43,207 nt of DNA, from IMG/VR virus record IMGVR_UViG_3300018083_000055, positions 1 to 43,207 of that record; one strand, given 5' to 3'. This document shows, one piece after another, positions 1 to 43,207 of the stretch; position 1 is the first letter of the stretch, and every line of letters starts with the position of its first letter. This stretch comes from a virus. The notes below the pieces were generated by a model. The model saw nothing but the letters and a program-made list of their open reading frames with translations, was not told where the DNA came from and searched no databases. The translations under genes and the position numbers were made by a program.

Positions 1-27
1 AAAGCCTTCAATCTCTACTTTAATCAC
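1..27 (-). CDS. 5' end of the HK97-gp10-like gene (continues at 43207)
   Basis: A GTG codon at 27-25 opens a frame of nine codons that leaves the window at position 1 without a stop. If the ends are joined, the next codon is 43207-43205 and the frame runs on without interruption into the gp10-like protein ending at 42653. The joined N-terminus reads MIKVEIEGFGFG, a usual start for this family. The GTG overlaps the stop of the upstream head-closure gene by a few bases, like other coupled genes here. The joined protein would have about 193 residues. Confidence 0.7.
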
Positions 28-355
28 TTGCTTTTTGTTCTGCTGTTATTAAATATTTTCTTTTCTTATCATCTACTAATTCAATACTCGTAATTGTGAA
101 ATCCTGCGATCCATCTCTTAAAATATAATTACTATCTATTGCCAAAGTCGAATTATAATAAATTTCATAGTTATAAGAATTTTGATACCCTTGTGAAAAC
201 CTGTCATAAGTTCTGTTTGAACTATTCTTTTTTCTAAAAGCCCAAACAGTCGCTATCGTAACCCCCGTAGGATTATCCCAAACACCCGCTGCGTCCTTAG
301 TTGGTACAAGGTCAACAAACGAAACCCGCCTTCTTATGCCTCCTATATTACCCAT
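20..355 (-). CDS. Phage head closure / head-tail adaptor protein
   Basis: This 111-residue protein starts GNIGGIRRRV and has the pattern of short beta-rich head-closure proteins (HK97 gp7/SPP1 gp16 type): a basic N-terminus, an aromatic middle, and a C-terminal 'R.YLITAEQ' strand that matches the usual 'Y.I.sv...' ending. Such proteins seal the portal after DNA packaging and join head to tail. It sits between the gp6-like connector (13-nt overlap upstream) and the gp10-like protein downstream, the canonical place. The family call is from length, pattern and position. Confidence 0.7.
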   Translation of the reverse strand: MGNIGGIRRRVSFVDLVPTKDAAGVWDNPTGVTIATVWAFRKKNSSNRTYDRFSQGYQNSYNYEIYYNSTLAIDSNYILRDGSQDFTITSIELVDDKKRKYLITAEQKASD

Positions 356-885
356 TGGTCTTTATGATTGTTTACTAAATCGTTCAAATGTGTCTGACTT
401 AACAACGCAACTTCCTCTCCTCTGTGTTCGAATCTTTTCGCTATTTCATTCAACCAAGCCAACCTTAATCCTTCCGGTAAGGTATTGGCCGTATAACCTA
501 CGTTGTAAATAATTTTCCACTTTCCCCCGCCTACATAACTCCTGAATCTTCCCATTTCAACCTCGTACTCATTATCTAAAATCCTAACCTCGTATTGATT
601 TATTCCCGTCTTCGTATAAGCAGAATCAAACGTAGTCAAAGGCGGAAAAGGAAGATTAAAAGAAGTATCGTAATTAATTAGGATCGTTACCACTTTGTCA
701 ATTAAAGATCGTCCGGTTATATCTTCCAGGTATTGCCTTACTTCTGAATTTAAAGTTGTTAGCCTTGTATCAAAAGAAGTATTCCCAGAATCTATATAAA
801 GATGCTCTTTAATATCAGCAAGGTCTAAGATTTCAGTAGCCCCGACTGAAGAAAATTCATGCGCTATTAATTTACTCTCTTTCAT
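343..885 (-). CDS. Head-tail connector protein (gp6-like)
   Basis: This 180-residue protein has an N-terminal helical segment, 'LDLADIKEHLYIDSG..FDTRLTTLNSEVRQYLEDITGRSL'. That is the hallmark of phage gp6-like connectors: an 'ikehLrid...D..L..li..a....e..tgr.l' helix pair, followed by beta strands and a C-terminal helix. These proteins form a ring under the portal. The start at 885 overlaps the upstream repeat-protein gene by 14 nt, and the stop overlaps the head-closure gene. Confidence 0.8.
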   Translation of the reverse strand: MKESKLIAHEFSSVGATEILDLADIKEHLYIDSGNTSFDTRLTTLNSEVRQYLEDITGRSLIDKVVTILINYDTSFNLPFPPLTTFDSAYTKTGINQYEVRILDNEYEVEMGRFRSYVGGGKWKIIYNVGYTANTLPEGLRLAWLNEIAKRFEHRGEEVALLSQTHLNDLVNNHKDQWVI

Positions 886-2293
886 CGTATATCATTATTG
901 GCCCCGCTCTGCGAGGGCCGGTTAATCTTGCTGTTTTACCATTCAGTTTATATTTACCTTTTCTGAATTGAATAGTATTTATAGATTGATAATTTAACCC
1001 TGCTGCACTACCTGTAAACAAATAACTTCCAGAATCGGCAGTTAATATGTTTGTTTTTACAAATGAAACGTCTTGACCTGTGAAAATGAAACTTCCCGGA
1101 TCAACCATAAAAGCAGCCTGTCCGAATTGTAACGTAGCATCATTGCCGTTAAATAAGTAAGAACCGCTATTTGCTGTTAATGTTCTTTGAACGGTTAATC
1201 CTGCTTGATTACCCGTGAACGAATACGAACCAGAACCACCTAAAACACTCCTTTGGAATTTGATTGAATTTCCTGTTAGCGTGAAACTTCCCGCATCAAC
1301 AGATATAGCAATTCCTTTTATTAAGCTGGCTGCGTTACCATTTAATAAATAACTTCCGCTTCCCCCTGATAAAACCAATCCCCTGTTAAGGTTAACCGTA
1401 TTTCCGGTAAACAAGTAATTTGCACTTCCCGCAATTAATATTTTACTTACTAATAAATTTACTGAATTACCGCTGAAAGTATATGAGCCTGAATTAGCTA
1501 CTAAAGCGACACCCTTAATTAAACTTGCAGCGTTCCCGGTGAAAAGGTAGGTTCCACTTTCGGCAATTAGATTTAACCCCCTGTTTAAGTTTACAGCGTT
1601 ACCGCTAAATGTGTACGATCCGCTTCCCGCTACAACACTTCTATGAAACTTAACCGCATTTCCCGTAAAAGAATAACTACCTGAATCAGCAGTTAATGAA
1701 ACACCCTTAATAAGCCCTGCTGAATTTCCTGTAAAGCTGTATGTAGCTGAACCAGCTGATAAGTATTTATTATAAGTTAGGTTTGCACTATTCCCTGTAA
1801 ATGTATAACTAGCACTTCCCGCAATAAGTTTTAATTGTCTTAATAAATCAACCGAGTTTCCAGTAAGAACATAAGAAGCCGATTCAGCAACTAAGGTTTT
1901 TCCGGTTGTAAATGTTATAGAATTTCCGGTGAATAAGTAAGAAGCCGACCCAGAGACTAAATTTAACCCTCTCAATAAACCAGCACTATTACCTGTAAAA
2001 TTATAAGTCGTAGAAGCAGCAACTAATTTTGAATCCTTTCTTAATGTAGCCGAAGTTCCTGTAAGATTAAACGTTCCCGCATCGGCTACTAATCTATAAG
2101 AACGATTCAACCCTGCACTATTCCCTGTAAGGTTGTAGGTAGCAGAATCAGCCGTTAGTTTAGACGATTTTATTAATGAAGCAGAATTACCAGTAAAGAC
2201 AAAAGCCCCGGCAGCAGCCGTTAAAATAGCTCCCGTTTGAACTATTTTAAACCTCTGAATTAAAACCCTGCTATATGACCTTCCTAATCTCAT
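872..2293 (-). CDS. Repeat protein with about nineteen 22-residue 'SGSYxFTGNxAxL' units
   Basis: This 473-residue protein is built almost wholly of tandem 20-23-residue units. Each begins Leu-x-Ala-x-Ser-Gly-Ser-Tyr, passes through Phe-Thr-Gly-Asn and ends Ala-x-Leu plus six variable residues. About nineteen units fill roughly residues 20-450, and the C-terminus (GPRRAGPIMIYDERE) lies outside the array. The alternating polar/aromatic strands suggest a beta-rich fibre or solenoid. Similar 'aGsf.ltGqdA.L' repeats occur in uncharacterised phage structural proteins. Its place between a jelly-roll protein and the head-tail connectors suggests a virion surface protein. The Ser/Thr/Asn density makes it a plausible glycan acceptor for the nearby glycosyltransferases, which is inference. 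Its start overlaps the previous stop as TAATG. Confidence 0.65.
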   Translation of the reverse strand: MRLGRSYSRVLIQRFKIVQTGAILTAAAGAFVFTGNSASLIKSSKLTADSATYNLTGNSAGLNRSYRLVADAGTFNLTGTSATLRKDSKLVAASTTYNFTGNSAGLLRGLNLVSGSASYLFTGNSITFTTGKTLVAESASYVLTGNSVDLLRQLKLIAGSASYTFTGNSANLTYNKYLSAGSATYSFTGNSAGLIKGVSLTADSGSYSFTGNAVKFHRSVVAGSGSYTFSGNAVNLNRGLNLIAESGTYLFTGNAASLIKGVALVANSGSYTFSGNSVNLLVSKILIAGSANYLFTGNTVNLNRGLVLSGGSGSYLLNGNAASLIKGIAISVDAGSFTLTGNSIKFQRSVLGGSGSYSFTGNQAGLTVQRTLTANSGSYLFNGNDATLQFGQAAFMVDPGSFIFTGQDVSFVKTNILTADSGSYLFTGSAAGLNYQSINTIQFRKGKYKLNGKTARLTGPRRAGPIMIYDERE

Positions 2294-3480
2294 TAATAAG
2301 TATTACTTCTGTTTACTGCTTGATTTATCGAAACTACTTTTTGTTTTGGTTCTGGAAATTCTGCTTCGATCATTATTGCGTCTAAACATTGGTCAGGGTT
2401 TGCATCTTGTGCTAAAAACCTTACTCGTAAATCTGTGAAATCACCATTACCGCCACCCCCTATTACCCATGCACCTGCTGGCCCTGAAGCGTAATGTTTT
2501 CTTGCATAACGATAAGTAGTAACTCCCGCCGCTGCTCCTGTGTCAAATGTTGTATCAAGTGTACCGTTATCGTTTAATCTTACCTGCATCTGGCCTACTG
2601 TTGTAGATATTTGGTGATGAGCCAAAATGACTTCAACCGCTCTTGGTGCAACCTTAGGAGTAGGAACCCCTGAAGCTGGCCCGAATAAACCCTCTACATA
2701 ATCTGTAGCTGCATTTGCAGGAGCAACACCCCTCCAGTTATCAGCTTCGTCAACTGCGCCGCTCGGAAGAGGAACGTCATCAATTAACTGAAATGCTGTT
2801 GTAGTTGCGTTAAGAATATCTACTGCTGTGTTTCCTCTTTGGAAGTCACCGCCACCGGCTATATTGTGAGTGCCATCAGAAGTAACCGTATAAGGTTGTA
2901 TTAATCCGTTCCCTATTGGATAATCAGCCAAAGTTTGAGATAAAATTAAATCATCACAATACCCAGTATAATTTGATGAGCCAGCTGAAACCCTATGTAA
3001 AAAAATAGCATCATAACTTGTAGCTGCTACTGGATTTGTAGCTTGTCCGCAATTATCTCCATCAACACTTACATCGGTTGTCCATGGATTATTACTCGTA
3101 TTAACTTTAATATCTATTCTGTACCACCTATCAACCATAATCAATATGCCAGTTGATCCATCGTTTAACGCTGATCTTGCGTAAATCTTCCCATCTGAAC
3201 TTTCAAATCTTGCTCCTCCTAAATGCGTAGTTGAATTATAAACGGAAACCAAATTAACGTCAACGGCTGGAAGTGAGGAAAAATATAAATAGCATCTTAT
3301 TATTGCAATATTTCCAGCAATAGCAAAAGTAGCATTTGCGCCGGCTGCTGCATTTTGAATCCTTAAACTTCTATTCCCTGTTCTCTTGATAGTAGTATCG
3401 AAAGTTATTGCACCCGTTAGCGTCCAGTGTGCGCCACTAGCCCCGCACTCGAAACCGCAACAAAAAGTAGGACTAGCCAT
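2293..3480 (-). CDS. LamG/jelly-roll-like virion protein
   Basis: This 395-residue protein has an N-terminal half (about residues 5-185) with the layout of a concanavalin/laminin-G sandwich. A Cys-rich start 'CCGFECG' leads to a 'RTGNRSLRI' strand, then 'WYRIDIKVN', 'DVSVDGD' and the closing 'YCDDLILSQTLADYPIGNG', which is typical of phage jelly-roll domains. The C-terminal half is beta-rich and contains 'RAVEVILAHHQISTT', a pattern often seen in phage head-proximal proteins with unknown roles. A decoration or accessory virion role is likely from its neighbours. The ATG at 3480 lies two bases after the stop of the preceding 52-residue gene. Confidence 0.6.
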   Translation of the reverse strand: MASPTFCCGFECGASGAHWTLTGAITFDTTIKRTGNRSLRIQNAAAGANATFAIAGNIAIIRCYLYFSSLPAVDVNLVSVYNSTTHLGGARFESSDGKIYARSALNDGSTGILIMVDRWYRIDIKVNTSNNPWTTDVSVDGDNCGQATNPVAATSYDAIFLHRVSAGSSNYTGYCDDLILSQTLADYPIGNGLIQPYTVTSDGTHNIAGGGDFQRGNTAVDILNATTTAFQLIDDVPLPSGAVDEADNWRGVAPANAATDYVEGLFGPASGVPTPKVAPRAVEVILAHHQISTTVGQMQVRLNDNGTLDTTFDTGAAAGVTTYRYARKHYASGPAGAWVIGGGGNGDFTDLRVRFLAQDANPDQCLDAIMIEAEFPEPKQKVVSINQAVNRSNTY

Positions 3481-3482
3481 AA

Positions 3483-3641
3483 TTAAACTTCAAAAATTAT
3501 TAATCCGTTTTCTAACTTATAATAAACACCATTATTAAATGATATTTCTATAACCTTAACCCCGTTTATTACTTCCCCAATACTATACTTAGTTTCAATA
3601 TAAACAGGATTGCCGCCGATTGTTTTAGTTTGAATTTTCAT
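3483..3641 (-). CDS. Small 52-residue virion-operon protein
   Basis: This reading frame of 52 codons begins MKIQTKTIGGNPVYIETKY and fills the gap between two virion genes. Its ATG (3641-3639) overlaps the upstream stop as ATGA, and its stop lies just before the next ATG, so coupling supports it as real. The sequence is beta-rich ('NGVYYKLENGLIIFEV') and I recognise no family. Confidence 0.6.
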   Translation of the reverse strand: MKIQTKTIGGNPVYIETKYSIGEVINGVKVIEISFNNGVYYKLENGLIIFEV

Positions 3642-4159
3642 ACTTCAAATTCTATGTAACAAATTGCATTTACCGCCGCACCCGCCTTAACCCTTATTCG
3701 TAAAAAGTTTGCCGCCTTCCAAGCCCATTCTCTACCCAGTGGTTTTTGGATTACCCATTGATTGGTCGGAGCAACAAACTGACAATCCAATAATCTTACT
3801 GTTGTAATTGACCCCTCCGCAGTAGCTGTATAACCACTTTCATCACCTGCCGCCGTAAAAGCCAAAGGAAAATCATCTGTCACCGCTCCCGCATTTGGAT
3901 CGCCAATATTATAAATATCAGCAGCAACAAACTCAGTTATCGTTCCACCAACCGTACCAGTATCAATTAACTCAACTTCAATTGGAGTGGCCGCCGCCGA
4001 TCCATCAAATGAAATACCATATTCAACCACCCTCCCAATCATATTAGTGCTACCGCCTAACTTTAATTGAAGCATTGTTTTAATTGCCGTTCCAGTAGTC
4101 ACAGCCGCAAAAGAAGCGGTTGTTGGCATTGGCCCGTTGTAAACTCTATATAGTCCCAT
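3638..4159 (-). CDS. Head decoration-like virion protein, 173 aa
   Basis: This beta-rich protein starts MGLYRVYNGP and ends with a strand-rich 'FLRIRVKAGAAVNAICYIEFEV'. The pattern 'yGisFdGs.aatPi.VEL..TgT' in its N-terminal half is one I associate with a phage structural protein found near capsid genes of many siphoviruses. No enzyme motif is visible. Its position among head genes suggests a decoration or accessory capsid role, which is inference. Confidence 0.55.
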   Translation of the reverse strand: MGLYRVYNGPMPTTASFAAVTTGTAIKTMLQLKLGGSTNMIGRVVEYGISFDGSAAATPIEVELIDTGTVGGTITEFVAADIYNIGDPNAGAVTDDFPLAFTAAGDESGYTATAEGSITTVRLLDCQFVAPTNQWVIQKPLGREWAWKAANFLRIRVKAGAAVNAICYIEFEV

Positions 4160-4168
4160 AAATTTATT

Positions 4169-4597
4169 TTATACGAGTGTTCCAAATCCACCTGTAAAGT
4201 CAATAGTCAGACTTTCGCCATTCTGAAGCGTTAAGTCTGAAGTGTAATCATACCAACCAATTAAAGGATCAGCCGGAGAAGTAGGATCGTCGTTATACAA
4301 AAGAACATAACGAAAAGCCGCCACCGCTCCACCTGAAGCCGTTAATACTAAATCATTCGCTGTGAACGTTACCGTTCCACTTGCTTGCTCTGCTGTGATT
4401 CCTGTTATCACCCTGCTGGATAAATTCGTGTAAGAGATTTGTGTTACATCTGCTAACACGGCATCAGCCGAAGCAGAAGGGGCATTAGCCGCACTACACA
4501 GAGCCACAGTCACCGTACAAGTAGCATCACTTGTAAAGTTGTGAACACCCTTTGATAAATCTTCAACGAACTGGTCGAATTTGTTAAACGTAGCCAT
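4169..4597 (-). CDS. Virion structural protein, 142 aa
   Basis: The protein begins MATFNKFDQFVEDLSKGVHN and continues with Ala/Thr-rich beta strands. 'FRYVLLYNDDPTSPADPLIGWYDYTSDLTLQNGESLTIDF' is a pattern common to small phage structural proteins of the 'K.n.f..fvedla.gvhnl.sdt..' type. It is the first structural gene after the sugar-modification cassette, and its ATG overlaps the stop of the GT4 gene as TAATG. The exact virion position is unknown. Confidence 0.6.
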   Translation of the reverse strand: MATFNKFDQFVEDLSKGVHNFTSDATCTVTVALCSAANAPSASADAVLADVTQISYTNLSSRVITGITAEQASGTVTFTANDLVLTASGGAVAAFRYVLLYNDDPTSPADPLIGWYDYTSDLTLQNGESLTIDFTGGFGTLV

Positions 4598-5625
4598 TAT
4601 ACATAATTTTTAAGTTTGACAGATTGTGTTTCATATAAAAAATTCTCGAATCGTTTACAATATTCTAAAGGGTCATGTTCCTTAGCCCTTATCCTTGAAA
4701 CATTACTCCTTTCTTTATAAAAACTCTTATCATCGAATTTCTTAATCATGTTCACTAAAGAAGTAATATCATACTGATCTGTATCGTCTAAAACATTTCC
4801 GTTATCGTCGAATAAATCACCCTTTCTTAAATCAATATAATTACCTGCATAATCACAGTTCTCTTTTAATCCAGGAGTAGGAGTACATATAACCGGAATA
4901 CCAGAACACATTGCCTCAGTCGCTGTCATTCCCCAGCTCTCGTATTGAGAAGGCATTATTAAAAGCCTTGTTTGTTTATAAATAGGAAGAATGTCAGGAG
5001 TGTTATCAATTACAAAAACGTTTTCCGGTTGTTCTGTTATTTGTTTGTCGTAACTCCCTTTAACCGCTAAGAATCTTTTATCAGGAAATACCTTTGCTAA
5101 CTTCTGTAAGATCCTTCCACCCTTATTAGTGTTTAAATTTATCAAAGTAATAAACTCGTTCTTTTCGGGATCATCACAAACGTTGTACCTGTCATAATCA
5201 ACCGCAGGAGGAACAACTATTGAAGGATATTTATAGTTAAGCGTTTTAGAAATCCATTCTGAATTATAAACTATAAAAGGCGGATTCTTTGCGTTAATTA
5301 TCGAAGCATATTCATGATGATTGTGGACGATCTGAACAACTGGCCGTCCTACATCATGCCCTAGCGTTAATGTCCAATGAGTAAAATCTAAATGAGTAAC
5401 TAAAACGTCGGCCCAACGGTAAGCGTCTAGGTTATCCCTTAATCCCATTACATAAACACCTTCCCAATCATAAGGAACCCTGTAATGAAACTGTTCAGGA
5501 CGTTGTAACATTACTCTAACCTCGTGACCTTGTTTAATTAGGTACTTATTTAAATTGTGTATATATGCTTCCCCTCCACAATTATGGATAGGGGGATAAA
5601 GATGTATAGAATATAAAATTCTCAT
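4597..5625 (-). CDS. GT-B glycosyltransferase, family GT4-like
   Basis: This protein of 342 residues transfers a sugar from an activated donor. The N-terminal Rossmann half begins MRILYSIHLYPP and has the 'GGEAYIHNLNKYLIKQGHEV' glycine-rich acceptor-side motif. The C-terminal half carries the E-x7-E nucleotide-sugar signature (E229 and E237, 'ESWGMTATEAMCSGIPVI'), typical of retaining GT4 enzymes. I chose the ATG at 5625, not an upstream one at 5637, because it forms an ATGA overlap with the fucosyltransferase-like gene and gives the family-typical N-terminus. It is the last gene of the cassette. Donor and acceptor cannot be read from sequence. Confidence 0.85.
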   Translation of the reverse strand: MRILYSIHLYPPIHNCGGEAYIHNLNKYLIKQGHEVRVMLQRPEQFHYRVPYDWEGVYVMGLRDNLDAYRWADVLVTHLDFTHWTLTLGHDVGRPVVQIVHNHHEYASIINAKNPPFIVYNSEWISKTLNYKYPSIVVPPAVDYDRYNVCDDPEKNEFITLINLNTNKGGRILQKLAKVFPDKRFLAVKGSYDKQITEQPENVFVIDNTPDILPIYKQTRLLIMPSQYESWGMTATEAMCSGIPVICTPTPGLKENCDYAGNYIDLRKGDLFDDNGNVLDDTDQYDITSLVNMIKKFDDKSFYKERSNVSRIRAKEHDPLEYCKRFENFLYETQSVKLKNYV

Positions 5626-6410
5626 ATTACAATCCAATCTTTTTGATAACCGTCATTCCAATTCATGTCTCCTGCTTGTGTACCAAACCATCTTTTAGGC
5701 GCAATAACTTTCTTTTCAGGATGTTCAGCAATCGTTGCAGCAAAAGCGGAAAAAGTAGAATTAGAAATAATAAAATTCTTACAAGCCTTCATACTTCTGA
5801 AATCGTCTAAATATGTTTCGTCACCCCTGCTAATTCTAAATGTATAATGATTGCCAGCATCATTTAATTTTTTATAAAATTCATCAATATCATCACTATA
5901 AGCAATAAACACCGTATCCTTCGGCATCATAGACATTGCTTTCATATAATATTCTATTGGCAATCTTGGATGATAAGCGTCCGGGTCATCTATATAATCG
6001 CCGGCCCTGTAATGAACCGCACATAAATTATTAAGCACAGGATCATGGTTTAATTCATCCTTCATCTTAAAGTAATGCCTTACCTTATCTAAACAATGTT
6101 CAAAGTATTTAGGACTTTGCAGGTGTGCGTTAATTGACCAATGTCCACTATTTAAAATGATTTCTTTATACCCCCAGAAATATCCAAGCTCTTGAAATTG
6201 TTCACCGTTTACTCTTGGTAGTGGATTCTCAAAGTACTGCTCAAAATCCGTTACCTCACCGCCGAATAAAGCGTTATCATAATTCCTCCAATGCGGGAAA
6301 GCAAAAGGCTGTCCTGACTTTTCAGCAATACCAATGATACTGGCTATTGTGTAACATTGATTACCGAAACGGCCCAAACCTCCTGTCCCTATTGAAGTAC
6401 TCGTTAACAT
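5622..6410 (-). CDS. GT11-like alpha-1,2-fucosyltransferase
   Basis: The 262-residue protein shows the conserved motifs of family GT11. The N-terminal 'GGLGRFGNQ' spans residues 10-18. The nucleotide-binding H-x-R-x-G-D motif is 'HYRAGDY' at about 133-139. 'SNSTFSAFAA' at about 216-225 matches the family 'SnSSFSwWaa', followed by a 'WFG' near the C-terminus. Known members transfer fucose from GDP-fucose to the 2-position of a galactose-type residue. I see no GDP-fucose synthesis genes, so the donor would come from the host. Coupled to its neighbours on both sides. Confidence 0.85.
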   Translation of the reverse strand: MLTSTSIGTGGLGRFGNQCYTIASIIGIAEKSGQPFAFPHWRNYDNALFGGEVTDFEQYFENPLPRVNGEQFQELGYFWGYKEIILNSGHWSINAHLQSPKYFEHCLDKVRHYFKMKDELNHDPVLNNLCAVHYRAGDYIDDPDAYHPRLPIEYYMKAMSMMPKDTVFIAYSDDIDEFYKKLNDAGNHYTFRISRGDETYLDDFRSMKACKNFIISNSTFSAFAATIAEHPEKKVIAPKRWFGTQAGDMNWNDGYQKDWIVI

Positions 6411-6961
6411 TCAACTAACCATTTTTTATCAAACAACTTCATAGAATCACCTAAAACCTCAGGGAATAATTTATCATATTTTACATCAACAAAAACCATA
6501 TTTCCAGTATGAGCTAAAAGCATATAACCCTTACTCCAACCTAGTTCTAACATAGTCCTAAAACTTGCTCCCCGATTAGGATGGAAAAATTCTAACTCTG
6601 GATCTAAAGAACTATTGATCTCAATAATCACTACCGCCGGTTTCCCTTCATAAGCCTTCCAAACCATATAATCGTTTCCGTCAATGTCAATACTTAAAAT
6701 ATCACACTTAGGCAAATCATTTACGTTGCTTTCGTTGACTTCCATTTGCGCAACTCCCGTTCCTGTTGGAACTAAATCATAAAGGTTCCTGGTAAACTGA
6801 AACTCATTACACAAATCAGCCGTATTTGAACAAAAGAACCCATCGGCCCCGCCGAACTCAACACAATGACCTTCTTTTAATCCGATTCGCTTAATGATTT
6901 CTTTAAGCAGGCCAAATTCACCGTTCTGACTATATAAACCGTTATCTAAATACTTATTCAT
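6404..6961 (-). CDS. FkbM-like SAM-dependent methyltransferase
   Basis: This 185-residue protein has a SAM-binding motif I 'CVEFGGADGFFCSNT' (about residues 33-47) and the acidic motif 'CDILSIDIDGNDYMVWK' (about 86-102). That motif resembles the 'lsiDIDGnDyw' block of FkbM-like methyltransferases carried in polysaccharide loci. FkbM enzymes usually O-methylate sugars. Its ATG overlaps the stop of the 71-residue gene as ATGA, and its 3' end overlaps the GT11 gene. Substrate unknown; a glycan is inferred from context. Confidence 0.75.
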   Translation of the reverse strand: MNKYLDNGLYSQNGEFGLLKEIIKRIGLKEGHCVEFGGADGFFCSNTADLCNEFQFTRNLYDLVPTGTGVAQMEVNESNVNDLPKCDILSIDIDGNDYMVWKAYEGKPAVVIIEINSSLDPELEFFHPNRGASFRTMLELGWSKGYMLLAHTGNMVFVDVKYDKLFPEVLGDSMKLFDKKWLVEC

Positions 6962-7173
6962 TCTTTGTTGTATTGTGTGCTATCAAACTCTACACCTGCG
7001 GAAAACTTACTCCCCTCTTCCCAGTACAATGTTTCAAACTGTTTAAAAAGATCAATTCGCTCCTCTCTGGATAGTTTACCTATTTGAGATAGTATGCTTT
7101 TAACATTGGAAACTTTTATAAGTTCATCCTTTGTTAATTCGTCAAGCTCTTTTAATTCTTTTTCTTTTTTCAT
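6958..7173 (-). CDS. Small charged 71-residue protein in glycosylation cassette
   Basis: A short helical, highly charged protein: MKKEKELKELDELTKDELIK, then 'ILSQIGKLSREERIDLFKQFETLYWEEG'. I recognise no domain. It lies between two methyltransferase genes in the same operon and is coupled to the downstream one by ATGA. It may be a small partner of one of the enzymes, which is inference only. Confidence 0.6.
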   Translation of the reverse strand: MKKEKELKELDELTKDELIKVSNVKSILSQIGKLSREERIDLFKQFETLYWEEGSKFSAGVEFDSTQYNKE

Positions 7174-7183
7174 AGTTATATAT

Positions 7184-7711
7184 TTAGGTTATTAATGTCC
7201 AGTTTTCCCAAACGAAGGGAGTTTGCCATGTTAATTTATGGGTCTTCGATAGTTCGGATTCAATATCCACATAAAGTAGTTCATAACCCGGTACTATATG
7301 AAACTGCACCTGAATATTTTTAATATTACTTATTAACCCCTGTTTTAAAATATAATCAAGCAAAGAATATTCACCCCCTTCAATATTAATCTTCATTACC
7401 GCCACTTCTCTATTCAAATACCTCGCTATATCTTCACACTTTACTTTTCGCCTTTCTTCCTTCGTAAATATTGAACTATATAAAAACACTCCCCCGATTT
7501 CCATTTCTCCATCGTACAACCATGCTGCCCGATCATCTAAAGCCTCAAAACATTCAACTTCGCAACCGTACCTTTTTTTAATCTCATTAGCCCACTCTCC
7601 CCGATAACTTCCAATATCAATACAATAGTCACCCGGTTTAAGGTCGTACTCATACCTTAGCTTCTCTAACCCTTTTTCAATCCATTCTTTTTGATCTCCA
7701 ATACTTACCAT
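7184..7711 (-). CDS. FkbM-family methyltransferase
   Basis: This 175-residue protein has motif I 'DYCIDIGSYRGEW' (about 28-40), an acidic post-I strand 'CEVECFEALDD' and the FkbM signature 'MKINIEGGEYSLLDYIL'. In the family the 'kiDiEGaE' acid binds near SAM. It is close to the short end of the FkbM range. FkbM enzymes O-methylate sugars and other hydroxyls. The start at 7711 overlaps the upstream class I methyltransferase gene by 7 nt. Confidence 0.8.
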   Translation of the reverse strand: MVSIGDQKEWIEKGLEKLRYEYDLKPGDYCIDIGSYRGEWANEIKKRYGCEVECFEALDDRAAWLYDGEMEIGGVFLYSSIFTKEERRKVKCEDIARYLNREVAVMKINIEGGEYSLLDYILKQGLISNIKNIQVQFHIVPGYELLYVDIESELSKTHKLTWQTPFVWENWTLIT

Positions 7712-8250
7712 AAAATTGCAATTGTATCTCTGTAATTAGGATCGAAATCATAAAACTTAAACTCCTTACACATTTCTCTCGTAATTTCTAAGTCGTTATA
7801 ATACCAACCATCAACAAATCCAAAATCTTCTTTATGTTTTAAACAGTCATTTCTTAACCAATTCGCAAAACTTATCAGAGCCTTACCCCTTAACACCCTT
7901 TTTATTTCTTTCAAATAACTTCTTTGACCCTCTAAAGGAAGATGACAAAAAACACCAAAGGAATAAACCACATCGAAACTCTTATCTTCAAACGGTAAAG
8001 TATATCCATCCGTCTTTATATACTTCGCTTTTAATCCTTCCGGCTTCTCAATTCTATCTATACAAACAACTTCGTCAAACTTAGGTACAAGTAATTTATT
8101 CGTCCAGTAACCATTTCCACAACCTATTTCTAAACATCTCCCACCGGGTAACATCTTAATCGCTTCCTGCAATGGGTCTAAAGAAATCGCTTTAAAGTCC
8201 TCCTGATAACCTTCAGGCCAATAGTTTTCTATTAAATTACCACTCTCCAT
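7705..8250 (-). CDS. Class I SAM-dependent methyltransferase
   Basis: With the start at 8250 this protein has 181 residues. It carries motif I 'CLEIGCGNGYW' (about 39-49), a post-I acid 'VVCIDRIE', the motif IV-like 'FDVVYSFGVFCHLPLEGQRSYLKEIKRVLR' and a C-terminal 'RDTIAILW' strand, all typical of the Methyltransf_11/25 group. I preferred ATG 8250 to an ATG at 8304. It has an A/G-rich GAAGAAGAA just upstream, gives only a 14-nt overlap with the upstream gene, and the preceding residues look unrelated. Target unknown; small molecules and sugars are common for this group. Confidence 0.8.
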   Translation of the reverse strand: MESGNLIENYWPEGYQEDFKAISLDPLQEAIKMLPGGRCLEIGCGNGYWTNKLLVPKFDEVVCIDRIEKPEGLKAKYIKTDGYTLPFEDKSFDVVYSFGVFCHLPLEGQRSYLKEIKRVLRGKALISFANWLRNDCLKHKEDFGFVDGWYYNDLEITREMCKEFKFYDFDPNYRDTIAILW

Positions 8251-8959
8251 TTCTTCTTCTATGATGATCGAACATTGCCGGGTAAGTCGCTCCGCCTTTA
8301 TCAATGTGTTCTGAATAAAGAGTAGGCCACCAATGCAATTTCATCCCGTATTTAATTTGCAGACAACATAATATTGCCTGATCGTGTCTGTGTTCTGCAA
8401 ATGTTGGATAATTCCTTTCCATCGGTGAATCATCTATGAACCCTGGTATTTGACACCATGATAACCATTCAGCCATAAATCGTCTTGTGAAATCAGTAAC
8501 CTTCATAAATATTACACTTGCTTGAACCTGTTTAAAATCCTCTAAGTGCTGAATCTGCCCATCATTTGGTATTTTAATTCCTGTTATAGTTTCAAACACC
8601 TTACCCTTACACCATTCAATTTGCTTAAACCCGTTAGTAAAAAGAAATATATCCTGATCCATTTTCTCAATTATGTGTTTAACTTCTTCGACAAACGAAA
8701 CGCCCGCATCACTATATATTAAAATATCACCATCGTTCATTTCCAGTAAAGCCTTATTCACAACATAGCTTTTCCAAATCCAATACCCAGCACCTCTTTC
8801 TTGCATCAAAACTTCTTTATTCACCCCGAAGAAAAAAGGATCAATATCTTTCACCGAATAAGAAAACGTTTTTTCAACTCCATTCCTCAAAGAACTAACT
8901 ATTAAATTCTCCTGTGAGATCGTCATATTATCCGAAGCGTAACAAACTAAAGCAATCAT
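8237..8959 (-). CDS. GT-A-like glycosyltransferase of capsule/LPS type
   Basis: This 240-residue protein has 'RGAGYWIWK' (residues 55-63) followed by 'DGDILIYSDAG' (76-86), then 'HRHDQAIL' (190-197). This set is seen in a family of nucleotide-diphospho-sugar transferases from capsule and glycan loci, in which the Asp-rich strand holds the metal and donor. It overlaps the genes on both sides. Sugar specificity is unknown. Confidence 0.7.
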   Translation of the reverse strand: MIALVCYASDNMTISQENLIVSSLRNGVEKTFSYSVKDIDPFFFGVNKEVLMQERGAGYWIWKSYVVNKALLEMNDGDILIYSDAGVSFVEEVKHIIEKMDQDIFLFTNGFKQIEWCKGKVFETITGIKIPNDGQIQHLEDFKQVQASVIFMKVTDFTRRFMAEWLSWCQIPGFIDDSPMERNYPTFAEHRHDQAILCCLQIKYGMKLHWWPTLYSEHIDKGGATYPAMFDHHRRRNGEW

Positions 8960-9693
8960 AAATTATCTTTTAGCCATTTGTTACCCTGAATATGACAACC
9001 GGTATAATCAGCTTCACAATTCCAAATCTCTGACCATCTCGGCCTCTGATAAGCTACCATTGGATTTGCTACATAACTTTGTTTTAACGGAAGCACATTA
9101 ACCCTTAACCATTCGTCAAAAATCTGACAGCCTTCAGTCTTATATTCATCCGTTACAAACTTGAAATTCTTTAATATAAATTCAACCGCTTCTTTACTAT
9201 ACCAAATCGCATGAGTTTGCCAGCAATTATGAAGCCTTGCAAATCCCGCAGGCGTGCTGTTTGTTGGCATCTGCCACTCACTTTTATGATGCGATCCGTT
9301 AACTACCCCTCTGGTAGGCATTTCCCATACGGTTGTATCCATCCCAATAATATTACAACCTAAATGAACCGTAAAAGCATCTTCAGGAAAGTTGAAATTT
9401 ATTTCACCGTCGAACTTAACATCATCTTCAAAGAGCAATAAATCTTCGTATTCTATTTTTACAGAAGCAACCGCATCGCCACTAATATAATATGTTCCGT
9501 TTTTATGCAAATAACCGCCATCGTTTACAGTAACTTTTTTACAAAGCTCCATACAAGCGTAAACAGATTTATTAAATCCCAAAACTCTGTTTTCTTCCAC
9601 AATAGCGTTAAATGGTTCAACCTCTAACCCTATTCGGTTAAATTCTGCCTCTACAATCGGCCAATCTGATATAGTTATACAAAGTTTTTTCAA
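8956..9693 (-). CDS. Glycosyltransferase, family 25-like (LPS type)
   Basis: This 245-residue protein starts KKLCITISDW. It has the acidic triad 'LLLFEDDV' (residues 86-92), like the 'EDD' of GT25 enzymes, then 'THAIWYSKEAVEFIL' and 'QIFDEWLRVN', matching the 'a.Yl.s..aa..ll' and 'vD..l' blocks of that family. The only usable start with a proper N-terminus is TTG at 9693. A five-codon frame (ATG at 9704, stop TGA overlapping that TTG) could feed ribosomes to it. It is the first gene after the capsid gene and lies behind a strong hairpin. Confidence 0.7.
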   Translation of the reverse strand: MKKLCITISDWPIVEAEFNRIGLEVEPFNAIVEENRVLGFNKSVYACMELCKKVTVNDGGYLHKNGTYYISGDAVASVKIEYEDLLLFEDDVKFDGEINFNFPEDAFTVHLGCNIIGMDTTVWEMPTRGVVNGSHHKSEWQMPTNSTPAGFARLHNCWQTHAIWYSKEAVEFILKNFKFVTDEYKTEGCQIFDEWLRVNVLPLKQSYVANPMVAYQRPRWSEIWNCEADYTGCHIQGNKWLKDNL

Positions 9694-9705
9694 TTCGATT
9701 TCATT

Positions 9706-9733
9706 AAGGGGGCTTTTTACACCCCCCTTTTTT
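9706..9733. terminator. GC stem-loop between capsid gene and sugar-modification cassette
   Basis: A 7-bp stem (AAGGGGG/CCCCCTT, 9706-9712 with 9723-9729) encloses a 10-nt loop. On the plus strand it is followed by six T, a canonical intrinsic terminator. On the minus strand, the direction of the operon, the T run precedes the stem and only TT follows it. There it may act as a partial terminator or a 3' RNA stabiliser that keeps capsid mRNA above cassette mRNA. Confidence 0.6.
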
Positions 9734-9753
9734 AAATTTATAAAATAACCTTA

Positions 9754-10953
9754 TTAGGTTATAACAGCAGTTATAAACGCATCAGGACGGAAAATTGCAA
9801 GCCCTTCTGTTCTTTCCAAAAGGAACGCAATTTCATTCGTCGTAAACAATGAAGCGTGAGAATCACTTTGACGTAATCTCAAACCTTCACTTTGTACGAT
9901 AGCTGCCCTTGTCCAATCACCTACCAGAACCCGACCACCTGTAAGCCAGTTAACCGGGTAAATAGGACGGCCAAGAACTCTTGTTACTCCATTCTGATCA
10001 ACACTTACCACAGGAGGCCCTGAATAGCTTTCTCCCGCAGTACCTGGACGAAGCAATGAAATACCAGCCCAAACATTTGGATCAACCGCAATCGCATTAG
10101 GCGTAAACTTCGCTGCAATCAAATTCTTCAAATAGATAACCAACTTATCAGCAACGTTTGGAGTTGTTACACCCGGAACGCCTGTTGTAGTTGTAGATCC
10201 ACTTGCAGCAGCTACCAATGTGTTTGCAAAGTTTGTATCCTCTGATTCCTCCATTTGGTTCATCATTGATTCAGGCAACCATGATTGCAGGAATAAGATG
10301 TTCCTTAATGACTGACGGGAAACAACCGCATAAGCAGCCATAGGAAGCAATGTCAAGGTCTGCATTGTGTAATCACGGTCAATCTGTGGTTTACTTGCTG
10401 CCTCCGTAATACGGCCAAAAGAACCTTCTCCAATCGGAGTGTTTGCTCTTGGGTATTGTACGAAGTCAGTTTCAGAAATGATCGTTCTTACCAAATTACG
10501 GAAGTGGAATTGTCCTGTTGGCTCCATACCCGGCCTCCAATCCAAATAGCTGATAAAATTATCAACCGTAAGATTAGCCGAAGCAATGTTGGCTACTGTT
10601 TTGATCTCTTTAGGTCTCATAAGAGAACCGGAAGCCGATTGCATAATATCTTCTTTTGCTTCACCGATTGCCCTTGCCATTTCATTCGCAATTGTACCAC
10701 GAAGCCCCTTGAACTCCATTGTAGTATTTCCCAAACGTCCGCTACGAGCTTTCAGGTTCTTCATTTCCTCTGCCTGGTCGCCAATTGTTCCTTCGAGTTC
10801 AGCAACTTTCGCAAGTGTTTCTTTTGCTTTTTTCTCCCTTTCTTTTTCGAGTTTTTCGCTTTCTTCTTTATACTCTGCAAGCTCTTTAGAGTATTTTTCG
10901 GATAGACTTTTGAATTTTCCATCAATGTGGTCTACCGCATCTTTAATTTCCAT
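9754..10953 (-). CDS. HK97-fold major capsid protein with N-terminal scaffold domain
   Basis: This 399-residue protein begins with a charged coiled coil (about residues 10-75, rich in KEREKKAKE repeats). That is the delta/scaffolding region normally removed by the prohead protease. The HK97 shell domain follows: 'NFISYLDWRPGMEPTGQFHFRNLVRTI', 'GSFGRITEAASKPQ', 'AYAVVSRQSL', a P-domain stretch 'PNAIAVDPNVWAGISLLRPG', 'VLGRPIYPVNWLTGGRVLVGDW' and the C-terminal 'RTEGLAIFRPDAF'. It lies directly downstream of the protease. Expected to be the most abundant virion protein. Confidence 0.92.
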   Translation of the reverse strand: MEIKDAVDHIDGKFKSLSEKYSKELAEYKEESEKLEKEREKKAKETLAKVAELEGTIGDQAEEMKNLKARSGRLGNTTMEFKGLRGTIANEMARAIGEAKEDIMQSASGSLMRPKEIKTVANIASANLTVDNFISYLDWRPGMEPTGQFHFRNLVRTIISETDFVQYPRANTPIGEGSFGRITEAASKPQIDRDYTMQTLTLLPMAAYAVVSRQSLRNILFLQSWLPESMMNQMEESEDTNFANTLVAAASGSTTTTGVPGVTTPNVADKLVIYLKNLIAAKFTPNAIAVDPNVWAGISLLRPGTAGESYSGPPVVSVDQNGVTRVLGRPIYPVNWLTGGRVLVGDWTRAAIVQSEGLRLRQSDSHASLFTTNEIAFLLERTEGLAIFRPDAFITAVIT

Positions 10954-10956
10954 TTG

Positions 10957-11685
10957 TTACCATTTTGTAGTTAATAAATAAAGCTGATCGGCTTTCGCCT
11001 TGTCCTCTTCATTATTTCCACTGGCAACCGGCTCAATCGGATCGTCATCTTTTTGAGTGTTTGCGGTATTGTACTTTAATAAAATAGCTTTTATGTTTTC
11101 TAATTCTGATTGTATTTGTTTAATGCAGTTATCGCTTGCATTAGTGTTACGGCAAAATCTTTCCATTGTTTTTACATGAAAAGCCAGCTCTTCAATATCG
11201 TTTGAATCGAACATCTTTGTTACGTTCACCACATTTGCGAGTGGGTTCATAGGCATTTTAGTTAGTACAGAAGTTTCTATGTGTGCTACTTCTTTAAGCT
11301 CTCTTACTAACTGACCTTTCACGGTTAAAGGATTTGACTTTTCAGTTACATAACCAAAAGAAGCCTTCTTAATAATCCCTTCGTCCATCATTAAAAGGGT
11401 ATCGTTACCTAGTGTATGCGTTCCCATCCATGCTTTAGTATAGGCAAATTCATTATCTTCAAAAACATCTACCACCTTACCGGGGGCCTGTTCGTCATTG
11501 TGATTAAGATAAAAAGAAATATCTCCTTTGTTTTCCTGCCATGATTTATTAAACATTCCTTTTCTGGAAACATCTTTACCCCGGTCTATATTGTTATAAG
11601 CAGCGTGAGCAATTACAGCCGTTCTCTTTTGCTTATCCATGTCTTTTAATTCAAAGACAATATCTTTTGTTTCGAGTGTTTTCAT
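10957..11685 (-). CDS. HK97-family prohead protease
   Basis: This 242-residue protein has an N-terminal herpes-assemblin-like protease domain. Its His is in 'FYLNHNDEQAPGK' (H62), its Ser in 'KKASFGYV' (S109), and the 'EVAHIETSVLTKMPMNPLA' block follows at about 132-150. It cleaves the capsid scaffold domain during head maturation. The C-terminal 80 residues are helical and acidic and may help it associate with the scaffold. The ATG at 11685 overlaps the upstream stop (ATGA), and the stop lies three bases before the capsid ATG. Confidence 0.9.
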   Translation of the reverse strand: MKTLETKDIVFELKDMDKQKRTAVIAHAAYNNIDRGKDVSRKGMFNKSWQENKGDISFYLNHNDEQAPGKVVDVFEDNEFAYTKAWMGTHTLGNDTLLMMDEGIIKKASFGYVTEKSNPLTVKGQLVRELKEVAHIETSVLTKMPMNPLANVVNVTKMFDSNDIEELAFHVKTMERFCRNTNASDNCIKQIQSELENIKAILLKYNTANTQKDDDPIEPVASGNNEEDKAKADQLYLLTTKW

Positions 11686-11882
11686 TTTGTTGTTTTTATC
11701 TCTACGTCAAAAAACAGTTTGCTTTCTTCTTTATCAACTTCGGGCGGATCTACATCAATAACTAATATATCAGGTGATTCCTGCTTAAAAATTGGTGTCC
11801 CGTCATTAACCAGCGCCTCTATAACTTCGTCCGGTTTAATTTCTCCCGGTAACATTTTATTTTCGTAAGATTGTTTCATCAT
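11682..11882 (-). CDS. Small acidic protein between gp7-like and protease genes, 66 aa
   Basis: A 66-residue protein starting MMKQSYENKMLPGEIKPDEV, with acidic strand-like segments ('DILVIDVDPPEVDKEES') and no recognised family. It overlaps both neighbours as ATGA, which supports it as a real coupled gene of the head operon. An alternative start is the second ATG (11879). Confidence 0.6.
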   Translation of the reverse strand: MMKQSYENKMLPGEIKPDEVIEALVNDGTPIFKQESPDILVIDVDPPEVDKEESKLFFDVEIKTTK

Positions 11883-12745
11883 ATTGTTATCGTCATTTGC
11901 GGTCTGTTAAATTCTCTTATTACTGATATTCTACTATTCTTAGGAATCAAATTTCCTTTCCCGTCCCTTTGTGCCACAAGTCCCATTGTACACCTACAAT
12001 TAATCGTATCTTCTGGTTGTGCCCGTGGATCACCAGGGAAGTCTAATTGATGCCCGTTTCTCGGGTCCTGAAACAACCCATCAAAAGGAACTGTTTGCCC
12101 GTCCATGTGATAATGATCTGCTGAACTTGTCGGCAAAACTCCCCTTGTCCTGTGATCGTGTACCGAAATCCAGACTTTATTCTGTTCGTATTTAAAAGAA
12201 CTTCCTCCTGTTTTAACCCCTAAATTAGCTGCCCTGTTTACCTCTGTTCTCACTATCCTTGCTGCTTGATATTCTAAACCGGGATAATCAACCATTTCTC
12301 TAACTATTCTGTCAACACTCCAACCCTGCTCTATTCCTTCACTAATCGCTTTATACAAAATCTGTTTAGTTGTTTCGCTTGCACTAAAAAGAACCTTCTC
12401 AATAAGAAATATTCTTAATTCGTCCTGTATTTGCCTTGTCCATAATTCAGAAAAACCAAGTGTTAAGGCTTTCTTTTCTTCAGTCACTAAACTTCTGTAA
12501 GTCCTCTTTGCCCAGAATAAACCAACATCAGAATAAAGTCTTGCTATCTCAGCGCTGATCCCGTTATTGATTAACTGATTGTTTAATCTATTCCTTGCCT
12601 CCTGTGGTCCTAAACTTTCAATCATCTTTCCGACTTCCTTCGCTACTTCTCTCAAAGAACTGTATATAATCTTAAACCACTTCGTTTCGAATTTCGAGTT
12701 TATCACCTTCCACTCCCTTGCTATTTTTCTTTTGTTCAAGCTCAT
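11879..12745 (-). CDS. Head morphogenesis protein, SPP1 gp7-like
   Basis: This 288-residue protein is mostly helical in its N-terminal two thirds. The conserved core is 'AARIVRTEVNRAANLG' (about 160-175), 'VWISVHDHRTR', 'ADHYHMDGQTVPFDGLF', 'FPGDPRAQPEDTINCRCTM'. This is the phage Mu F/SPP1 gp7 pattern, with its Asp-His and terminal Cys-Arg-Cys residues. Members bind the portal and enter the head as minor proteins. It follows the portal gene as usual. The start at 12745 is the first ATG after the portal stop in this frame. Confidence 0.85.
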   Translation of the reverse strand: MSLNKRKIAREWKVINSKFETKWFKIIYSSLREVAKEVGKMIESLGPQEARNRLNNQLINNGISAEIARLYSDVGLFWAKRTYRSLVTEEKKALTLGFSELWTRQIQDELRIFLIEKVLFSASETTKQILYKAISEGIEQGWSVDRIVREMVDYPGLEYQAARIVRTEVNRAANLGVKTGGSSFKYEQNKVWISVHDHRTRGVLPTSSADHYHMDGQTVPFDGLFQDPRNGHQLDFPGDPRAQPEDTINCRCTMGLVAQRDGKGNLIPKNSRISVIREFNRPQMTITI

Positions 12746-12857
12746 TGAAATAGTTTTGTCTTAACCAGTTTCTTTTATCCCTTTCATGCCGGCAACTTTT
12801 TTCCTCGTCCGTTATCGGGTATCGCTCCCTGACCATTCGTTCTATTTCCTTGTCCAT
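12672..12857 (-). CDS. Possible overprinted 61-residue gene at portal/gp7 boundary
   Basis: A frame that overlaps the last 74 bases of the portal gene and the first 74 of the gp7-like gene encodes a strongly charged 61-residue peptide (MDKEIERMVRERYPITDEEK and on). It spans the 38-nt gap between them and looks protein-like. The portal end in the other frame is low-complexity Asn/Gly/Gln. It may be a real overprinted gene, or a shadow. Confidence 0.3.
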   Translation of the reverse strand: MDKEIERMVRERYPITDEEKSCRHERDKRNWLRQNYFNELEQKKNSKGVEGDKLEIRNEVV

Positions 12858-14268
12858 TTGGATTATTTAGTATCTCGTCAACCATTGAAACCTCTTCAAT
12901 TGGGACTTTGTTACTATCTATAAAAATTTTATCCATTTCATCTATAACAATTTCTTCAAATCCTATTTCATCTCTAAATTCATTTAGTGTTATCGGAGCG
13001 TCTTTATAAGCTGCTATCTTATCAACTAAGTCCTCCTGCATCTCTGGTAGTTCTGAATAGTCAGGAATTATCTTTACTCCTTTAACGCCGAAAGCAGGAA
13101 GTAACATTCTGTTCATTTCTTCATTGAAAGATTCACAGTCTGGTATAGTTAATTCGCTTACTAATCTTTTCCTGTTGCTCCTTTGGTTCTCGTAGGTCTG
13201 ATCTATTAAGAACAAACCCGGAGGCACACCAAACACATGACACAGCTTCGCAAAGGCTTTATCGTTACCGTCTAACAATTGCATATCAACCGAATCCTTC
13301 CCTATGTCCAAATAACCCCAATCACCCTGAAGATTAGCTATTGAGCTTTTAAGGTCAAGATTATTTATTCTCTTAGCTGTTATCTCTTCAAGTTTGGCTT
13401 TTTGTTCTACCGAGATATTCTTTAACGACTTCTCAAATAAGACACCCCTTGCGCCCCCATGCTGATACATTGCTACCGCTGCATTGGTAGAATCTTCCTC
13501 CATTGTGAGGGCTTTAAGCCCCGGTTTAAGCGGTGACAATCCTCTCAAATGTATTCTGGTAGTAGCGTCAAACTTTAAACCCGGCTTTCTCCAAAACAGT
13601 ACATCGTTTTTCCTGACAAATACCTGCGCCCCGTTAATCTGTAAAGTGTAACCCAAAATTCCCCAAACATCCTCTGGATCTGGAACAATCGTTACTAAGT
13701 GAGCGGGCATCCAATACATTTCTAAAACAGGCTCTTTATCTGCTTGTTCGTCTGTCATGCCATCAATATCACCCCTATTCAACCAAGTAAACGATTCGCC
13801 ACAGATACAATAAGAGATGTAAGTAATGAAGTAAAACATATCCTGCCCGGCCTGTGGATTCGGTCTTTGTAGTAAACTTGATAGACCTTCAACTCCGTTC
13901 AAAGTACCTGTCTTACCTGAGGCTATTTTATAACCGATTCGTTTTGCTTTTAACGCTTTTTGCCAGCTTCCTTTCCTGATTAAAGATTTATATTTTCCTG
14001 CCTCTTCGCTATCTTCTACTTCTAAAACTTCCCTTGTTATTTGGGAGAATTTACGAGCTGGTAAATTAACTATCGAATAAACAGCCCCGTTATTCTCATA
14101 AGCATTTACAAAAGTCTCTGTCTCTGCTGAAGGATAAACAGGCATCGAACCCAGTTGGATCATTCTCATTGACCTTAATTCCTGCATATTCAAAGAGCTT
14201 TCATAACGCTTGTCTATACGAGCTATAAAATTCCCAAGCGTGCCTATAATGTTTCCTATTAAACTCAT
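12784..14268 (-). CDS. Portal protein, HK97 family
   Basis: The 494-residue protein matches the HK97-type portal layout: 'NGAVYSIVNLPARKFSQI' near residue 55, 'MFYFITYISYCICGESFTWLNRG' in the middle, 'RGLSPLKPGLKALTMEEDSTNAAVAMYQHGG' and 'LCHVFGVPPGLFLIDQTYENQRSNRKRLVSELTIPDCESFNEEMNRMLL' in the clip/stem region. It forms the dodecameric DNA channel at one head vertex. The C-terminus (NPNGQGNRTNGQG) is low complexity. It lies two bases from the terminase stop. Confidence 0.9.
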   Translation of the reverse strand: MSLIGNIIGTLGNFIARIDKRYESSLNMQELRSMRMIQLGSMPVYPSAETETFVNAYENNGAVYSIVNLPARKFSQITREVLEVEDSEEAGKYKSLIRKGSWQKALKAKRIGYKIASGKTGTLNGVEGLSSLLQRPNPQAGQDMFYFITYISYCICGESFTWLNRGDIDGMTDEQADKEPVLEMYWMPAHLVTIVPDPEDVWGILGYTLQINGAQVFVRKNDVLFWRKPGLKFDATTRIHLRGLSPLKPGLKALTMEEDSTNAAVAMYQHGGARGVLFEKSLKNISVEQKAKLEEITAKRINNLDLKSSIANLQGDWGYLDIGKDSVDMQLLDGNDKAFAKLCHVFGVPPGLFLIDQTYENQRSNRKRLVSELTIPDCESFNEEMNRMLLPAFGVKGVKIIPDYSELPEMQEDLVDKIAAYKDAPITLNEFRDEIGFEEIVIDEMDKIFIDSNKVPIEEVSMVDEILNNPNGQGNRTNGQGAIPDNGRGKKLPA

Positions 14269-14270
14269 AA

Positions 14271-15479
14271 TTAAAATGCTACCCAGCTCATTCTATCTAC
14301 TGCCAACTTCGTGAAAATTGCATATCTCATTGCATCCATGCTGTGATCTAAAAACTTAACCGGCTCATCCCTGTCCTTATCTTTCACCACTTTCCCGTTA
14401 ACATCTGTTTTCCACTTGTAACCCTTTATCTCTTTTAAAATATTCGTCGATTGCTCTGTGATAAAAAGCGGATAAGATTTTACTTTCCTTATTCCCTCGG
14501 TAACGTCCTTATCTGCCTCCCATGCGTTAAATCCTGCCCTTTTAAGCTCCTCAATCGTCTTTGGTTCTGCATTATCACAATAAATTTCTATCGTCCTGCT
14601 TACCCCTATATCTTTAAATCGTTCAACTAAATCATTTGTGGTTAGTCTTGTTTCATACAAAAGCTCTTTAACGTAAATCTTTTCCTCATATAATTCGCAA
14701 AGAACTAAAGCCGAAGGAACGTTGTAACCAAAATCACACCCCATAAAAATCTCACCCTTTAACGGTAATTCTGGTACTGTTCTCCAATGGTTATAAATCA
14801 ACTCTGTTGACTTACCTCTCAATCCTAATCCGAAAACATTCCAAAGGTTCTGATCTGCTAACTTTAATTTCTCAATTTCATGCCTTTGGTCTGCCGGAAG
14901 AAACGGATTGTTCCTAAATGTGGAATGAATCATCAGGTTGGGTTTAATATCCCTTCCCTGTTCATCCTTGCCCCCTGGATAATCCACCACATCATAAACC
15001 CAGTTCATTTCATCCACCGGGTTAAAGTCTATAAAAATCACTTCTTTGGTTCTTAATGATAACTGCGTATAAACAGAATTAGGAATTAGGTTTGCCTCGT
15101 TTATAAACAGAATATCCCGGCCCGGCCCCCTGACTTTACCAACATCTTCAACCCCGAAAAACTCAACATAAGATCCGTTCGGATAGTAATATATCTGATC
15201 CGTCTTATTGTGGTTCTCATCAGAGTAAATCCCGGCGTTTTCAAGTATCTCAAAGAAGTCCCGCATTGCACCTCTTTTTAAGTGAGGAAGCGAAGGCGAA
15301 ACGATTGAAATTGACTTTTTAAAATTGTACGGTATGTAAAGAGCTAATAATTGACTAAGTGAATATGTTTTTGTGCTTCTACTGGATCCTTGATTTCCGA
15401 TAACCCTGTACTTTTTCGATTCATACGCTTCAAGGTTCCACTCATATACGTCAGTAACTAAAACTTCATTTTGTTTCAA
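14271..15479 (-). CDS. terL: Terminase large subunit
   Basis: This 402-residue protein has a Walker A-type loop 'GNQGSSRSTKT' (28-38), a Walker B 'DILFINEAN' (about 122-130), the coupling stretch 'FRNNPFLP', and an RNase-H-like nuclease with 'FMGCDFGYNVPSAL' (about 247-260), 'IYCDNAEPKTI' and 'FLDHSMDAMRYAIF'. This is the PBSX/Terminase_3 type. It drives DNA into the prohead and cuts it. Such terminases often package by headful, in line with the apparent circular permutation. Its ATG overlaps the small-subunit gene by 14 nt. Confidence 0.92.
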   Translation of the reverse strand: MKQNEVLVTDVYEWNLEAYESKKYRVIGNQGSSRSTKTYSLSQLLALYIPYNFKKSISIVSPSLPHLKRGAMRDFFEILENAGIYSDENHNKTDQIYYYPNGSYVEFFGVEDVGKVRGPGRDILFINEANLIPNSVYTQLSLRTKEVIFIDFNPVDEMNWVYDVVDYPGGKDEQGRDIKPNLMIHSTFRNNPFLPADQRHEIEKLKLADQNLWNVFGLGLRGKSTELIYNHWRTVPELPLKGEIFMGCDFGYNVPSALVLCELYEEKIYVKELLYETRLTTNDLVERFKDIGVSRTIEIYCDNAEPKTIEELKRAGFNAWEADKDVTEGIRKVKSYPLFITEQSTNILKEIKGYKWKTDVNGKVVKDKDRDEPVKFLDHSMDAMRYAIFTKLAVDRMSWVAF

Positions 15480-15906
15480 TTGAATCTACTTTTTTCATAA
15501 TGACCTGAACACCGCCGTCAACCTTTAAATCCTGCTCGGTTTTATCTTTCCATGTCATGTTCTTTAAAGCGAATATTACACCCGTTGGATTGCTATCATA
15601 AATCAACCTGCCTTCATAAATAGACTCAACCTTTTCCCTTGCCTTTTTTATAATGTCCGAAAACTGTTCTTTGTCATCATATAAATAAAGTGTTGAACGA
15701 CTGATACCCAACTCATAAGCAAGCCCGGCAAGTGTTGGCCTATCTTCGGAATCAAAATAGTTTTCGATAGCCGTTTTCAATTCTTCTGCTGACTGATATG
15801 CTAAAGGTCTGCCCATAGGTATATAAATGACAATGCCCCTGCTTAGTGCAGAGGCGTAATAATTAGCTTTTCGGATACCCGGTTGCTCAATATTTTCATT
15901 TGCCAA
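15466..15906 (-). CDS. terS: Terminase small subunit
   Basis: The core of this 146-residue protein is MGRPLAYQSAEELKTAIENY, then 'RPTLAGLAYELGISRSTLYLYDDKEQFSDIIKKAREKVESIYE', a helix-turn-helix pattern shared by small terminases of this type, then 'NPTGVIFALKNMTWKDKTEQD', also typical. It recognises the packaging start site. Starts at 15906 and at the internal 'MGRP' ATG (15816) are both possible; homologs often begin at MGRP. It is the first gene of the late block, just after the parS-like site and the early terminator. Confidence 0.85.
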   Translation of the reverse strand: MANENIEQPGIRKANYYASALSRGIVIYIPMGRPLAYQSAEELKTAIENYFDSEDRPTLAGLAYELGISRSTLYLYDDKEQFSDIIKKAREKVESIYEGRLIYDSNPTGVIFALKNMTWKDKTEQDLKVDGGVQVIMKKVDSIETK

Positions 15907-15952
15907 ACAGGATATTAAGTCCTATTGGGAAACTAAAGTAAAGAATTAAAAT

Positions 15953-15968
15953 AGTTCCACGTGAAACA
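15953..15968. promoter_or_regulatory. parS-like centromere site
   Basis: AGTTCCACGTGAAACA matches 15 of 16 bases of the bacterial chromosomal parS consensus TGTTnCACGTGAAACA; only the first base differs. It is the sole CACGTG with these flanks in the window and lies in the noncoding gap between the terminase small-subunit start and the terminator at 15992-16023. No ParA or ParB gene was recognised here, so binding by host ParB is inferred. A phage transcription factor with the same palindrome is the alternative. Confidence 0.6.
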
Positions 15969-15991
15969 GTTTTGCACAATTGTTAATAAAG

Positions 15992-16023
15992 TAAAAAGCC
16001 CGAATGTAGAAACACCCGGACTT
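15992..16023 (-). terminator. Intrinsic terminator of the minus-strand early block
   Basis: Read on the minus strand, AGTCCGGGTG - TTTCTA - CATTCGGGCT forms a 10-bp stem with three G-U pairs and a six-base loop, followed by TTTTT. It lies just after the last early gene and before the terminase genes, so it separates early and late transcription. The G-TTTCTA-C apex recurs in two other hairpins (20682-20703 and 29063-29080). Confidence 0.75.
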
Positions 16024-16040
16024 ACCATTAAACCTATATC

Positions 16041-16163
16041 CTATGAGAGTTTTCTTTTGCCGCATTTTATACAGTAAACTTCGTTTCCTTTTGTCATTGA
16101 ATATTTATACCAGCGATAACGATGAAAACAAAATAAACCCTTTATAAATTTAATCAGTTTCAT
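16041..16163 (-). CDS. 40-residue zinc-ribbon-like protein (DUF1660-like)
   Basis: The frame reads MKLIKFIKGLFCFHRYRWYK, then 'EVYCIKCGKRKLS'. The Cys-Phe-His...Trp-Tyr...Cys-x2-Cys-Gly-Lys layout matches small prophage zinc-binding proteins of the DUF1660 type. Its ATG overlaps the stop of the preceding gene as ATGA. It is the last gene before the terminator. Function unknown. Confidence 0.6.
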   Translation of the reverse strand: MKLIKFIKGLFCFHRYRWYKYSMTKGNEVYCIKCGKRKLS

Positions 16164-16432
16164 AATGGTTTAAACCTTTTAAGCAATGACCTCTTTAAAA
16201 ATCTTGGTATTCGATAACAATTACATTCTATTACCGCTGTTATTCTGTTATGTACAAAATCATCACCATTGCTATCTGAAAATCGTATTTTGTTGAAATC
16301 TTTTAATACCATTGACTTCATAATCATTTTTATTCTCTGCCTATTTGCGTCTTTTTTAACCAAACTAGCAATAAGGTCTGGATGATGGCTTAACATCTCT
16401 TTACTAAACTTACTAAAAAATGCGTACCTCAT
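16160..16432 (-). CDS. Hypothetical early protein, 90 aa
   Basis: A basic protein starting MRYAFFSKFSKEMLSHHPDL, with 'ANRQRIKMIMKSMVLKDF' and a basic C-terminus 'RIPRFLKRSLLKRFKPL'. No family recognised. ATGA-coupled to both neighbours. The charge would suit nucleic-acid binding, which is inference. Confidence 0.6.
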   Translation of the reverse strand: MRYAFFSKFSKEMLSHHPDLIASLVKKDANRQRIKMIMKSMVLKDFNKIRFSDSNGDDFVHNRITAVIECNCYRIPRFLKRSLLKRFKPL

Positions 16433-16728
16433 ATTATTTCTAATAAATATAACGAAAAAGCCAATAATTTATCTCCTTTACTTTCCTTCCAAATTTCCCT
16501 TTTGCGTTCAATCGGAAGTTCGGGTAGTTCTTTGTTCTTTTTCAAATAAGCGTATAATTCTGATAAATACCATTTTGGAGTATTCCAGTAAAATAAATAA
16601 TTCCTGTCCTGTTGTGCTTGTTTAATCATTGGCCCCGCTATTTCCATTAATTTTTCAGGTGACCAAATACCCTCTCCTGTATAAAGTCTTATTACTGCAT
16701 CTGCCTGAGTGTTTAAATTAGGTTTCAT
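16429..16728 (-). CDS. Hypothetical early protein, 99 aa
   Basis: A helical protein starting MKPNLNTQADAVIRLYTGEG and containing 'YWNTPKWYLSELYAYLKKN' and 'PIERKREIWKES'. No domain recognised. Its ATG follows the 70-residue gene by about 30 bases, and its stop is coupled to the next gene. Confidence 0.6.
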   Translation of the reverse strand: MKPNLNTQADAVIRLYTGEGIWSPEKLMEIAGPMIKQAQQDRNYLFYWNTPKWYLSELYAYLKKNKELPELPIERKREIWKESKGDKLLAFSLYLLEII

Positions 16729-16759
16729 ATTCCTTCACCGTTAAAGAGGGATATTGCTT

Positions 16760-16972
16760 TCATTCGTCACAGGGTTTATCTCTTTTGGTTGCGCCTACCC
16801 ATGCAATAAACTTTTCCCATTCTTCTTTGCTAATAATAAAATCTCTGTCTGTTTCTCTCATAGTTTCAAACTTAAAACATTTTGTTCTGTGGCCCGTACT
16901 TCCTGTTACTGATACCGTTGTTAAAGTCCCACAAGAAGAAAGATTTGTATAATTAATAAGCGGATAGTTCAT
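16760..16972 (-). CDS. Hypothetical early protein, 70 aa
   Basis: A 70-residue protein starting MNYPLINYTNLSSCGTLTTV, with a beta-like N-terminal half and an acidic/helical 'RDFIISKEEWEKFIAWVGATKRDKPCDE' end. No family recognised. Its start codon lies inside the 43-bp repeat shared with 25331-25373, so that repeat is its leader. Confidence 0.55.
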   Translation of the reverse strand: MNYPLINYTNLSSCGTLTTVSVTGSTGHRTKCFKFETMRETDRDFIISKEEWEKFIAWVGATKRDKPCDE

Positions 16973-17011
16973 TTTCTCATTTTTAGTATGTCAGAAAAAA
17001 TTAAATCTGTC
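16969..17011. repeat. 43-bp inverted repeat, early-region left copy
   Basis: These 43 bases are the exact reverse complement of 25331-25373. On the transcribed (minus) strand they cover the last codons and stop of the 210-residue gene, the gap, and the ATG of the 70-residue gene. Matching stops at the next base on each side. Both copies are in the sense orientation of their own operons. Confidence 0.9.
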
Positions 17012-17633
17012 CGTTATATTTAGTTTTTAAATATTCAGCCATTGCATTGTGATTAAGTTCTTTTTCCCTATCCTGGTTTTCACTCCATCTTGTTGGATCA
17101 CCGCTTGCTTTATGGTTAATGTGAATTTCTTCTTTTATTTTTATAATCTCATCAACTCTTTCATCACGATATTTATCAAACATTTCCATAACAGAAGGTA
17201 TGTCTAAACGATTATAAACGACTCCCATTTTTCCAGTAGCCAATCTTTGCAGGAAAATAAAAACGTCCTGAATTGAAAGTGTGTCTGTTTCTGATTCATC
17301 TATAATTTGGTCAGCAAGTAAAAAAATCTGTTCAATAGTTAATGAGTTTGACAAGTTAAAAAACTTCATTGTATATTCTATCTGTGCAATAATTAAACTA
17401 TGAACATAACGTTTATCTTGCTTCGCCAAAGCCGGTATTCTGTCAGATGTTGGAATCTTAGCAAGCATTAAAAAGTCAAGTCCTGCGCCCGTCTGAAACG
17501 TTTTAAGCAGGGTCTTTACCAGTTGCTGATCCCCCGCCTCCATAGCGTTCATTAAGCATCCCGTCATATTGTTGGCCTCTTTCTTTAGAGCCATAATCTT
17601 GTTGTTTTCCGTTTTTTGCAGTTGGTTTGCCAT
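17001..17633 (-). CDS. Conserved phage replication-region protein, 210 aa
   Basis: This helical protein has 'LIIAQIEYTMKFFNLSNSLTIEQIFLLADQIIDES' and 'LSIQDVFIFLQRLATGKMGVVYNRLDIPSVMEMFDKYRDER'. The latter pattern occurs in proteins next to the replication initiator in many Bacteroidetes phages and elements; function unknown, perhaps helicase loading. The frame overlaps the upstream DUF1376-like gene by 131 nt if the first ATG is used. Internal ATGs at 17594 or near 17550 would shorten the overlap, so the start is uncertain. Confidence 0.65.
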   Translation of the reverse strand: MANQLQKTENNKIMALKKEANNMTGCLMNAMEAGDQQLVKTLLKTFQTGAGLDFLMLAKIPTSDRIPALAKQDKRYVHSLIIAQIEYTMKFFNLSNSLTIEQIFLLADQIIDESETDTLSIQDVFIFLQRLATGKMGVVYNRLDIPSVMEMFDKYRDERVDEIIKIKEEIHINHKASGDPTRWSENQDREKELNHNAMAEYLKTKYNGQI

Positions 17634-18303
17634 GTATAGCTGTTTGAGTTATTGATTGAATTTGATTTGAGATTGTGCTTAGTGTTTTCGTAGAGTAAAA
17701 ATTGTCTTTAGAAATCATCTTACAAATAGGTTCCCAAACTTCTATTATTTGGTCTCTGTGAAGGTCAGGAGATCCGGTAAGTTTTCCATGTTCACAAAAA
17801 AAAGTTGCTATGTCAAAAAGCGGCCTGAAATCTTTCTTTTCGTTTGTTGGGTATTTAGGATTAAACTTTTTGAACACTCCCAACATTTCAGGAATCAGTA
17901 AAAGGTTTTCAGACTTTCCAAAATTTGCATTTCCATTACTATTTACATCTTCATTTATATTTTCATTTGCATTTTCCATACGCTTAGCGTATGCTTTTGG
18001 GTTATTAGTTTGGTTTTTAGTAGTTTGTGCTGACTTCCTTCTTGATTCGCAAAAGTTTCTACGCTTTTCAGACTCTTCTTTCATCCTTTTATTAAAAAAA
18101 ATATTGCCTTCTTTTTCAAACTTGTCAAACACTTGCTCATCGTACGCTTTGCATACGCTAAGCATATCCTTTTCAGAAAGACCGCCTTTTTGATGCTGCA
18201 AACAAAGCAAACGAATGTATTTGCCGACCTGATCATCTGTCATTGTAAATGTTCCAGAAAGGAAGTCAGAAGTATAAAATAAAACTGCGGGATCTTTAGC
18301 CAT
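17503..18303 (-). CDS. DUF1376-like phage replication protein
   Basis: This 266-residue protein has an N-terminal 'DPAVLFYTSDFLSGTFTMTDDQVGKYIRLLCLQHQKGGL' typical of DUF1376/replisome-organiser-like winged-helix proteins. A basic, low-complexity Asn-rich linker follows (about residues 85-130), then a C-terminal helical part ending in a glycine-rich tail. This is the layout of lambda O-like initiators. The linker DNA holds A+T-rich sequence and iteron-like repeats that could be the origin. The ATG directly abuts a T7 run after a hairpin, and no Shine-Dalgarno is present. Confidence 0.7.
   Translation of the reverse strand: MAKDPAVLFYTSDFLSGTFTMTDDQVGKYIRLLCLQHQKGGLSEKDMLSVCKAYDEQVFDKFEKEGNIFFNKRMKEESEKRRNFCESRRKSAQTTKNQTNNPKAYAKRMENANENINEDVNSNGNANFGKSENLLLIPEMLGVFKKFNPKYPTNEKKDFRPLFDIATFFCEHGKLTGSPDLHRDQIIEVWEPICKMISKDNFYSTKTLSTISNQIQSITQTAIHGKPTAKNGKQQDYGSKERGQQYDGMLNERYGGGGSATGKDPA
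17925..18163. repeat. Candidate replication origin: iteron-like TACGCT repeats beside A+T-rich DNA
   Basis: Inside the replication gene, CATACGC-TTA-GCGTATG (17977-17993) is a perfect 7-bp palindrome next to a strongly A+T-rich stretch (17925-17976). Related sites are GTACGC (18142-18147) and CATACGCTAAGC (18152-18163), and TACGCTAA also occurs at 18408-18415 in the promoter region. This recalls lambda, where iterons and an A+T-rich segment lie in the O gene. The origin role is inference. Confidence 0.4.
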
Positions 18304-18377
18304 AAAAAAAGCCGGCTTGGAGAGCGACTTCCTTACCGACTATTTAATCTTAAAAAAGATTTTGCAAAGGTCGCTCA
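18303..18377 (-). promoter_or_regulatory. Structured leader with competing hairpins before the replication gene
   Basis: On the minus strand, AGTCGG (18341-18336) can pair with CCGGCT (18315-18310), followed by TTTTTTT and then the ATG, a terminator-like shape. A perfect 7-bp pair, GAGCGAC (18376-18370) with GTCGCTC (18328-18322), would enclose the first arm and exclude that hairpin. Mutually exclusive stems suggest attenuation or start-site control; this is inference. Confidence 0.4.
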
Positions 18378-18392
18378 TTCATCTGCAAAATC

Positions 18393-18427
18393 CGTACTAA
18401 AAATAAGTACGCTAATATAAAAACAAA
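18393..18427 (-). promoter_or_regulatory. Promoter with overlapping palindromic operator
   Basis: On the minus strand TTTG (18427-18424), 18 bases, then TATTTTTA (18405-18398) is one base from the Bacteroidetes -33/-7 pattern TTTG-N19-TAnnTTTG. A perfect inverted repeat CGTACT-N7-AGTACG (18393-18411) is centred on the -7 element, an ideal place for a repressor. Transcription would begin about 90 bases before the replication gene. Confidence 0.45.
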
Positions 18428-18442
18428 GAGCCAGTAAACAAA

Positions 18443-18994
18443 CTACAAGTTTTCCACATTTAAAAACATATCGAAAGGATCAAGTCTATAAATATTCACT
18501 TTTCTTTTTGATGTTTGCTTCCATGTATTAGTATGACTAATCCCATTTCTATCACCGGCTTTAATCCATCCCATACATTGCCAAAATAAGTTACTTGGTA
18601 AATCGTCTGCACAACCGCAAGACCATCTATGTGTACCAACAGAAGCTCCGTATCTTGTAACGCTATCTAAAAGCAATCTACCCCTATCCATTAACCTGGC
18701 ATCAACCTGAAGGCATATTTGTGCTATCTTACCCAACTTTCCTATTATCGTCCTAACCCCGAATGATGCTAAACAGAAACCAACCAAATCCCCATTGCAC
18801 TCAATAATAAAAAGTTTATCATTACATTTTTCACTCCATCTATCACCTTTTTTAATTCCCGTTATTGCTGATTCATAAGCCATCTTTGGTATAAACCCGA
18901 TTGATTGAGATTCTTTTTGGCTTAAACTAAGAATGTATTTTATATCATTCAAATTAGCAAACCTAACTACCCCTAAGTCTATTGCGTTAATCAT
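18443..18994 (-). CDS. GNAT-fold acetyltransferase-like protein
   Basis: This 183-residue protein has 'DLVGFCLASFG' (beta4), 'KIAQICLQVDARLMDRGRLLLDSV' (acetyl-CoA loop and helix region) and 'CGCADDLPSNLFWQCMGW'. The last is the 'N.fw...GF' GNAT signature. It resembles a phage-specific GNAT group with unknown targets. The GNAT fold also includes the Mu Mom DNA-modifying enzyme, so a nucleic-acid target is possible. It follows the PAPS-reductase-like gene in the same operon. Confidence 0.65.
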   Translation of the reverse strand: MINAIDLGVVRFANLNDIKYILSLSQKESQSIGFIPKMAYESAITGIKKGDRWSEKCNDKLFIIECNGDLVGFCLASFGVRTIIGKLGKIAQICLQVDARLMDRGRLLLDSVTRYGASVGTHRWSCGCADDLPSNLFWQCMGWIKAGDRNGISHTNTWKQTSKRKVNIYRLDPFDMFLNVENL

Positions 18995-19056
18995 TTATTA
19001 TTTTTTCCACATTCAGAAAACAGTTTTACAAAACCAAATTTTAGGGGAACTATTTT

Positions 19057-19791
19057 TTAAGGCGTACATGCACAATCAAAAGCCGGGCTTATTTCTTCTA
19101 AATCATAATCCTTAAAAAGATTATTCCTGGCTATGTTTCTCAATTGCCTTATTGTCGTTCCTTCAAAATAAGTATGCCCAAGTTTCTTTTTACCTTCCAT
19201 TCGTTCTTTACTCATATCCTCATCAGCAATCCACTTATCTGCAAGTTCTGGATATTTAGCCATAATAGCCATAAGAGCGTTCTTCCCTTTCATAAAACAC
19301 AAGTCACAGTTGCCAAGTATCGAAGGTATTTCTAATTTATAAGGCTTATGTTTCCAAAATTCATTTACCATTTGTTTATCAATGCCATCATTGTATAAAG
19401 GGAAAACGTCCGTAACCTTTTTCCACATTTGTTTTCTCTTCTTTACTCTATCTTGTTCATCTGATCTGAAGCCAACAAAATTTTCATAAACCCTGATTTT
19501 TTTACTTACTAAATACCTTCTTGCTGTTTTAATCTTTAATTCAATTGTGCATTTCCTTTTCCATTGGTTGGGAATCATCATTTGCTTTTTTAAAACACCT
19601 TCAAACCCAAATGGGTGAGAAAGACGAACAATAGGAATATTTTCAAAAGCCTCAAAGTCGTTTATAAATTTATAGGTTTTAGGATGTTCACGTCCTGTAT
19701 CGCAGAACAGGACAATATCACCTGGTTGATAATATTTAATAACCATATACCCGGAAGTCTTGCCCCCGCTAAAGTTAATTACTCTTTGCAT
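19057..19791 (-). CDS. PAPS reductase-like PP-loop ATPase family protein
   Basis: This 244-residue protein has the N-terminal PP-loop 'NFSGGKTSGYM' (SGGKTS at 8-13), then 'LFCDTGREHPKTY' (29-40), both typical of PAPS reductase/DndC-like proteins. Cysteines C81, C162-x2-C165 and C240/C242 could hold an Fe-S cluster. Phage members have been discussed for sulfur or DNA modification, but function is not established here. The downstream neighbour is a GNAT protein. Start ATG 19791. Confidence 0.75.
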   Translation of the reverse strand: MQRVINFSGGKTSGYMVIKYYQPGDIVLFCDTGREHPKTYKFINDFEAFENIPIVRLSHPFGFEGVLKKQMMIPNQWKRKCTIELKIKTARRYLVSKKIRVYENFVGFRSDEQDRVKKRKQMWKKVTDVFPLYNDGIDKQMVNEFWKHKPYKLEIPSILGNCDLCFMKGKNALMAIMAKYPELADKWIADEDMSKERMEGKKKLGHTYFEGTTIRQLRNIARNNLFKDYDLEEISPAFDCACTP

Positions 19792-19850
19792 TTATCTTTT
19801 TTCCATTTTTCCTGTAATAAAGATGCTGTAAAACGTCTAACATATTCATA
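19779..19850 (-). pseudogene. Possible C-terminal remnant of a small gene
   Basis: In a different frame from the HNH gene, 'NYEYVRRFTASLLQEKWKKD' and four more residues run to a TAA at 19779. The stretch looks protein-like but has no convincing ATG start (only a weak GTG upstream). It could be the 3' end of a small gene whose 5' part was displaced when the adjacent HNH homing endonuclease gene inserted. A 24-codon ATGA-coupled frame also overlaps it. Confidence 0.25.
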
Positions 19851-20316
19851 GTTTATTAAGATTAGCAAACTCACCATGTAGGGTTTTGGCGATATTATTA
19901 TATGCGAGTGCAGCCTCTATTTCAGTATCGTAATAACCTATGTATCTACAAACCTTATCCTTGCATATTTGCGCCCGCCACCTATTACAATGCTTCGCCC
20001 ACGAAACACCTTTATATTTAGATGTTGTATTCTTATTAGAAGATGTGTTAATGTTGTTTTGCGCTTTAGTACACAGACGCAAATTATTACGTTGGTTATT
20101 TAATCCGTCTCCATCAATGTGATCAATTGTAATATCTTTATCATTTACACCCATTAAAAACCTGTGCAGATAAGTAAATTTATTATTTATTGCTGCTGAA
20201 GCGTAAAAGGAGTTACCACACTTATGAAGATACCATTTATGGTTAAAAACCAAATCATAATCGGCATCGTCTATTAATGTAATAATACCCTTTCGTGTAA
20301 GTTTTATTCCAATCAT
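19846..20316 (-). CDS. HNH homing endonuclease with AP2 DNA-binding domain
   Basis: This 156-residue protein has an HNH nuclease core with 'YLHRFLMG' (about 49-56), 'DHIDGDGLNNQRNNLRLCT' (65-83) and an AP2-like DNA-binding domain at the C-terminus ('KYKGVSWAKHCNRWRAQI', then 'YIGYYDTEIEAALAYNNIAKTLHGEFANLN'). HNH-AP2 proteins are usually free-standing homing endonucleases that copy themselves into intron- or gene-free sites. It splits a lipoprotein gene from the PAPS-reductase-like gene. Its ATG overlaps the lipoprotein stop (ATGA). Confidence 0.85.
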   Translation of the reverse strand: MIGIKLTRKGIITLIDDADYDLVFNHKWYLHKCGNSFYASAAINNKFTYLHRFLMGVNDKDITIDHIDGDGLNNQRNNLRLCTKAQNNINTSSNKNTTSKYKGVSWAKHCNRWRAQICKDKVCRYIGYYDTEIEAALAYNNIAKTLHGEFANLNKL

Positions 20317-20660
20317 TTTATAGTATAATTAAACCAATTAGTATCTATTCTGGAAGGTAACAATTTAGTTTGAAAACCGATGTCGTTTATTTTATAATAC
20401 CAACGTTCTATAGAGTCAGTTATGCAGTTTAAAAAAACTTGCATTTTTATCGTATCCATCCCGCCGTTTTTATCTTTAGGCAAATACCATTGCCCCCAAA
20501 GCGTTCTAACTCCAATCCTGGTTGTGTCTTTGCTGTAGTGATCAATGTACAACTGATACTTATCAAAAGTGTAGTGCCTTTCTCCGATCTCTTGTTTTGT
20601 ACAGCTACACAAAGAAGCTATGATGCAAAGGAAGATTATAAATAAAGTAAATTTTATCAT
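20313..20660 (-). CDS. Early-region lipoprotein, 115 aa
   Basis: A signal peptide of about 18 residues ends in the lipobox 'SLCSC', giving a lipidated Cys-Thr-Lys N-terminus. The mature part has 'TTRIGVRTLWGQWYLP' and aromatic-rich strands and no recognised domain. A secreted lipoprotein among replication genes is unusual, and superinfection exclusion at the envelope is one possible role. Its leader includes the hairpin element at 20665-20740. Confidence 0.6.
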   Translation of the reverse strand: MIKFTLFIIFLCIIASLCSCTKQEIGERHYTFDKYQLYIDHYSKDTTRIGVRTLWGQWYLPKDKNGGMDTIKMQVFLNCITDSIERWYYKINDIGFQTKLLPSRIDTNWFNYTIK

Positions 20661-20664
20661 TTGT

Positions 20665-20740
20665 TTTAAGTTTTAAAGTAACCGGCCTGTAGAAACAAGC
20701 CGGGATTTTAACCACCATCCTTTGGGCATTGCGCCCTTAG
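20665..20740 (-). ncRNA. Noncoding hairpin element, copy 2 (GTTTCTAC apex)
   Basis: On the minus strand, a small GGGC/GCCC hairpin is followed by CAAAGGATGGTGG-TTAA, then an 8-bp stem CCGGCTTG-TTTCTA-CAGGCCGG (20703-20682). The same order (CAwAGGATrnnGG, TTAA, stem with G-TTTCTA-C) occurs at 16050-15992 and, on the plus strand, 29011-29086. It lacks a good T run here, so it may be a leader structure and not a terminator. Confidence 0.4.
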
Positions 20741-20747
20741 AAGTATC

Positions 20748-21056
20748 TTAAATTTCTTTCCTTACTTCCTCACCTTCCTTTTGCCTTGCCTCATTCACCG
20801 TTCCCCGAAGGTCAGGATTTTCCTCCTGTATCTTTTGACGTACCCGGCGAATCGTCTCTGCGTTGGTTAGTTTATTTTGTGCATAAAGATTAAGAAAATC
20901 TAATGCTGTTGTATTTCTACTTAAATTCTTATTCAACATATCGAATTTCCAAACCGTCGCAATCAATCTATTATCATTGTCTCTTAAATGCGGATGCTTT
21001 TCAAGTAAGGCTTTCACCCTATCTTTTACTAATGACATTTCACGAATTAGTTTCAT
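20748..21056 (-). CDS. Conserved small phage replication-region protein, 102 aa
   Basis: The protein has 'VKALLEKHPHLRDNDNRLIATVWKFD' and 'ETIRRVRQKIQEENPDLRGTVNEARQKE'. This matches a widespread phage family with the ending 'sI.R.RRklQe..P.LRG....R', commonly near recombination genes. Function not known. The start ATG at 21056 overlaps the previous stop. Confidence 0.65.
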   Translation of the reverse strand: MKLIREMSLVKDRVKALLEKHPHLRDNDNRLIATVWKFDMLNKNLSRNTTALDFLNLYAQNKLTNAETIRRVRQKIQEENPDLRGTVNEARQKEGEEVRKEI

Positions 21057-21313
21057 TTGCTTAAAATTTCATTTATGTTATCATCCCAACTTTTATTATC
21101 ATAAACCGCTTTCGGTCTTACTATCGGTTCTTCTTTTTTAAAGTGCTTAACCTTCTCAAATAACCAAGTCCTATGAGTTTCTTTATTCAAATTATTTAAC
21201 TCTAAGTATTCATTAACAACCGAAACGCTTTCCCCTATGTCCTTGGCAAGTCTGTTTGAAGTTCTTAAAGTAGCAAACCGTTTAAGATGATCTTCTTTCC
21301 AACGTGGTAGCAT
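21053..21313 (-). CDS. Hypothetical protein with possible HTH, 86 aa
   Basis: A basic 86-residue protein starting MLPRWKEDHLKRFATLRTSN, with 'NRLAKDIGESVSVVNEYLELN', which could form a helix-turn-helix. No family named. It lies between the NinG-like gene and the 102-residue gene and is ATGA-coupled to the latter. Confidence 0.6.
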   Translation of the reverse strand: MLPRWKEDHLKRFATLRTSNRLAKDIGESVSVVNEYLELNNLNKETHRTWLFEKVKHFKKEEPIVRPKAVYDNKSWDDNINEILSK

Positions 21314-21319
21314 GGTGAA

Positions 21320-21721
21320 TTATTTTAATGATAAATTTTTCTGCTTTAATAAACTATGAACCTCTTTCTTATAATGTTCGGTCAATGCTTCAATCTCAAA
21401 ACCCGACCATTTACAAGGCCGCCTCATTTGCAATATCAATAAATCCCATGTTTGGTAACCGTATCTTCTGTTAACCTCTTCTTTGTAATTATCCTGCCTT
21501 CCCCCATCTAAATTACAATTTCCGCATTGAGCATGATTATTCTTTTCATGGTACTTAATTCCTAAATGCTGCCTTCCTAAACCATGACCACAGTCAAATT
21601 TATTCCAGAACATTAACCGCCCACAAGTAAAACAATTAGCATACCCGTCCTCGTTTGAATCCCTTAATCTAATGTAACGGGAAAACCAAATCCAAAGTTT
21701 ATCGTCTCTCATTTTTGCCAT
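21320..21721 (-). CDS. ninG: NinG/Rap-like recombination protein
   Basis: This 133-residue protein has paired cysteines and histidines in the NinG order: 'CFTC' (30-33), 'DCGHGLGRQHLGIKYHEKN' (43-61), 'HAQCGNCN' (63-70) and 'GYQTWDLL'. Lambda NinG (Rap) is a Holliday-junction nuclease, and family members act with phage recombinases. The ERF gene lies upstream in the same operon. I chose ATG 21721, which overlaps the 55-residue gene stop as TGATG, over a TTG three bases earlier. Confidence 0.8.
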   Translation of the reverse strand: MAKMRDDKLWIWFSRYIRLRDSNEDGYANCFTCGRLMFWNKFDCGHGLGRQHLGIKYHEKNNHAQCGNCNLDGGRQDNYKEEVNRRYGYQTWDLLILQMRRPCKWSGFEIEALTEHYKKEVHSLLKQKNLSLK

Positions 21722-21888
21722 CAAATTATATCTAAATTGTACTCATACTTTAAAATAAGTTCCTTTAATCTTATAACAAGTTGCGCCCTTATAAATTCAT
21801 TATCACAAAAAGGTATAAAAACCTCAATAGTTTCCATCAGTTCATTCAATAATAATAACCGTTCAGATCGTTCTTTAATCGTTAGCAT
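21721..21888 (-). CDS. Small 55-residue protein between ERF region and NinG
   Basis: A 55-residue helical protein starting MLTIKERSERLLLLNELMET. Its ATG overlaps the upstream stop as TAATG, and its TGA overlaps the NinG ATG, so it sits exactly coupled between two genes. No domain recognised. Confidence 0.6.
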   Translation of the reverse strand: MLTIKERSERLLLLNELMETIEVFIPFCDNEFIRAQLVIRLKELILKYEYNLDII

Positions 21889-22241
21889 TATGGCAGTTTA
21901 CTTTTAAAGTGATCTATAATTTTCTCAAGATGATGTTCATAGTGTTTAACGCTACTATCAAAGCCTTCATTATTATTCTGAAACATTACATAGAGTACGG
22001 ATCTCAATCTTTGCGAACTGGTTTTTCCTTTAAATTCAAAATCTGATTTCAACTCCTGCATCATTTCTTTTTCATCCTCTTTAAACGGTTCTTTCTTAAA
22101 AGCCAGGTAGCCGAATTGATGCATATTTTCCATCAGTCCCAATAAGTCCTGCGGGTTCAATTCGTTTGTTTCGAATGTTACCTTTAAGGTTTTATCGGCT
22201 AAAGTTCTAAGCCCGTCAAGTTGTGCAGGAAGGATTATCAT
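21888..22241 (-). CDS. Conserved hypothetical protein after ERF, 117 aa
   Basis: The protein contains 'LPAQLDGLRTLADKTLKVTFETNELNPQDLLGLMENMHQFGYLAF' and 'TSSQRLRSVLYVMFQN'. This pattern is familiar from proteins encoded next to phage single-strand annealing genes, with no established activity. ATGA-coupled to the ERF gene and TAATG-coupled to the next. Confidence 0.6.
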   Translation of the reverse strand: MIILPAQLDGLRTLADKTLKVTFETNELNPQDLLGLMENMHQFGYLAFKKEPFKEDEKEMMQELKSDFEFKGKTSSQRLRSVLYVMFQNNNEGFDSSVKHYEHHLEKIIDHFKSKLP

Positions 22242-22870
22242 TGTACCGATTTTTTCAAATGTTTAGAAATGTCTTTCTGTGATGGGTTCTGAATTTGGCT
22301 TATATCTTTTGCCCTTACTTCCAACCTGTGCTGAATTTTTTCGTAAGTCTTAAAGTTCGTACAAAGGTCAATAGCTGTCATTGCTTGTTCCATTTCTTCA
22401 GCGTTTAAATCTGAATCGTAAGCCAGTTGCCTGAGTAGCTGCCTTTCCCCTTCGTCTGGTACATCGGAAAAGTCCGGTTCCTTTTCGTCGTGCTTATTTG
22501 TGTTGTCGGCATCCTTAGTATCGTCAATGGCGAATAATCCATTTAGAGCGTATTTGCGGGCGTAAGAAGAGGCTGCCCCTGTTATTTGCGCACCGTCCAT
22601 CCCTTTTTTAATCTCCTCCTCACGGGCAAATGCGGTGGCTTGAAAGTAAACCTCTCCATTACTTAAAACCGCCATTGCCTTAACGTAGAACCTATTCCCT
22701 ATATTTACTATTTCGTCGGTTATGACAAGGTAGAATCCCATCTGGTTTATAATAGGTTTCACAGCTTCTACAATATCCTCACAAGAACGATATTTATATT
22801 TCCCGAATTGGTTAAACTGTCCCTTAGGGGCTTTTACGGCTGCCTGAATTTTTGCTAATTCGTTACTCAT
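22238..22870 (-). CDS. erf: ERF-family single-strand annealing recombinase
   Basis: This 210-residue protein has the ERF core: 'FNQFGKYKYRSCEDIVEAVKPII' (about 19-41), 'ITDEIVNIGNRFYVKAMAVL', 'ATAFAREEEIKKGMDGAQITGAASSYARKYALNGLFAIDDTKDAD' (about 79-122). The last block is diagnostic. ERF anneals complementary single strands and supports genome circularisation and repair after headful packaging. The acidic C-terminal part is variable. Confidence 0.9.
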   Translation of the reverse strand: MSNELAKIQAAVKAPKGQFNQFGKYKYRSCEDIVEAVKPIINQMGFYLVITDEIVNIGNRFYVKAMAVLSNGEVYFQATAFAREEEIKKGMDGAQITGAASSYARKYALNGLFAIDDTKDADNTNKHDEKEPDFSDVPDEGERQLLRQLAYDSDLNAEEMEQAMTAIDLCTNFKTYEKIQHRLEVRAKDISQIQNPSQKDISKHLKKSVQ

Positions 22871-22888
22871 TAGGTTTGTTATTTAAGG

Positions 22889-23134
22889 TTATAGATATTT
22901 TTTAATTAGTTTCCCTGCCGTTTCCTGAACCCGTAAACAGTAATTAAAATCGTGTTCATCTTGAACGTATAATTCATTTAAGGCTTTTATGAGTTCTTCT
23001 TTTTCTGATTCTAATTGCTCAATATATTTTTTTGCCTCTTTTGCATAAGCCTTACTATCGAATGAGACTAAATTTGTGTTTGTCGGGTCAAGTGAAAAAG
23101 GCTTGCAGTAATCTTTAATTAATGGTTTGTTCAT
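22889..23134 (-). CDS. Hypothetical coiled-coil protein, 81 aa
   Basis: An 81-residue protein starting MNKPLIKDYCKPFSLDPTNT. The second half is a charged helix ('AKKYIEQLESEKEELIKALNELY') suited to a coiled coil. No family recognised; third gene of the minus-strand early operon. Confidence 0.55.
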   Translation of the reverse strand: MNKPLIKDYCKPFSLDPTNTNLVSFDSKAYAKEAKKYIEQLESEKEELIKALNELYVQDEHDFNYCLRVQETAGKLIKKYL

Positions 23135-23150
23135 AAACTTGTTTTTAAGG

Positions 23151-23297
23151 TTATAGATAGAATTTTTCGGTGTCGTCCCATTTTTGCAACTCCTTTAACT
23201 GTTTCATTCGCTCCCTTCTTATCTTAAAAAGAAGATAGATTGTAAAGACTAAAATACTAAAGGCGAAGATTGTTGTGATTACGGCGGCTACTAACAT
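23151..23297 (-). CDS. Small membrane protein, 48 aa
   Basis: A 48-residue protein whose first 25 residues form a membrane helix (MLVAAVITTIFAFSILVFTI...LLF), followed by a basic stretch and a charged tail. One base separates its ATG from the stop of the preceding ribbon-helix-helix gene. Function unknown. Confidence 0.55.
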   Translation of the reverse strand: MLVAAVITTIFAFSILVFTIYLLFKIRRERMKQLKELQKWDDTEKFYL

Positions 23298-23298
23298 T

Positions 23299-23469
23299 TT
23301 AACTGGATTGAATGTTTAAAATTGCAATTTCTTTTTCGATTGCTTTACTGGAAACATGACCAAGTTTAAGACCACGCTCTTTGCAATAATCTTTTAGCTT
23401 AATGTAAAGGTCTGGATCAATTTTAATTGTAATCCACGCCTCTTTTTTTGTTTTTATTTTTTCTTTCAT
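23299..23469 (-). CDS. Ribbon-helix-helix DNA-binding protein, 56 aa
   Basis: A basic N-terminus precedes 'AWITIKIDPDLYIKLKDYCKE', 'KLGHVSSKAIEKEI', a beta strand and two helices in the Arc/CopG arrangement. Such proteins repress promoters as dimers. It is the first gene of the minus-strand early operon and faces the divergent plus-strand promoter. It is a natural candidate to control one or both, for instance by binding the operator at 18393-18411. Confidence 0.6.
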   Translation of the reverse strand: MKEKIKTKKEAWITIKIDPDLYIKLKDYCKERGLKLGHVSSKAIEKEIAILNIQSS

Positions 23470-23538
23470 TTTACGAATTTAGGATGCCTGTTTCACATTT
23501 CCAACTTTTTTGCAATATTTATTTTTTTTCATATTTAT
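23470..23538 (-). promoter_or_regulatory. Divergent intergenic region, probable minus-strand early promoter
   Basis: The gap from 23470 to 23600 is A+T-rich. On the minus strand TTG, about 20 bases, then TAAATTCG is one base from the TAnnTTTG -7 consensus and lies only a few bases before the ATG at 23469, which would give a nearly leaderless mRNA. Evidence is weaker than for the plus-strand promoter in the same gap. Confidence 0.3.
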
Positions 23539-23569
23539 TTTGGTGGTATCAGAATAAAGACTATTTTTG
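23539..23569 (+). promoter_or_regulatory. Bacteroidetes-type promoter for the plus-strand block
   Basis: TTTG (23539-23542), exactly 19 bases, then TATTTTTG (23562-23569) is a perfect match to the Bacteroidetes primary sigma consensus (-33 TTTG, -7 TAnnTTTG). The predicted start near 23576 gives a leader of about 25 bases before ATG 23601. It is the clearest promoter in the window and supports the host assignment. Confidence 0.8.
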
Positions 23570-23600
23570 ATATATCATTCACCAATTAAAAAACAAAATC

Positions 23601-23933
23601 ATGTTACTAAAATCAACCGTAAGCGTTTTACAGGAAATTGAATTGAACATTGAAACACCTTGCTTTTACAAAAACCCAACTACTGCCTACCAGGAATATT
23701 TAGCAGTCATTGACGAGTGTACTATTGAAGTATTAAATCTTTCTGGAACTGTTAGTGTAAAAAATTCAGCAACAGAAACCAGAGTAAGGGAAATAAAAGC
23801 AGCCTACGATCATTGGGAACACATTTCAGAAGAAGAGTTTTTTGAAGCGTTAGATAAGGCATTGAAGGATTTTAATTTCAAACCAAGTTTAAGACATATA
23901 ACAGCAAAGGAAGGATCTGAAGTTACTATTTAA
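23601..23933 (+). CDS. Hypothetical protein, first gene of the plus-strand block, 110 aa
   Basis: A protein starting MLLKSTVSVLQEIELNIETP, with an acidic helical C-terminal half ('HWEHISEEEFFEALDKALKDFNF'). No domain recognised. The ATG follows an A-rich leader behind the consensus promoter. As the first expressed gene of this block it may act early against the host, which is inference. Confidence 0.6.
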   Translation: MLLKSTVSVLQEIELNIETPCFYKNPTTAYQEYLAVIDECTIEVLNLSGTVSVKNSATETRVREIKAAYDHWEHISEEEFFEALDKALKDFNFKPSLRHITAKEGSEVTI

Positions 23934-23952
23934 CGACCCAAATAAAACTAAT

Positions 23953-24324
23953 ATGGGAAATAAATTTTGTACTTGTCACGATTCAGAAAAGCATGGGCAA
24001 ACGTCTGTAATGTGTTGTAATAAATGTGGGCTTCCAGATGAAGAATTTTGGCATAACCCATCATCCCCAATACCGATACTAACCCCCTGTGGATGGACAA
24101 GAGTTGAAGATGGATTGCCGGAAAGCGAAAAAGACGAAATTGTTTTAGTTATTATTTATGATACAATGTATGGTGTAGTTGATAGCGTTGATTACTACAA
24201 GGGTAGATTCCAAAAAAGTAGTGGCTATGATAGCATCGCACGAATGGGAACTTATATGGATTTTACCGACAGAACAACTCATTGGATGTATAAGCAGTTG
24301 CTACCCACTAAACCAAATCTCTAA
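23953..24324 (+). CDS. DUF551-like protein with N-terminal zinc-finger-like Cys cluster
   Basis: This 123-residue protein has a Cys-rich N-terminus ('CTCH...CCNKCGLP') followed by 'GWTRVEDGLPESEKDEIVLVIIY', 'VDYYKGRF' and 'RTTHWMYKQLLPTKP', matching the DUF551 order 'W..v.d.lP....vLv...' and 'tHWm.lp..P'. The function of DUF551 is unknown; it is common in phage small-gene regions. After its TAA the same frame stays open for 26 more codons. Confidence 0.65.
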   Translation: MGNKFCTCHDSEKHGQTSVMCCNKCGLPDEEFWHNPSSPIPILTPCGWTRVEDGLPESEKDEIVLVIIYDTMYGVVDSVDYYKGRFQKSSGYDSIARMGTYMDFTDRTTHWMYKQLLPTKPNL

Positions 24325-24427
24325 CCGCTTCCGTCTTTAGACGGGGGAATTATTGAGCAGGAGGAAGTAACTCCGATTAAACAAAAGTTGCGACGCTCCG
24401 TTTAACAAAATGTAATTCTATTTAGCA
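24325..24427 (+). other. Intergenic segment with small hairpin and open extension frame
   Basis: The gap starts with CCGTC-TTTA-GACGG, a small perfect hairpin. In the frame of the preceding gene it encodes 26 codons (LPSLDGGIIEQEEVTP and on) before a second TAA. Bases 24387-24402 are a 16-bp perfect inverted copy of 24984-24999 inside the next gene. This looks like decayed or duplicated coding DNA. Confidence 0.4.
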
Positions 24428-25060
24428 ATGAAAATAATAACAGGGTATAAAGCAAAGACGCAGACAGAAAAAAATATAGCATGGTTTTTACCAAGACCAA
24501 AACCTGACAGGTATAAAGGCGGGATGCCGCTTTATTGTGAAGATTGGTTAGTTAATTTGGGCAGGGATATTTTAGGTAAAGAACCGATTATTTTGAATCT
24601 TTTTTGCGGCATGAATAAGTACGGGTTTCGTGTTGACATTAAACAAGAAGTGAAACCAGATTTATTATCAGATGCTCATTCTTTTGCTGAAAAATTAAAT
24701 GGGAGTAAGTTTAATCTTATAATAGCAGACCCGCCATATTCAACAAAAGAAGCCGCAGATATATATGGAACACCACCATTGAAATATAAAAAATGGACGG
24801 CAGAATGCGATAAGGTTTTAGAAGAAGGCGGATTGCTTGTGGTATATCATAAGAACGTAATGCCAAACCCTAACCCTGAAAAATTCATAGTGGTTAAAAG
24901 AGTTTTTATAGGGAACAGAAGCGGCCACCTACCAAGAGTAGCAATATACTTTCAAAAGAAGTTGAATAGCGAACAGAACCCTGAACGGAGCGTCGCAACA
25001 GACGATGACAGTAGTACAAATGCTGACAAACAAATTAAACAAAACCCTTTCGGGGGATAA
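24428..25060 (+). CDS. DNA amino-methyltransferase-like protein (DPPY motif)
   Basis: This 210-residue protein has 'ILNLFCGMNKYGFRVDI' (about 55-71) and the catalytic motif IV 'NLIIADPPYS' (96-105; DPPY at 101-104), then 'WTAECDKVLEEGGLLVVYH', the order expected of N6-adenine or N4-cytosine DNA methyltransferases. It would methylate phage or host DNA, perhaps against restriction. The motif I glycines are degenerate. The C-terminal 30 residues (from about 180) are a tail shared with the 105-residue protein downstream. Confidence 0.7.
   Translation: MKIITGYKAKTQTEKNIAWFLPRPKPDRYKGGMPLYCEDWLVNLGRDILGKEPIILNLFCGMNKYGFRVDIKQEVKPDLLSDAHSFAEKLNGSKFNLIIADPPYSTKEAADIYGTPPLKYKKWTAECDKVLEEGGLLVVYHKNVMPNPNPEKFIVVKRVFIGNRSGHLPRVAIYFQKKLNSEQNPERSVATDDDSSTNADKQIKQNPFGG
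24965..25021 (+). repeat. Repeat encoding the 'SVATDDDS' tail, copy 1
   Basis: This segment encodes NSEQNPERSVATDDDSSTN and matches 25663-25719 closely (GAACAGAAC, then GCAACAGACGATGA). In both genes it forms the protein's C-terminal end, after the recognisable domain. A 16-bp inverted copy of its core lies at 24387-24402. It behaves like an interspersed module and not like shared ancestry of the whole genes. Confidence 0.6.
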
Positions 25061-25072
25061 AAAATAAAAATT

Positions 25073-25312
25073 ATGAGTTTATTTCTTGAAGATGCTGAAA
25101 GACTTTTACGGGATAATGGTTACGCCTTAAATTCTGCTCTTGCCGATGAAAGTCATTGCGAAGAAATGGTTAAAAGAAACCCTTCAGATGATAATAAAGT
25201 ATGGCTAAGAAATGCGAGGTTAAAAGTTAGCATAATGGCAAATGTAGTTTCAGAACTTCAGGGACTTATTGAAATTACGACAGAGGAAGAAGAAATGATG
25301 AATAAACAATAA
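25073..25312 (+). CDS. Hypothetical acidic helical protein, 79 aa
   Basis: A helical, acidic protein starting MSLFLEDAERLLRDNGYALN, with 'LKVSIMANVVSELQGLIEITTEEEEMMNKQ' at the end. No family recognised. The 3' flank carries the right copy of the 43-bp inverted repeat. Confidence 0.55.
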   Translation: MSLFLEDAERLLRDNGYALNSALADESHCEEMVKRNPSDDNKVWLRNARLKVSIMANVVSELQGLIEITTEEEEMMNKQ

Positions 25313-25330
25313 TTTTAAAGGATACGCAAA

Positions 25331-25373
25331 GACAGATTTAATTTTTTCTGACATACTAAAAATGAGAAAATGA
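25331..25373. repeat. 43-bp inverted repeat, right copy
   Basis: Exact reverse complement of 16969-17011, lying in the 107-bp gap between two plus-strand genes. It includes the same 'CAG ATT TAA' codons that end the 210-residue gene in the left copy, and a trailing ATGAGAAAATGA. A 12-codon frame (ATG at 25371) follows it. No other gene is visible in the gap. Confidence 0.9.
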
Positions 25374-25419
25374 TAAGCCAGATCCTTTTTAAGCCAAACA
25401 ACTTTTAAAATAAACCCCC

Positions 25420-25737
25420 ATGATTGAAGTTCAAATAAAAGATTGGATTGGAACAATCGTAAGATGGGAAAGAGATAACGAAGGTCTTAGGGAGCGGGTA
25501 GCACAACCATACAGACCGTCAGGCAGGAACGCTCATTTCAGGTTACCAAATGGAAAAAAGAAGTGTGAGAAGTTTTGGGCTGACATTACTGACCAAGAAA
25601 TTTTATTACAGCTTCATCACAAGTATTCAAACTTTAGAAAGGCAGGATTCGTAATTGTGTCGAATAAAGAACAGAACGCACAAGCGAGCGTAGCAACAGA
25701 CGATGATAGTAAAACAAAACTTGATAACCAAAAATAA
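25420..25737 (+). CDS. Hypothetical protein, 105 aa, with shared C-terminal tail
   Basis: The protein starts MIEVQIKDWIGTIVRWERDN and contains 'GRNAHFRLPNGKKKCEKFWADIT', resembling small phage proteins with a compact basic strand-rich core. The last 24 residues (NKEQNAQASVATDDDSKTK...) repeat the tail of the upstream methyltransferase. No function assigned. Confidence 0.55.
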   Translation: MIEVQIKDWIGTIVRWERDNEGLRERVAQPYRPSGRNAHFRLPNGKKKCEKFWADITDQEILLQLHHKYSNFRKAGFVIVSNKEQNAQASVATDDDSKTKLDNQK

Positions 25738-25742
25738 ACCCC

Positions 25743-26072
25743 ATGTCAGAAACAAATATCGAAACAGTTAGTAACCCTAATGAATTAGAGATTGCTAAGT
25801 ACAGAATGATGGATGTGCGATTTGATTGCCTTGTTAGGATGTTTGATAGTGGGCAAATACAACCAAAAAGTTCACTTCCGTTTGTAGAAAGAGAACCACT
25901 TCCCCCGCAGTGGTTCAAATTAGAGACTAAATTAACAATGGAATTTGTAGAGGGTGCAGACCCATATCAGATAGGAATGGCAATCAAAGAATCATTTTGG
26001 AAGTTAAAAAAACATATAGAGGATTACGAAAAAAAAATAATTTTATGTCAGACAAAATACCAAGTGAGATAA
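25743..26072 (+). CDS. Hypothetical protein, 109 aa
   Basis: The protein starts MSETNIETVSNPNELEIAKY, with 'FDCLVRMFDSGQIQPK' and a helical lysine-rich end ('SFWKLKKHIEDYEKKI'). No domain recognised. It overlaps the next gene by 28 nt. Confidence 0.55.
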   Translation: MSETNIETVSNPNELEIAKYRMMDVRFDCLVRMFDSGQIQPKSSLPFVEREPLPPQWFKLETKLTMEFVEGADPYQIGMAIKESFWKLKKHIEDYEKKIILCQTKYQVR

Positions 26073-26458
26073 AGGAAAAGATAAAGGAAAAAGCAGATGT
26101 TGATTCAATTAGCTTTTCAGATATGCGAAGGTTAATAGAATTTGGCGAATACGGCTACTCCCTTGCATCAAAGCAACCCTCACCCCCATCTGCCGACTAC
26201 TGGAAGAAAAGATGTGAAGCGGCTGAAGAAGTTATTGAAAGATTTGTTGGCGAATCAATAATTTGTTCACCCCATACAGAAAAAGGTAAAGAAATTTATA
26301 ACGAATGGCAACAACTAAAAAACAATCCTACCGATGAGGAAGGGGAAGATGAAATAAAAGACATTGACTTTATTGTTTGGTTTTCTGGAATGGATGAACA
26401 CAAGGTTAAAGCAGCGTATGAAAGATACAAAATAGAAATTGAACAAGGCCAACCATAA
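26045..26458 (+). CDS. Hypothetical acidic helical protein, 137 aa
   Basis: I chose the ATG at 26045 ('MSDKIPSEIKEKIKEKAD'). The upstream start at 25997 would only add residues read out of frame through the neighbour. The protein has 'YWKKRCEAAEEVIERFVGE', a helix often seen in small phage proteins with a degraded coiled coil, and 'FIVWFSGMDEHKVKAAYERYK'. Function unknown. Confidence 0.55.
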   Translation: MSDKIPSEIKEKIKEKADVDSISFSDMRRLIEFGEYGYSLASKQPSPPSADYWKKRCEAAEEVIERFVGESIICSPHTEKGKEIYNEWQQLKNNPTDEEGEDEIKDIDFIVWFSGMDEHKVKAAYERYKIEIEQGQP

Positions 26459-26475
26459 CCCCTAAATTATTAACA

Positions 26476-26688
26476 ATGAAATATATAGTTTACTTTATTA
26501 CGCTGATTAACTGCGTAGATGCCCCCTGCCCCGATAATAAACCCGGCTGTATGGTTGGTCACATGATTTGCGACACCGATACTGTTTCATCCCGAAGATT
26601 TAAAACTCTTAAAGAGGCAGAGATATTTGCAGACACATCAAGGATATTTTACAACAGCTTTTATGTAATAGACTCAACCCGTAAATGA
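26476..26688 (+). CDS. Hypothetical Cys-rich small protein, 70 aa
   Basis: A protein starting MKYIVYFITLINCVDAPCPD, with further cysteines ('KPGCMVGHMICDTD') and a C-terminal 'RFKTLKEAEIFADTSRIFYNSFYVID'. Its Cys/His set could bind metal. It is the last gene of the plus-strand block and converges with the endolysin gene 21 bp away. Confidence 0.55.
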   Translation: MKYIVYFITLINCVDAPCPDNKPGCMVGHMICDTDTVSSRRFKTLKEAEIFADTSRIFYNSFYVIDSTRK

Positions 26689-26708
26689 AGTACCGATAAG
26701 GAAGGGGA

Positions 26709-27203
26709 TTAAAGCGAAACGTATTCCCCTGGCTTGTACTTTTCAAGTAATTGCCGCCAATTATATCCAAAGGTTTTTTCAAGATGCGGGTAGTCTTTTA
26801 ACGAAGCCCACTTACCGCCCCAGCTCCATCCAGCGGCCTCAAATATCTTAACAACTTCCAGCCAATCAGCAACTCCGTCTTTATCGTTATCTCGTTTAAT
26901 ATCCCATGAAAGATCCTCAAAAGTCCCGTTGCCGTCTTTATCCGTTAAGATGGCGAAATCTATTGCCAATCCGTAATTGTGGTAAGATGAACCCCCTTTT
27001 GCTTTTGTCACTATTGGCCCCGGTTTAGTCCTGCCTTGTGCGTAAAGCTCGTTCTGCTCTTCAATTGTCCTTAGGCCCTGAACGATTCTAACGGCCATTG
27101 TAGGGGGTAATCCTGCTTCGGCCTGTTCTATTAGCTTTTTAACTTCAGCCCTTACAGCCGGATGTAATAAGGCTACACGGCCTTCTGATACTTTATCCCT
27201 CAT
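26709..27203 (-). CDS. M15-family peptidoglycan peptidase endolysin
   Basis: This 164-residue protein has the M15/VanY zinc site: 'SSYHNYGLAIDF' supplies H75 and D82, and 'DYPHLE' supplies H140. 'VQGLRTIEEQNELYAQGR' (41-58) and 'FEAAGWSWGGKW' (121-132) also fit L-Ala-D-Glu or D,D-carboxypeptidase endolysins such as T5 Lys. Between them lie two acidic loops, 'DKDGNGTFEDL' (88-98) and 'DNDKDGVADWLE' (105-116), resembling Ca2+-binding EF-hand loops. It would cut host peptide stems after holin release. It is the last gene of the late block. Confidence 0.88.
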   Translation of the reverse strand: MRDKVSEGRVALLHPAVRAEVKKLIEQAEAGLPPTMAVRIVQGLRTIEEQNELYAQGRTKPGPIVTKAKGGSSYHNYGLAIDFAILTDKDGNGTFEDLSWDIKRDNDKDGVADWLEVVKIFEAAGWSWGGKWASLKDYPHLEKTFGYNWRQLLEKYKPGEYVSL

Positions 27204-27396
27204 TTTTCTTATTATTTAATGTTACATAAGTAATTACAACCCCCAACATTGCGAAAACCAAATTTCCTACAATATCAACGCTTTCCTTTCTTCCGCTTCC
27301 CGGGCCGTAATAAGCAAAAGAAGAAATCAGGGTAAGCATGATTGTGCAGATCGTTGCGGCAAACATTATTACGATTATCTTTCTTCCGTCATTCAT
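27193..27396 (-). CDS. Holin candidate, 67 aa, two membrane helices
   Basis: The ATG at 27396 overlaps the upstream stop as ATGA. It is preferred to an ATG 90 bases earlier, whose residues lie in the neighbour's coding region. The 67-residue protein has helices at about 7-27 and 43-60 and a charged C-terminus 'NNKKNEG', the layout of class II holins. It lies directly before the endolysin gene, with an 11-nt overlap. Confidence 0.6.
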   Translation of the reverse strand: MNDGRKIIVIMFAATICTIMLTLISSFAYYGPGSGRKESVDIVGNLVFAMLGVVITYVTLNNKKNEG

Positions 27397-27797
27397 ACTA
27401 AATAAATGATTAAATAAACCACAAAGATAACCAAGTACAAAAGCCGGAAAATTATTATCGGAATCCCTGTTTGTCGTTCCACCCAATCCATGAAAGATTT
27501 CTTTTTGCTTATCGTTCCTTCGTAAAGCCAGTTCTTACCCCTTAACAGGTTTAAAAAAATGTCGTAAAACGCTAATCTTGAAATGATGCAGAAAAAAATC
27601 AGGGGTAAAGATTCTGTCAACCAAGAACCTGATTTAAAAGAACCCTTCACCCCCAATATTATTAAAGCAGCAATAATAGAAATCACAGAGTACTCGATTG
27701 TTTTTTGAGCAGATAGTATTAGTCTATTCTTTTTTATAAGATACCAATGCCAACAGGCTTGCAGTAAATTTAATAGTATGTAAGTAAGAGGAATCAA
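27393..27797 (-). CDS. Polytopic membrane protein, 134 aa
   Basis: Three to four hydrophobic segments (about 2-20, 33-50, 60-75, 112-133), with basic loops between them. It resembles short membrane proteins placed before holin/endolysin genes in Bacteroidetes phages. It may be an antiholin or second holin; no motif decides this. ATGA-coupled to both neighbours. Confidence 0.55.
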   Translation of the reverse strand: MIPLTYILLNLLQACWHWYLIKKNRLILSAQKTIEYSVISIIAALIILGVKGSFKSGSWLTESLPLIFFCIISRLAFYDIFLNLLRGKNWLYEGTISKKKSFMDWVERQTGIPIIIFRLLYLVIFVVYLIIYLV

Positions 27798-28048
27798 ACT
27801 GGTACTTTATTTTTCAGCCGTTGTAATTCTAACGCTAACTCTTGTTGCCACTTTAATTGATTGATTGACGAAATAGTTAACGCCTTATCATAATCATCGC
27901 TAACGCAAACATGGCCATGAAAACTATCAATCTGCTGGCACATTTCAGTAAGCACAATTCTTTCGCAAATTTCAATAGCTTGTAACTGTGTTTTACTATG
28001 CGAATAGTATAGATTTACTAACTGTTTCGCTTTTTCTTTTGCTGTCAT
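27794..28048 (-). CDS. Conserved small phage protein, 84 aa
   Basis: A helical protein starting MTAKEKAKQLVNLYYSHSKT, with 'AIEICERIVLTEMCQQID' and 'QLKWQQELALELQRLKNK'. The pattern 'KAkeLv..fy....A...C.liv.Ei......W..v..El' recurs in many Bacteroidetes phages and mobile elements; function unknown. No signal peptide despite lying in the lysis region. Confidence 0.6.
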   Translation of the reverse strand: MTAKEKAKQLVNLYYSHSKTQLQAIEICERIVLTEMCQQIDSFHGHVCVSDDYDKALTISSINQLKWQQELALELQRLKNKVPV

Positions 28049-28052
28049 AAAT

Positions 28053-28286
28053 TTATTTTTCCCCCTGAACTATTATGTAAGAACCAATAGCCAAAGCCAA
28101 AAGTATCAGCCCGAAAATATTTGCCCCGATTGCAAACCAACTCATTCGTTCTTTGCTGTCATGCTCCCCAATAGGGATGCCTTGTGCGTTTCTGTCTGTA
28201 ATGGTTGTTCCTGAAGTCCATTGTTTGTAACCCCTAAAAAAAGAATAAAGGGAAGCCAGTAAAAAGGCAATAGGAATGAATATCAT
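28053..28286 (-). CDS. Two-helix membrane protein, 77 aa
   Basis: Membrane helices at about 2-18 and 50-70 flank a soluble middle with 'TITDRNAQGIPIGEHDSKERMSW'. A holin or accessory lysis role is possible from context. No family recognised. Confidence 0.55.
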   Translation of the reverse strand: MIFIPIAFLLASLYSFFRGYKQWTSGTTITDRNAQGIPIGEHDSKERMSWFAIGANIFGLILLALAIGSYIIVQGEK

Positions 28287-28309
28287 ATTAAACGTTTTTA
28301 GTGAGTAAA

Positions 28310-28435
28310 TTATTTAAAGCCCCTAAATTTTCTTTTACCTATAACTATTTCATAAATCAATTCAAGAACACTCGCTATACCAACACCCCCAAAGATGCAG
28401 GCCAAATGAAAAAGCCAAATTGGGATTTCAATCAT
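28310..28435 (-). CDS. Small membrane protein, 41 aa
   Basis: A 41-residue protein starting MIEIPIWLFHLACIFGGVGI, one hydrophobic helix and then a basic tail ('GKRKFRGFK'). Its ATG overlaps the stop of the lipoprotein/TM gene as ATGA. Possibly an accessory lysis peptide; the short length makes it uncertain. Confidence 0.5.
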   Translation of the reverse strand: MIEIPIWLFHLACIFGGVGIASVLELIYEIVIGKRKFRGFK

Positions 28436-28974
28436 TTGTTTAATAAATTAGTTATCGAAGTAAATTGACTTTTCATTTTTAACATCATAACCATTAACCC
28501 GATCAATACAATTCCAACAAGTGCCACCCCCAACCAAAACCCAAACCCCAAAATACTTGTTTTTGTTTCTGACTGTTTACTTAACTGCATCTCTAAATTA
28601 GCAATTCTCATTGAATCAATTAAATCCTTTCTGTAATCTTCGTAGTTGAAATTCTGCTTTTGTTCTGACCCTGTTTCTTTCGTTGACTGTGGTACAAATA
28701 CTACTTGTGTCGATCCATCTTTTCCAGGTACTATAATAGGTTGCGGATAATAAACTGTTTCTTTAGTGTTTATGGTTGTAGTCTTGCTTGTATCTATCTT
28801 TGAGCTTGTTTCAGTTACCTTCTTAACATTCGTCGAATCACTACTTTTAGTTTCCTTTGTTTTTTGGCTCTTATTGAATAAGCTACAAGATGAAAAGATA
28901 ATACAAAGCAGCACAATTCCCAGAGCTACAATAAAACATTTTAATAAATCTTTGAAAAACGGGTTACTTTCCAT
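28432..28974 (-). CDS. Unimolecular spanin-like protein (lipobox plus C-terminal membrane helix)
   Basis: This 180-residue protein has an N-terminal hydrophobic signal ending in 'IIFSSC' (Cys30), so it should be lipidated for the outer membrane. It also has a C-terminal membrane helix (about 141-166). The middle is Thr/Ser/Lys-rich with a charged helix ('YEDYRKDLIDSMRIANLEMQLSKQ'). Two membrane anchors at opposite ends are the defining topology of u-spanins such as T1 gp11, which span the periplasm and fuse the membranes in lysis. Assignment is by topology and position, not sequence similarity. Confidence 0.55.
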   Translation of the reverse strand: MESNPFFKDLLKCFIVALGIVLLCIIFSSCSLFNKSQKTKETKSSDSTNVKKVTETSSKIDTSKTTTINTKETVYYPQPIIVPGKDGSTQVVFVPQSTKETGSEQKQNFNYEDYRKDLIDSMRIANLEMQLSKQSETKTSILGFGFWLGVALVGIVLIGLMVMMLKMKSQFTSITNLLNK

Positions 28975-28981
28975 AACTTAG
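28951..28981 (+). promoter_or_regulatory. Candidate plus-strand promoter for a small RNA
   Basis: TTTG (28951-28954), exactly 19 bases, then TAACTTAG (28974-28981) differs at one base from TTTG-N19-TAnnTTTG. It points into a noncoding gap that ends in a plus-strand terminator. No plus-strand gene follows, so if active it would drive an RNA of about 100 nt. Confidence 0.4.
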
Positions 28982-28984
28982 GCT

Positions 28985-29086
28985 TGGTAAAACCCTCTTG
29001 GGTTTGTTTTCATAGGATATTGGATTTTTTGGTTAATGGTTTTTTAGAATAGAGAATGCCGACCTCCGTTTCTACGGGGGTTTTTC
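28985..29086 (+). ncRNA. Candidate small RNA / hairpin element, copy 3
   Basis: From the predicted start, AAACCC-TCTT-GGGTTT forms a 5' hairpin, then comes CATAGGATATTGG, a T-rich stretch with TTAATGG, and a terminator CCTCCG-TTTCTA-CGGGGG-TTTTTC (29063-29086). The same elements occur at 16050-15992 and 20740-20665. Nothing on the plus strand upstream needs a terminator here, which favours an independent short transcript. Confidence 0.4.
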
Positions 29087-29353
29087 TTATACCTCAATTC
29101 CTGCTTCTTTTTTCTCAATCATTGAATCACTTTTATCAGTATCGCTTTTGTCTTTACTTGCCCCGAAGTAATAAGAAGCCACAGTAGTCATTACTGCCAA
29201 CACAAGCCCTGCAGCTACGTTTAAAACGTCTGAATTTCCTTCGGGTACTTTATACATAAGAAGCATAAAAAGGAAAAGGAAGCCGCCGATACAAATCAGC
29301 ATTGCTAAAATACTTCTTACATTGTTTGCCAGTAGTTCAAAAAATCTAGTCAT
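29087..29353 (-). CDS. Holin-like membrane protein, 88 aa
   Basis: Two hydrophobic segments (about 13-33 and 44-64) with 'SDVLNVAAGLVLAVMTTVASYYFGASKDKSD', a strand resembling the second helix and charged tail of phage holin-like proteins ('...sYYfGsSk'). The tail is Asp/Lys-rich. It lies before the u-spanin-like gene. With 27193-27396 it is one of two holin candidates. Confidence 0.55.
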   Translation of the reverse strand: MTRFFELLANNVRSILAMLICIGGFLFLFMLLMYKVPEGNSDVLNVAAGLVLAVMTTVASYYFGASKDKSDTDKSDSMIEKKEAGIEV

Positions 29354-29358
29354 ATATT

Positions 29359-30066
29359 TTATTTTATTGGGGGAGAAGTTACCATTACTATTACCTGTTT
29401 GTCTTGTGTCTTTTCAATAACTTGATAATTTCCAAAGTAGGTACAAAGTTTCACAATGTACTTCCCAGGTTCAACATCATTGAAAAAAAACTGCCCTTTA
29501 TAATTACCGGCAAGTTTACCACCAAAGTCATTAATTAACGAAAGGTCACAAGACGCTTCGTAAACCATCAACTTTTTTTTAGCTTTCTTAGAGTACGGAA
29601 TAAGGTAAACGTCTATGTTATTAGACGGGACGGGCTGAACGATCAGACTGTTATCATCTGGTTTTTCAATATCTTCTATCGGTGATCCGGTTTTGTTCAT
29701 TCGTGCTATGTAAGAACTATCCGAAGCTATTCGTTTTCTAAGTCTTGCGTTTTCCCTTTCAAGTTCTGCGATCCTTGTAGTGTAATCTGGTTGACTTGAA
29801 ACAAGAACGTCTTTTGATTGTCTGTAATATATGGTAGGGCTTTTCTCTCCTAAGTTTCTTGCCATCATTGCGTTTTCCTTCTCCAATCTTGCTACTTTGT
29901 TTTCTACACTTTCCGTCATGTCTCCGATTGAATCAACGTTCAAAGAAATACTATCAATCATTAACTGTAAAGAAGAATCAGATTTTGCAATATAAATAGG
30001 CGAAGCGGTTTCCTGATTAGAATTACAAGAGGCGAATAGTAAAACAATTAAAATATTTCTAATCAT
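29359..30066 (-). CDS. Lipoprotein with coiled coils, o-spanin-like
   Basis: The signal 'MIRNILIVLLFASC' ends at a lipobox Cys14. The mature protein has two heptad segments, 'VENKVARLEKENAMMARNL' and 'RIAELERENARLRKRIA'. The last 80 residues form a beta-rich domain including 'NDVEPGKYIVKLCTYFG', typical of surface/adhesin folds. It is coupled by ATGA to an upstream gene with one membrane helix and a coiled coil, so the two resemble an Rz/Rz1 (i/o-spanin) pair. It is larger than usual o-spanins, so a different envelope lipoprotein is possible. Confidence 0.45.
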   Translation of the reverse strand: MIRNILIVLLFASCNSNQETASPIYIAKSDSSLQLMIDSISLNVDSIGDMTESVENKVARLEKENAMMARNLGEKSPTIYYRQSKDVLVSSQPDYTTRIAELERENARLRKRIASDSSYIARMNKTGSPIEDIEKPDDNSLIVQPVPSNNIDVYLIPYSKKAKKKLMVYEASCDLSLINDFGGKLAGNYKGQFFFNDVEPGKYIVKLCTYFGNYQVIEKTQDKQVIVMVTSPPIK

Positions 30067-30344
30067 GGTTTATTATTTATTGCATCCAGTTTCGCTTTTA
30101 ATTCTTTTGTCGATCCGAATAACTCTAACACTTGTGCCCGAAGTTGTGTCATTTCTACCTTATTCGTGTAGTTGTCGGTTTCACACTTAGTTACCTGATC
30201 CTGATACATTTTTTTAGTCTCCTTTGCGTTTATCTTTCCGTCTATGTATAAGTAGCAAACAGCTATCAAACACAGATACGCAATAGCGTGTACAGGATTT
30301 TTAATGAAATCAGGAAACGTCACTGGTAGCTTTACTTCTGGCAT
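30063..30344 (-). CDS. i-spanin-like inner-membrane coiled-coil protein, 93 aa
   Basis: The start at ATG 30344 ('MPEVKLPVTF') is preferred to a GTG 21 bases upstream inside the previous gene. A short N-terminal part precedes one membrane helix (about 19-35, 'HAIAYLCLIAVCYLYIDG'), then a coiled coil ('MTQLRAQVLELFGSTKELKAKLDAI'). That is the Rz-like i-spanin layout. The following gene encodes a lipoprotein with coiled coils. The call is topological. Confidence 0.5.
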   Translation of the reverse strand: MPEVKLPVTFPDFIKNPVHAIAYLCLIAVCYLYIDGKINAKETKKMYQDQVTKCETDNYTNKVEMTQLRAQVLELFGSTKELKAKLDAINNKP

Positions 30345-30345
30345 T

Positions 30346-31143
30346 TTATAATATTTTAACCGCACCTTCTTTTATTTCCAACTCTATTGTTTTTTCATTA
30401 TTGTCGTAATTAGTTTCTTTTACCGCCCTGCATCCTTTGATTGATGGATTAAATTTAATCACTAATTTGTAAAATCCATCATGATTAGGAAATCTAAAAT
30501 AGTTATAGTAAAAGTCCCCTTGTTGTGCCTGAACTGCCCGTTCGTAATAACAGAAGTCAAGATTGTACAGGTAGGCAACGTTAGGAATAGAAGAAGGGAA
30601 GAACTCTTTTTTATAATCTGTGTATAAAAGTTTCCAGCTATTGCCGTTGCCCTTTTCGTAAGTGTCAAACTCAAACAATCCATCGAAGAAATAGTTATTA
30701 AGAGGCGATAAGTAACCCTGATCTTCGGTAAAAACCCAATCATTCCCACAGCCAAAAGGAGCGATATTTTCTATTAAGCATTGCAGTTGAACCCGATTAA
30801 CTACCTGTCCTGAATCCCACCCGTAGCGAATAGTATAAATTTGAGGAGTTACATAGTTTTGCGTTAATCGAATAGGGTTTGCCCTTACATGATATTTTGT
30901 CCAGAAATAAGAATTACTGTCAACTGTGCCATCAGCAAATAAAGTATCTTCTTCGGCGTTTGTTACCAATTGCAAGTCAGGATTTTTATTTACATCACAA
31001 ACCAAATTACACTTTGGCGAAATTGGTTTTGATGTTTGAATTTCTTCGGTTAATTCTTCTTTCACTTCTTTATTGCAGCTAAATAGTAAAGCGACAAAAG
31101 TGCAAATAACTATAGTGATAAAAATGGTTCGTTCAAATTTCAT
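30346..31143 (-). CDS. Secreted lipoprotein, 265 aa
   Basis: With ATG 31143 (ATGA overlap with the previous stop) the signal ends in the lipobox 'ALLFSC'. The mature protein is beta-rich with several Cys ('CNLVC', 'GCGND'). It closes with 'FYKLVIKFNPSIKGCRAVKETNYDNNEKTIELEI', like the 'G.Y.L.i.vn......E.nydNN' ending of CARDB and lysyl-oxidase-like extracellular domains of Bacteroidetes. An envelope lipoprotein inside the tail/lysis block is unexpected. Role unknown; receptor masking or exclusion is possible. Confidence 0.55.
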   Translation of the reverse strand: MKFERTIFITIVICTFVALLFSCNKEVKEELTEEIQTSKPISPKCNLVCDVNKNPDLQLVTNAEEDTLFADGTVDSNSYFWTKYHVRANPIRLTQNYVTPQIYTIRYGWDSGQVVNRVQLQCLIENIAPFGCGNDWVFTEDQGYLSPLNNYFFDGLFEFDTYEKGNGNSWKLLYTDYKKEFFPSSIPNVAYLYNLDFCYYERAVQAQQGDFYYNYFRFPNHDGFYKLVIKFNPSIKGCRAVKETNYDNNEKTIELEIKEGAVKIL

Positions 31144-31553
31144 TGTACTACGTTTGAATATGTCGTTATCCAATCTGCACCAACTACCCCATTGACCGGA
31201 GCCGTACTTCCTGTTACTACTACCGCCTGATAATATAATCCTGATCCGTTAGCGGTAAAAGTTGTTATCGGATTAAGGTAAAACGATTGAGCCGCAACCG
31301 GAATAACATTACCAGAAACACTTAATGAATCACCCCACCTAAAAAACATCCAAACCACATCCGTTGCGCCGCCGTAGTCAATCGTAAAAGACCCGTTTGA
31401 ATTATGCGTTAATGTAACGGTTGATAATACAGCCTCCGCAACTGCATTATGACCCCTCCCTCTTTTTGTTTCAGTCGCAGATTGTTGTTCTGCTTGCTTC
31501 GTGCAGCTAATTAACGTAATCGCTAAAACTGCAATGACTATTATTTTTTTCAT
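31140..31553 (-). CDS. Secreted lipoprotein, 137 aa
   Basis: The signal peptide 'MKKIIVIAVLAITLISC' ends at a lipobox Cys17. The mature part is Ser/Thr/Gly-rich and beta-like ('TLTHNSNGSFTIDYGGATDVVWMFFRWGD'). No family recognised. The tight order with the exported proteins on either side suggests a common envelope function. Confidence 0.55.
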   Translation of the reverse strand: MKKIIVIAVLAITLISCTKQAEQQSATETKRGRGHNAVAEAVLSTVTLTHNSNGSFTIDYGGATDVVWMFFRWGDSLSVSGNVIPVAAQSFYLNPITTFTANGSGLYYQAVVVTGSTAPVNGVVGADWITTYSNVVQ

Positions 31554-31554
31554 A

Positions 31555-31986
31555 TTATTCTATGCCGTCCCTTCCGGCGTTTCTACGATTTATAAAAGTC
31601 GCTAACCTTGCTGCATCTGCCGTAGCAATAAAAGAAGCCAACGGTGTATAGGCTCTTAACTTAGTATCTATACCTGTCCCCATGTTTTCCCTCGCTGTTG
31701 TGTTAGTCCAATATTCGCTAAAAGCAAACATTGCAAACCTTCCGGGTAAAGAATCGTAAGTAACATTTGTCGAAAAGCCTGATGCGTTAGCATCGTCCAA
31801 AGCCTTTACTAATTTCTTGTACCGTTTTTTATTTAAAGAATCTAATCCTTGTGGATTTATTCCACCTACTATCCATGACCATTCTTCGTACTTAAAAGTT
31901 AGATTACGAACATAAACAGTATCTATTTGAGCGTAGATGATCGCTGAAATAAAAAGTCCTGTTATTAATGTGATTGTTTTTTTCAT
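31555..31986 (-). CDS. Secreted protein with Sec signal peptide, 143 aa
   Basis: A signal peptide 'MKKTITLITGLFISAIIYAQ' has a cleavage site before the Gln, typical of Bacteroidetes. The mature domain has 'TFKYEEWSWIVGGINPQGLDSL', 'RYKKLVKALDDANASG' and 'ATADAARLATFINRRNAGRD'. No family named. Not a virion protein by sequence alone. Confidence 0.55.
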   Translation of the reverse strand: MKKTITLITGLFISAIIYAQIDTVYVRNLTFKYEEWSWIVGGINPQGLDSLNKKRYKKLVKALDDANASGFSTNVTYDSLPGRFAMFAFSEYWTNTTARENMGTGIDTKLRAYTPLASFIATADAARLATFINRRNAGRDGIE

Positions 31987-31992
31987 ATATTT

Positions 31993-32688
31993 TTAATTTA
32001 CTATTACTGCCCTTCTTCCCGATGTTCTTACTTCAATTGCAATACCGCCCCAATTACTTGACGTAGCCGTAACTGTTGGCGTATTATCGGTTGTATTAAC
32101 TCTATACATTAAATAACCTCCAGTATCAGGAGTCGCATAACCCCCGTCAGATTCTGTCCATCCGCTTTCGGGTGTCCCTGTAAAAGGGTTTCTTTCATTT
32201 ATAAATGACGATATAACAGAATTTCTCCCGCCTAAAGCGGAAAGCGTTAATGATGGGTCTGCCCCATTAGCTGAAGATGTAGTTGATTGAACCACCCCGT
32301 CTGCCCCATTCGTTCCGGTTGTAATAACATTTGTAACTTCTACAAGAAAGTGGAACATTCCATCTTGAACACCTGTAATATTAAAATCAGTTTGATTTGT
32401 ATTATTAGAACCGGGGGCAAATCGGAAAGCATATATCCGCCTATTTGTAGAATTATTAAGCGTAGTAGCTACCTGTGTCCATGTTTGCCCTGTTCCGGTA
32501 AGTGTTATAGTAGCCGGAGATCCCCCCGCATTAGATACGCCTACAAACCAAATATAAAGCCTCCCAGTAACAAACGACTGTCCAGCAACAACGCCTATCC
32601 CTACGGTTTGAAAATCGGAAGCCATGACGTTAAATGATGCTTGCCCATAACTAAAAATAGGAAACAATAAGAATAATAATTTTTTCAT
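31993..32688 (-). CDS. Exported beta-rich protein, tail-fibre accessory candidate, 231 aa
   Basis: A signal peptide of about 15 residues ('MKKLLFLLFPIFSYGQ') precedes a Ser/Thr/Gly-rich beta protein with 'TLTGTGQTWTQVATTLNN', 'RRIYAFRFAPGSNN' and 'NWGGIAIEVRTS'. This pattern is common in virion-associated carbohydrate-binding or fibre-like proteins. It follows the fibre gene with a TAATG overlap. Whether the signal is cleaved cannot be seen. Confidence 0.55.
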   Translation of the reverse strand: MKKLLFLLFPIFSYGQASFNVMASDFQTVGIGVVAGQSFVTGRLYIWFVGVSNAGGSPATITLTGTGQTWTQVATTLNNSTNRRIYAFRFAPGSNNTNQTDFNITGVQDGMFHFLVEVTNVITTGTNGADGVVQSTTSSANGADPSLTLSALGGRNSVISSFINERNPFTGTPESGWTESDGGYATPDTGGYLMYRVNTTDNTPTVTATSSNWGGIAIEVRTSGRRAVIVN

Positions 32689-35036
32689 TAGTCCTCCGTA
32701 TAATTTATTGTTACTTCAATTTGTGTTACCGTTCCGCTTTGTGCTGTGCTTATAAACCAAATAAATGAACCCGCAGGAATTGTAGCATCATTAAATCCTG
32801 AATTAAGCGTTTGCCCTGTTGTTGTGTTTGTGATCGCTGTACCTGAACTAAAAACATTTGTTCCACTTGTTCTGTCTGTTCCGAAAGCAATGTTTATAGT
32901 AACCGAAGGCGAACCAGAACCAAGTACAACCGCTTTAATACTTGACACAGTTATAGCAACTTGTGTTTGCCACATTCCGAAACTTTCAGCAGCACCGGGA
33001 GTTTCTAAAGTCATACCCTTTGACTTTGTACTTTGTTGATCTAGTTGATACCTTGTGCCACTATTTGCAAAACTTACATATAAATGCGTTCCATCGTTCT
33101 CTATTGCCCCCGCTTCTGTTGTTGAAAGAAGTGTTCCTGAATTTATTTTTAATGGAGCTGTATTAGCTGTTGCCGTTCCCCCCGGTAGATGAAGCCTTGC
33201 AGTTGGTGTTATCGTGCCAATAGCCATACTACCAGTATTTGTCAATGTCATTACATTACCACCCTGTGCGCTGCTATAAACCTGATAATTAGTACCAGAG
33301 TTATAAGCTAAGAAATAATCAGAACCGTTTTTTAATGATACCCCTACATTCCCCGTTCCGCTAATCGCTAAACCATTTCCACCCGGTAAATAAGTTGCCG
33401 GTGAAGTAGTTCCTATTCCAACTATTCCAGAACTCGAAGCCTGAATATTAAAAATATCCCCCGTTCCACCGGATGAAGAAACGTTTAATAAATTAGCCGA
33501 TTGAGAGCCTTGCGCTTTAATATTTAAAGGAATATCCGTTGTCGCTGCTGCTGTTATTAAAACATTCGTTCCACTTGTAGCGTAATCAACAGGAGAGAAA
33601 TCGTCTAAAGTCGTAGAACCTACATAGTAAGCCGGTTTTCCTGTTGTGCCGGAGTTTATCGTTCCTGCGCCACCCCCTCCTGATTTTCTGTAAACCCTAC
33701 CCGTTAAAGTATCTTGGGCAAGATTCACAACCTCCGCCCCTGAATTATAAGTAAGGTTATTTATATTCAAAGGAATTGAAGTTGACAAAGGATCTATCGT
33801 TATTCCAGTAGTCGAAGGAATGTGGCTTAACCAATTACTTCCTGCTATATTTTTTAATTGTGTATTTGTGCCTTTAACCACAAAAGAAGCGATACTGTCA
33901 AAGTCAAAATAAAACTGATTCTTACCATTGAAGTATCTGTTTTGAGAAGCTACAAAATCTTCGCCTACTACTGCAAATCTATTAGCCTGTGATGTTGTTT
34001 GACTAATACCTGTTTGAAGTTGAACCCAATCTAAATAATAACCACTTGAATTACTACCATTACTTCCAAATATTATTTGGTCAAAAGTATTCGCTGTAAA
34101 TGTTATATCAGAAAGAGGGATTGTTATTTGTTGATAATTACCGCTAGTCCTATCGAATCCATAAGTTAAATGAGTAATCAAAAATGGTTGGCTAACATAA
34201 GATCCGTTATTCGCAAACAGTATTCCTAGTTTTACGTTTTGAGCAAAAGCCGCTTTTAGTTTAATATAGAATCTTAATACCTTATAATCAGAAGTTGTGT
34301 AATCTGAAGTAGAAGTAAATTTAATTAAGCTGGCACTCGTAATAGCCCCAACACTTGCCGCCTTCGTAAAGTGATAAGGAGAAGTAAAATTATCAAAGTC
34401 AACTGTTACAGAAGTTGTACTGCCAACCCATTCAACATTCTGATCATAAATAACCAAAGTGTCTATCCCGCCCCCAGGAGTAGTTGCTAAAGATGGAACT
34501 TGTATTGCCGTTAAACGAATAGAATTAACCGGCAAATTTGGTTCAGCAGGAGTGGCGGCAGCATCACCACTTAACTTATGAACACCAGAAGAATCTAAAT
34601 AAATTAAATCTATTCTATTCAATGTTGCATGAGCTGCGTCTAAGGTTACATTCGTTATTGCAGAAGAATAAAAAGCCCCATTAATATAATATGTAGCTGC
34701 TGATACGTTAAAAACCAATAACGAATCCCATGTAACTATCCCACCATGAATCAATTTTGTATCAGTATTTAATGACCCCGCATTTCTCCATTTTCCGTCT
34801 GAGTAAAAGAAAAAAACATGATTGCAAGTATCAATAGCTATTGCGCCATCCTGAATACTACCACCGCCTCTTACACCCGAAGGCGTACCACAATATCGTG
34901 GAATGTGATTTGTAGAATCAACCATGAAAGAACCCTGAATCCTTTCTCTCACATTTCTTGATTGATAACCGGGAGGGTTTTGCCCGAAAGCATTTATCCC
35001 TATTAAAACCAGTATTGCAAAAAGTATTTTTTTCAT
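32688..35036 (-). CDS. Tail fibre/receptor-binding protein with signal peptide, 782 aa
   Basis: The N-terminus 'MKKILFAILVLIGINAFGQ' is a clear Sec signal with a Gln cleavage site. A 'VRERIQGSFMVDSTNHIPRY' region follows, then a lectin-like beta domain (about 200-340), and near the C-terminus the fibre motifs 'GIGTTSPATYLPGG', 'PTARLHLPGGTATANTAPLKI' and 'GAIENDGTHLYVSFANSGTRYQLD', widely found in phage fibres. It should bind the host surface. The signal peptide is odd for a virion protein assembled in the cytoplasm. ATGA-coupled to the next gene. Confidence 0.75.
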   Translation of the reverse strand: MKKILFAILVLIGINAFGQNPPGYQSRNVRERIQGSFMVDSTNHIPRYCGTPSGVRGGGSIQDGAIAIDTCNHVFFFYSDGKWRNAGSLNTDTKLIHGGIVTWDSLLVFNVSAATYYINGAFYSSAITNVTLDAAHATLNRIDLIYLDSSGVHKLSGDAAATPAEPNLPVNSIRLTAIQVPSLATTPGGGIDTLVIYDQNVEWVGSTTSVTVDFDNFTSPYHFTKAASVGAITSASLIKFTSTSDYTTSDYKVLRFYIKLKAAFAQNVKLGILFANNGSYVSQPFLITHLTYGFDRTSGNYQQITIPLSDITFTANTFDQIIFGSNGSNSSGYYLDWVQLQTGISQTTSQANRFAVVGEDFVASQNRYFNGKNQFYFDFDSIASFVVKGTNTQLKNIAGSNWLSHIPSTTGITIDPLSTSIPLNINNLTYNSGAEVVNLAQDTLTGRVYRKSGGGGAGTINSGTTGKPAYYVGSTTLDDFSPVDYATSGTNVLITAAATTDIPLNIKAQGSQSANLLNVSSSGGTGDIFNIQASSSGIVGIGTTSPATYLPGGNGLAISGTGNVGVSLKNGSDYFLAYNSGTNYQVYSSAQGGNVMTLTNTGSMAIGTITPTARLHLPGGTATANTAPLKINSGTLLSTTEAGAIENDGTHLYVSFANSGTRYQLDQQSTKSKGMTLETPGAAESFGMWQTQVAITVSSIKAVVLGSGSPSVTINIAFGTDRTSGTNVFSSGTAITNTTTGQTLNSGFNDATIPAGSFIWFISTAQSGTVTQIEVTINYTED

Positions 35037-35272
35037 AATGTATAAATTATATGAATTGTTTCTCCCCCCGCCGCAAATGGATAAGCCGGCCCGAAGGCTA
35101 TTCTTTTTGTCGGTGAAATATAAGTCCAGTTATTTCCGTTAAGCGTATTGACTAAAACCAACCCAGCGTAATCTTCCTGCTCTCCTTGTCTTGATACTTT
35201 AATTATCTGCGACAAATTAAGACCAGAGTTAACCGTATTACTTCCAGCCGAACCCGTAACCGTTTTACTCAT
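35033..35272 (-). CDS. Small tail-tip-region protein, 79 aa
   Basis: The start at ATG 35272 (TAATG overlap) gives a 79-residue protein starting MSKTVTGSAGSNTVNSGLNL. The upstream start reads through the previous gene. It is beta-rich ('YAGLVLVNTLNGNNWTYISPTKRIAFGPAYPF') and resembles short proteins between distal tail and fibre genes. Function unknown. Confidence 0.55.
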   Translation of the reverse strand: MSKTVTGSAGSNTVNSGLNLSQIIKVSRQGEQEDYAGLVLVNTLNGNNWTYISPTKRIAFGPAYPFAAGGETIHIIYTL

Positions 35273-35949
35273 TAAAATTTCCATATTACAAACATTCTTT
35301 GTCCGTCCATAGTTGTTCCTGCGTCCGGTGTGATCGTTCCTGTTACACCGTCGAAAGTATAAGGTAAACCCATGCTTAATTGCTCCGTTCCCTCTCTGCA
35401 AACTTCAATTATATTTCCCGCTACAAGTCCTATCCATGCAGGGTCTGTTATTACCCCGCCCGCAACCGTATAAGAATCGGAAGTTATATCCGTTGTTTCT
35501 ACATCAGGCGGATCAGTTAAAACAGTCTGCGTAAATTCTCCGTTCCCTTTCCAGTCTGTATTCCACTTTGCTAAAGAACCTACGTCTTTTGTAAAATCAG
35601 TATGAGGCACTAAAACAGAGCCGGTAAAAACATTTGCATAACCTCCGTCATCCGTCCATGTGATCGTTATATCATAACCGTTATCTCTTACCGCCTCTGT
35701 GATCGTTTCCATTGCGAAATTTCTAATTGCGCTATCATCTTTTAAAAACATAACACCCCTTAGACTAAGCCCCCATTCTGTCATTCCCACCGGGGAAAAT
35801 GTTTTATATCTTCCTGTTACCGGAGTGCTTGTTTCTTTTATTTCTGTATCTACGTTTAACTGCATAGATTGGGCGCAAAGCCAAATACGATACTGACCAG
35901 ATTTAACAGCTTTTACAATAACGTTTTTTGATTGTACAGGGTATGCCAT
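35272..35949 (-). CDS. Tail-tube-fold distal tail protein, 225 aa
   Basis: The N-terminal 150 residues resemble phage tail-tube proteins: 'YRIWLCAQSMQLNVDTEIKET', 'GMTEWGLSLRGVMFLKDD', 'ITITWTDDGGYANVFTGSVLVPHT', 'GSLAKWNTDWKGNGEFTQT'. The order of these strands matches the tube protein at 41775-42200. It is therefore likely a second tube-fold protein for the tail tip or a distal ring; the rest (about 150-225) is an additional small domain. Coupled to both neighbours. Confidence 0.65.
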   Translation of the reverse strand: MAYPVQSKNVIVKAVKSGQYRIWLCAQSMQLNVDTEIKETSTPVTGRYKTFSPVGMTEWGLSLRGVMFLKDDSAIRNFAMETITEAVRDNGYDITITWTDDGGYANVFTGSVLVPHTDFTKDVGSLAKWNTDWKGNGEFTQTVLTDPPDVETTDITSDSYTVAGGVITDPAWIGLVAGNIIEVCREGTEQLSMGLPYTFDGVTGTITPDAGTTMDGQRMFVIWKF

Positions 35950-38039
35950 TATTCCAGATATTTAAATTCAAAATTCTCTCCGTTACTATTTCCCCCTTGT
36001 CTCACATTTGCCGAATCGTTTATTTCTGCTATCGTCGCTTGCCAGGTACAGTCATGCCAGTTCTGTCTCATGCTTAAAATTAAGAAACTCATTCTATTTA
36101 CCGGGTCTGATTGTGCCATCATGGATAGTTTGTGGATAGTTGCCATGTACCCGTTGGCAGAATCAAGTCCGTAGAAATATGAGTTAATGATCCATGTCTC
36201 TAATCTGTTCTGGTTCCACATTGCGTTACATTGCCAATGAAGAAAAGCATACCCGAAATCTAAAAGGTCAGGTATTGCGTATTGCTCCATTGCAAAATCA
36301 ACCCATTGAGAAGTTAAAAGGTAATCAGGTGAATCGAAATAAAACATTGCGCCTTTATACATCTTACAAGGGGCATCGAATAAATAAAATCGTTCTTCGA
36401 ATTTCTTTGCATAGTTCAAATCTGAAGACATTTTAAATTGTTCGCCCGTTAATTCATGGTAAGTACCCCCAACTAAAGGGATATAATCAAAACTAAGATT
36501 TGTAAAATGTGTTTCAAATTGATCTGATTTTTTTGTCTGATGCAAGCAAACCGTTAAGTAACCAACCTTAGGAATAGAAGGAAGATATTCAAAAGTCTGA
36601 CCAACGCTATTCCATGTTGTATCGTCTTCCGTCCCGTCATGAAATCTTTTGAAATATTTATTATTAGTTGACCATGTAGAATTTGAAGCAACCCATGAAG
36701 AAAAAGAAGTTACTTCATCTTGTGGGTCTAATGTATAATAAGTTAAATCATCTGCGTAAAGTCTTATTTGTGCTACGTTATAATTTCCACTTACAGAAGC
36801 CGTTTCAACTTGCCCGTCATGCCTAACGTCAACCGAAAAAGAAAATTTATCACCAGCACAAACATAAATGGGCTCTGACTCTATATAATACTGTAAGTTA
36901 GTTGGCTGTACTGGGAAACAAGCAAATCTTTCTGTTTCATACCCTGCTGAATTATATAAAACTCTTATAAAAGCATCTCCATCGTTGGCAACATTTGGCG
37001 GCCCCTTATATTGTGTCCAATTTGAAATATCAAATTCTGTTAACGTAGGATCGGCATCAGCCCTTTCTACTCCTCTTAAAAAGGCGAAGTTTGCCGGTAT
37101 CTCTTGGGGTAATTCTAAATCATGGGTGATCGCTGTTGACTTAAAAGGACGCTGTATTCTCTGCATCGTCTGACCATCAATAAAAATAGTTTCAGTTTCT
37201 AACTCTTTATCTAACGTTGCGCCTAAAGTCCTACTTATATAATTTCCCCCTAAGCCATAATTATGAATAACAAAAGCTGAATTTTTATACTCATCTATTC
37301 TTAAAATGTACCAATAATTATTATATTGAGAAACTCTACACATTAACGAAACAAGTATCTTGGTTAAAACAGTATAACAATCTTCTAATTCATCTGGATT
37401 TTTTTCAAACGTTCTTATATCAATATAAGTTTGATTCAAAGGGCAATTATCCACCGTAGAATGATGATTGAACTCAAAGAGATTCATTGCTACTTTCATT
37501 CCGTCATAAATAGCTGCACCCTCACCCGGATACGGGCCTTCTGTTTTTCTTAAACACCAACTTATTACCTCTATAATTCTATATTTCCCCTCCGGTCTAT
37601 TACCGTCGAAATCCGATAACTCAATATCTTTAAGAACCCCGAAATTATCCGTAGCGGTTAAAACAACCTCCTGACCTGCTGGTAAAAAAGCCTGTTGGTT
37701 ATCGTCCATAATCAACCAACCGTTAAAAATTATATCCGTTGTGTTTATAGTAACCCGAACAAAAAATCTATAATCAACACCACTTGAAAAAGTTGCAAAG
37801 TTTACCGTCTCTGTACTTTTGAATCTTATCGTTGCTCTTAATCCTAATATCGGATTATATTTATTTTCCTGTACGTTAAAAGTCTCTAACTCTAATCCCG
37901 GAGCGTATTCAGTAAGGTCTATTGTTTCTGTGGTATTACTTCCTGTATAGTCATAGTCTCCCCTATCGGTTATCCGTATTAAAACCGCATCGTTTTGACG
38001 ATTAACAAAATTAATATCGTAAAATATTATATTACCCAA
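35949..38039 (-). CDS. Distal tail/baseplate-like protein, 696 aa
   Basis: The N-terminal part ('FYDINFVNRQNDAVLIRITDRG', 'LTEYAPGLELETFNVQENKYNPILGLRATIRFKS', 'FFVRVTINTTDIIFNGWLIMDDNQ') has the beta-rich style of Dit/Tal-like proteins of Bacteroidetes siphophages, and the protein follows the tape measure directly. Residues 300-650 are beta-rich and may bind carbohydrate. The exact component (Dit, Tal or receptor binding) cannot be resolved from sequence alone. Confidence 0.65.
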   Translation of the reverse strand: MGNIIFYDINFVNRQNDAVLIRITDRGDYDYTGSNTTETIDLTEYAPGLELETFNVQENKYNPILGLRATIRFKSTETVNFATFSSGVDYRFFVRVTINTTDIIFNGWLIMDDNQQAFLPAGQEVVLTATDNFGVLKDIELSDFDGNRPEGKYRIIEVISWCLRKTEGPYPGEGAAIYDGMKVAMNLFEFNHHSTVDNCPLNQTYIDIRTFEKNPDELEDCYTVLTKILVSLMCRVSQYNNYWYILRIDEYKNSAFVIHNYGLGGNYISRTLGATLDKELETETIFIDGQTMQRIQRPFKSTAITHDLELPQEIPANFAFLRGVERADADPTLTEFDISNWTQYKGPPNVANDGDAFIRVLYNSAGYETERFACFPVQPTNLQYYIESEPIYVCAGDKFSFSVDVRHDGQVETASVSGNYNVAQIRLYADDLTYYTLDPQDEVTSFSSWVASNSTWSTNNKYFKRFHDGTEDDTTWNSVGQTFEYLPSIPKVGYLTVCLHQTKKSDQFETHFTNLSFDYIPLVGGTYHELTGEQFKMSSDLNYAKKFEERFYLFDAPCKMYKGAMFYFDSPDYLLTSQWVDFAMEQYAIPDLLDFGYAFLHWQCNAMWNQNRLETWIINSYFYGLDSANGYMATIHKLSMMAQSDPVNRMSFLILSMRQNWHDCTWQATIAEINDSANVRQGGNSNGENFEFKYLE

Positions 38040-41000
38040 CTCTTCCGATTTGATTTGCGCCCTGTGATAAAACGAATTGTAAATCTGTTCCTCTTACCGT
38101 AGCAACTAAAGACGGAGCCGATCTTCCGCCACCAATGCCACCAATGAAACCAGGAGCCGCCGATAACCCGCCCCTTCCAGGTATCTGAAAAGGGAAACCC
38201 CCACCCGCAGCAAGACCCGGAAATATAAAACTTGTAACCGCTTTTAAAATCAACATTTGTGCAATCGCTTTAATCGTTCCTATGATTAGTTGTTTCAAAG
38301 CCTCACCTAAAGCCTTAAAAACATTCTTACCTTCTAAAGCAGCATCAAAAGCCGCATTAAAAGCCCCTACTAATCCCTGACCAATTGATTGATTTAATGT
38401 GTTAGCTATTTCTAACATACCCTGAAGGGTTTTAGATGCTTCCTGTATGCCTTTGTTAATGTTTGAAAAATCTATCTTATTAAACTCTTTAAATCCTAAG
38501 TCCCCGAAGATTGAAAAGCCCTGTCTTAGTTTTAATTTTTCTTCTATCTTATCAAGACTTCCTTTCGCTAAAGTAATGTCAGGAGTTACAGTAACGGGTA
38601 TTTCTCTTTGTGCCGCTACATCTTTAAAGAAGTCATCAATTACCGATTGCGCCAAAGGAATTGATTCTGGAAGAAACTCAATGTCTGCTAAAACAGGAAG
38701 TTTTATTTTTAAGTTTCCTTTTGCAAAATCATCAAGTAACTGCTTTGCATCTTTTAAAACAGCACCCTTATTTTTAAAGAAAGTAATTTCTAAATCAGGA
38801 ACTACAAAGGCAACCTCTAATTCTTTTCTTAAAAGTTTTGCCCTTTCGATTATATCATCTGTGGCATCCTTTATACCCTTTGTGTCAATGGTAGGAGATT
38901 TGAATTTCAATGATTCTAATATTGCATTTTTTACCTGTTCCTGCAATACGTCATACTGTGAACCCAATTGAAACACTAGAGCTGTCTGGTCAGCTATTTG
39001 TTTTTTTAAATCTCTTTTTGTTTTAATCTCCTGTTCTGATGCCCGCTGGTTTGCATCAGTAGCCCTTAATGCAATTCCAAATTGTCTATCATAGCTATCG
39101 TTTAATGCCTTCAATATACCGCCCTGTATTGCAAGCTCCTTACTAACCGCTCCTATATCATCTAAAAAAGCCTTTTGTACTGCATTAGCAGTTAACGCAG
39201 CGGTATAATTTTCTACTGCTATTTGTAAAGCCCCTAATTTGCTGGCTTCAAGTGTTAAGTCCCCGAAATAAGCCTGATTTATACTTTTTAATTCCTCTAA
39301 AGCCCTATTCCTTTCTTTGTACGAAAGTGAAACATCTTTCACCGCAGATGCAAGAACTTGAACCCTAAGAATCTCATCTTGTGTGCCACCTATTGCGCCA
39401 AACTTTATATCTGGAACCGATCTTATTAAATCGTTAATCCTTTTTATTTTTTCTGCTGTTTCATCTGCCTTCTTACCGGCTCCATCCAAACCCCTTGTCC
39501 ATGCTGAAAAACCTAATTGTGAAAATTGTAAAATAGCAGTAACCGCAGACAAAGCAAGTCCTAATCCGCCCGCACCAATTAACGACGATCCTAAAAGTTT
39601 TAAAGCCCTTCCTGAAGATCCCGCCTCTGCCCTCAATCTCTGGAATGATTCTAATAATGGATTTAAGTTATTTGCTATACCAATAAATCCAAAACTCGAA
39701 TCCTGCGCTACCCTACCTAAATTAGTTAAAGCAAACGTTGCACTATTAGAAGATTTTGAAAACTGATTAAAAGCCGATCCACTCAATGAACCCTTTAAGG
39801 TGACAAGGGCTTGATTTAATCTTGCTACATCTTTCGGATCGGTTGCTTTCTTTAACGCTACCTGAAGTTGTAAAAGCTCTTTCTCTATTTGGTCAACAGT
39901 TCTAACTACTTCCGTCCCGTTAACGTTTATTAAAATATCCTTTCCCTTTAGGTTGTTGACTATCTGAAGTAAGTTGTTTATTTCAACTTCGGCAGCCTTA
40001 GTGCTTAGATTTAATTCTACCGCCTTTGTAAACGGAGCGGTTAAACTCTGAAGTTTAGTAGTGTCTAAAGGGGACACCACAGGAGTAAATTCGACCTTTA
40101 AGTTTTTAAACTTTGTTTCTAGTTGTTCAATCGAAGCTAGGGCCTGTGAATTATTCGCCTTTAAGAAAACCTCACTACTCTTGATTTTTTCTATATCTGC
40201 TAAAACCGTATCAATAGCGGCAAGAGCCTGAGCCGGATTAGCTTTAATATCAATCGCCGCTAACGTCTGAAACTTACTCCTAATGTCATTTATCGTTCCT
40301 TCAATATCGGCATCAACAGTTATTTCAATATCACTTTTAATGCCTAATAACTTGCTCTGGATTTCATTGATAGAGCTTAACGCCTCTGAATTGTCAGCAT
40401 CCAAAAGGATCTCACTTGACTTTATCGCACCAATGGCATTTAAGATTCTATTAATAGCCGTTAAAGCCCCCGAAGGATCGGCTTTTATATCCAACTCACC
40501 TAATGCTGTAAACTTTGTTCTAACGTCCTGTATAGCCTGGTTAATCCTTGTAGAATCAAAACTTAGTTCAATATCACCCCGAACCGATTCCAGAGAGCTT
40601 TCTACTTGTTTGATCTTTCCTAGTGCAGCCGAATTATCAACATCTAATAAAACATCAGTAGTTTTTAATTTAGCTAACTGACCAAGTATCTGATTGATCT
40701 CACTTGTAGCACCCTGAATATCGGGGAAGGTTAACGTACCTAAATCAATAGCCGAAATCCTTTGAGCAATAGAATCAATTTGAGCCTTAACCTCTGCATC
40801 ATTTATGTCAACATCTATAAGAACATCTTTTACTCCCGATAATTGAGAAGTGATTTTTGTAAGTTCTGTTAAGGCTTTTTGAGAATCAACCTTTACTTCT
40901 AAAGTTGAAAACTTACCACGAATAGAATCTATTTCTGAAACCAGCTTACTAAAATCTAAAGTCGAAATACCCTTGACCTTATTCTCAAAGCTGGTTAAAT

Positions 41001-41079
41001 CCTTTAAAGCCTCATTGATCGCCCTATCAAGTTCGCTTACATCACCCGTAAACCTTATATTGAGTAATTGATCTGCCAT
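38032..41079 (-). CDS. Tape measure protein, 1015 aa
   Basis: The N-terminal third is alpha-helical, with an approximately 80-residue tandem repeat ('SSEILLDADNSEALSSINEIQSK', 'IDIKANPAQALAAIDTVLAD' and similar units; at least three copies). The middle has hydrophobic segments ('SLIGAGGLGLALSAVTAIL'). The C-terminus 'LKQLIIGTIKAIAQMLILKAVTSF', then Gly-rich, is typical of tape measures in Bacteroidetes phages. It sets tail length and probably helps DNA entry. Tail length predicted by the common 0.15 nm per residue rule is near 150 nm. Its ATG overlaps the chaperone stop (TAATG). Confidence 0.9.
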   Translation of the reverse strand: MADQLLNIRFTGDVSELDRAINEALKDLTSFENKVKGISTLDFSKLVSEIDSIRGKFSTLEVKVDSQKALTELTKITSQLSGVKDVLIDVDINDAEVKAQIDSIAQRISAIDLGTLTFPDIQGATSEINQILGQLAKLKTTDVLLDVDNSAALGKIKQVESSLESVRGDIELSFDSTRINQAIQDVRTKFTALGELDIKADPSGALTAINRILNAIGAIKSSEILLDADNSEALSSINEIQSKLLGIKSDIEITVDADIEGTINDIRSKFQTLAAIDIKANPAQALAAIDTVLADIEKIKSSEVFLKANNSQALASIEQLETKFKNLKVEFTPVVSPLDTTKLQSLTAPFTKAVELNLSTKAAEVEINNLLQIVNNLKGKDILINVNGTEVVRTVDQIEKELLQLQVALKKATDPKDVARLNQALVTLKGSLSGSAFNQFSKSSNSATFALTNLGRVAQDSSFGFIGIANNLNPLLESFQRLRAEAGSSGRALKLLGSSLIGAGGLGLALSAVTAILQFSQLGFSAWTRGLDGAGKKADETAEKIKRINDLIRSVPDIKFGAIGGTQDEILRVQVLASAVKDVSLSYKERNRALEELKSINQAYFGDLTLEASKLGALQIAVENYTAALTANAVQKAFLDDIGAVSKELAIQGGILKALNDSYDRQFGIALRATDANQRASEQEIKTKRDLKKQIADQTALVFQLGSQYDVLQEQVKNAILESLKFKSPTIDTKGIKDATDDIIERAKLLRKELEVAFVVPDLEITFFKNKGAVLKDAKQLLDDFAKGNLKIKLPVLADIEFLPESIPLAQSVIDDFFKDVAAQREIPVTVTPDITLAKGSLDKIEEKLKLRQGFSIFGDLGFKEFNKIDFSNINKGIQEASKTLQGMLEIANTLNQSIGQGLVGAFNAAFDAALEGKNVFKALGEALKQLIIGTIKAIAQMLILKAVTSFIFPGLAAGGGFPFQIPGRGGLSAAPGFIGGIGGGRSAPSLVATVRGTDLQFVLSQGANQIGRVG

Positions 41080-41773
41080 TAAACGTTAATTCCTAAATTT
41101 CTATAATACTCCAAATCTTTTTCAGCTATCATACCCCTTACTTTAATTTCCTTTTCAGCGTTCAACTTCCTTTCTTCCGGCGAAGGATCAAACCAAAGCG
41201 GCATCCAATCTTCCATCTGCGGCATCTCTTCCTGTTTACCAAAAAACGCTAACGGCACTCTTGCAATTTCATACGCAATAAGTCTCGTGTGATTCGCTTT
41301 TTGTTTTCTTCTATTCTCATACCCATCAAGAAAAGAAACCATTTCAAAAATAGCCGTCCTCATTACCTCATTTGGTAACATCCCCGCTTCGCCGCATATT
41401 TCAAATATATCCTGCCACTTTAAGCTATCGCCTCCGCTGTCTTTTTTTTTGACATATAGCCATCAGTGTAATGACCGATCAACTTCTGAAAATCTTCACT
41501 ATCAAAACCGCCCATTTCTTCAACCCATTGCAATACGTCAAAGTCTGTGTAGTCTCCAACCGCCGCAAACTTGACAAGCTGCAATAAATTATCTAACCAC
41601 TCAATACCATTTACGCCACTTGATTCAAGTAGTTTAATAGTATCGGTGAAACCAAGACCGCCTTTATATAAAGACAGTCTTTTTAGTGATGCGGTATTAA
41701 ATTGGCCTCTAATAATAGAGCCGTCTTTCAGTGTGATCTCAAAGCCACCTGAAGGAAGTAATTGTAAACTCAT
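41079..41773 (-). CDS. Tail-assembly chaperone G-T fusion by programmed -1 frameshift
   Basis: The upstream frame starts at 41773 and reaches an A9-G run. Slipping back one base at A-AAA-AAG continues through 'DSGGDSLKWQDIFEICGEAG' directly into the frame of the next protein (MLPNEVMRT...), with no stop, giving about 231 residues. Siphophages use this frameshift to make a small amount of G-T, which chaperones the tape measure. The gene lies between tube and tape measure as expected. The downstream domain is acidic and helical. Confidence 0.75.
41420..41773 (-). CDS. Tail-assembly chaperone G-like protein, 117 aa (0-frame product)
   Basis: The unshifted frame reads MSLQLLPSGGFEITLKDGSI, 'LSLYKGGLGFTDTIKLLESSG', 'DFDVLQWVEEMGGFDSEDFQKLIGHYTDGYMSKKKTAEAIA', ending at a TAA just after the slippery site. 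The acidic helical C-terminal part matches small G-type chaperones. In lambda-type phages the unshifted form is the abundant one. See the fusion entry. Confidence 0.8.
   Translation of the reverse strand: MSLQLLPSGGFEITLKDGSIIRGQFNTASLKRLSLYKGGLGFTDTIKLLESSGVNGIEWLDNLLQLVKFAAVGDYTDFDVLQWVEEMGGFDSEDFQKLIGHYTDGYMSKKKTAEAIA
41441..41450 (-). promoter_or_regulatory. Slippery A9-G frameshift site
   Basis: On the minus strand, nine A then G (TCA AAA AAA AAG) contain the classical heptamer A-AAA-AAG used for -1 slippage in bacteria. The 0-frame ends 21 bases later, and the -1 frame stays open for 120 codons. Mutation or sequencing of this run would change the predicted product. Confidence 0.75.
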
Positions 41774-41774
41774 A

Positions 41775-42200
41775 TTACGCTCCTATTGTTATAGCTCCCT
41801 GTCCACTAAACGTAGCCTGGAAATTCATTGCTGCGCCTTGTGCTACTTGATTTGTCAAAGTTGTGATATACGCCTGACCAGTATGTAAAAGGTCTGTACC
41901 CGCTGAATCAGGATAGTTAAACCTTACATAAAGTAAAGTTTGAGCAGCCCACCACTTAGAAATTTGCTCATAACTTTCCTGTGTACCTATGTTCGGAGTT
42001 GTGTTTACAATGGCATCAATATCGAAAGTCCATTGATTAGAACCCAGACCAATAATAGGACCGCAATCAGAATCTTCGGTATTTACCGGAGTAGTACCAT
42101 TGAAGGTTACTGATTTTTTACATACGATCATTTTCCAACTAGACCCGTCCGTAGAAACATAGAACGGAACCTGCGAACTCTGTAAAGCTGTTACACTCAT
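41775..42200 (-). CDS. Major tail (tube) protein
   Basis: This 141-residue protein starts SVTALQSSQVPFYVSTDGSS, then 'CKKSVTFNGTTPVNTEDSDCGPIIGLGSNQWTFDIDAIVN' and 'LLYVRFNYPDSAGTDLLHTGQAYITTLTNQVAQGAAMNFQATFSGQG'. This matches the tube-fold order of siphophage major tail proteins, which stack as hexameric rings around the tape measure. It lies directly before the chaperone. Expected to be the second most abundant virion protein. Confidence 0.8.
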   Translation of the reverse strand: MSVTALQSSQVPFYVSTDGSSWKMIVCKKSVTFNGTTPVNTEDSDCGPIIGLGSNQWTFDIDAIVNTTPNIGTQESYEQISKWWAAQTLLYVRFNYPDSAGTDLLHTGQAYITTLTNQVAQGAAMNFQATFSGQGAITIGA

Positions 42201-42212
42201 TTTGTTTAAATT

Positions 42213-42656
42213 TTAAATTGTTTGTGTTATTAAATGTTCCCATCGAACTATTTTTTGATAATATTTATATTGCCCGTCATCCTCTGTTAGATAACTTTCT
42301 GACTGAGGACTGACACATAAAAACTGAAACCCTGAAGCATCTGTTAATCCATCGTTATTAGCAGAAGTGATTACTAATTCCTTAATCTGCTCGTCTATGC
42401 TTTCTACTATGTCATCTTTGATCCCTGTTTGACCCGAAAACCTTGCTGTAATATGTGTTATAATAATCGGTCTGGTAAAATGTGCATCTGCTGTGCTTTC
42501 GTTTGTCGAACTCTCCGCCCTGATAACTACATAAAAAGTACCCGGATTGCCGTCTGCGTCCTCACGAAATACTTTAACCTGATTTCCTGAAATGGTTATC
42601 TGCCCATCAAGTTTAGTAAACCAAGCAGTCTTTAATCTTCCAATCGGGTTCTTCAT
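42213..42656 (-). CDS. Tail completion/minor virion protein, 147 aa
   Basis: This basic-then-beta protein starts MKNPIGRLKTAWFTKLDGQI. It has 'FYVVIRAESSTNESTADAHFTRPIIITHITARFSGQTG', 'DIVESIDEQIKELVITSAN' and a C-terminal 'YQKIVRWEHLITQTI'. The layout is close to DUF3168-like tail-completion proteins found between gp10-like and tube genes. Family assignment is by position and pattern; ATGA-coupled upstream. Confidence 0.6.
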   Translation of the reverse strand: MKNPIGRLKTAWFTKLDGQITISGNQVKVFREDADGNPGTFYVVIRAESSTNESTADAHFTRPIIITHITARFSGQTGIKDDIVESIDEQIKELVITSANNDGLTDASGFQFLCVSPQSESYLTEDDGQYKYYQKIVRWEHLITQTI

Positions 42657-43207
42657 AACAGTTGATCTATCTTTTGATTTATCCTTGCCATCATTTTAGG
42701 AATTACTATTCCTTGTTGCTTGAAAAAATACGGATGAGCCTTTACACCATTTTTTAAAATACTCATAATTATCGGCCATGCTGCTGCGTAATCTTCGGCA
42801 AGTTGATCTACTTTACTTCCTGCCCTTCGCCTTGATTTAATATTATACCTTCCCGCAATACCTTTCCTTTTTACCCAATTAACTATCGCTCTAACCATGT
42901 CCTTAAAAGTTCCCTCACCTTTCCCCCTGAACCTTGCCGCCACCGCTTCGGCCCCTGGTACTGGTCTATAATTTCCTTTTGTTCCAAATTCCATATAAGC
43001 GGCCGCAGCACTTTGAGAAAATATATCATAATCAGCCGATCCTAATCTTTTATAAGCAATGTGATTTTTTAAGAAAGCCTGATCAACCGGGGCATCTTGC
43101 TGCGCTCTTATTACAAACTCCCTGGCACCCTCCTCCATTTCAGCGTCCGCAATATCTTGCACGTGCGAAGGCAGCTCTTTAAAGAGTGTTTTTAAAGCCC
43201 CAAAGCC
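42653..43207 (-). CDS. HK97-gp10-like tail completion protein, cut by window end
   Basis: This frame has 'QDIADAEMEEGAREFVIRAQQDAPVDQAFLKNHIAYK' (helix, then the loop typical of gp10-like proteins), 'AAAYMEFGTKGNYRPVPGAEAVAARF' (the 'yvefGT' motif), and 'HPYFFKQQGIVIPKMMARI' near the C-terminus, all hallmarks of HK97 gp10-family proteins. An apparent GTG start at 43162 is internal: the frame is open to 43207 and continues in frame at position 1, where a GTG at 27 starts it. Confidence 0.8.
   Translation of the reverse strand, partial: GFGALKTLFKELPSHVQDIADAEMEEGAREFVIRAQQDAPVDQAFLKNHIAYKRLGSADYDIFSQSAAAAYMEFGTKGNYRPVPGAEAVAARFRGKGEGTFKDMVRAIVNWVKRKGIAGRYNIKSRRRAGSKVDQLAEDYAAAWPIIMSILKNGVKAHPYFFKQQGIVIPKMMARINQKIDQLL

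Follow-up and report, generated by a model that had tools for sequence, protein, structure and literature searches.

The window, that is, the whole 43,207-nucleotide stretch analyzed, corresponds to record IMGVR_UViG_3300018083_000055, which closes as a circle, with the neck gene in frame across both record ends. A cassette encoding seven predicted enzymes and one 71-aa protein occupies positions 4597-9693 on the minus strand, immediately 3' of the major capsid protein (MCP) gene. As the original prediction had it, these eight ORFs stand beside the capsid gene and virion genes then resume, placing the cassette between the capsid gene and a head-tail joining gene. The genes had also been described as overlapping, and neighbouring ORFs do share 1-68 nt, the sole exception being one pair separated by a 10-nt gap (7173/7184). 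Two true starts likely lie inside the listed ORFs, at ATG 5625 for GT4, a placement supported by alignment, and at ATG 8250 for the class I methyltransferase. An Rfam search returned no matches. From the capsid gene onwards, the features are:

9754-10953, minus strand: MCP, 399 aa (phrog_10 major head protein, 4e-30), the fixed 5' neighbour of the cassette
9706-9729, minus strand: GC-rich hairpin lying after the MCP stop and ahead of the first enzyme gene
8956-9693, minus strand: GT25-like glycosyltransferase, 245 aa, TTG start (family profile and predicted structure)
8237-8959, minus strand: GT-A-fold glycosyltransferase, 240 aa, whose family has no Pfam model (predicted fold)
7705-8304, minus strand: class I SAM methyltransferase (Methyltransf_11, PF08241, 4.2e-15, above cut-off)
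7184-7711, minus strand: FkbM-type methyltransferase 1 (PF05050, 6.4e-4, below cut-off)
6958-7173, minus strand: 71-aa protein with no assigned role (relative in locus L010, 38%)
6404-6961, minus strand: FkbM-like methyltransferase 2, a weak family call (PF05050, 0.03, below cut-off; conserved family)
5622-6410, minus strand: GT11-like glycosyltransferase (PF01531, 3.7e-15, above cut-off; phrog_2644, 3e-38)
4597-5637, minus strand: GT4 glycosyltransferase, the last enzyme (PF00534, 4.4e-14, above cut-off; phrog_26352, 1e-59)
4169-4597, minus strand: phrog_644 protein (2e-12), the first gene past the cassette; few relatives have one
872-2293, minus strand: repeat protein, detected in few relatives
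343-885, minus strand: head-tail adaptor (Ad1; phrog_442, 2e-11), the fixed 3' landmark in relatives
20-355: head closure, among the virion genes resuming past the cassette
42653-43162: neck, likewise
41775-42200: major tail, likewise

Matches of the GT4, GT11, and Methyltransf_11 proteins were above the Pfam cut-off, while both FkbM (Methyltransf_21) calls fell below it, the two window proteins scoring 20.3 and 14.9 bits against a curated cut-off of 22.7. This cut-off was reached by the FkbM proteins of three related loci (L194, L212, and L234), and FkbM 1 contains an invariant K-I-N-I-E-G-G-E kept in four aligned relatives. The GT4 protein contains a Glycos_transf_1 domain, and the EX7E motif was present in 212 of 218 GT4 proteins. 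The GT25-like and GT-A-like proteins of the window had no Pfam match of their own, nor did the latter match any PHROG. The GT25-like protein carries an FEDD motif, 17 of the 27 members of its alignment matched Glyco_transf_25 (PF01755), and its profile matched solved GT25 enzymes (PDB 9crz, 8xlz) and procollagen galactosyltransferase 1. Its AF2 model (pLDDT 85) matched GT25 structures in Foldseek (E 3e-6), and the family resemblance takes in protein-directed collagen galactosyltransferases. The AF2 model of the GT-A-like protein (pLDDT 89, pTM 0.90) matched GT-A enzymes with a best Foldseek E of 2e-7 and a probability of 1.00. The GT11-like protein reads HYRAGDY at the HxRRxD donor-binding motif, and HxRRGDY was found in only 3 of 146 surveyed GT11 proteins (duplicates counted). 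Since the second Arg is missing from this protein and most of its relatives, the suggestion of a possibly fucosylated product is weakened, and fucose in the putative glycan appears doubtful. No cassette protein has a 19-aa segment above hydropathy 1.0, and the enzymes are predicted to be soluble, without membrane segments.

The hairpin that follows the MCP gene in the window, AAGGGGGG-TGTAAAAAG-CCCCCTT, resembles a terminator or attenuator without the U-tract (MFE -14.3 kcal/mol, z -1.7). A full hairpin with U-tract was detected 3' of the MCP gene in 135 of 151 loci (89%), compared to 0-2% after other genes; the window locus itself does not have the full form. A scan of the window for sigma-70 promoters and terminators showed no excess. 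Because a terminator-like hairpin lies right after the MCP gene in most relatives, the enzymes are probably made below the MCP level, together with the connector genes. The expectation that they are made with the virion proteins is thus borne out by gene position and qualified in amount.

Conservation of the locus was examined with cassette-blind IMG/VR searches seeded with the MCP, using the best 80 matches of each search, and with a GT4-seeded scan covering the best 80 of at least 598 stretches that encode GT4 relatives; IMG/VR contigs are often fragments. Among the best 80 matches per MCP-seeded search, GT4 was the last enzyme between MCP and head-tail adaptor in all 67 distinct loci showing both, and a cassette enzyme was present in 94 of the 95 distinct loci extending 1 kb or more past the MCP, the lone exception being a rearranged contig (L015). 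From the GT4 side (best 80 of at least 598), the MCP was found upstream in 42 of 42 loci and adaptor or connector genes downstream in 68 of 69. In most relatives no space separates GT4 from the adaptor gene (median gap -4 nt), e.g. L004, L007, and freshwater relatives, where the head-tail adaptor directly follows GT4. This gene order was found again in scores of contigs and is therefore beyond chance; by gene content, GT4 belongs almost without exception to the head block of this diverse environmental lineage. Since relatives share both the locus and its gene order, acquisition as a private island by horizontal transfer was considered and rejected.

The accessory enzymes vary around this constant GT4. 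The window, with four GTs and methyltransferases, represents one extreme and GT4 alone (L230, L273) the other, with FkbM plus GT4 (L194, L212, and L234) and class I methyltransferase plus GT4 also occurring. At least 16 changes of enzyme-class content were placed along the GT4 tree. It is possible, if somewhat short of an even chance, that this is a capsid glycotype locus in which GT4 is as fixed as the connector genes and accessory enzymes are repeatedly exchanged, so that the particle surface would diversify like bacterial O-antigen loci.

The cassette genes are under purifying selection: dN/dS lies at 0.03-0.09 for GT4 and reaches at most 0.21 in the remaining GTs, a range that overlaps that of the structural genes. 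Across 22 loci, the mean identity of GT4, GT-A, and GT11 (48-49%) exceeded that of MCP (42%) and portal (38%). The MCP was 54-80% identical in nine IMG/VR relatives; near MCPs were 45-80% identical and those of the freshwater clade about 30%, while GT11 nevertheless stayed at 53-58%, suggesting either that the enzyme recognizing the acceptor tolerates MCP change or that the acceptor is not the MCP. MCP distance, corrected for portal, MuF, neck, and adaptor distances, correlated with GT25 (0.41), GT-A (0.48), and GT4 (0.43) and not with GT11 (-0.05), values for which physical linkage is a confounder (protease-MCP 0.34, protease-GT4 0.58). All universal virion proteins are equally linked to the locus, a counterpoint to the MCP as acceptor. 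GT25, diverging in step with MCP, was also considered as the MCP-priming enzyme; this idea gave way as the main reading, since loci with methyltransferase plus GT4, or GT4 only, lack GT25 and retain GT4.

Taken as a whole, the MCP-adaptor interval is likely a virion glycan-writing locus for sequential cytosolic glycosylation and O-methylation, most likely of the MCP, with GT4 as the probable primer. We infer that a virion protein, of which the MCP is the likeliest, would be modified by the soluble phage GTs in successive cytoplasmic steps. GT4 would probably begin the chain by attaching the initial sugar, the GT25-like, GT-A-like, and GT11-like enzymes would extend it, and the methyltransferases would cap the putative glycan through O-methylation. 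The minimal forms (GT4 alone; methyltransferase plus GT4) agree with a scheme in which GT4 is the first enzyme to reach the acceptor and methyl groups are added as a cap. The putative glycan may hide the particle from glycan-binding or antibody-like recognition, or serve its adhesion or solubility. Since GT4 keeps the same place in all checkable relatives (best 80 matches per search), related phages probably cover their particles with sugars of their own making, in a chemistry that differs from lineage to lineage. A virion-linked O-methylated glycan, the plain reading offered at the outset, thus continues to fit best, given soluble enzymes under purifying selection, their unvarying place beside the capsid gene, and precedents.

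Among these precedents are mycobacteriophages of the Corndog/Che8/Myrna kind, whose capsid and tail tube proteins are reported to be glycosylated (PMC4351075; PMC12363180). In Corndog, itself described as glycosylated (PMC12363180), the virion genes include those for GTs and an O-methyltransferase (PMC4351075). In these phages (Corndog gp35-38, Che8 gp110, and Myrna), as in the window, phage GTs lie inside the virion block near capsid genes; the window GT genes are co-directional with the virion genes, with predicted soluble products and without carrier or flippase genes. In contrast, the Corndog enzymes, compared by description, are located at portal-protease and not at the MCP-adaptor site, the host group differs, and throughout the uncultivated lineage of the window sets of up to seven enzymes combine a nearly constant GT4 with exchangeable partners. 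In chlorovirus PBCV-1, viral cytoplasmic GTs and a methyltransferase build an O-methylated glycan on the MCP (PMC7826918). Virus-encoded GTs and a methyltransferase (A064R, A111/114R) are the likeness, the capsid being the presumed target in the window, whereas PBCV-1 is a eukaryotic virus with an N-glycan and a 330-kb genome, and the one resemblance found is a weak GT-A fold match. Streptomyces phage TurkishDelight gp20, a distant GT4 relative (30%) for which no published function was found, lies between major capsid and tail/adaptor genes in a phage that is otherwise dissimilar; it is one long protein annotated as a glycosyltransferase, without an enzyme cassette. Serine-rich-repeat adhesin loci (GtfA/GtfB) pair a GT4-family priming enzyme with cytosolic extending GTs beside the acceptor gene, although these adhesins are bacterial and secreted, with a dedicated export system. 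A literature search found no paper describing the locus of the window lineage.

The enzymes could instead remodel the host surface glycan (LPS, capsule, or other) late in infection against superinfection or progeny rebinding, the alternative named from the start. GT25 and GT4 families are frequent in LPS and polysaccharide synthesis, and changing enzyme sets would match changing host glycans. Published opinions have offered such a role for phage GTs (PMC10202952). However, the cassette has no hydrophobic segments and hence neither the flippase nor the polyprenol-linked (bactoprenol) GT of serotype conversion (gtr), and its position between MCP and connector gene is fixed in all 67 loci (best 80 matches per search). 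With the usual membrane components missing, host remodelling is kept as a rival that we regard as rather unlikely. There is also a slim chance that the acceptor is not the MCP and is instead the Ser/Thr/Asn-rich repeat protein (872-2293), proposed earlier as a candidate, or another accessory virion protein. This protein is encoded in the same operon as the cassette, the L169 cassette itself contains a related repeat protein, and in L003 a 708-aa protein shortly after GT4 matches window proteins 2293-3480 and 872-2293. Against this, a survey of co-occurrence with the cassette detected REP/LAM/P644 homologues in only 6 of 306 annotated loci, and most relatives have the adaptor gene immediately next to GT4; absent from most of them, the repeat protein is not a general acceptor.

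Modification of phage DNA or another nucleic acid draws on the well-known phage GTs that glycosylate modified bases. It has been proposed by authors for freshwater phage GTs (PMC10202952), yet seems very improbable here given the late, capsid-operon gene position, the four GT types and FkbM-type methyltransferases, and a scanned subset of window proteins among which no base-hydroxymethylase was noticed. Glycosylation of the phage's own virion remains the preferred reading.

Phage capsid glycosylation, known from a few actinobacterial phages, is usually regarded as an accessory trait; here, GT4 is near-invariant in the head block of an environmental lineage, which suggests environmental selection for virion glycan diversity. 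Because both a minimal form (GT4 alone) and a maximal one (seven enzymes) occur naturally, the primer, the acceptor, and the purpose of glycans on phage surfaces can be tested directly.

The cassette lineage was found in one Saprospiraceae MAG contig (L100), which at 41.9 kb is possibly a binned phage, and was absent from the 297 further genomes of the family and 394 further genomes of the phylum searched. Flavobacterium phage 11b and Cellulophaga phage phi10:1, which have no cassette in the MCP-connector interval, are the nearest cultured relatives by MCP (26-35% identity), and our guess is that the host belongs to the Bacteroidota.

The original prediction of an enzyme cassette between the major capsid protein (MCP) gene and resuming virion genes was correct. 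The window, an IMG/VR virus record, is circular, with the neck gene in frame across both record ends, and its gene order is as follows.

9754-10953, minus strand: MCP, preceded in order by terminase, portal, MuF and protease
9693 down to 4597, minus strand: cassette of GT25-like, GT-A-like, Methyltransf_11, FkbM-like, 71-aa protein, FkbM-like, GT11-like and GT4
After GT4, minus strand: phrog_644, accessory virion genes, head-tail adaptor (343-885), head closure, neck and tail genes

The non-structural region encodes a PAPS-reductase-domain protein (19057-19791) and an AP2/HNH endonuclease (19846-20316).

The same ordered enzyme set was found immediately 3' of the MCP in related loci L003-L007 and L010, ruling out a private island of the window; portal identity to the window was only about 31-35% among those members where the portal was seen. 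In Flavobacterium phage 11b and Cellulophaga phage phi10:1, which have distant MCPs, connector genes occur soon after the MCP and no cassette is present there. MCP-based sampling comprised three cassette-blind searches in IMG/VR, a further search seeded by the window MCP, and another among genome contigs; two used MCP alignments (A1, A8) built from loci first found via the window MCP or GT11. The best 80 matches of each search yielded 111 distinct loci, counted as sequence-distinct units and not independent lineages. Among these matches, a cassette enzyme was present in 94 of the 95 distinct loci having at least 1 kb 3' of the MCP, and GT4 was the last enzyme in all loci with both MCP and adaptor visible (67/67). 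The one locus of the 95 lacking a cassette enzyme, L015, has its remaining head genes inverted; this contig, an MCP fragment plus inverted head genes, is probably a chimeric assembly. A GT4-seeded search (best 80 matches) revealed the MCP upstream in 42/42, and in 68/69 GT4 was followed by adaptor or connector genes.

Content between MCP and adaptor varied as listed below.

MCP-adaptor enzyme content among relatives
GT25-GTA-GT11 with FkbM and/or Methyltransf_11, plus GT4: window, L004, L100, L171, others
GT25-GTA-GT11 without further partners, plus GT4
GT25 as lone partner of GT4: L122, L123
Class I methyltransferase plus GT4: L142 type
FkbM enzyme plus GT4: L194, L212, L234
GT4 without any partner: L230, L273

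GT4 is thus the near-constant member of the locus while the remaining enzymes are exchanged, since partner sets vary and a tree built from 50 GT4 proteins requires at least 16 enzyme-class changes, where some classes take in loci labelled 'other' before the FkbM gene there was recognised. GT4 is probably the priming enzyme, mainly because a glycosyltransferase working alone must itself act on the final acceptor. Other genes at the locus include NUMOD4-HNH homing-type endonuclease genes inserted inside the cassette (L005 14004-14531, L010 11505-12050), a related repeat protein and phrog_644 relatives inside the cassette between its two FkbM genes (L169 4794-7042), and, within the MCP-adaptor interval, a DNA N6/N4 methylase (L116 10483-11091) and a RyR-domain protein (L147 3585-3944).

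Pfam assignment was clear for the window GT4, GT11 and Methyltransf_11. Both window FkbM proteins score under the Pfam cut-off, which is exceeded by FkbM proteins at the same locus in L194, L212 and L234. The GT25-like assignment is backed by relatives, fold, and profile matches to GT25 enzymes of solved structure, procollagen galactosyltransferase 1 among them. No Pfam model exists for the family of the protein at 8237-8959; the family has a predicted GT-A fold (GTA), and a conserved Y-x-DAG occupies a position at which one might look for a DxD motif. The suggested fucosylation, with GDP-fucose as the GT11 donor, is doubtful, since HYRAGDY replaces the fucosyltransferase HxRRxD in the window and HxRRGDY is present in only 3 of 146 surveyed GT11 proteins.

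A GC-rich hairpin followed by T was detected within 85 nt downstream of the MCP stop in 135/151 (89%) sequence-distinct loci, compared with 0-2% after twelve other genes and 2/151 shuffles. The criterion was chosen after viewing 41 examples and was kept as it stood for every gene end. Stem sequences differ between loci; the window stem (9706-9729; MFE -14.3, z -1.7) has no T-run and does not score. Most transcripts likely end after the MCP, with enzymes and connector genes produced by read-through.

In close pairs, GT4 had a dN/dS of 0.03-0.09 and the remaining glycosyltransferases reached 0.21, values that overlap those of structural genes. Across 22 loci, GT4, GTA and GT11 averaged 48-49% pairwise identity, more than MCP (42%) and portal (38%). 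Once the distances of portal, MuF, neck and adaptor were corrected for, MCP distance tracked those of GT25, GTA and GT4, for which physical linkage could be the source, and did not correlate with that of GT11.

The cassette enzymes are soluble, with no membrane segments, and are sited with head genes, consistent with a scheme in which they would glycosylate a virion protein in the cytosol. Virion-protein glycosylation of this kind has been reported in the mycobacteriophages Corndog, Che8 and Myrna (PMC4351075, PMC12363180) and is known from PBCV-1 (PMC7826918). Remodelling of the host surface and modification of DNA by these enzymes are both less likely. The MCP is the simplest acceptor for virion-protein glycosylation because it is always adjacent to the locus; other universal virion proteins remain candidates. 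Capsid glycosylation by phages is already known. What is to our knowledge new is that a diverse uncultivated lineage keeps a near-invariant GT4 among its head genes and repeatedly exchanges the partners of that enzyme; no publication on such a locus was found in the openly accessible literature. A distant GT4-like protein of the otherwise dissimilar Streptomyces phage TurkishDelight (gp20; L309) also lies between capsid and tail/adaptor genes.

Follow-up and report, generated by a model that had tools for sequence, protein, structure and literature searches.

A Bacteroidota-type parS site in a tailed phage without a recognisable ParB, a probable target of the host protein

The window, that is, the whole stretch of viral DNA analysed here (43,207 nucleotides, IMG/VR record IMGVR_UViG_3300018083_000055), contains a parS-type site that, with a probability of about 0.7, is a functional parS of the host type, through which a phage without a recognisable ParB would use the ParB of its Bacteroidota host. 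This reading is founded on the exact identity of the site with chromosomal sequences, the excess of the same sequence in viral DNA, its placement in gaps between genes and near the terminase, the parS-like degeneracy of its copies, and the selection apparent in a different group of phages, here called the L422 family. Comparative evidence of this kind supports, indirectly and strongly, that the site is able to recruit host ParB.

Sequence and genomic setting of the site

The letters and the position of the 16-mer given in an earlier note on this DNA were confirmed on re-reading, and the record holds a single copy (Table 1). AGTTCCACGTGAAACA differs at one base from the B. subtilis-type TGTTNCACGTGAAACA and at two from TGTTTCACGTGAAACA, so that its description as one base off the consensus holds for the former sequence and not for the latter, while there is no mismatch to the Bacteroidota chromosomal sites. 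It also fits the 14-bp core of the host phylum, GTT(C/T)CACGTG(A/G)AAC. The number of matches expected by chance in the window was 0.0043 for up to one mismatch to TGTTNCACGTGAAACA, 0.0176 for two mismatches to TGTTTCACGTGAAACA and 0.0015 for the perfect GTTNCACGTGNAAC core, and second-order Markov shuffles of the window gave 0.003-0.007, in few-fold agreement with the other estimates. A chance match is indeed very unlikely, as had been claimed, with about 0.001-0.007 expected in the window. It should be noted that such a low expectation, taken alone, is suggestive only, since a reader could have picked many motifs.

Table 1. Features of the window around the parS-type site.
Feature	Position	Strand	Basis or remark
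parS-type site AGTTCCACGTGAAACA	15953..15968	+	exact Bacteroidota chromosomal parS variant
14-bp core GTTCCACGTGAAAC, near-palindromic	15954-15967		inside the parS-type site
Intrinsic terminator, end of the leftward early genes	15996..16023	-	12-bp stem and T tract; MFE and centroid folds
Small ORF, final early-unit gene ahead of the terminator	16041..16163	-	read from the sequence; without family
8-bp GC-rich hairpin just ahead of terS	15835..15855	-	different hairpin in the nearest relatives
Terminase small subunit terS, ATG 15816, gene 1 of the late unit	15466..15816	-	PHROG 606 E=8e-18; Pfam GP3_package E=3e-18
Terminase large subunit terL	14271..15479	-	PHROG 2 E=2e-36
Portal protein	12784..14268	-	PHROG 12 E=5e-28

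The order early terminator, site, terS, terL bears out the placement between the early terminator and the terminase genes that had been described. The terminator lies 28 bp from the site, terL starts about 475 bp downstream of it, and the start codon of terS is backed by comparison with relatives. At the position of the hairpin ahead of terS, the nearest relatives, L002 and L003, carry a different one. No promoter of the Bacteroidota type (TTG-N17-22-TAnnTTTG) was found near the site, and sigma-70-like matches near it were no more numerous than expected by chance. Homologues of the ORFs near the two window ends (343-885 and 42653-43162) are no more than about 1 kb apart in the relative G261. 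For this reason, the record probably represents a near-complete, circularly permuted genome, with a late unit that seems to cross the left end and to resume at the right one (20-885, 42653-43207). The site would therefore mark the early/late junction of the genome.

As regards other genes, the early region contains a phosphoadenosine phosphosulfate reductase (19057-19791), an HNH-AP2 endonuclease (19846-20316) and a weak match to GNAT acetyltransferases (18443-18994). The late operon carries two glycosyltransferases and two methyltransferases (4597-8304), possibly involved in surface or virion modification.

No match to ParB_N (PF02195) was obtained in the whole record, and neither ParA nor an integrase appeared in Pfam and PHROG scans covering most of the window ORFs, all but a few small ones; the absence of these three functions reported from the first reading was thus upheld within that scope. 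Repressor, plasmid replication-initiator and lysogeny genes were not identified in the window either. A ParB of the phage's own was rejected at the PF02195 level, both for the window and for its relatives.

The site in Bacteroidota chromosomes

A search of host genomes for the exact variant had been proposed, and the identical 16-mer was found in Bacteroidota chromosomes, many members of this phylum being among the cellular matches listed. Among 118 Bacteroidota genomes sampled across the phylum, 108 contained the core GTTNCACGTGNAAC, usually in 1-3 copies, versus about 10 finds of a reversed control pattern over the same genomes; on this basis, the phage 16-mer is an exact chromosomal parS variant of Bacteroidota. 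In 12 genomes bearing the 16-mer, 1-3 copies of the core were present per 1.8-6.5 Mb, multiple copies lying within about 2 kb. The chromosomal cores were often located beside mnmG/gidA (recognised by sequence), a gene that sits near the chromosome origin in other bacteria. In addition, the best named relatives of the terminase belong to phages of Bacteroides, Parabacteroides and Flavobacterium, and the probable hosts of the window phage are likely Bacteroidota. No cellular contig encoding a relative of the window terminase, which would give a prophage or host context, was found.

Occurrence and placement in viral contigs

The exact 16-mer was present in at least 119 IMG/VR contigs (some near-identical, about 89 distinct), versus 2 for a reversed and 9 for a position-permuted control 16-mer. 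Low-order Markov expectations were similar in size for the 16-mer and for both controls; those of order 4-5 were set aside because the training loci had been picked by the motif. The 16-mer is thus over-represented in viral contigs at least 10- to 20-fold. For the canonical parS, too, the viral matches listed are a lower bound. The contigs carrying the 16-mer have widely different flanks and a GC content from 0.28 to 0.68, and among 50 of the larger records TerL was recognised in 26 and a ParB_N match in 8. Host contamination as the origin of the viral matches is made less probable by this frequency of TerL, and may hold for individual contigs. None of 7 cultured Bacteroidota phages had the site, nor did the stretches examined from 12 Pelagibacter phages. 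Some viral contigs bear arrays of 5-12 sites (L229, with 12 cores in 5 kb, and L159, L186 and L258, with 5 each) that resemble true centromeres.

Sites lay outside ORFs in 39 of 89 cases (11 expected) and in 65 of 125 (16 expected), a three- to four-fold excess, whereas for the control 16-mers this occurred in 1 of 10 (0.9 expected). Furthermore, in the 24 records with the site within 10 kb of TerL, it was found up to 3 kb upstream of this gene in 15, compared with 3.9 expected from length and 7.7 from intergenic length (against the latter, P=0.001, a somewhat optimistic value as a few of the records are related). None of these 15 records had a ParB_N match. The inner variable base was a pyrimidine in all 62 half-sites at non-seed sites, the same rule as in the hosts. 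Non-chance occurrence in phage DNA, placement in gaps and the pattern of variation of parS were in this way all observed.

Replicated phage genomes carrying parS could also act as a decoy that titrates host ParB and upsets segregation or division of the host. Such an effect would require no phage protein, and surplus copies of parS do disturb partition, probably through ParB titration (PMC10954446). However, several sites per genome would be expected, most carriers, the window phage included, show one in the stretches examined, and the preference for sequence upstream of the terminase would be left unexplained; we regard this explanation as very doubtful.

Conservation within phage families

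The L422 family was assembled from the TerL relatives of one carrier, gathered by protein, so that the motif played no part in their choice. A perfect core is kept 1.06-1.22 kb upstream of TerL in 17 of 21 members, these being the ones with TerL at least 84% identical (84-100%) and enough upstream sequence, and at 67-71% TerL identity it was present in 1 of 34. In an alignment of 13 non-redundant members, with 250 bp on each side of the core, 13 of the 14 core columns were invariant and the longest invariant run was GTTTCACGTG, versus a median identity of 0.57 in the flanks. The retention of the core amid diverging flanks, which the earlier note had proposed to look for in related phages, is therefore seen in a family unrelated to the window phage. 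No ParB_N was detected in 13 records of the wider family, and these results indicate that the core is under purifying selection in phages that are themselves without ParB_N. In a second carrier family, T7-like and with an integrase, all 3 loci had the core, which in one of them shows an exchange of the inner bases; two of the 3 loci also belonged to the motif-selected set.

These families are informative about another explanation, in which the phage would persist extrachromosomally and be segregated by host ParA and ParB through parS, as SGI1 does with the parABS of an IncC plasmid (PMC10954446). The lack of an integrase in the scanned ORFs of the window would agree with it, but no repressor, plasmid replication-initiator or lysogeny gene was identified there. 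In the L422 family, the site sits between divergent early and late units. The genes of this family include a DNA polymerase, a primase/helicase, a ribonucleotide reductase and a thymidylate synthase, and no integrase is among the gene families shown, so that the family that conserves the site looks virulent; the T7-like carriers, for their part, have an integrase. The partition or carrier-state purpose suggested in the earlier note is weakly supported, and we consider it unlikely.

Within the family of the window phage, the nearest relatives, L002 (a 46-kb contig) and L003, with 78% TerL identity, do not have the site. Longer relatives were collected through the capsid gene, and one of them, G261 (TerL 70%), presents, in a gap that separates late from early genes, the perfect core TGTTCCACGTGAAACG, directly preceded by a terminator-like hairpin. 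G262 carries the same core within a coding gene, in frame as SFHVEHG; it was set aside as evidence because it may be coding-driven. There were no near-identical phages by DNA in the phage collection, nor were relatives more than 90% identical to the window phage found. From these comparisons, the position of the site does not appear to be conserved among the relatives found in this family, and its recurrence at unit boundaries suggests turnover of the site, with two or three cases only. Absence from close relatives had been named as an outcome that would speak against the site; it does occur at 78% TerL identity, and the core reappears at 70%. This absence is not decisive, because the L422 family keeps the site at 84-100% TerL identity and is nearly always without it at 67-71%. 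G261 also has an ORF (L534 1-438, minus strand) in which Cys-rich units (NCSYCSYCSDC) are repeated in a long tandem array.

That the site is a chance palindrome resembling parS, idle in the window phage, would agree with its absence from the two nearest relatives, with its single copy, and with a P of about 0.004 that is not decisive alone, since many motifs were looked for. Against this stand the viral counts relative to the two controls, which leave room for few exact matches by chance, the correct phylum, gap and placement, and the core of G261. We judge coincidence quite improbable.

No ParB_N match above the cut-off was found in the window's family, and one relative, G260, gave a weak match below it (E=4e-4). 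This match would fit a palindrome serving as operator for an unrecognised phage regulator with parS-like specificity, as would the location at the early/late operon boundary and the majority of window phage genes left unassigned. However, the degeneracy of the host sites recurs in unrelated phages over the whole range of GC content mentioned above, and no common regulator is known for them; an operator seems the least probable of the explanations weighed here.

A possible role in infection

The ParB-parS pair ranks among the most conserved bacterial systems that organise DNA. For a host-type parS in the window phage, the following course can be proposed. Host ParB would load with CTP at the 14-bp core, close into a clamp and presumably slide onto the adjacent DNA, so that a nucleoprotein patch would form at the boundary of the early and late transcription units. 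Loading at parS with CTP and subsequent sliding as a clamp are described for ParB (PMC8367383, PMC12704722), and in P. aeruginosa more ParB leads to stronger repression of parS-adjacent promoters (PMC5521831). More tentatively, the patch might serve in the lytic cycle for local insulation or timing of transcription at the early/late boundary, or for the positioning and compaction of replicated genomes before packaging, through ParB and the host chromosome machinery. Early/late control or genome positioning appears likelier than plasmid partition.

In a wider sense, we find it somewhat probable that many tailed phages without ParB carry a selected host-type parS, often just upstream of the terminase, and use the host ParB clamp during lytic infection. 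If phages of this kind keep a host parS under selection, the segregation clamp of the host belongs to phage biology, and a short motif would give experimental access to packaging, to early/late control or to the positioning of phage genomes. For uncultured phages, it might further point to the phylum of the host.

Comparison with known systems

A full-text literature search, with most subscription papers and all preprints outside its scope, returned phage-encoded parABS systems and the parS mimicry of SGI1, but no phage without ParB was found described with a natural parS of the host type; provisionally, such a site would be new to the literature. The closest counterpart is the chromosomal ParABS system of Bacteroidota, with which the window shares the exact 16-mer, including the core and its permitted variation. 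The chromosomal parS lies near the origin, whereas the window site is at an early/late boundary of a phage, on an element where parA and parB were not recognised.

The phage-plasmids P1 and N15, mycobacteriophage RedRock and cyanophage Mic1 also present a centromere-like site. These phages encode ParA and ParB and have their own parS; the window, in contrast, gave no ParB_N match and no ParA in the scanned ORFs, and its site has the sequence of the host type. Engineered lambda phages with parS for imaging demonstrate that a phage-borne parS recruits ParB during infection, with an artificial site and a supplied fluorescent ParB, whereas the window site is natural (PMC13190303).

The "stolen" parS of SGI1 offers a parallel, this mobile element bearing mimics of parS to which the ParB of another replicon binds (PMC10954446). 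For the window site, such binding is presumed. The window gave no ParB_N match and its site is identical to the parS of Bacteroidota, the likely host phylum, which would fit a case of this type. SGI1 hijacks the ParB of a helper plasmid and integrates, whereas the window belongs to a tailed phage whose presumed partner is the chromosomal ParB of the host (PMC10954446).
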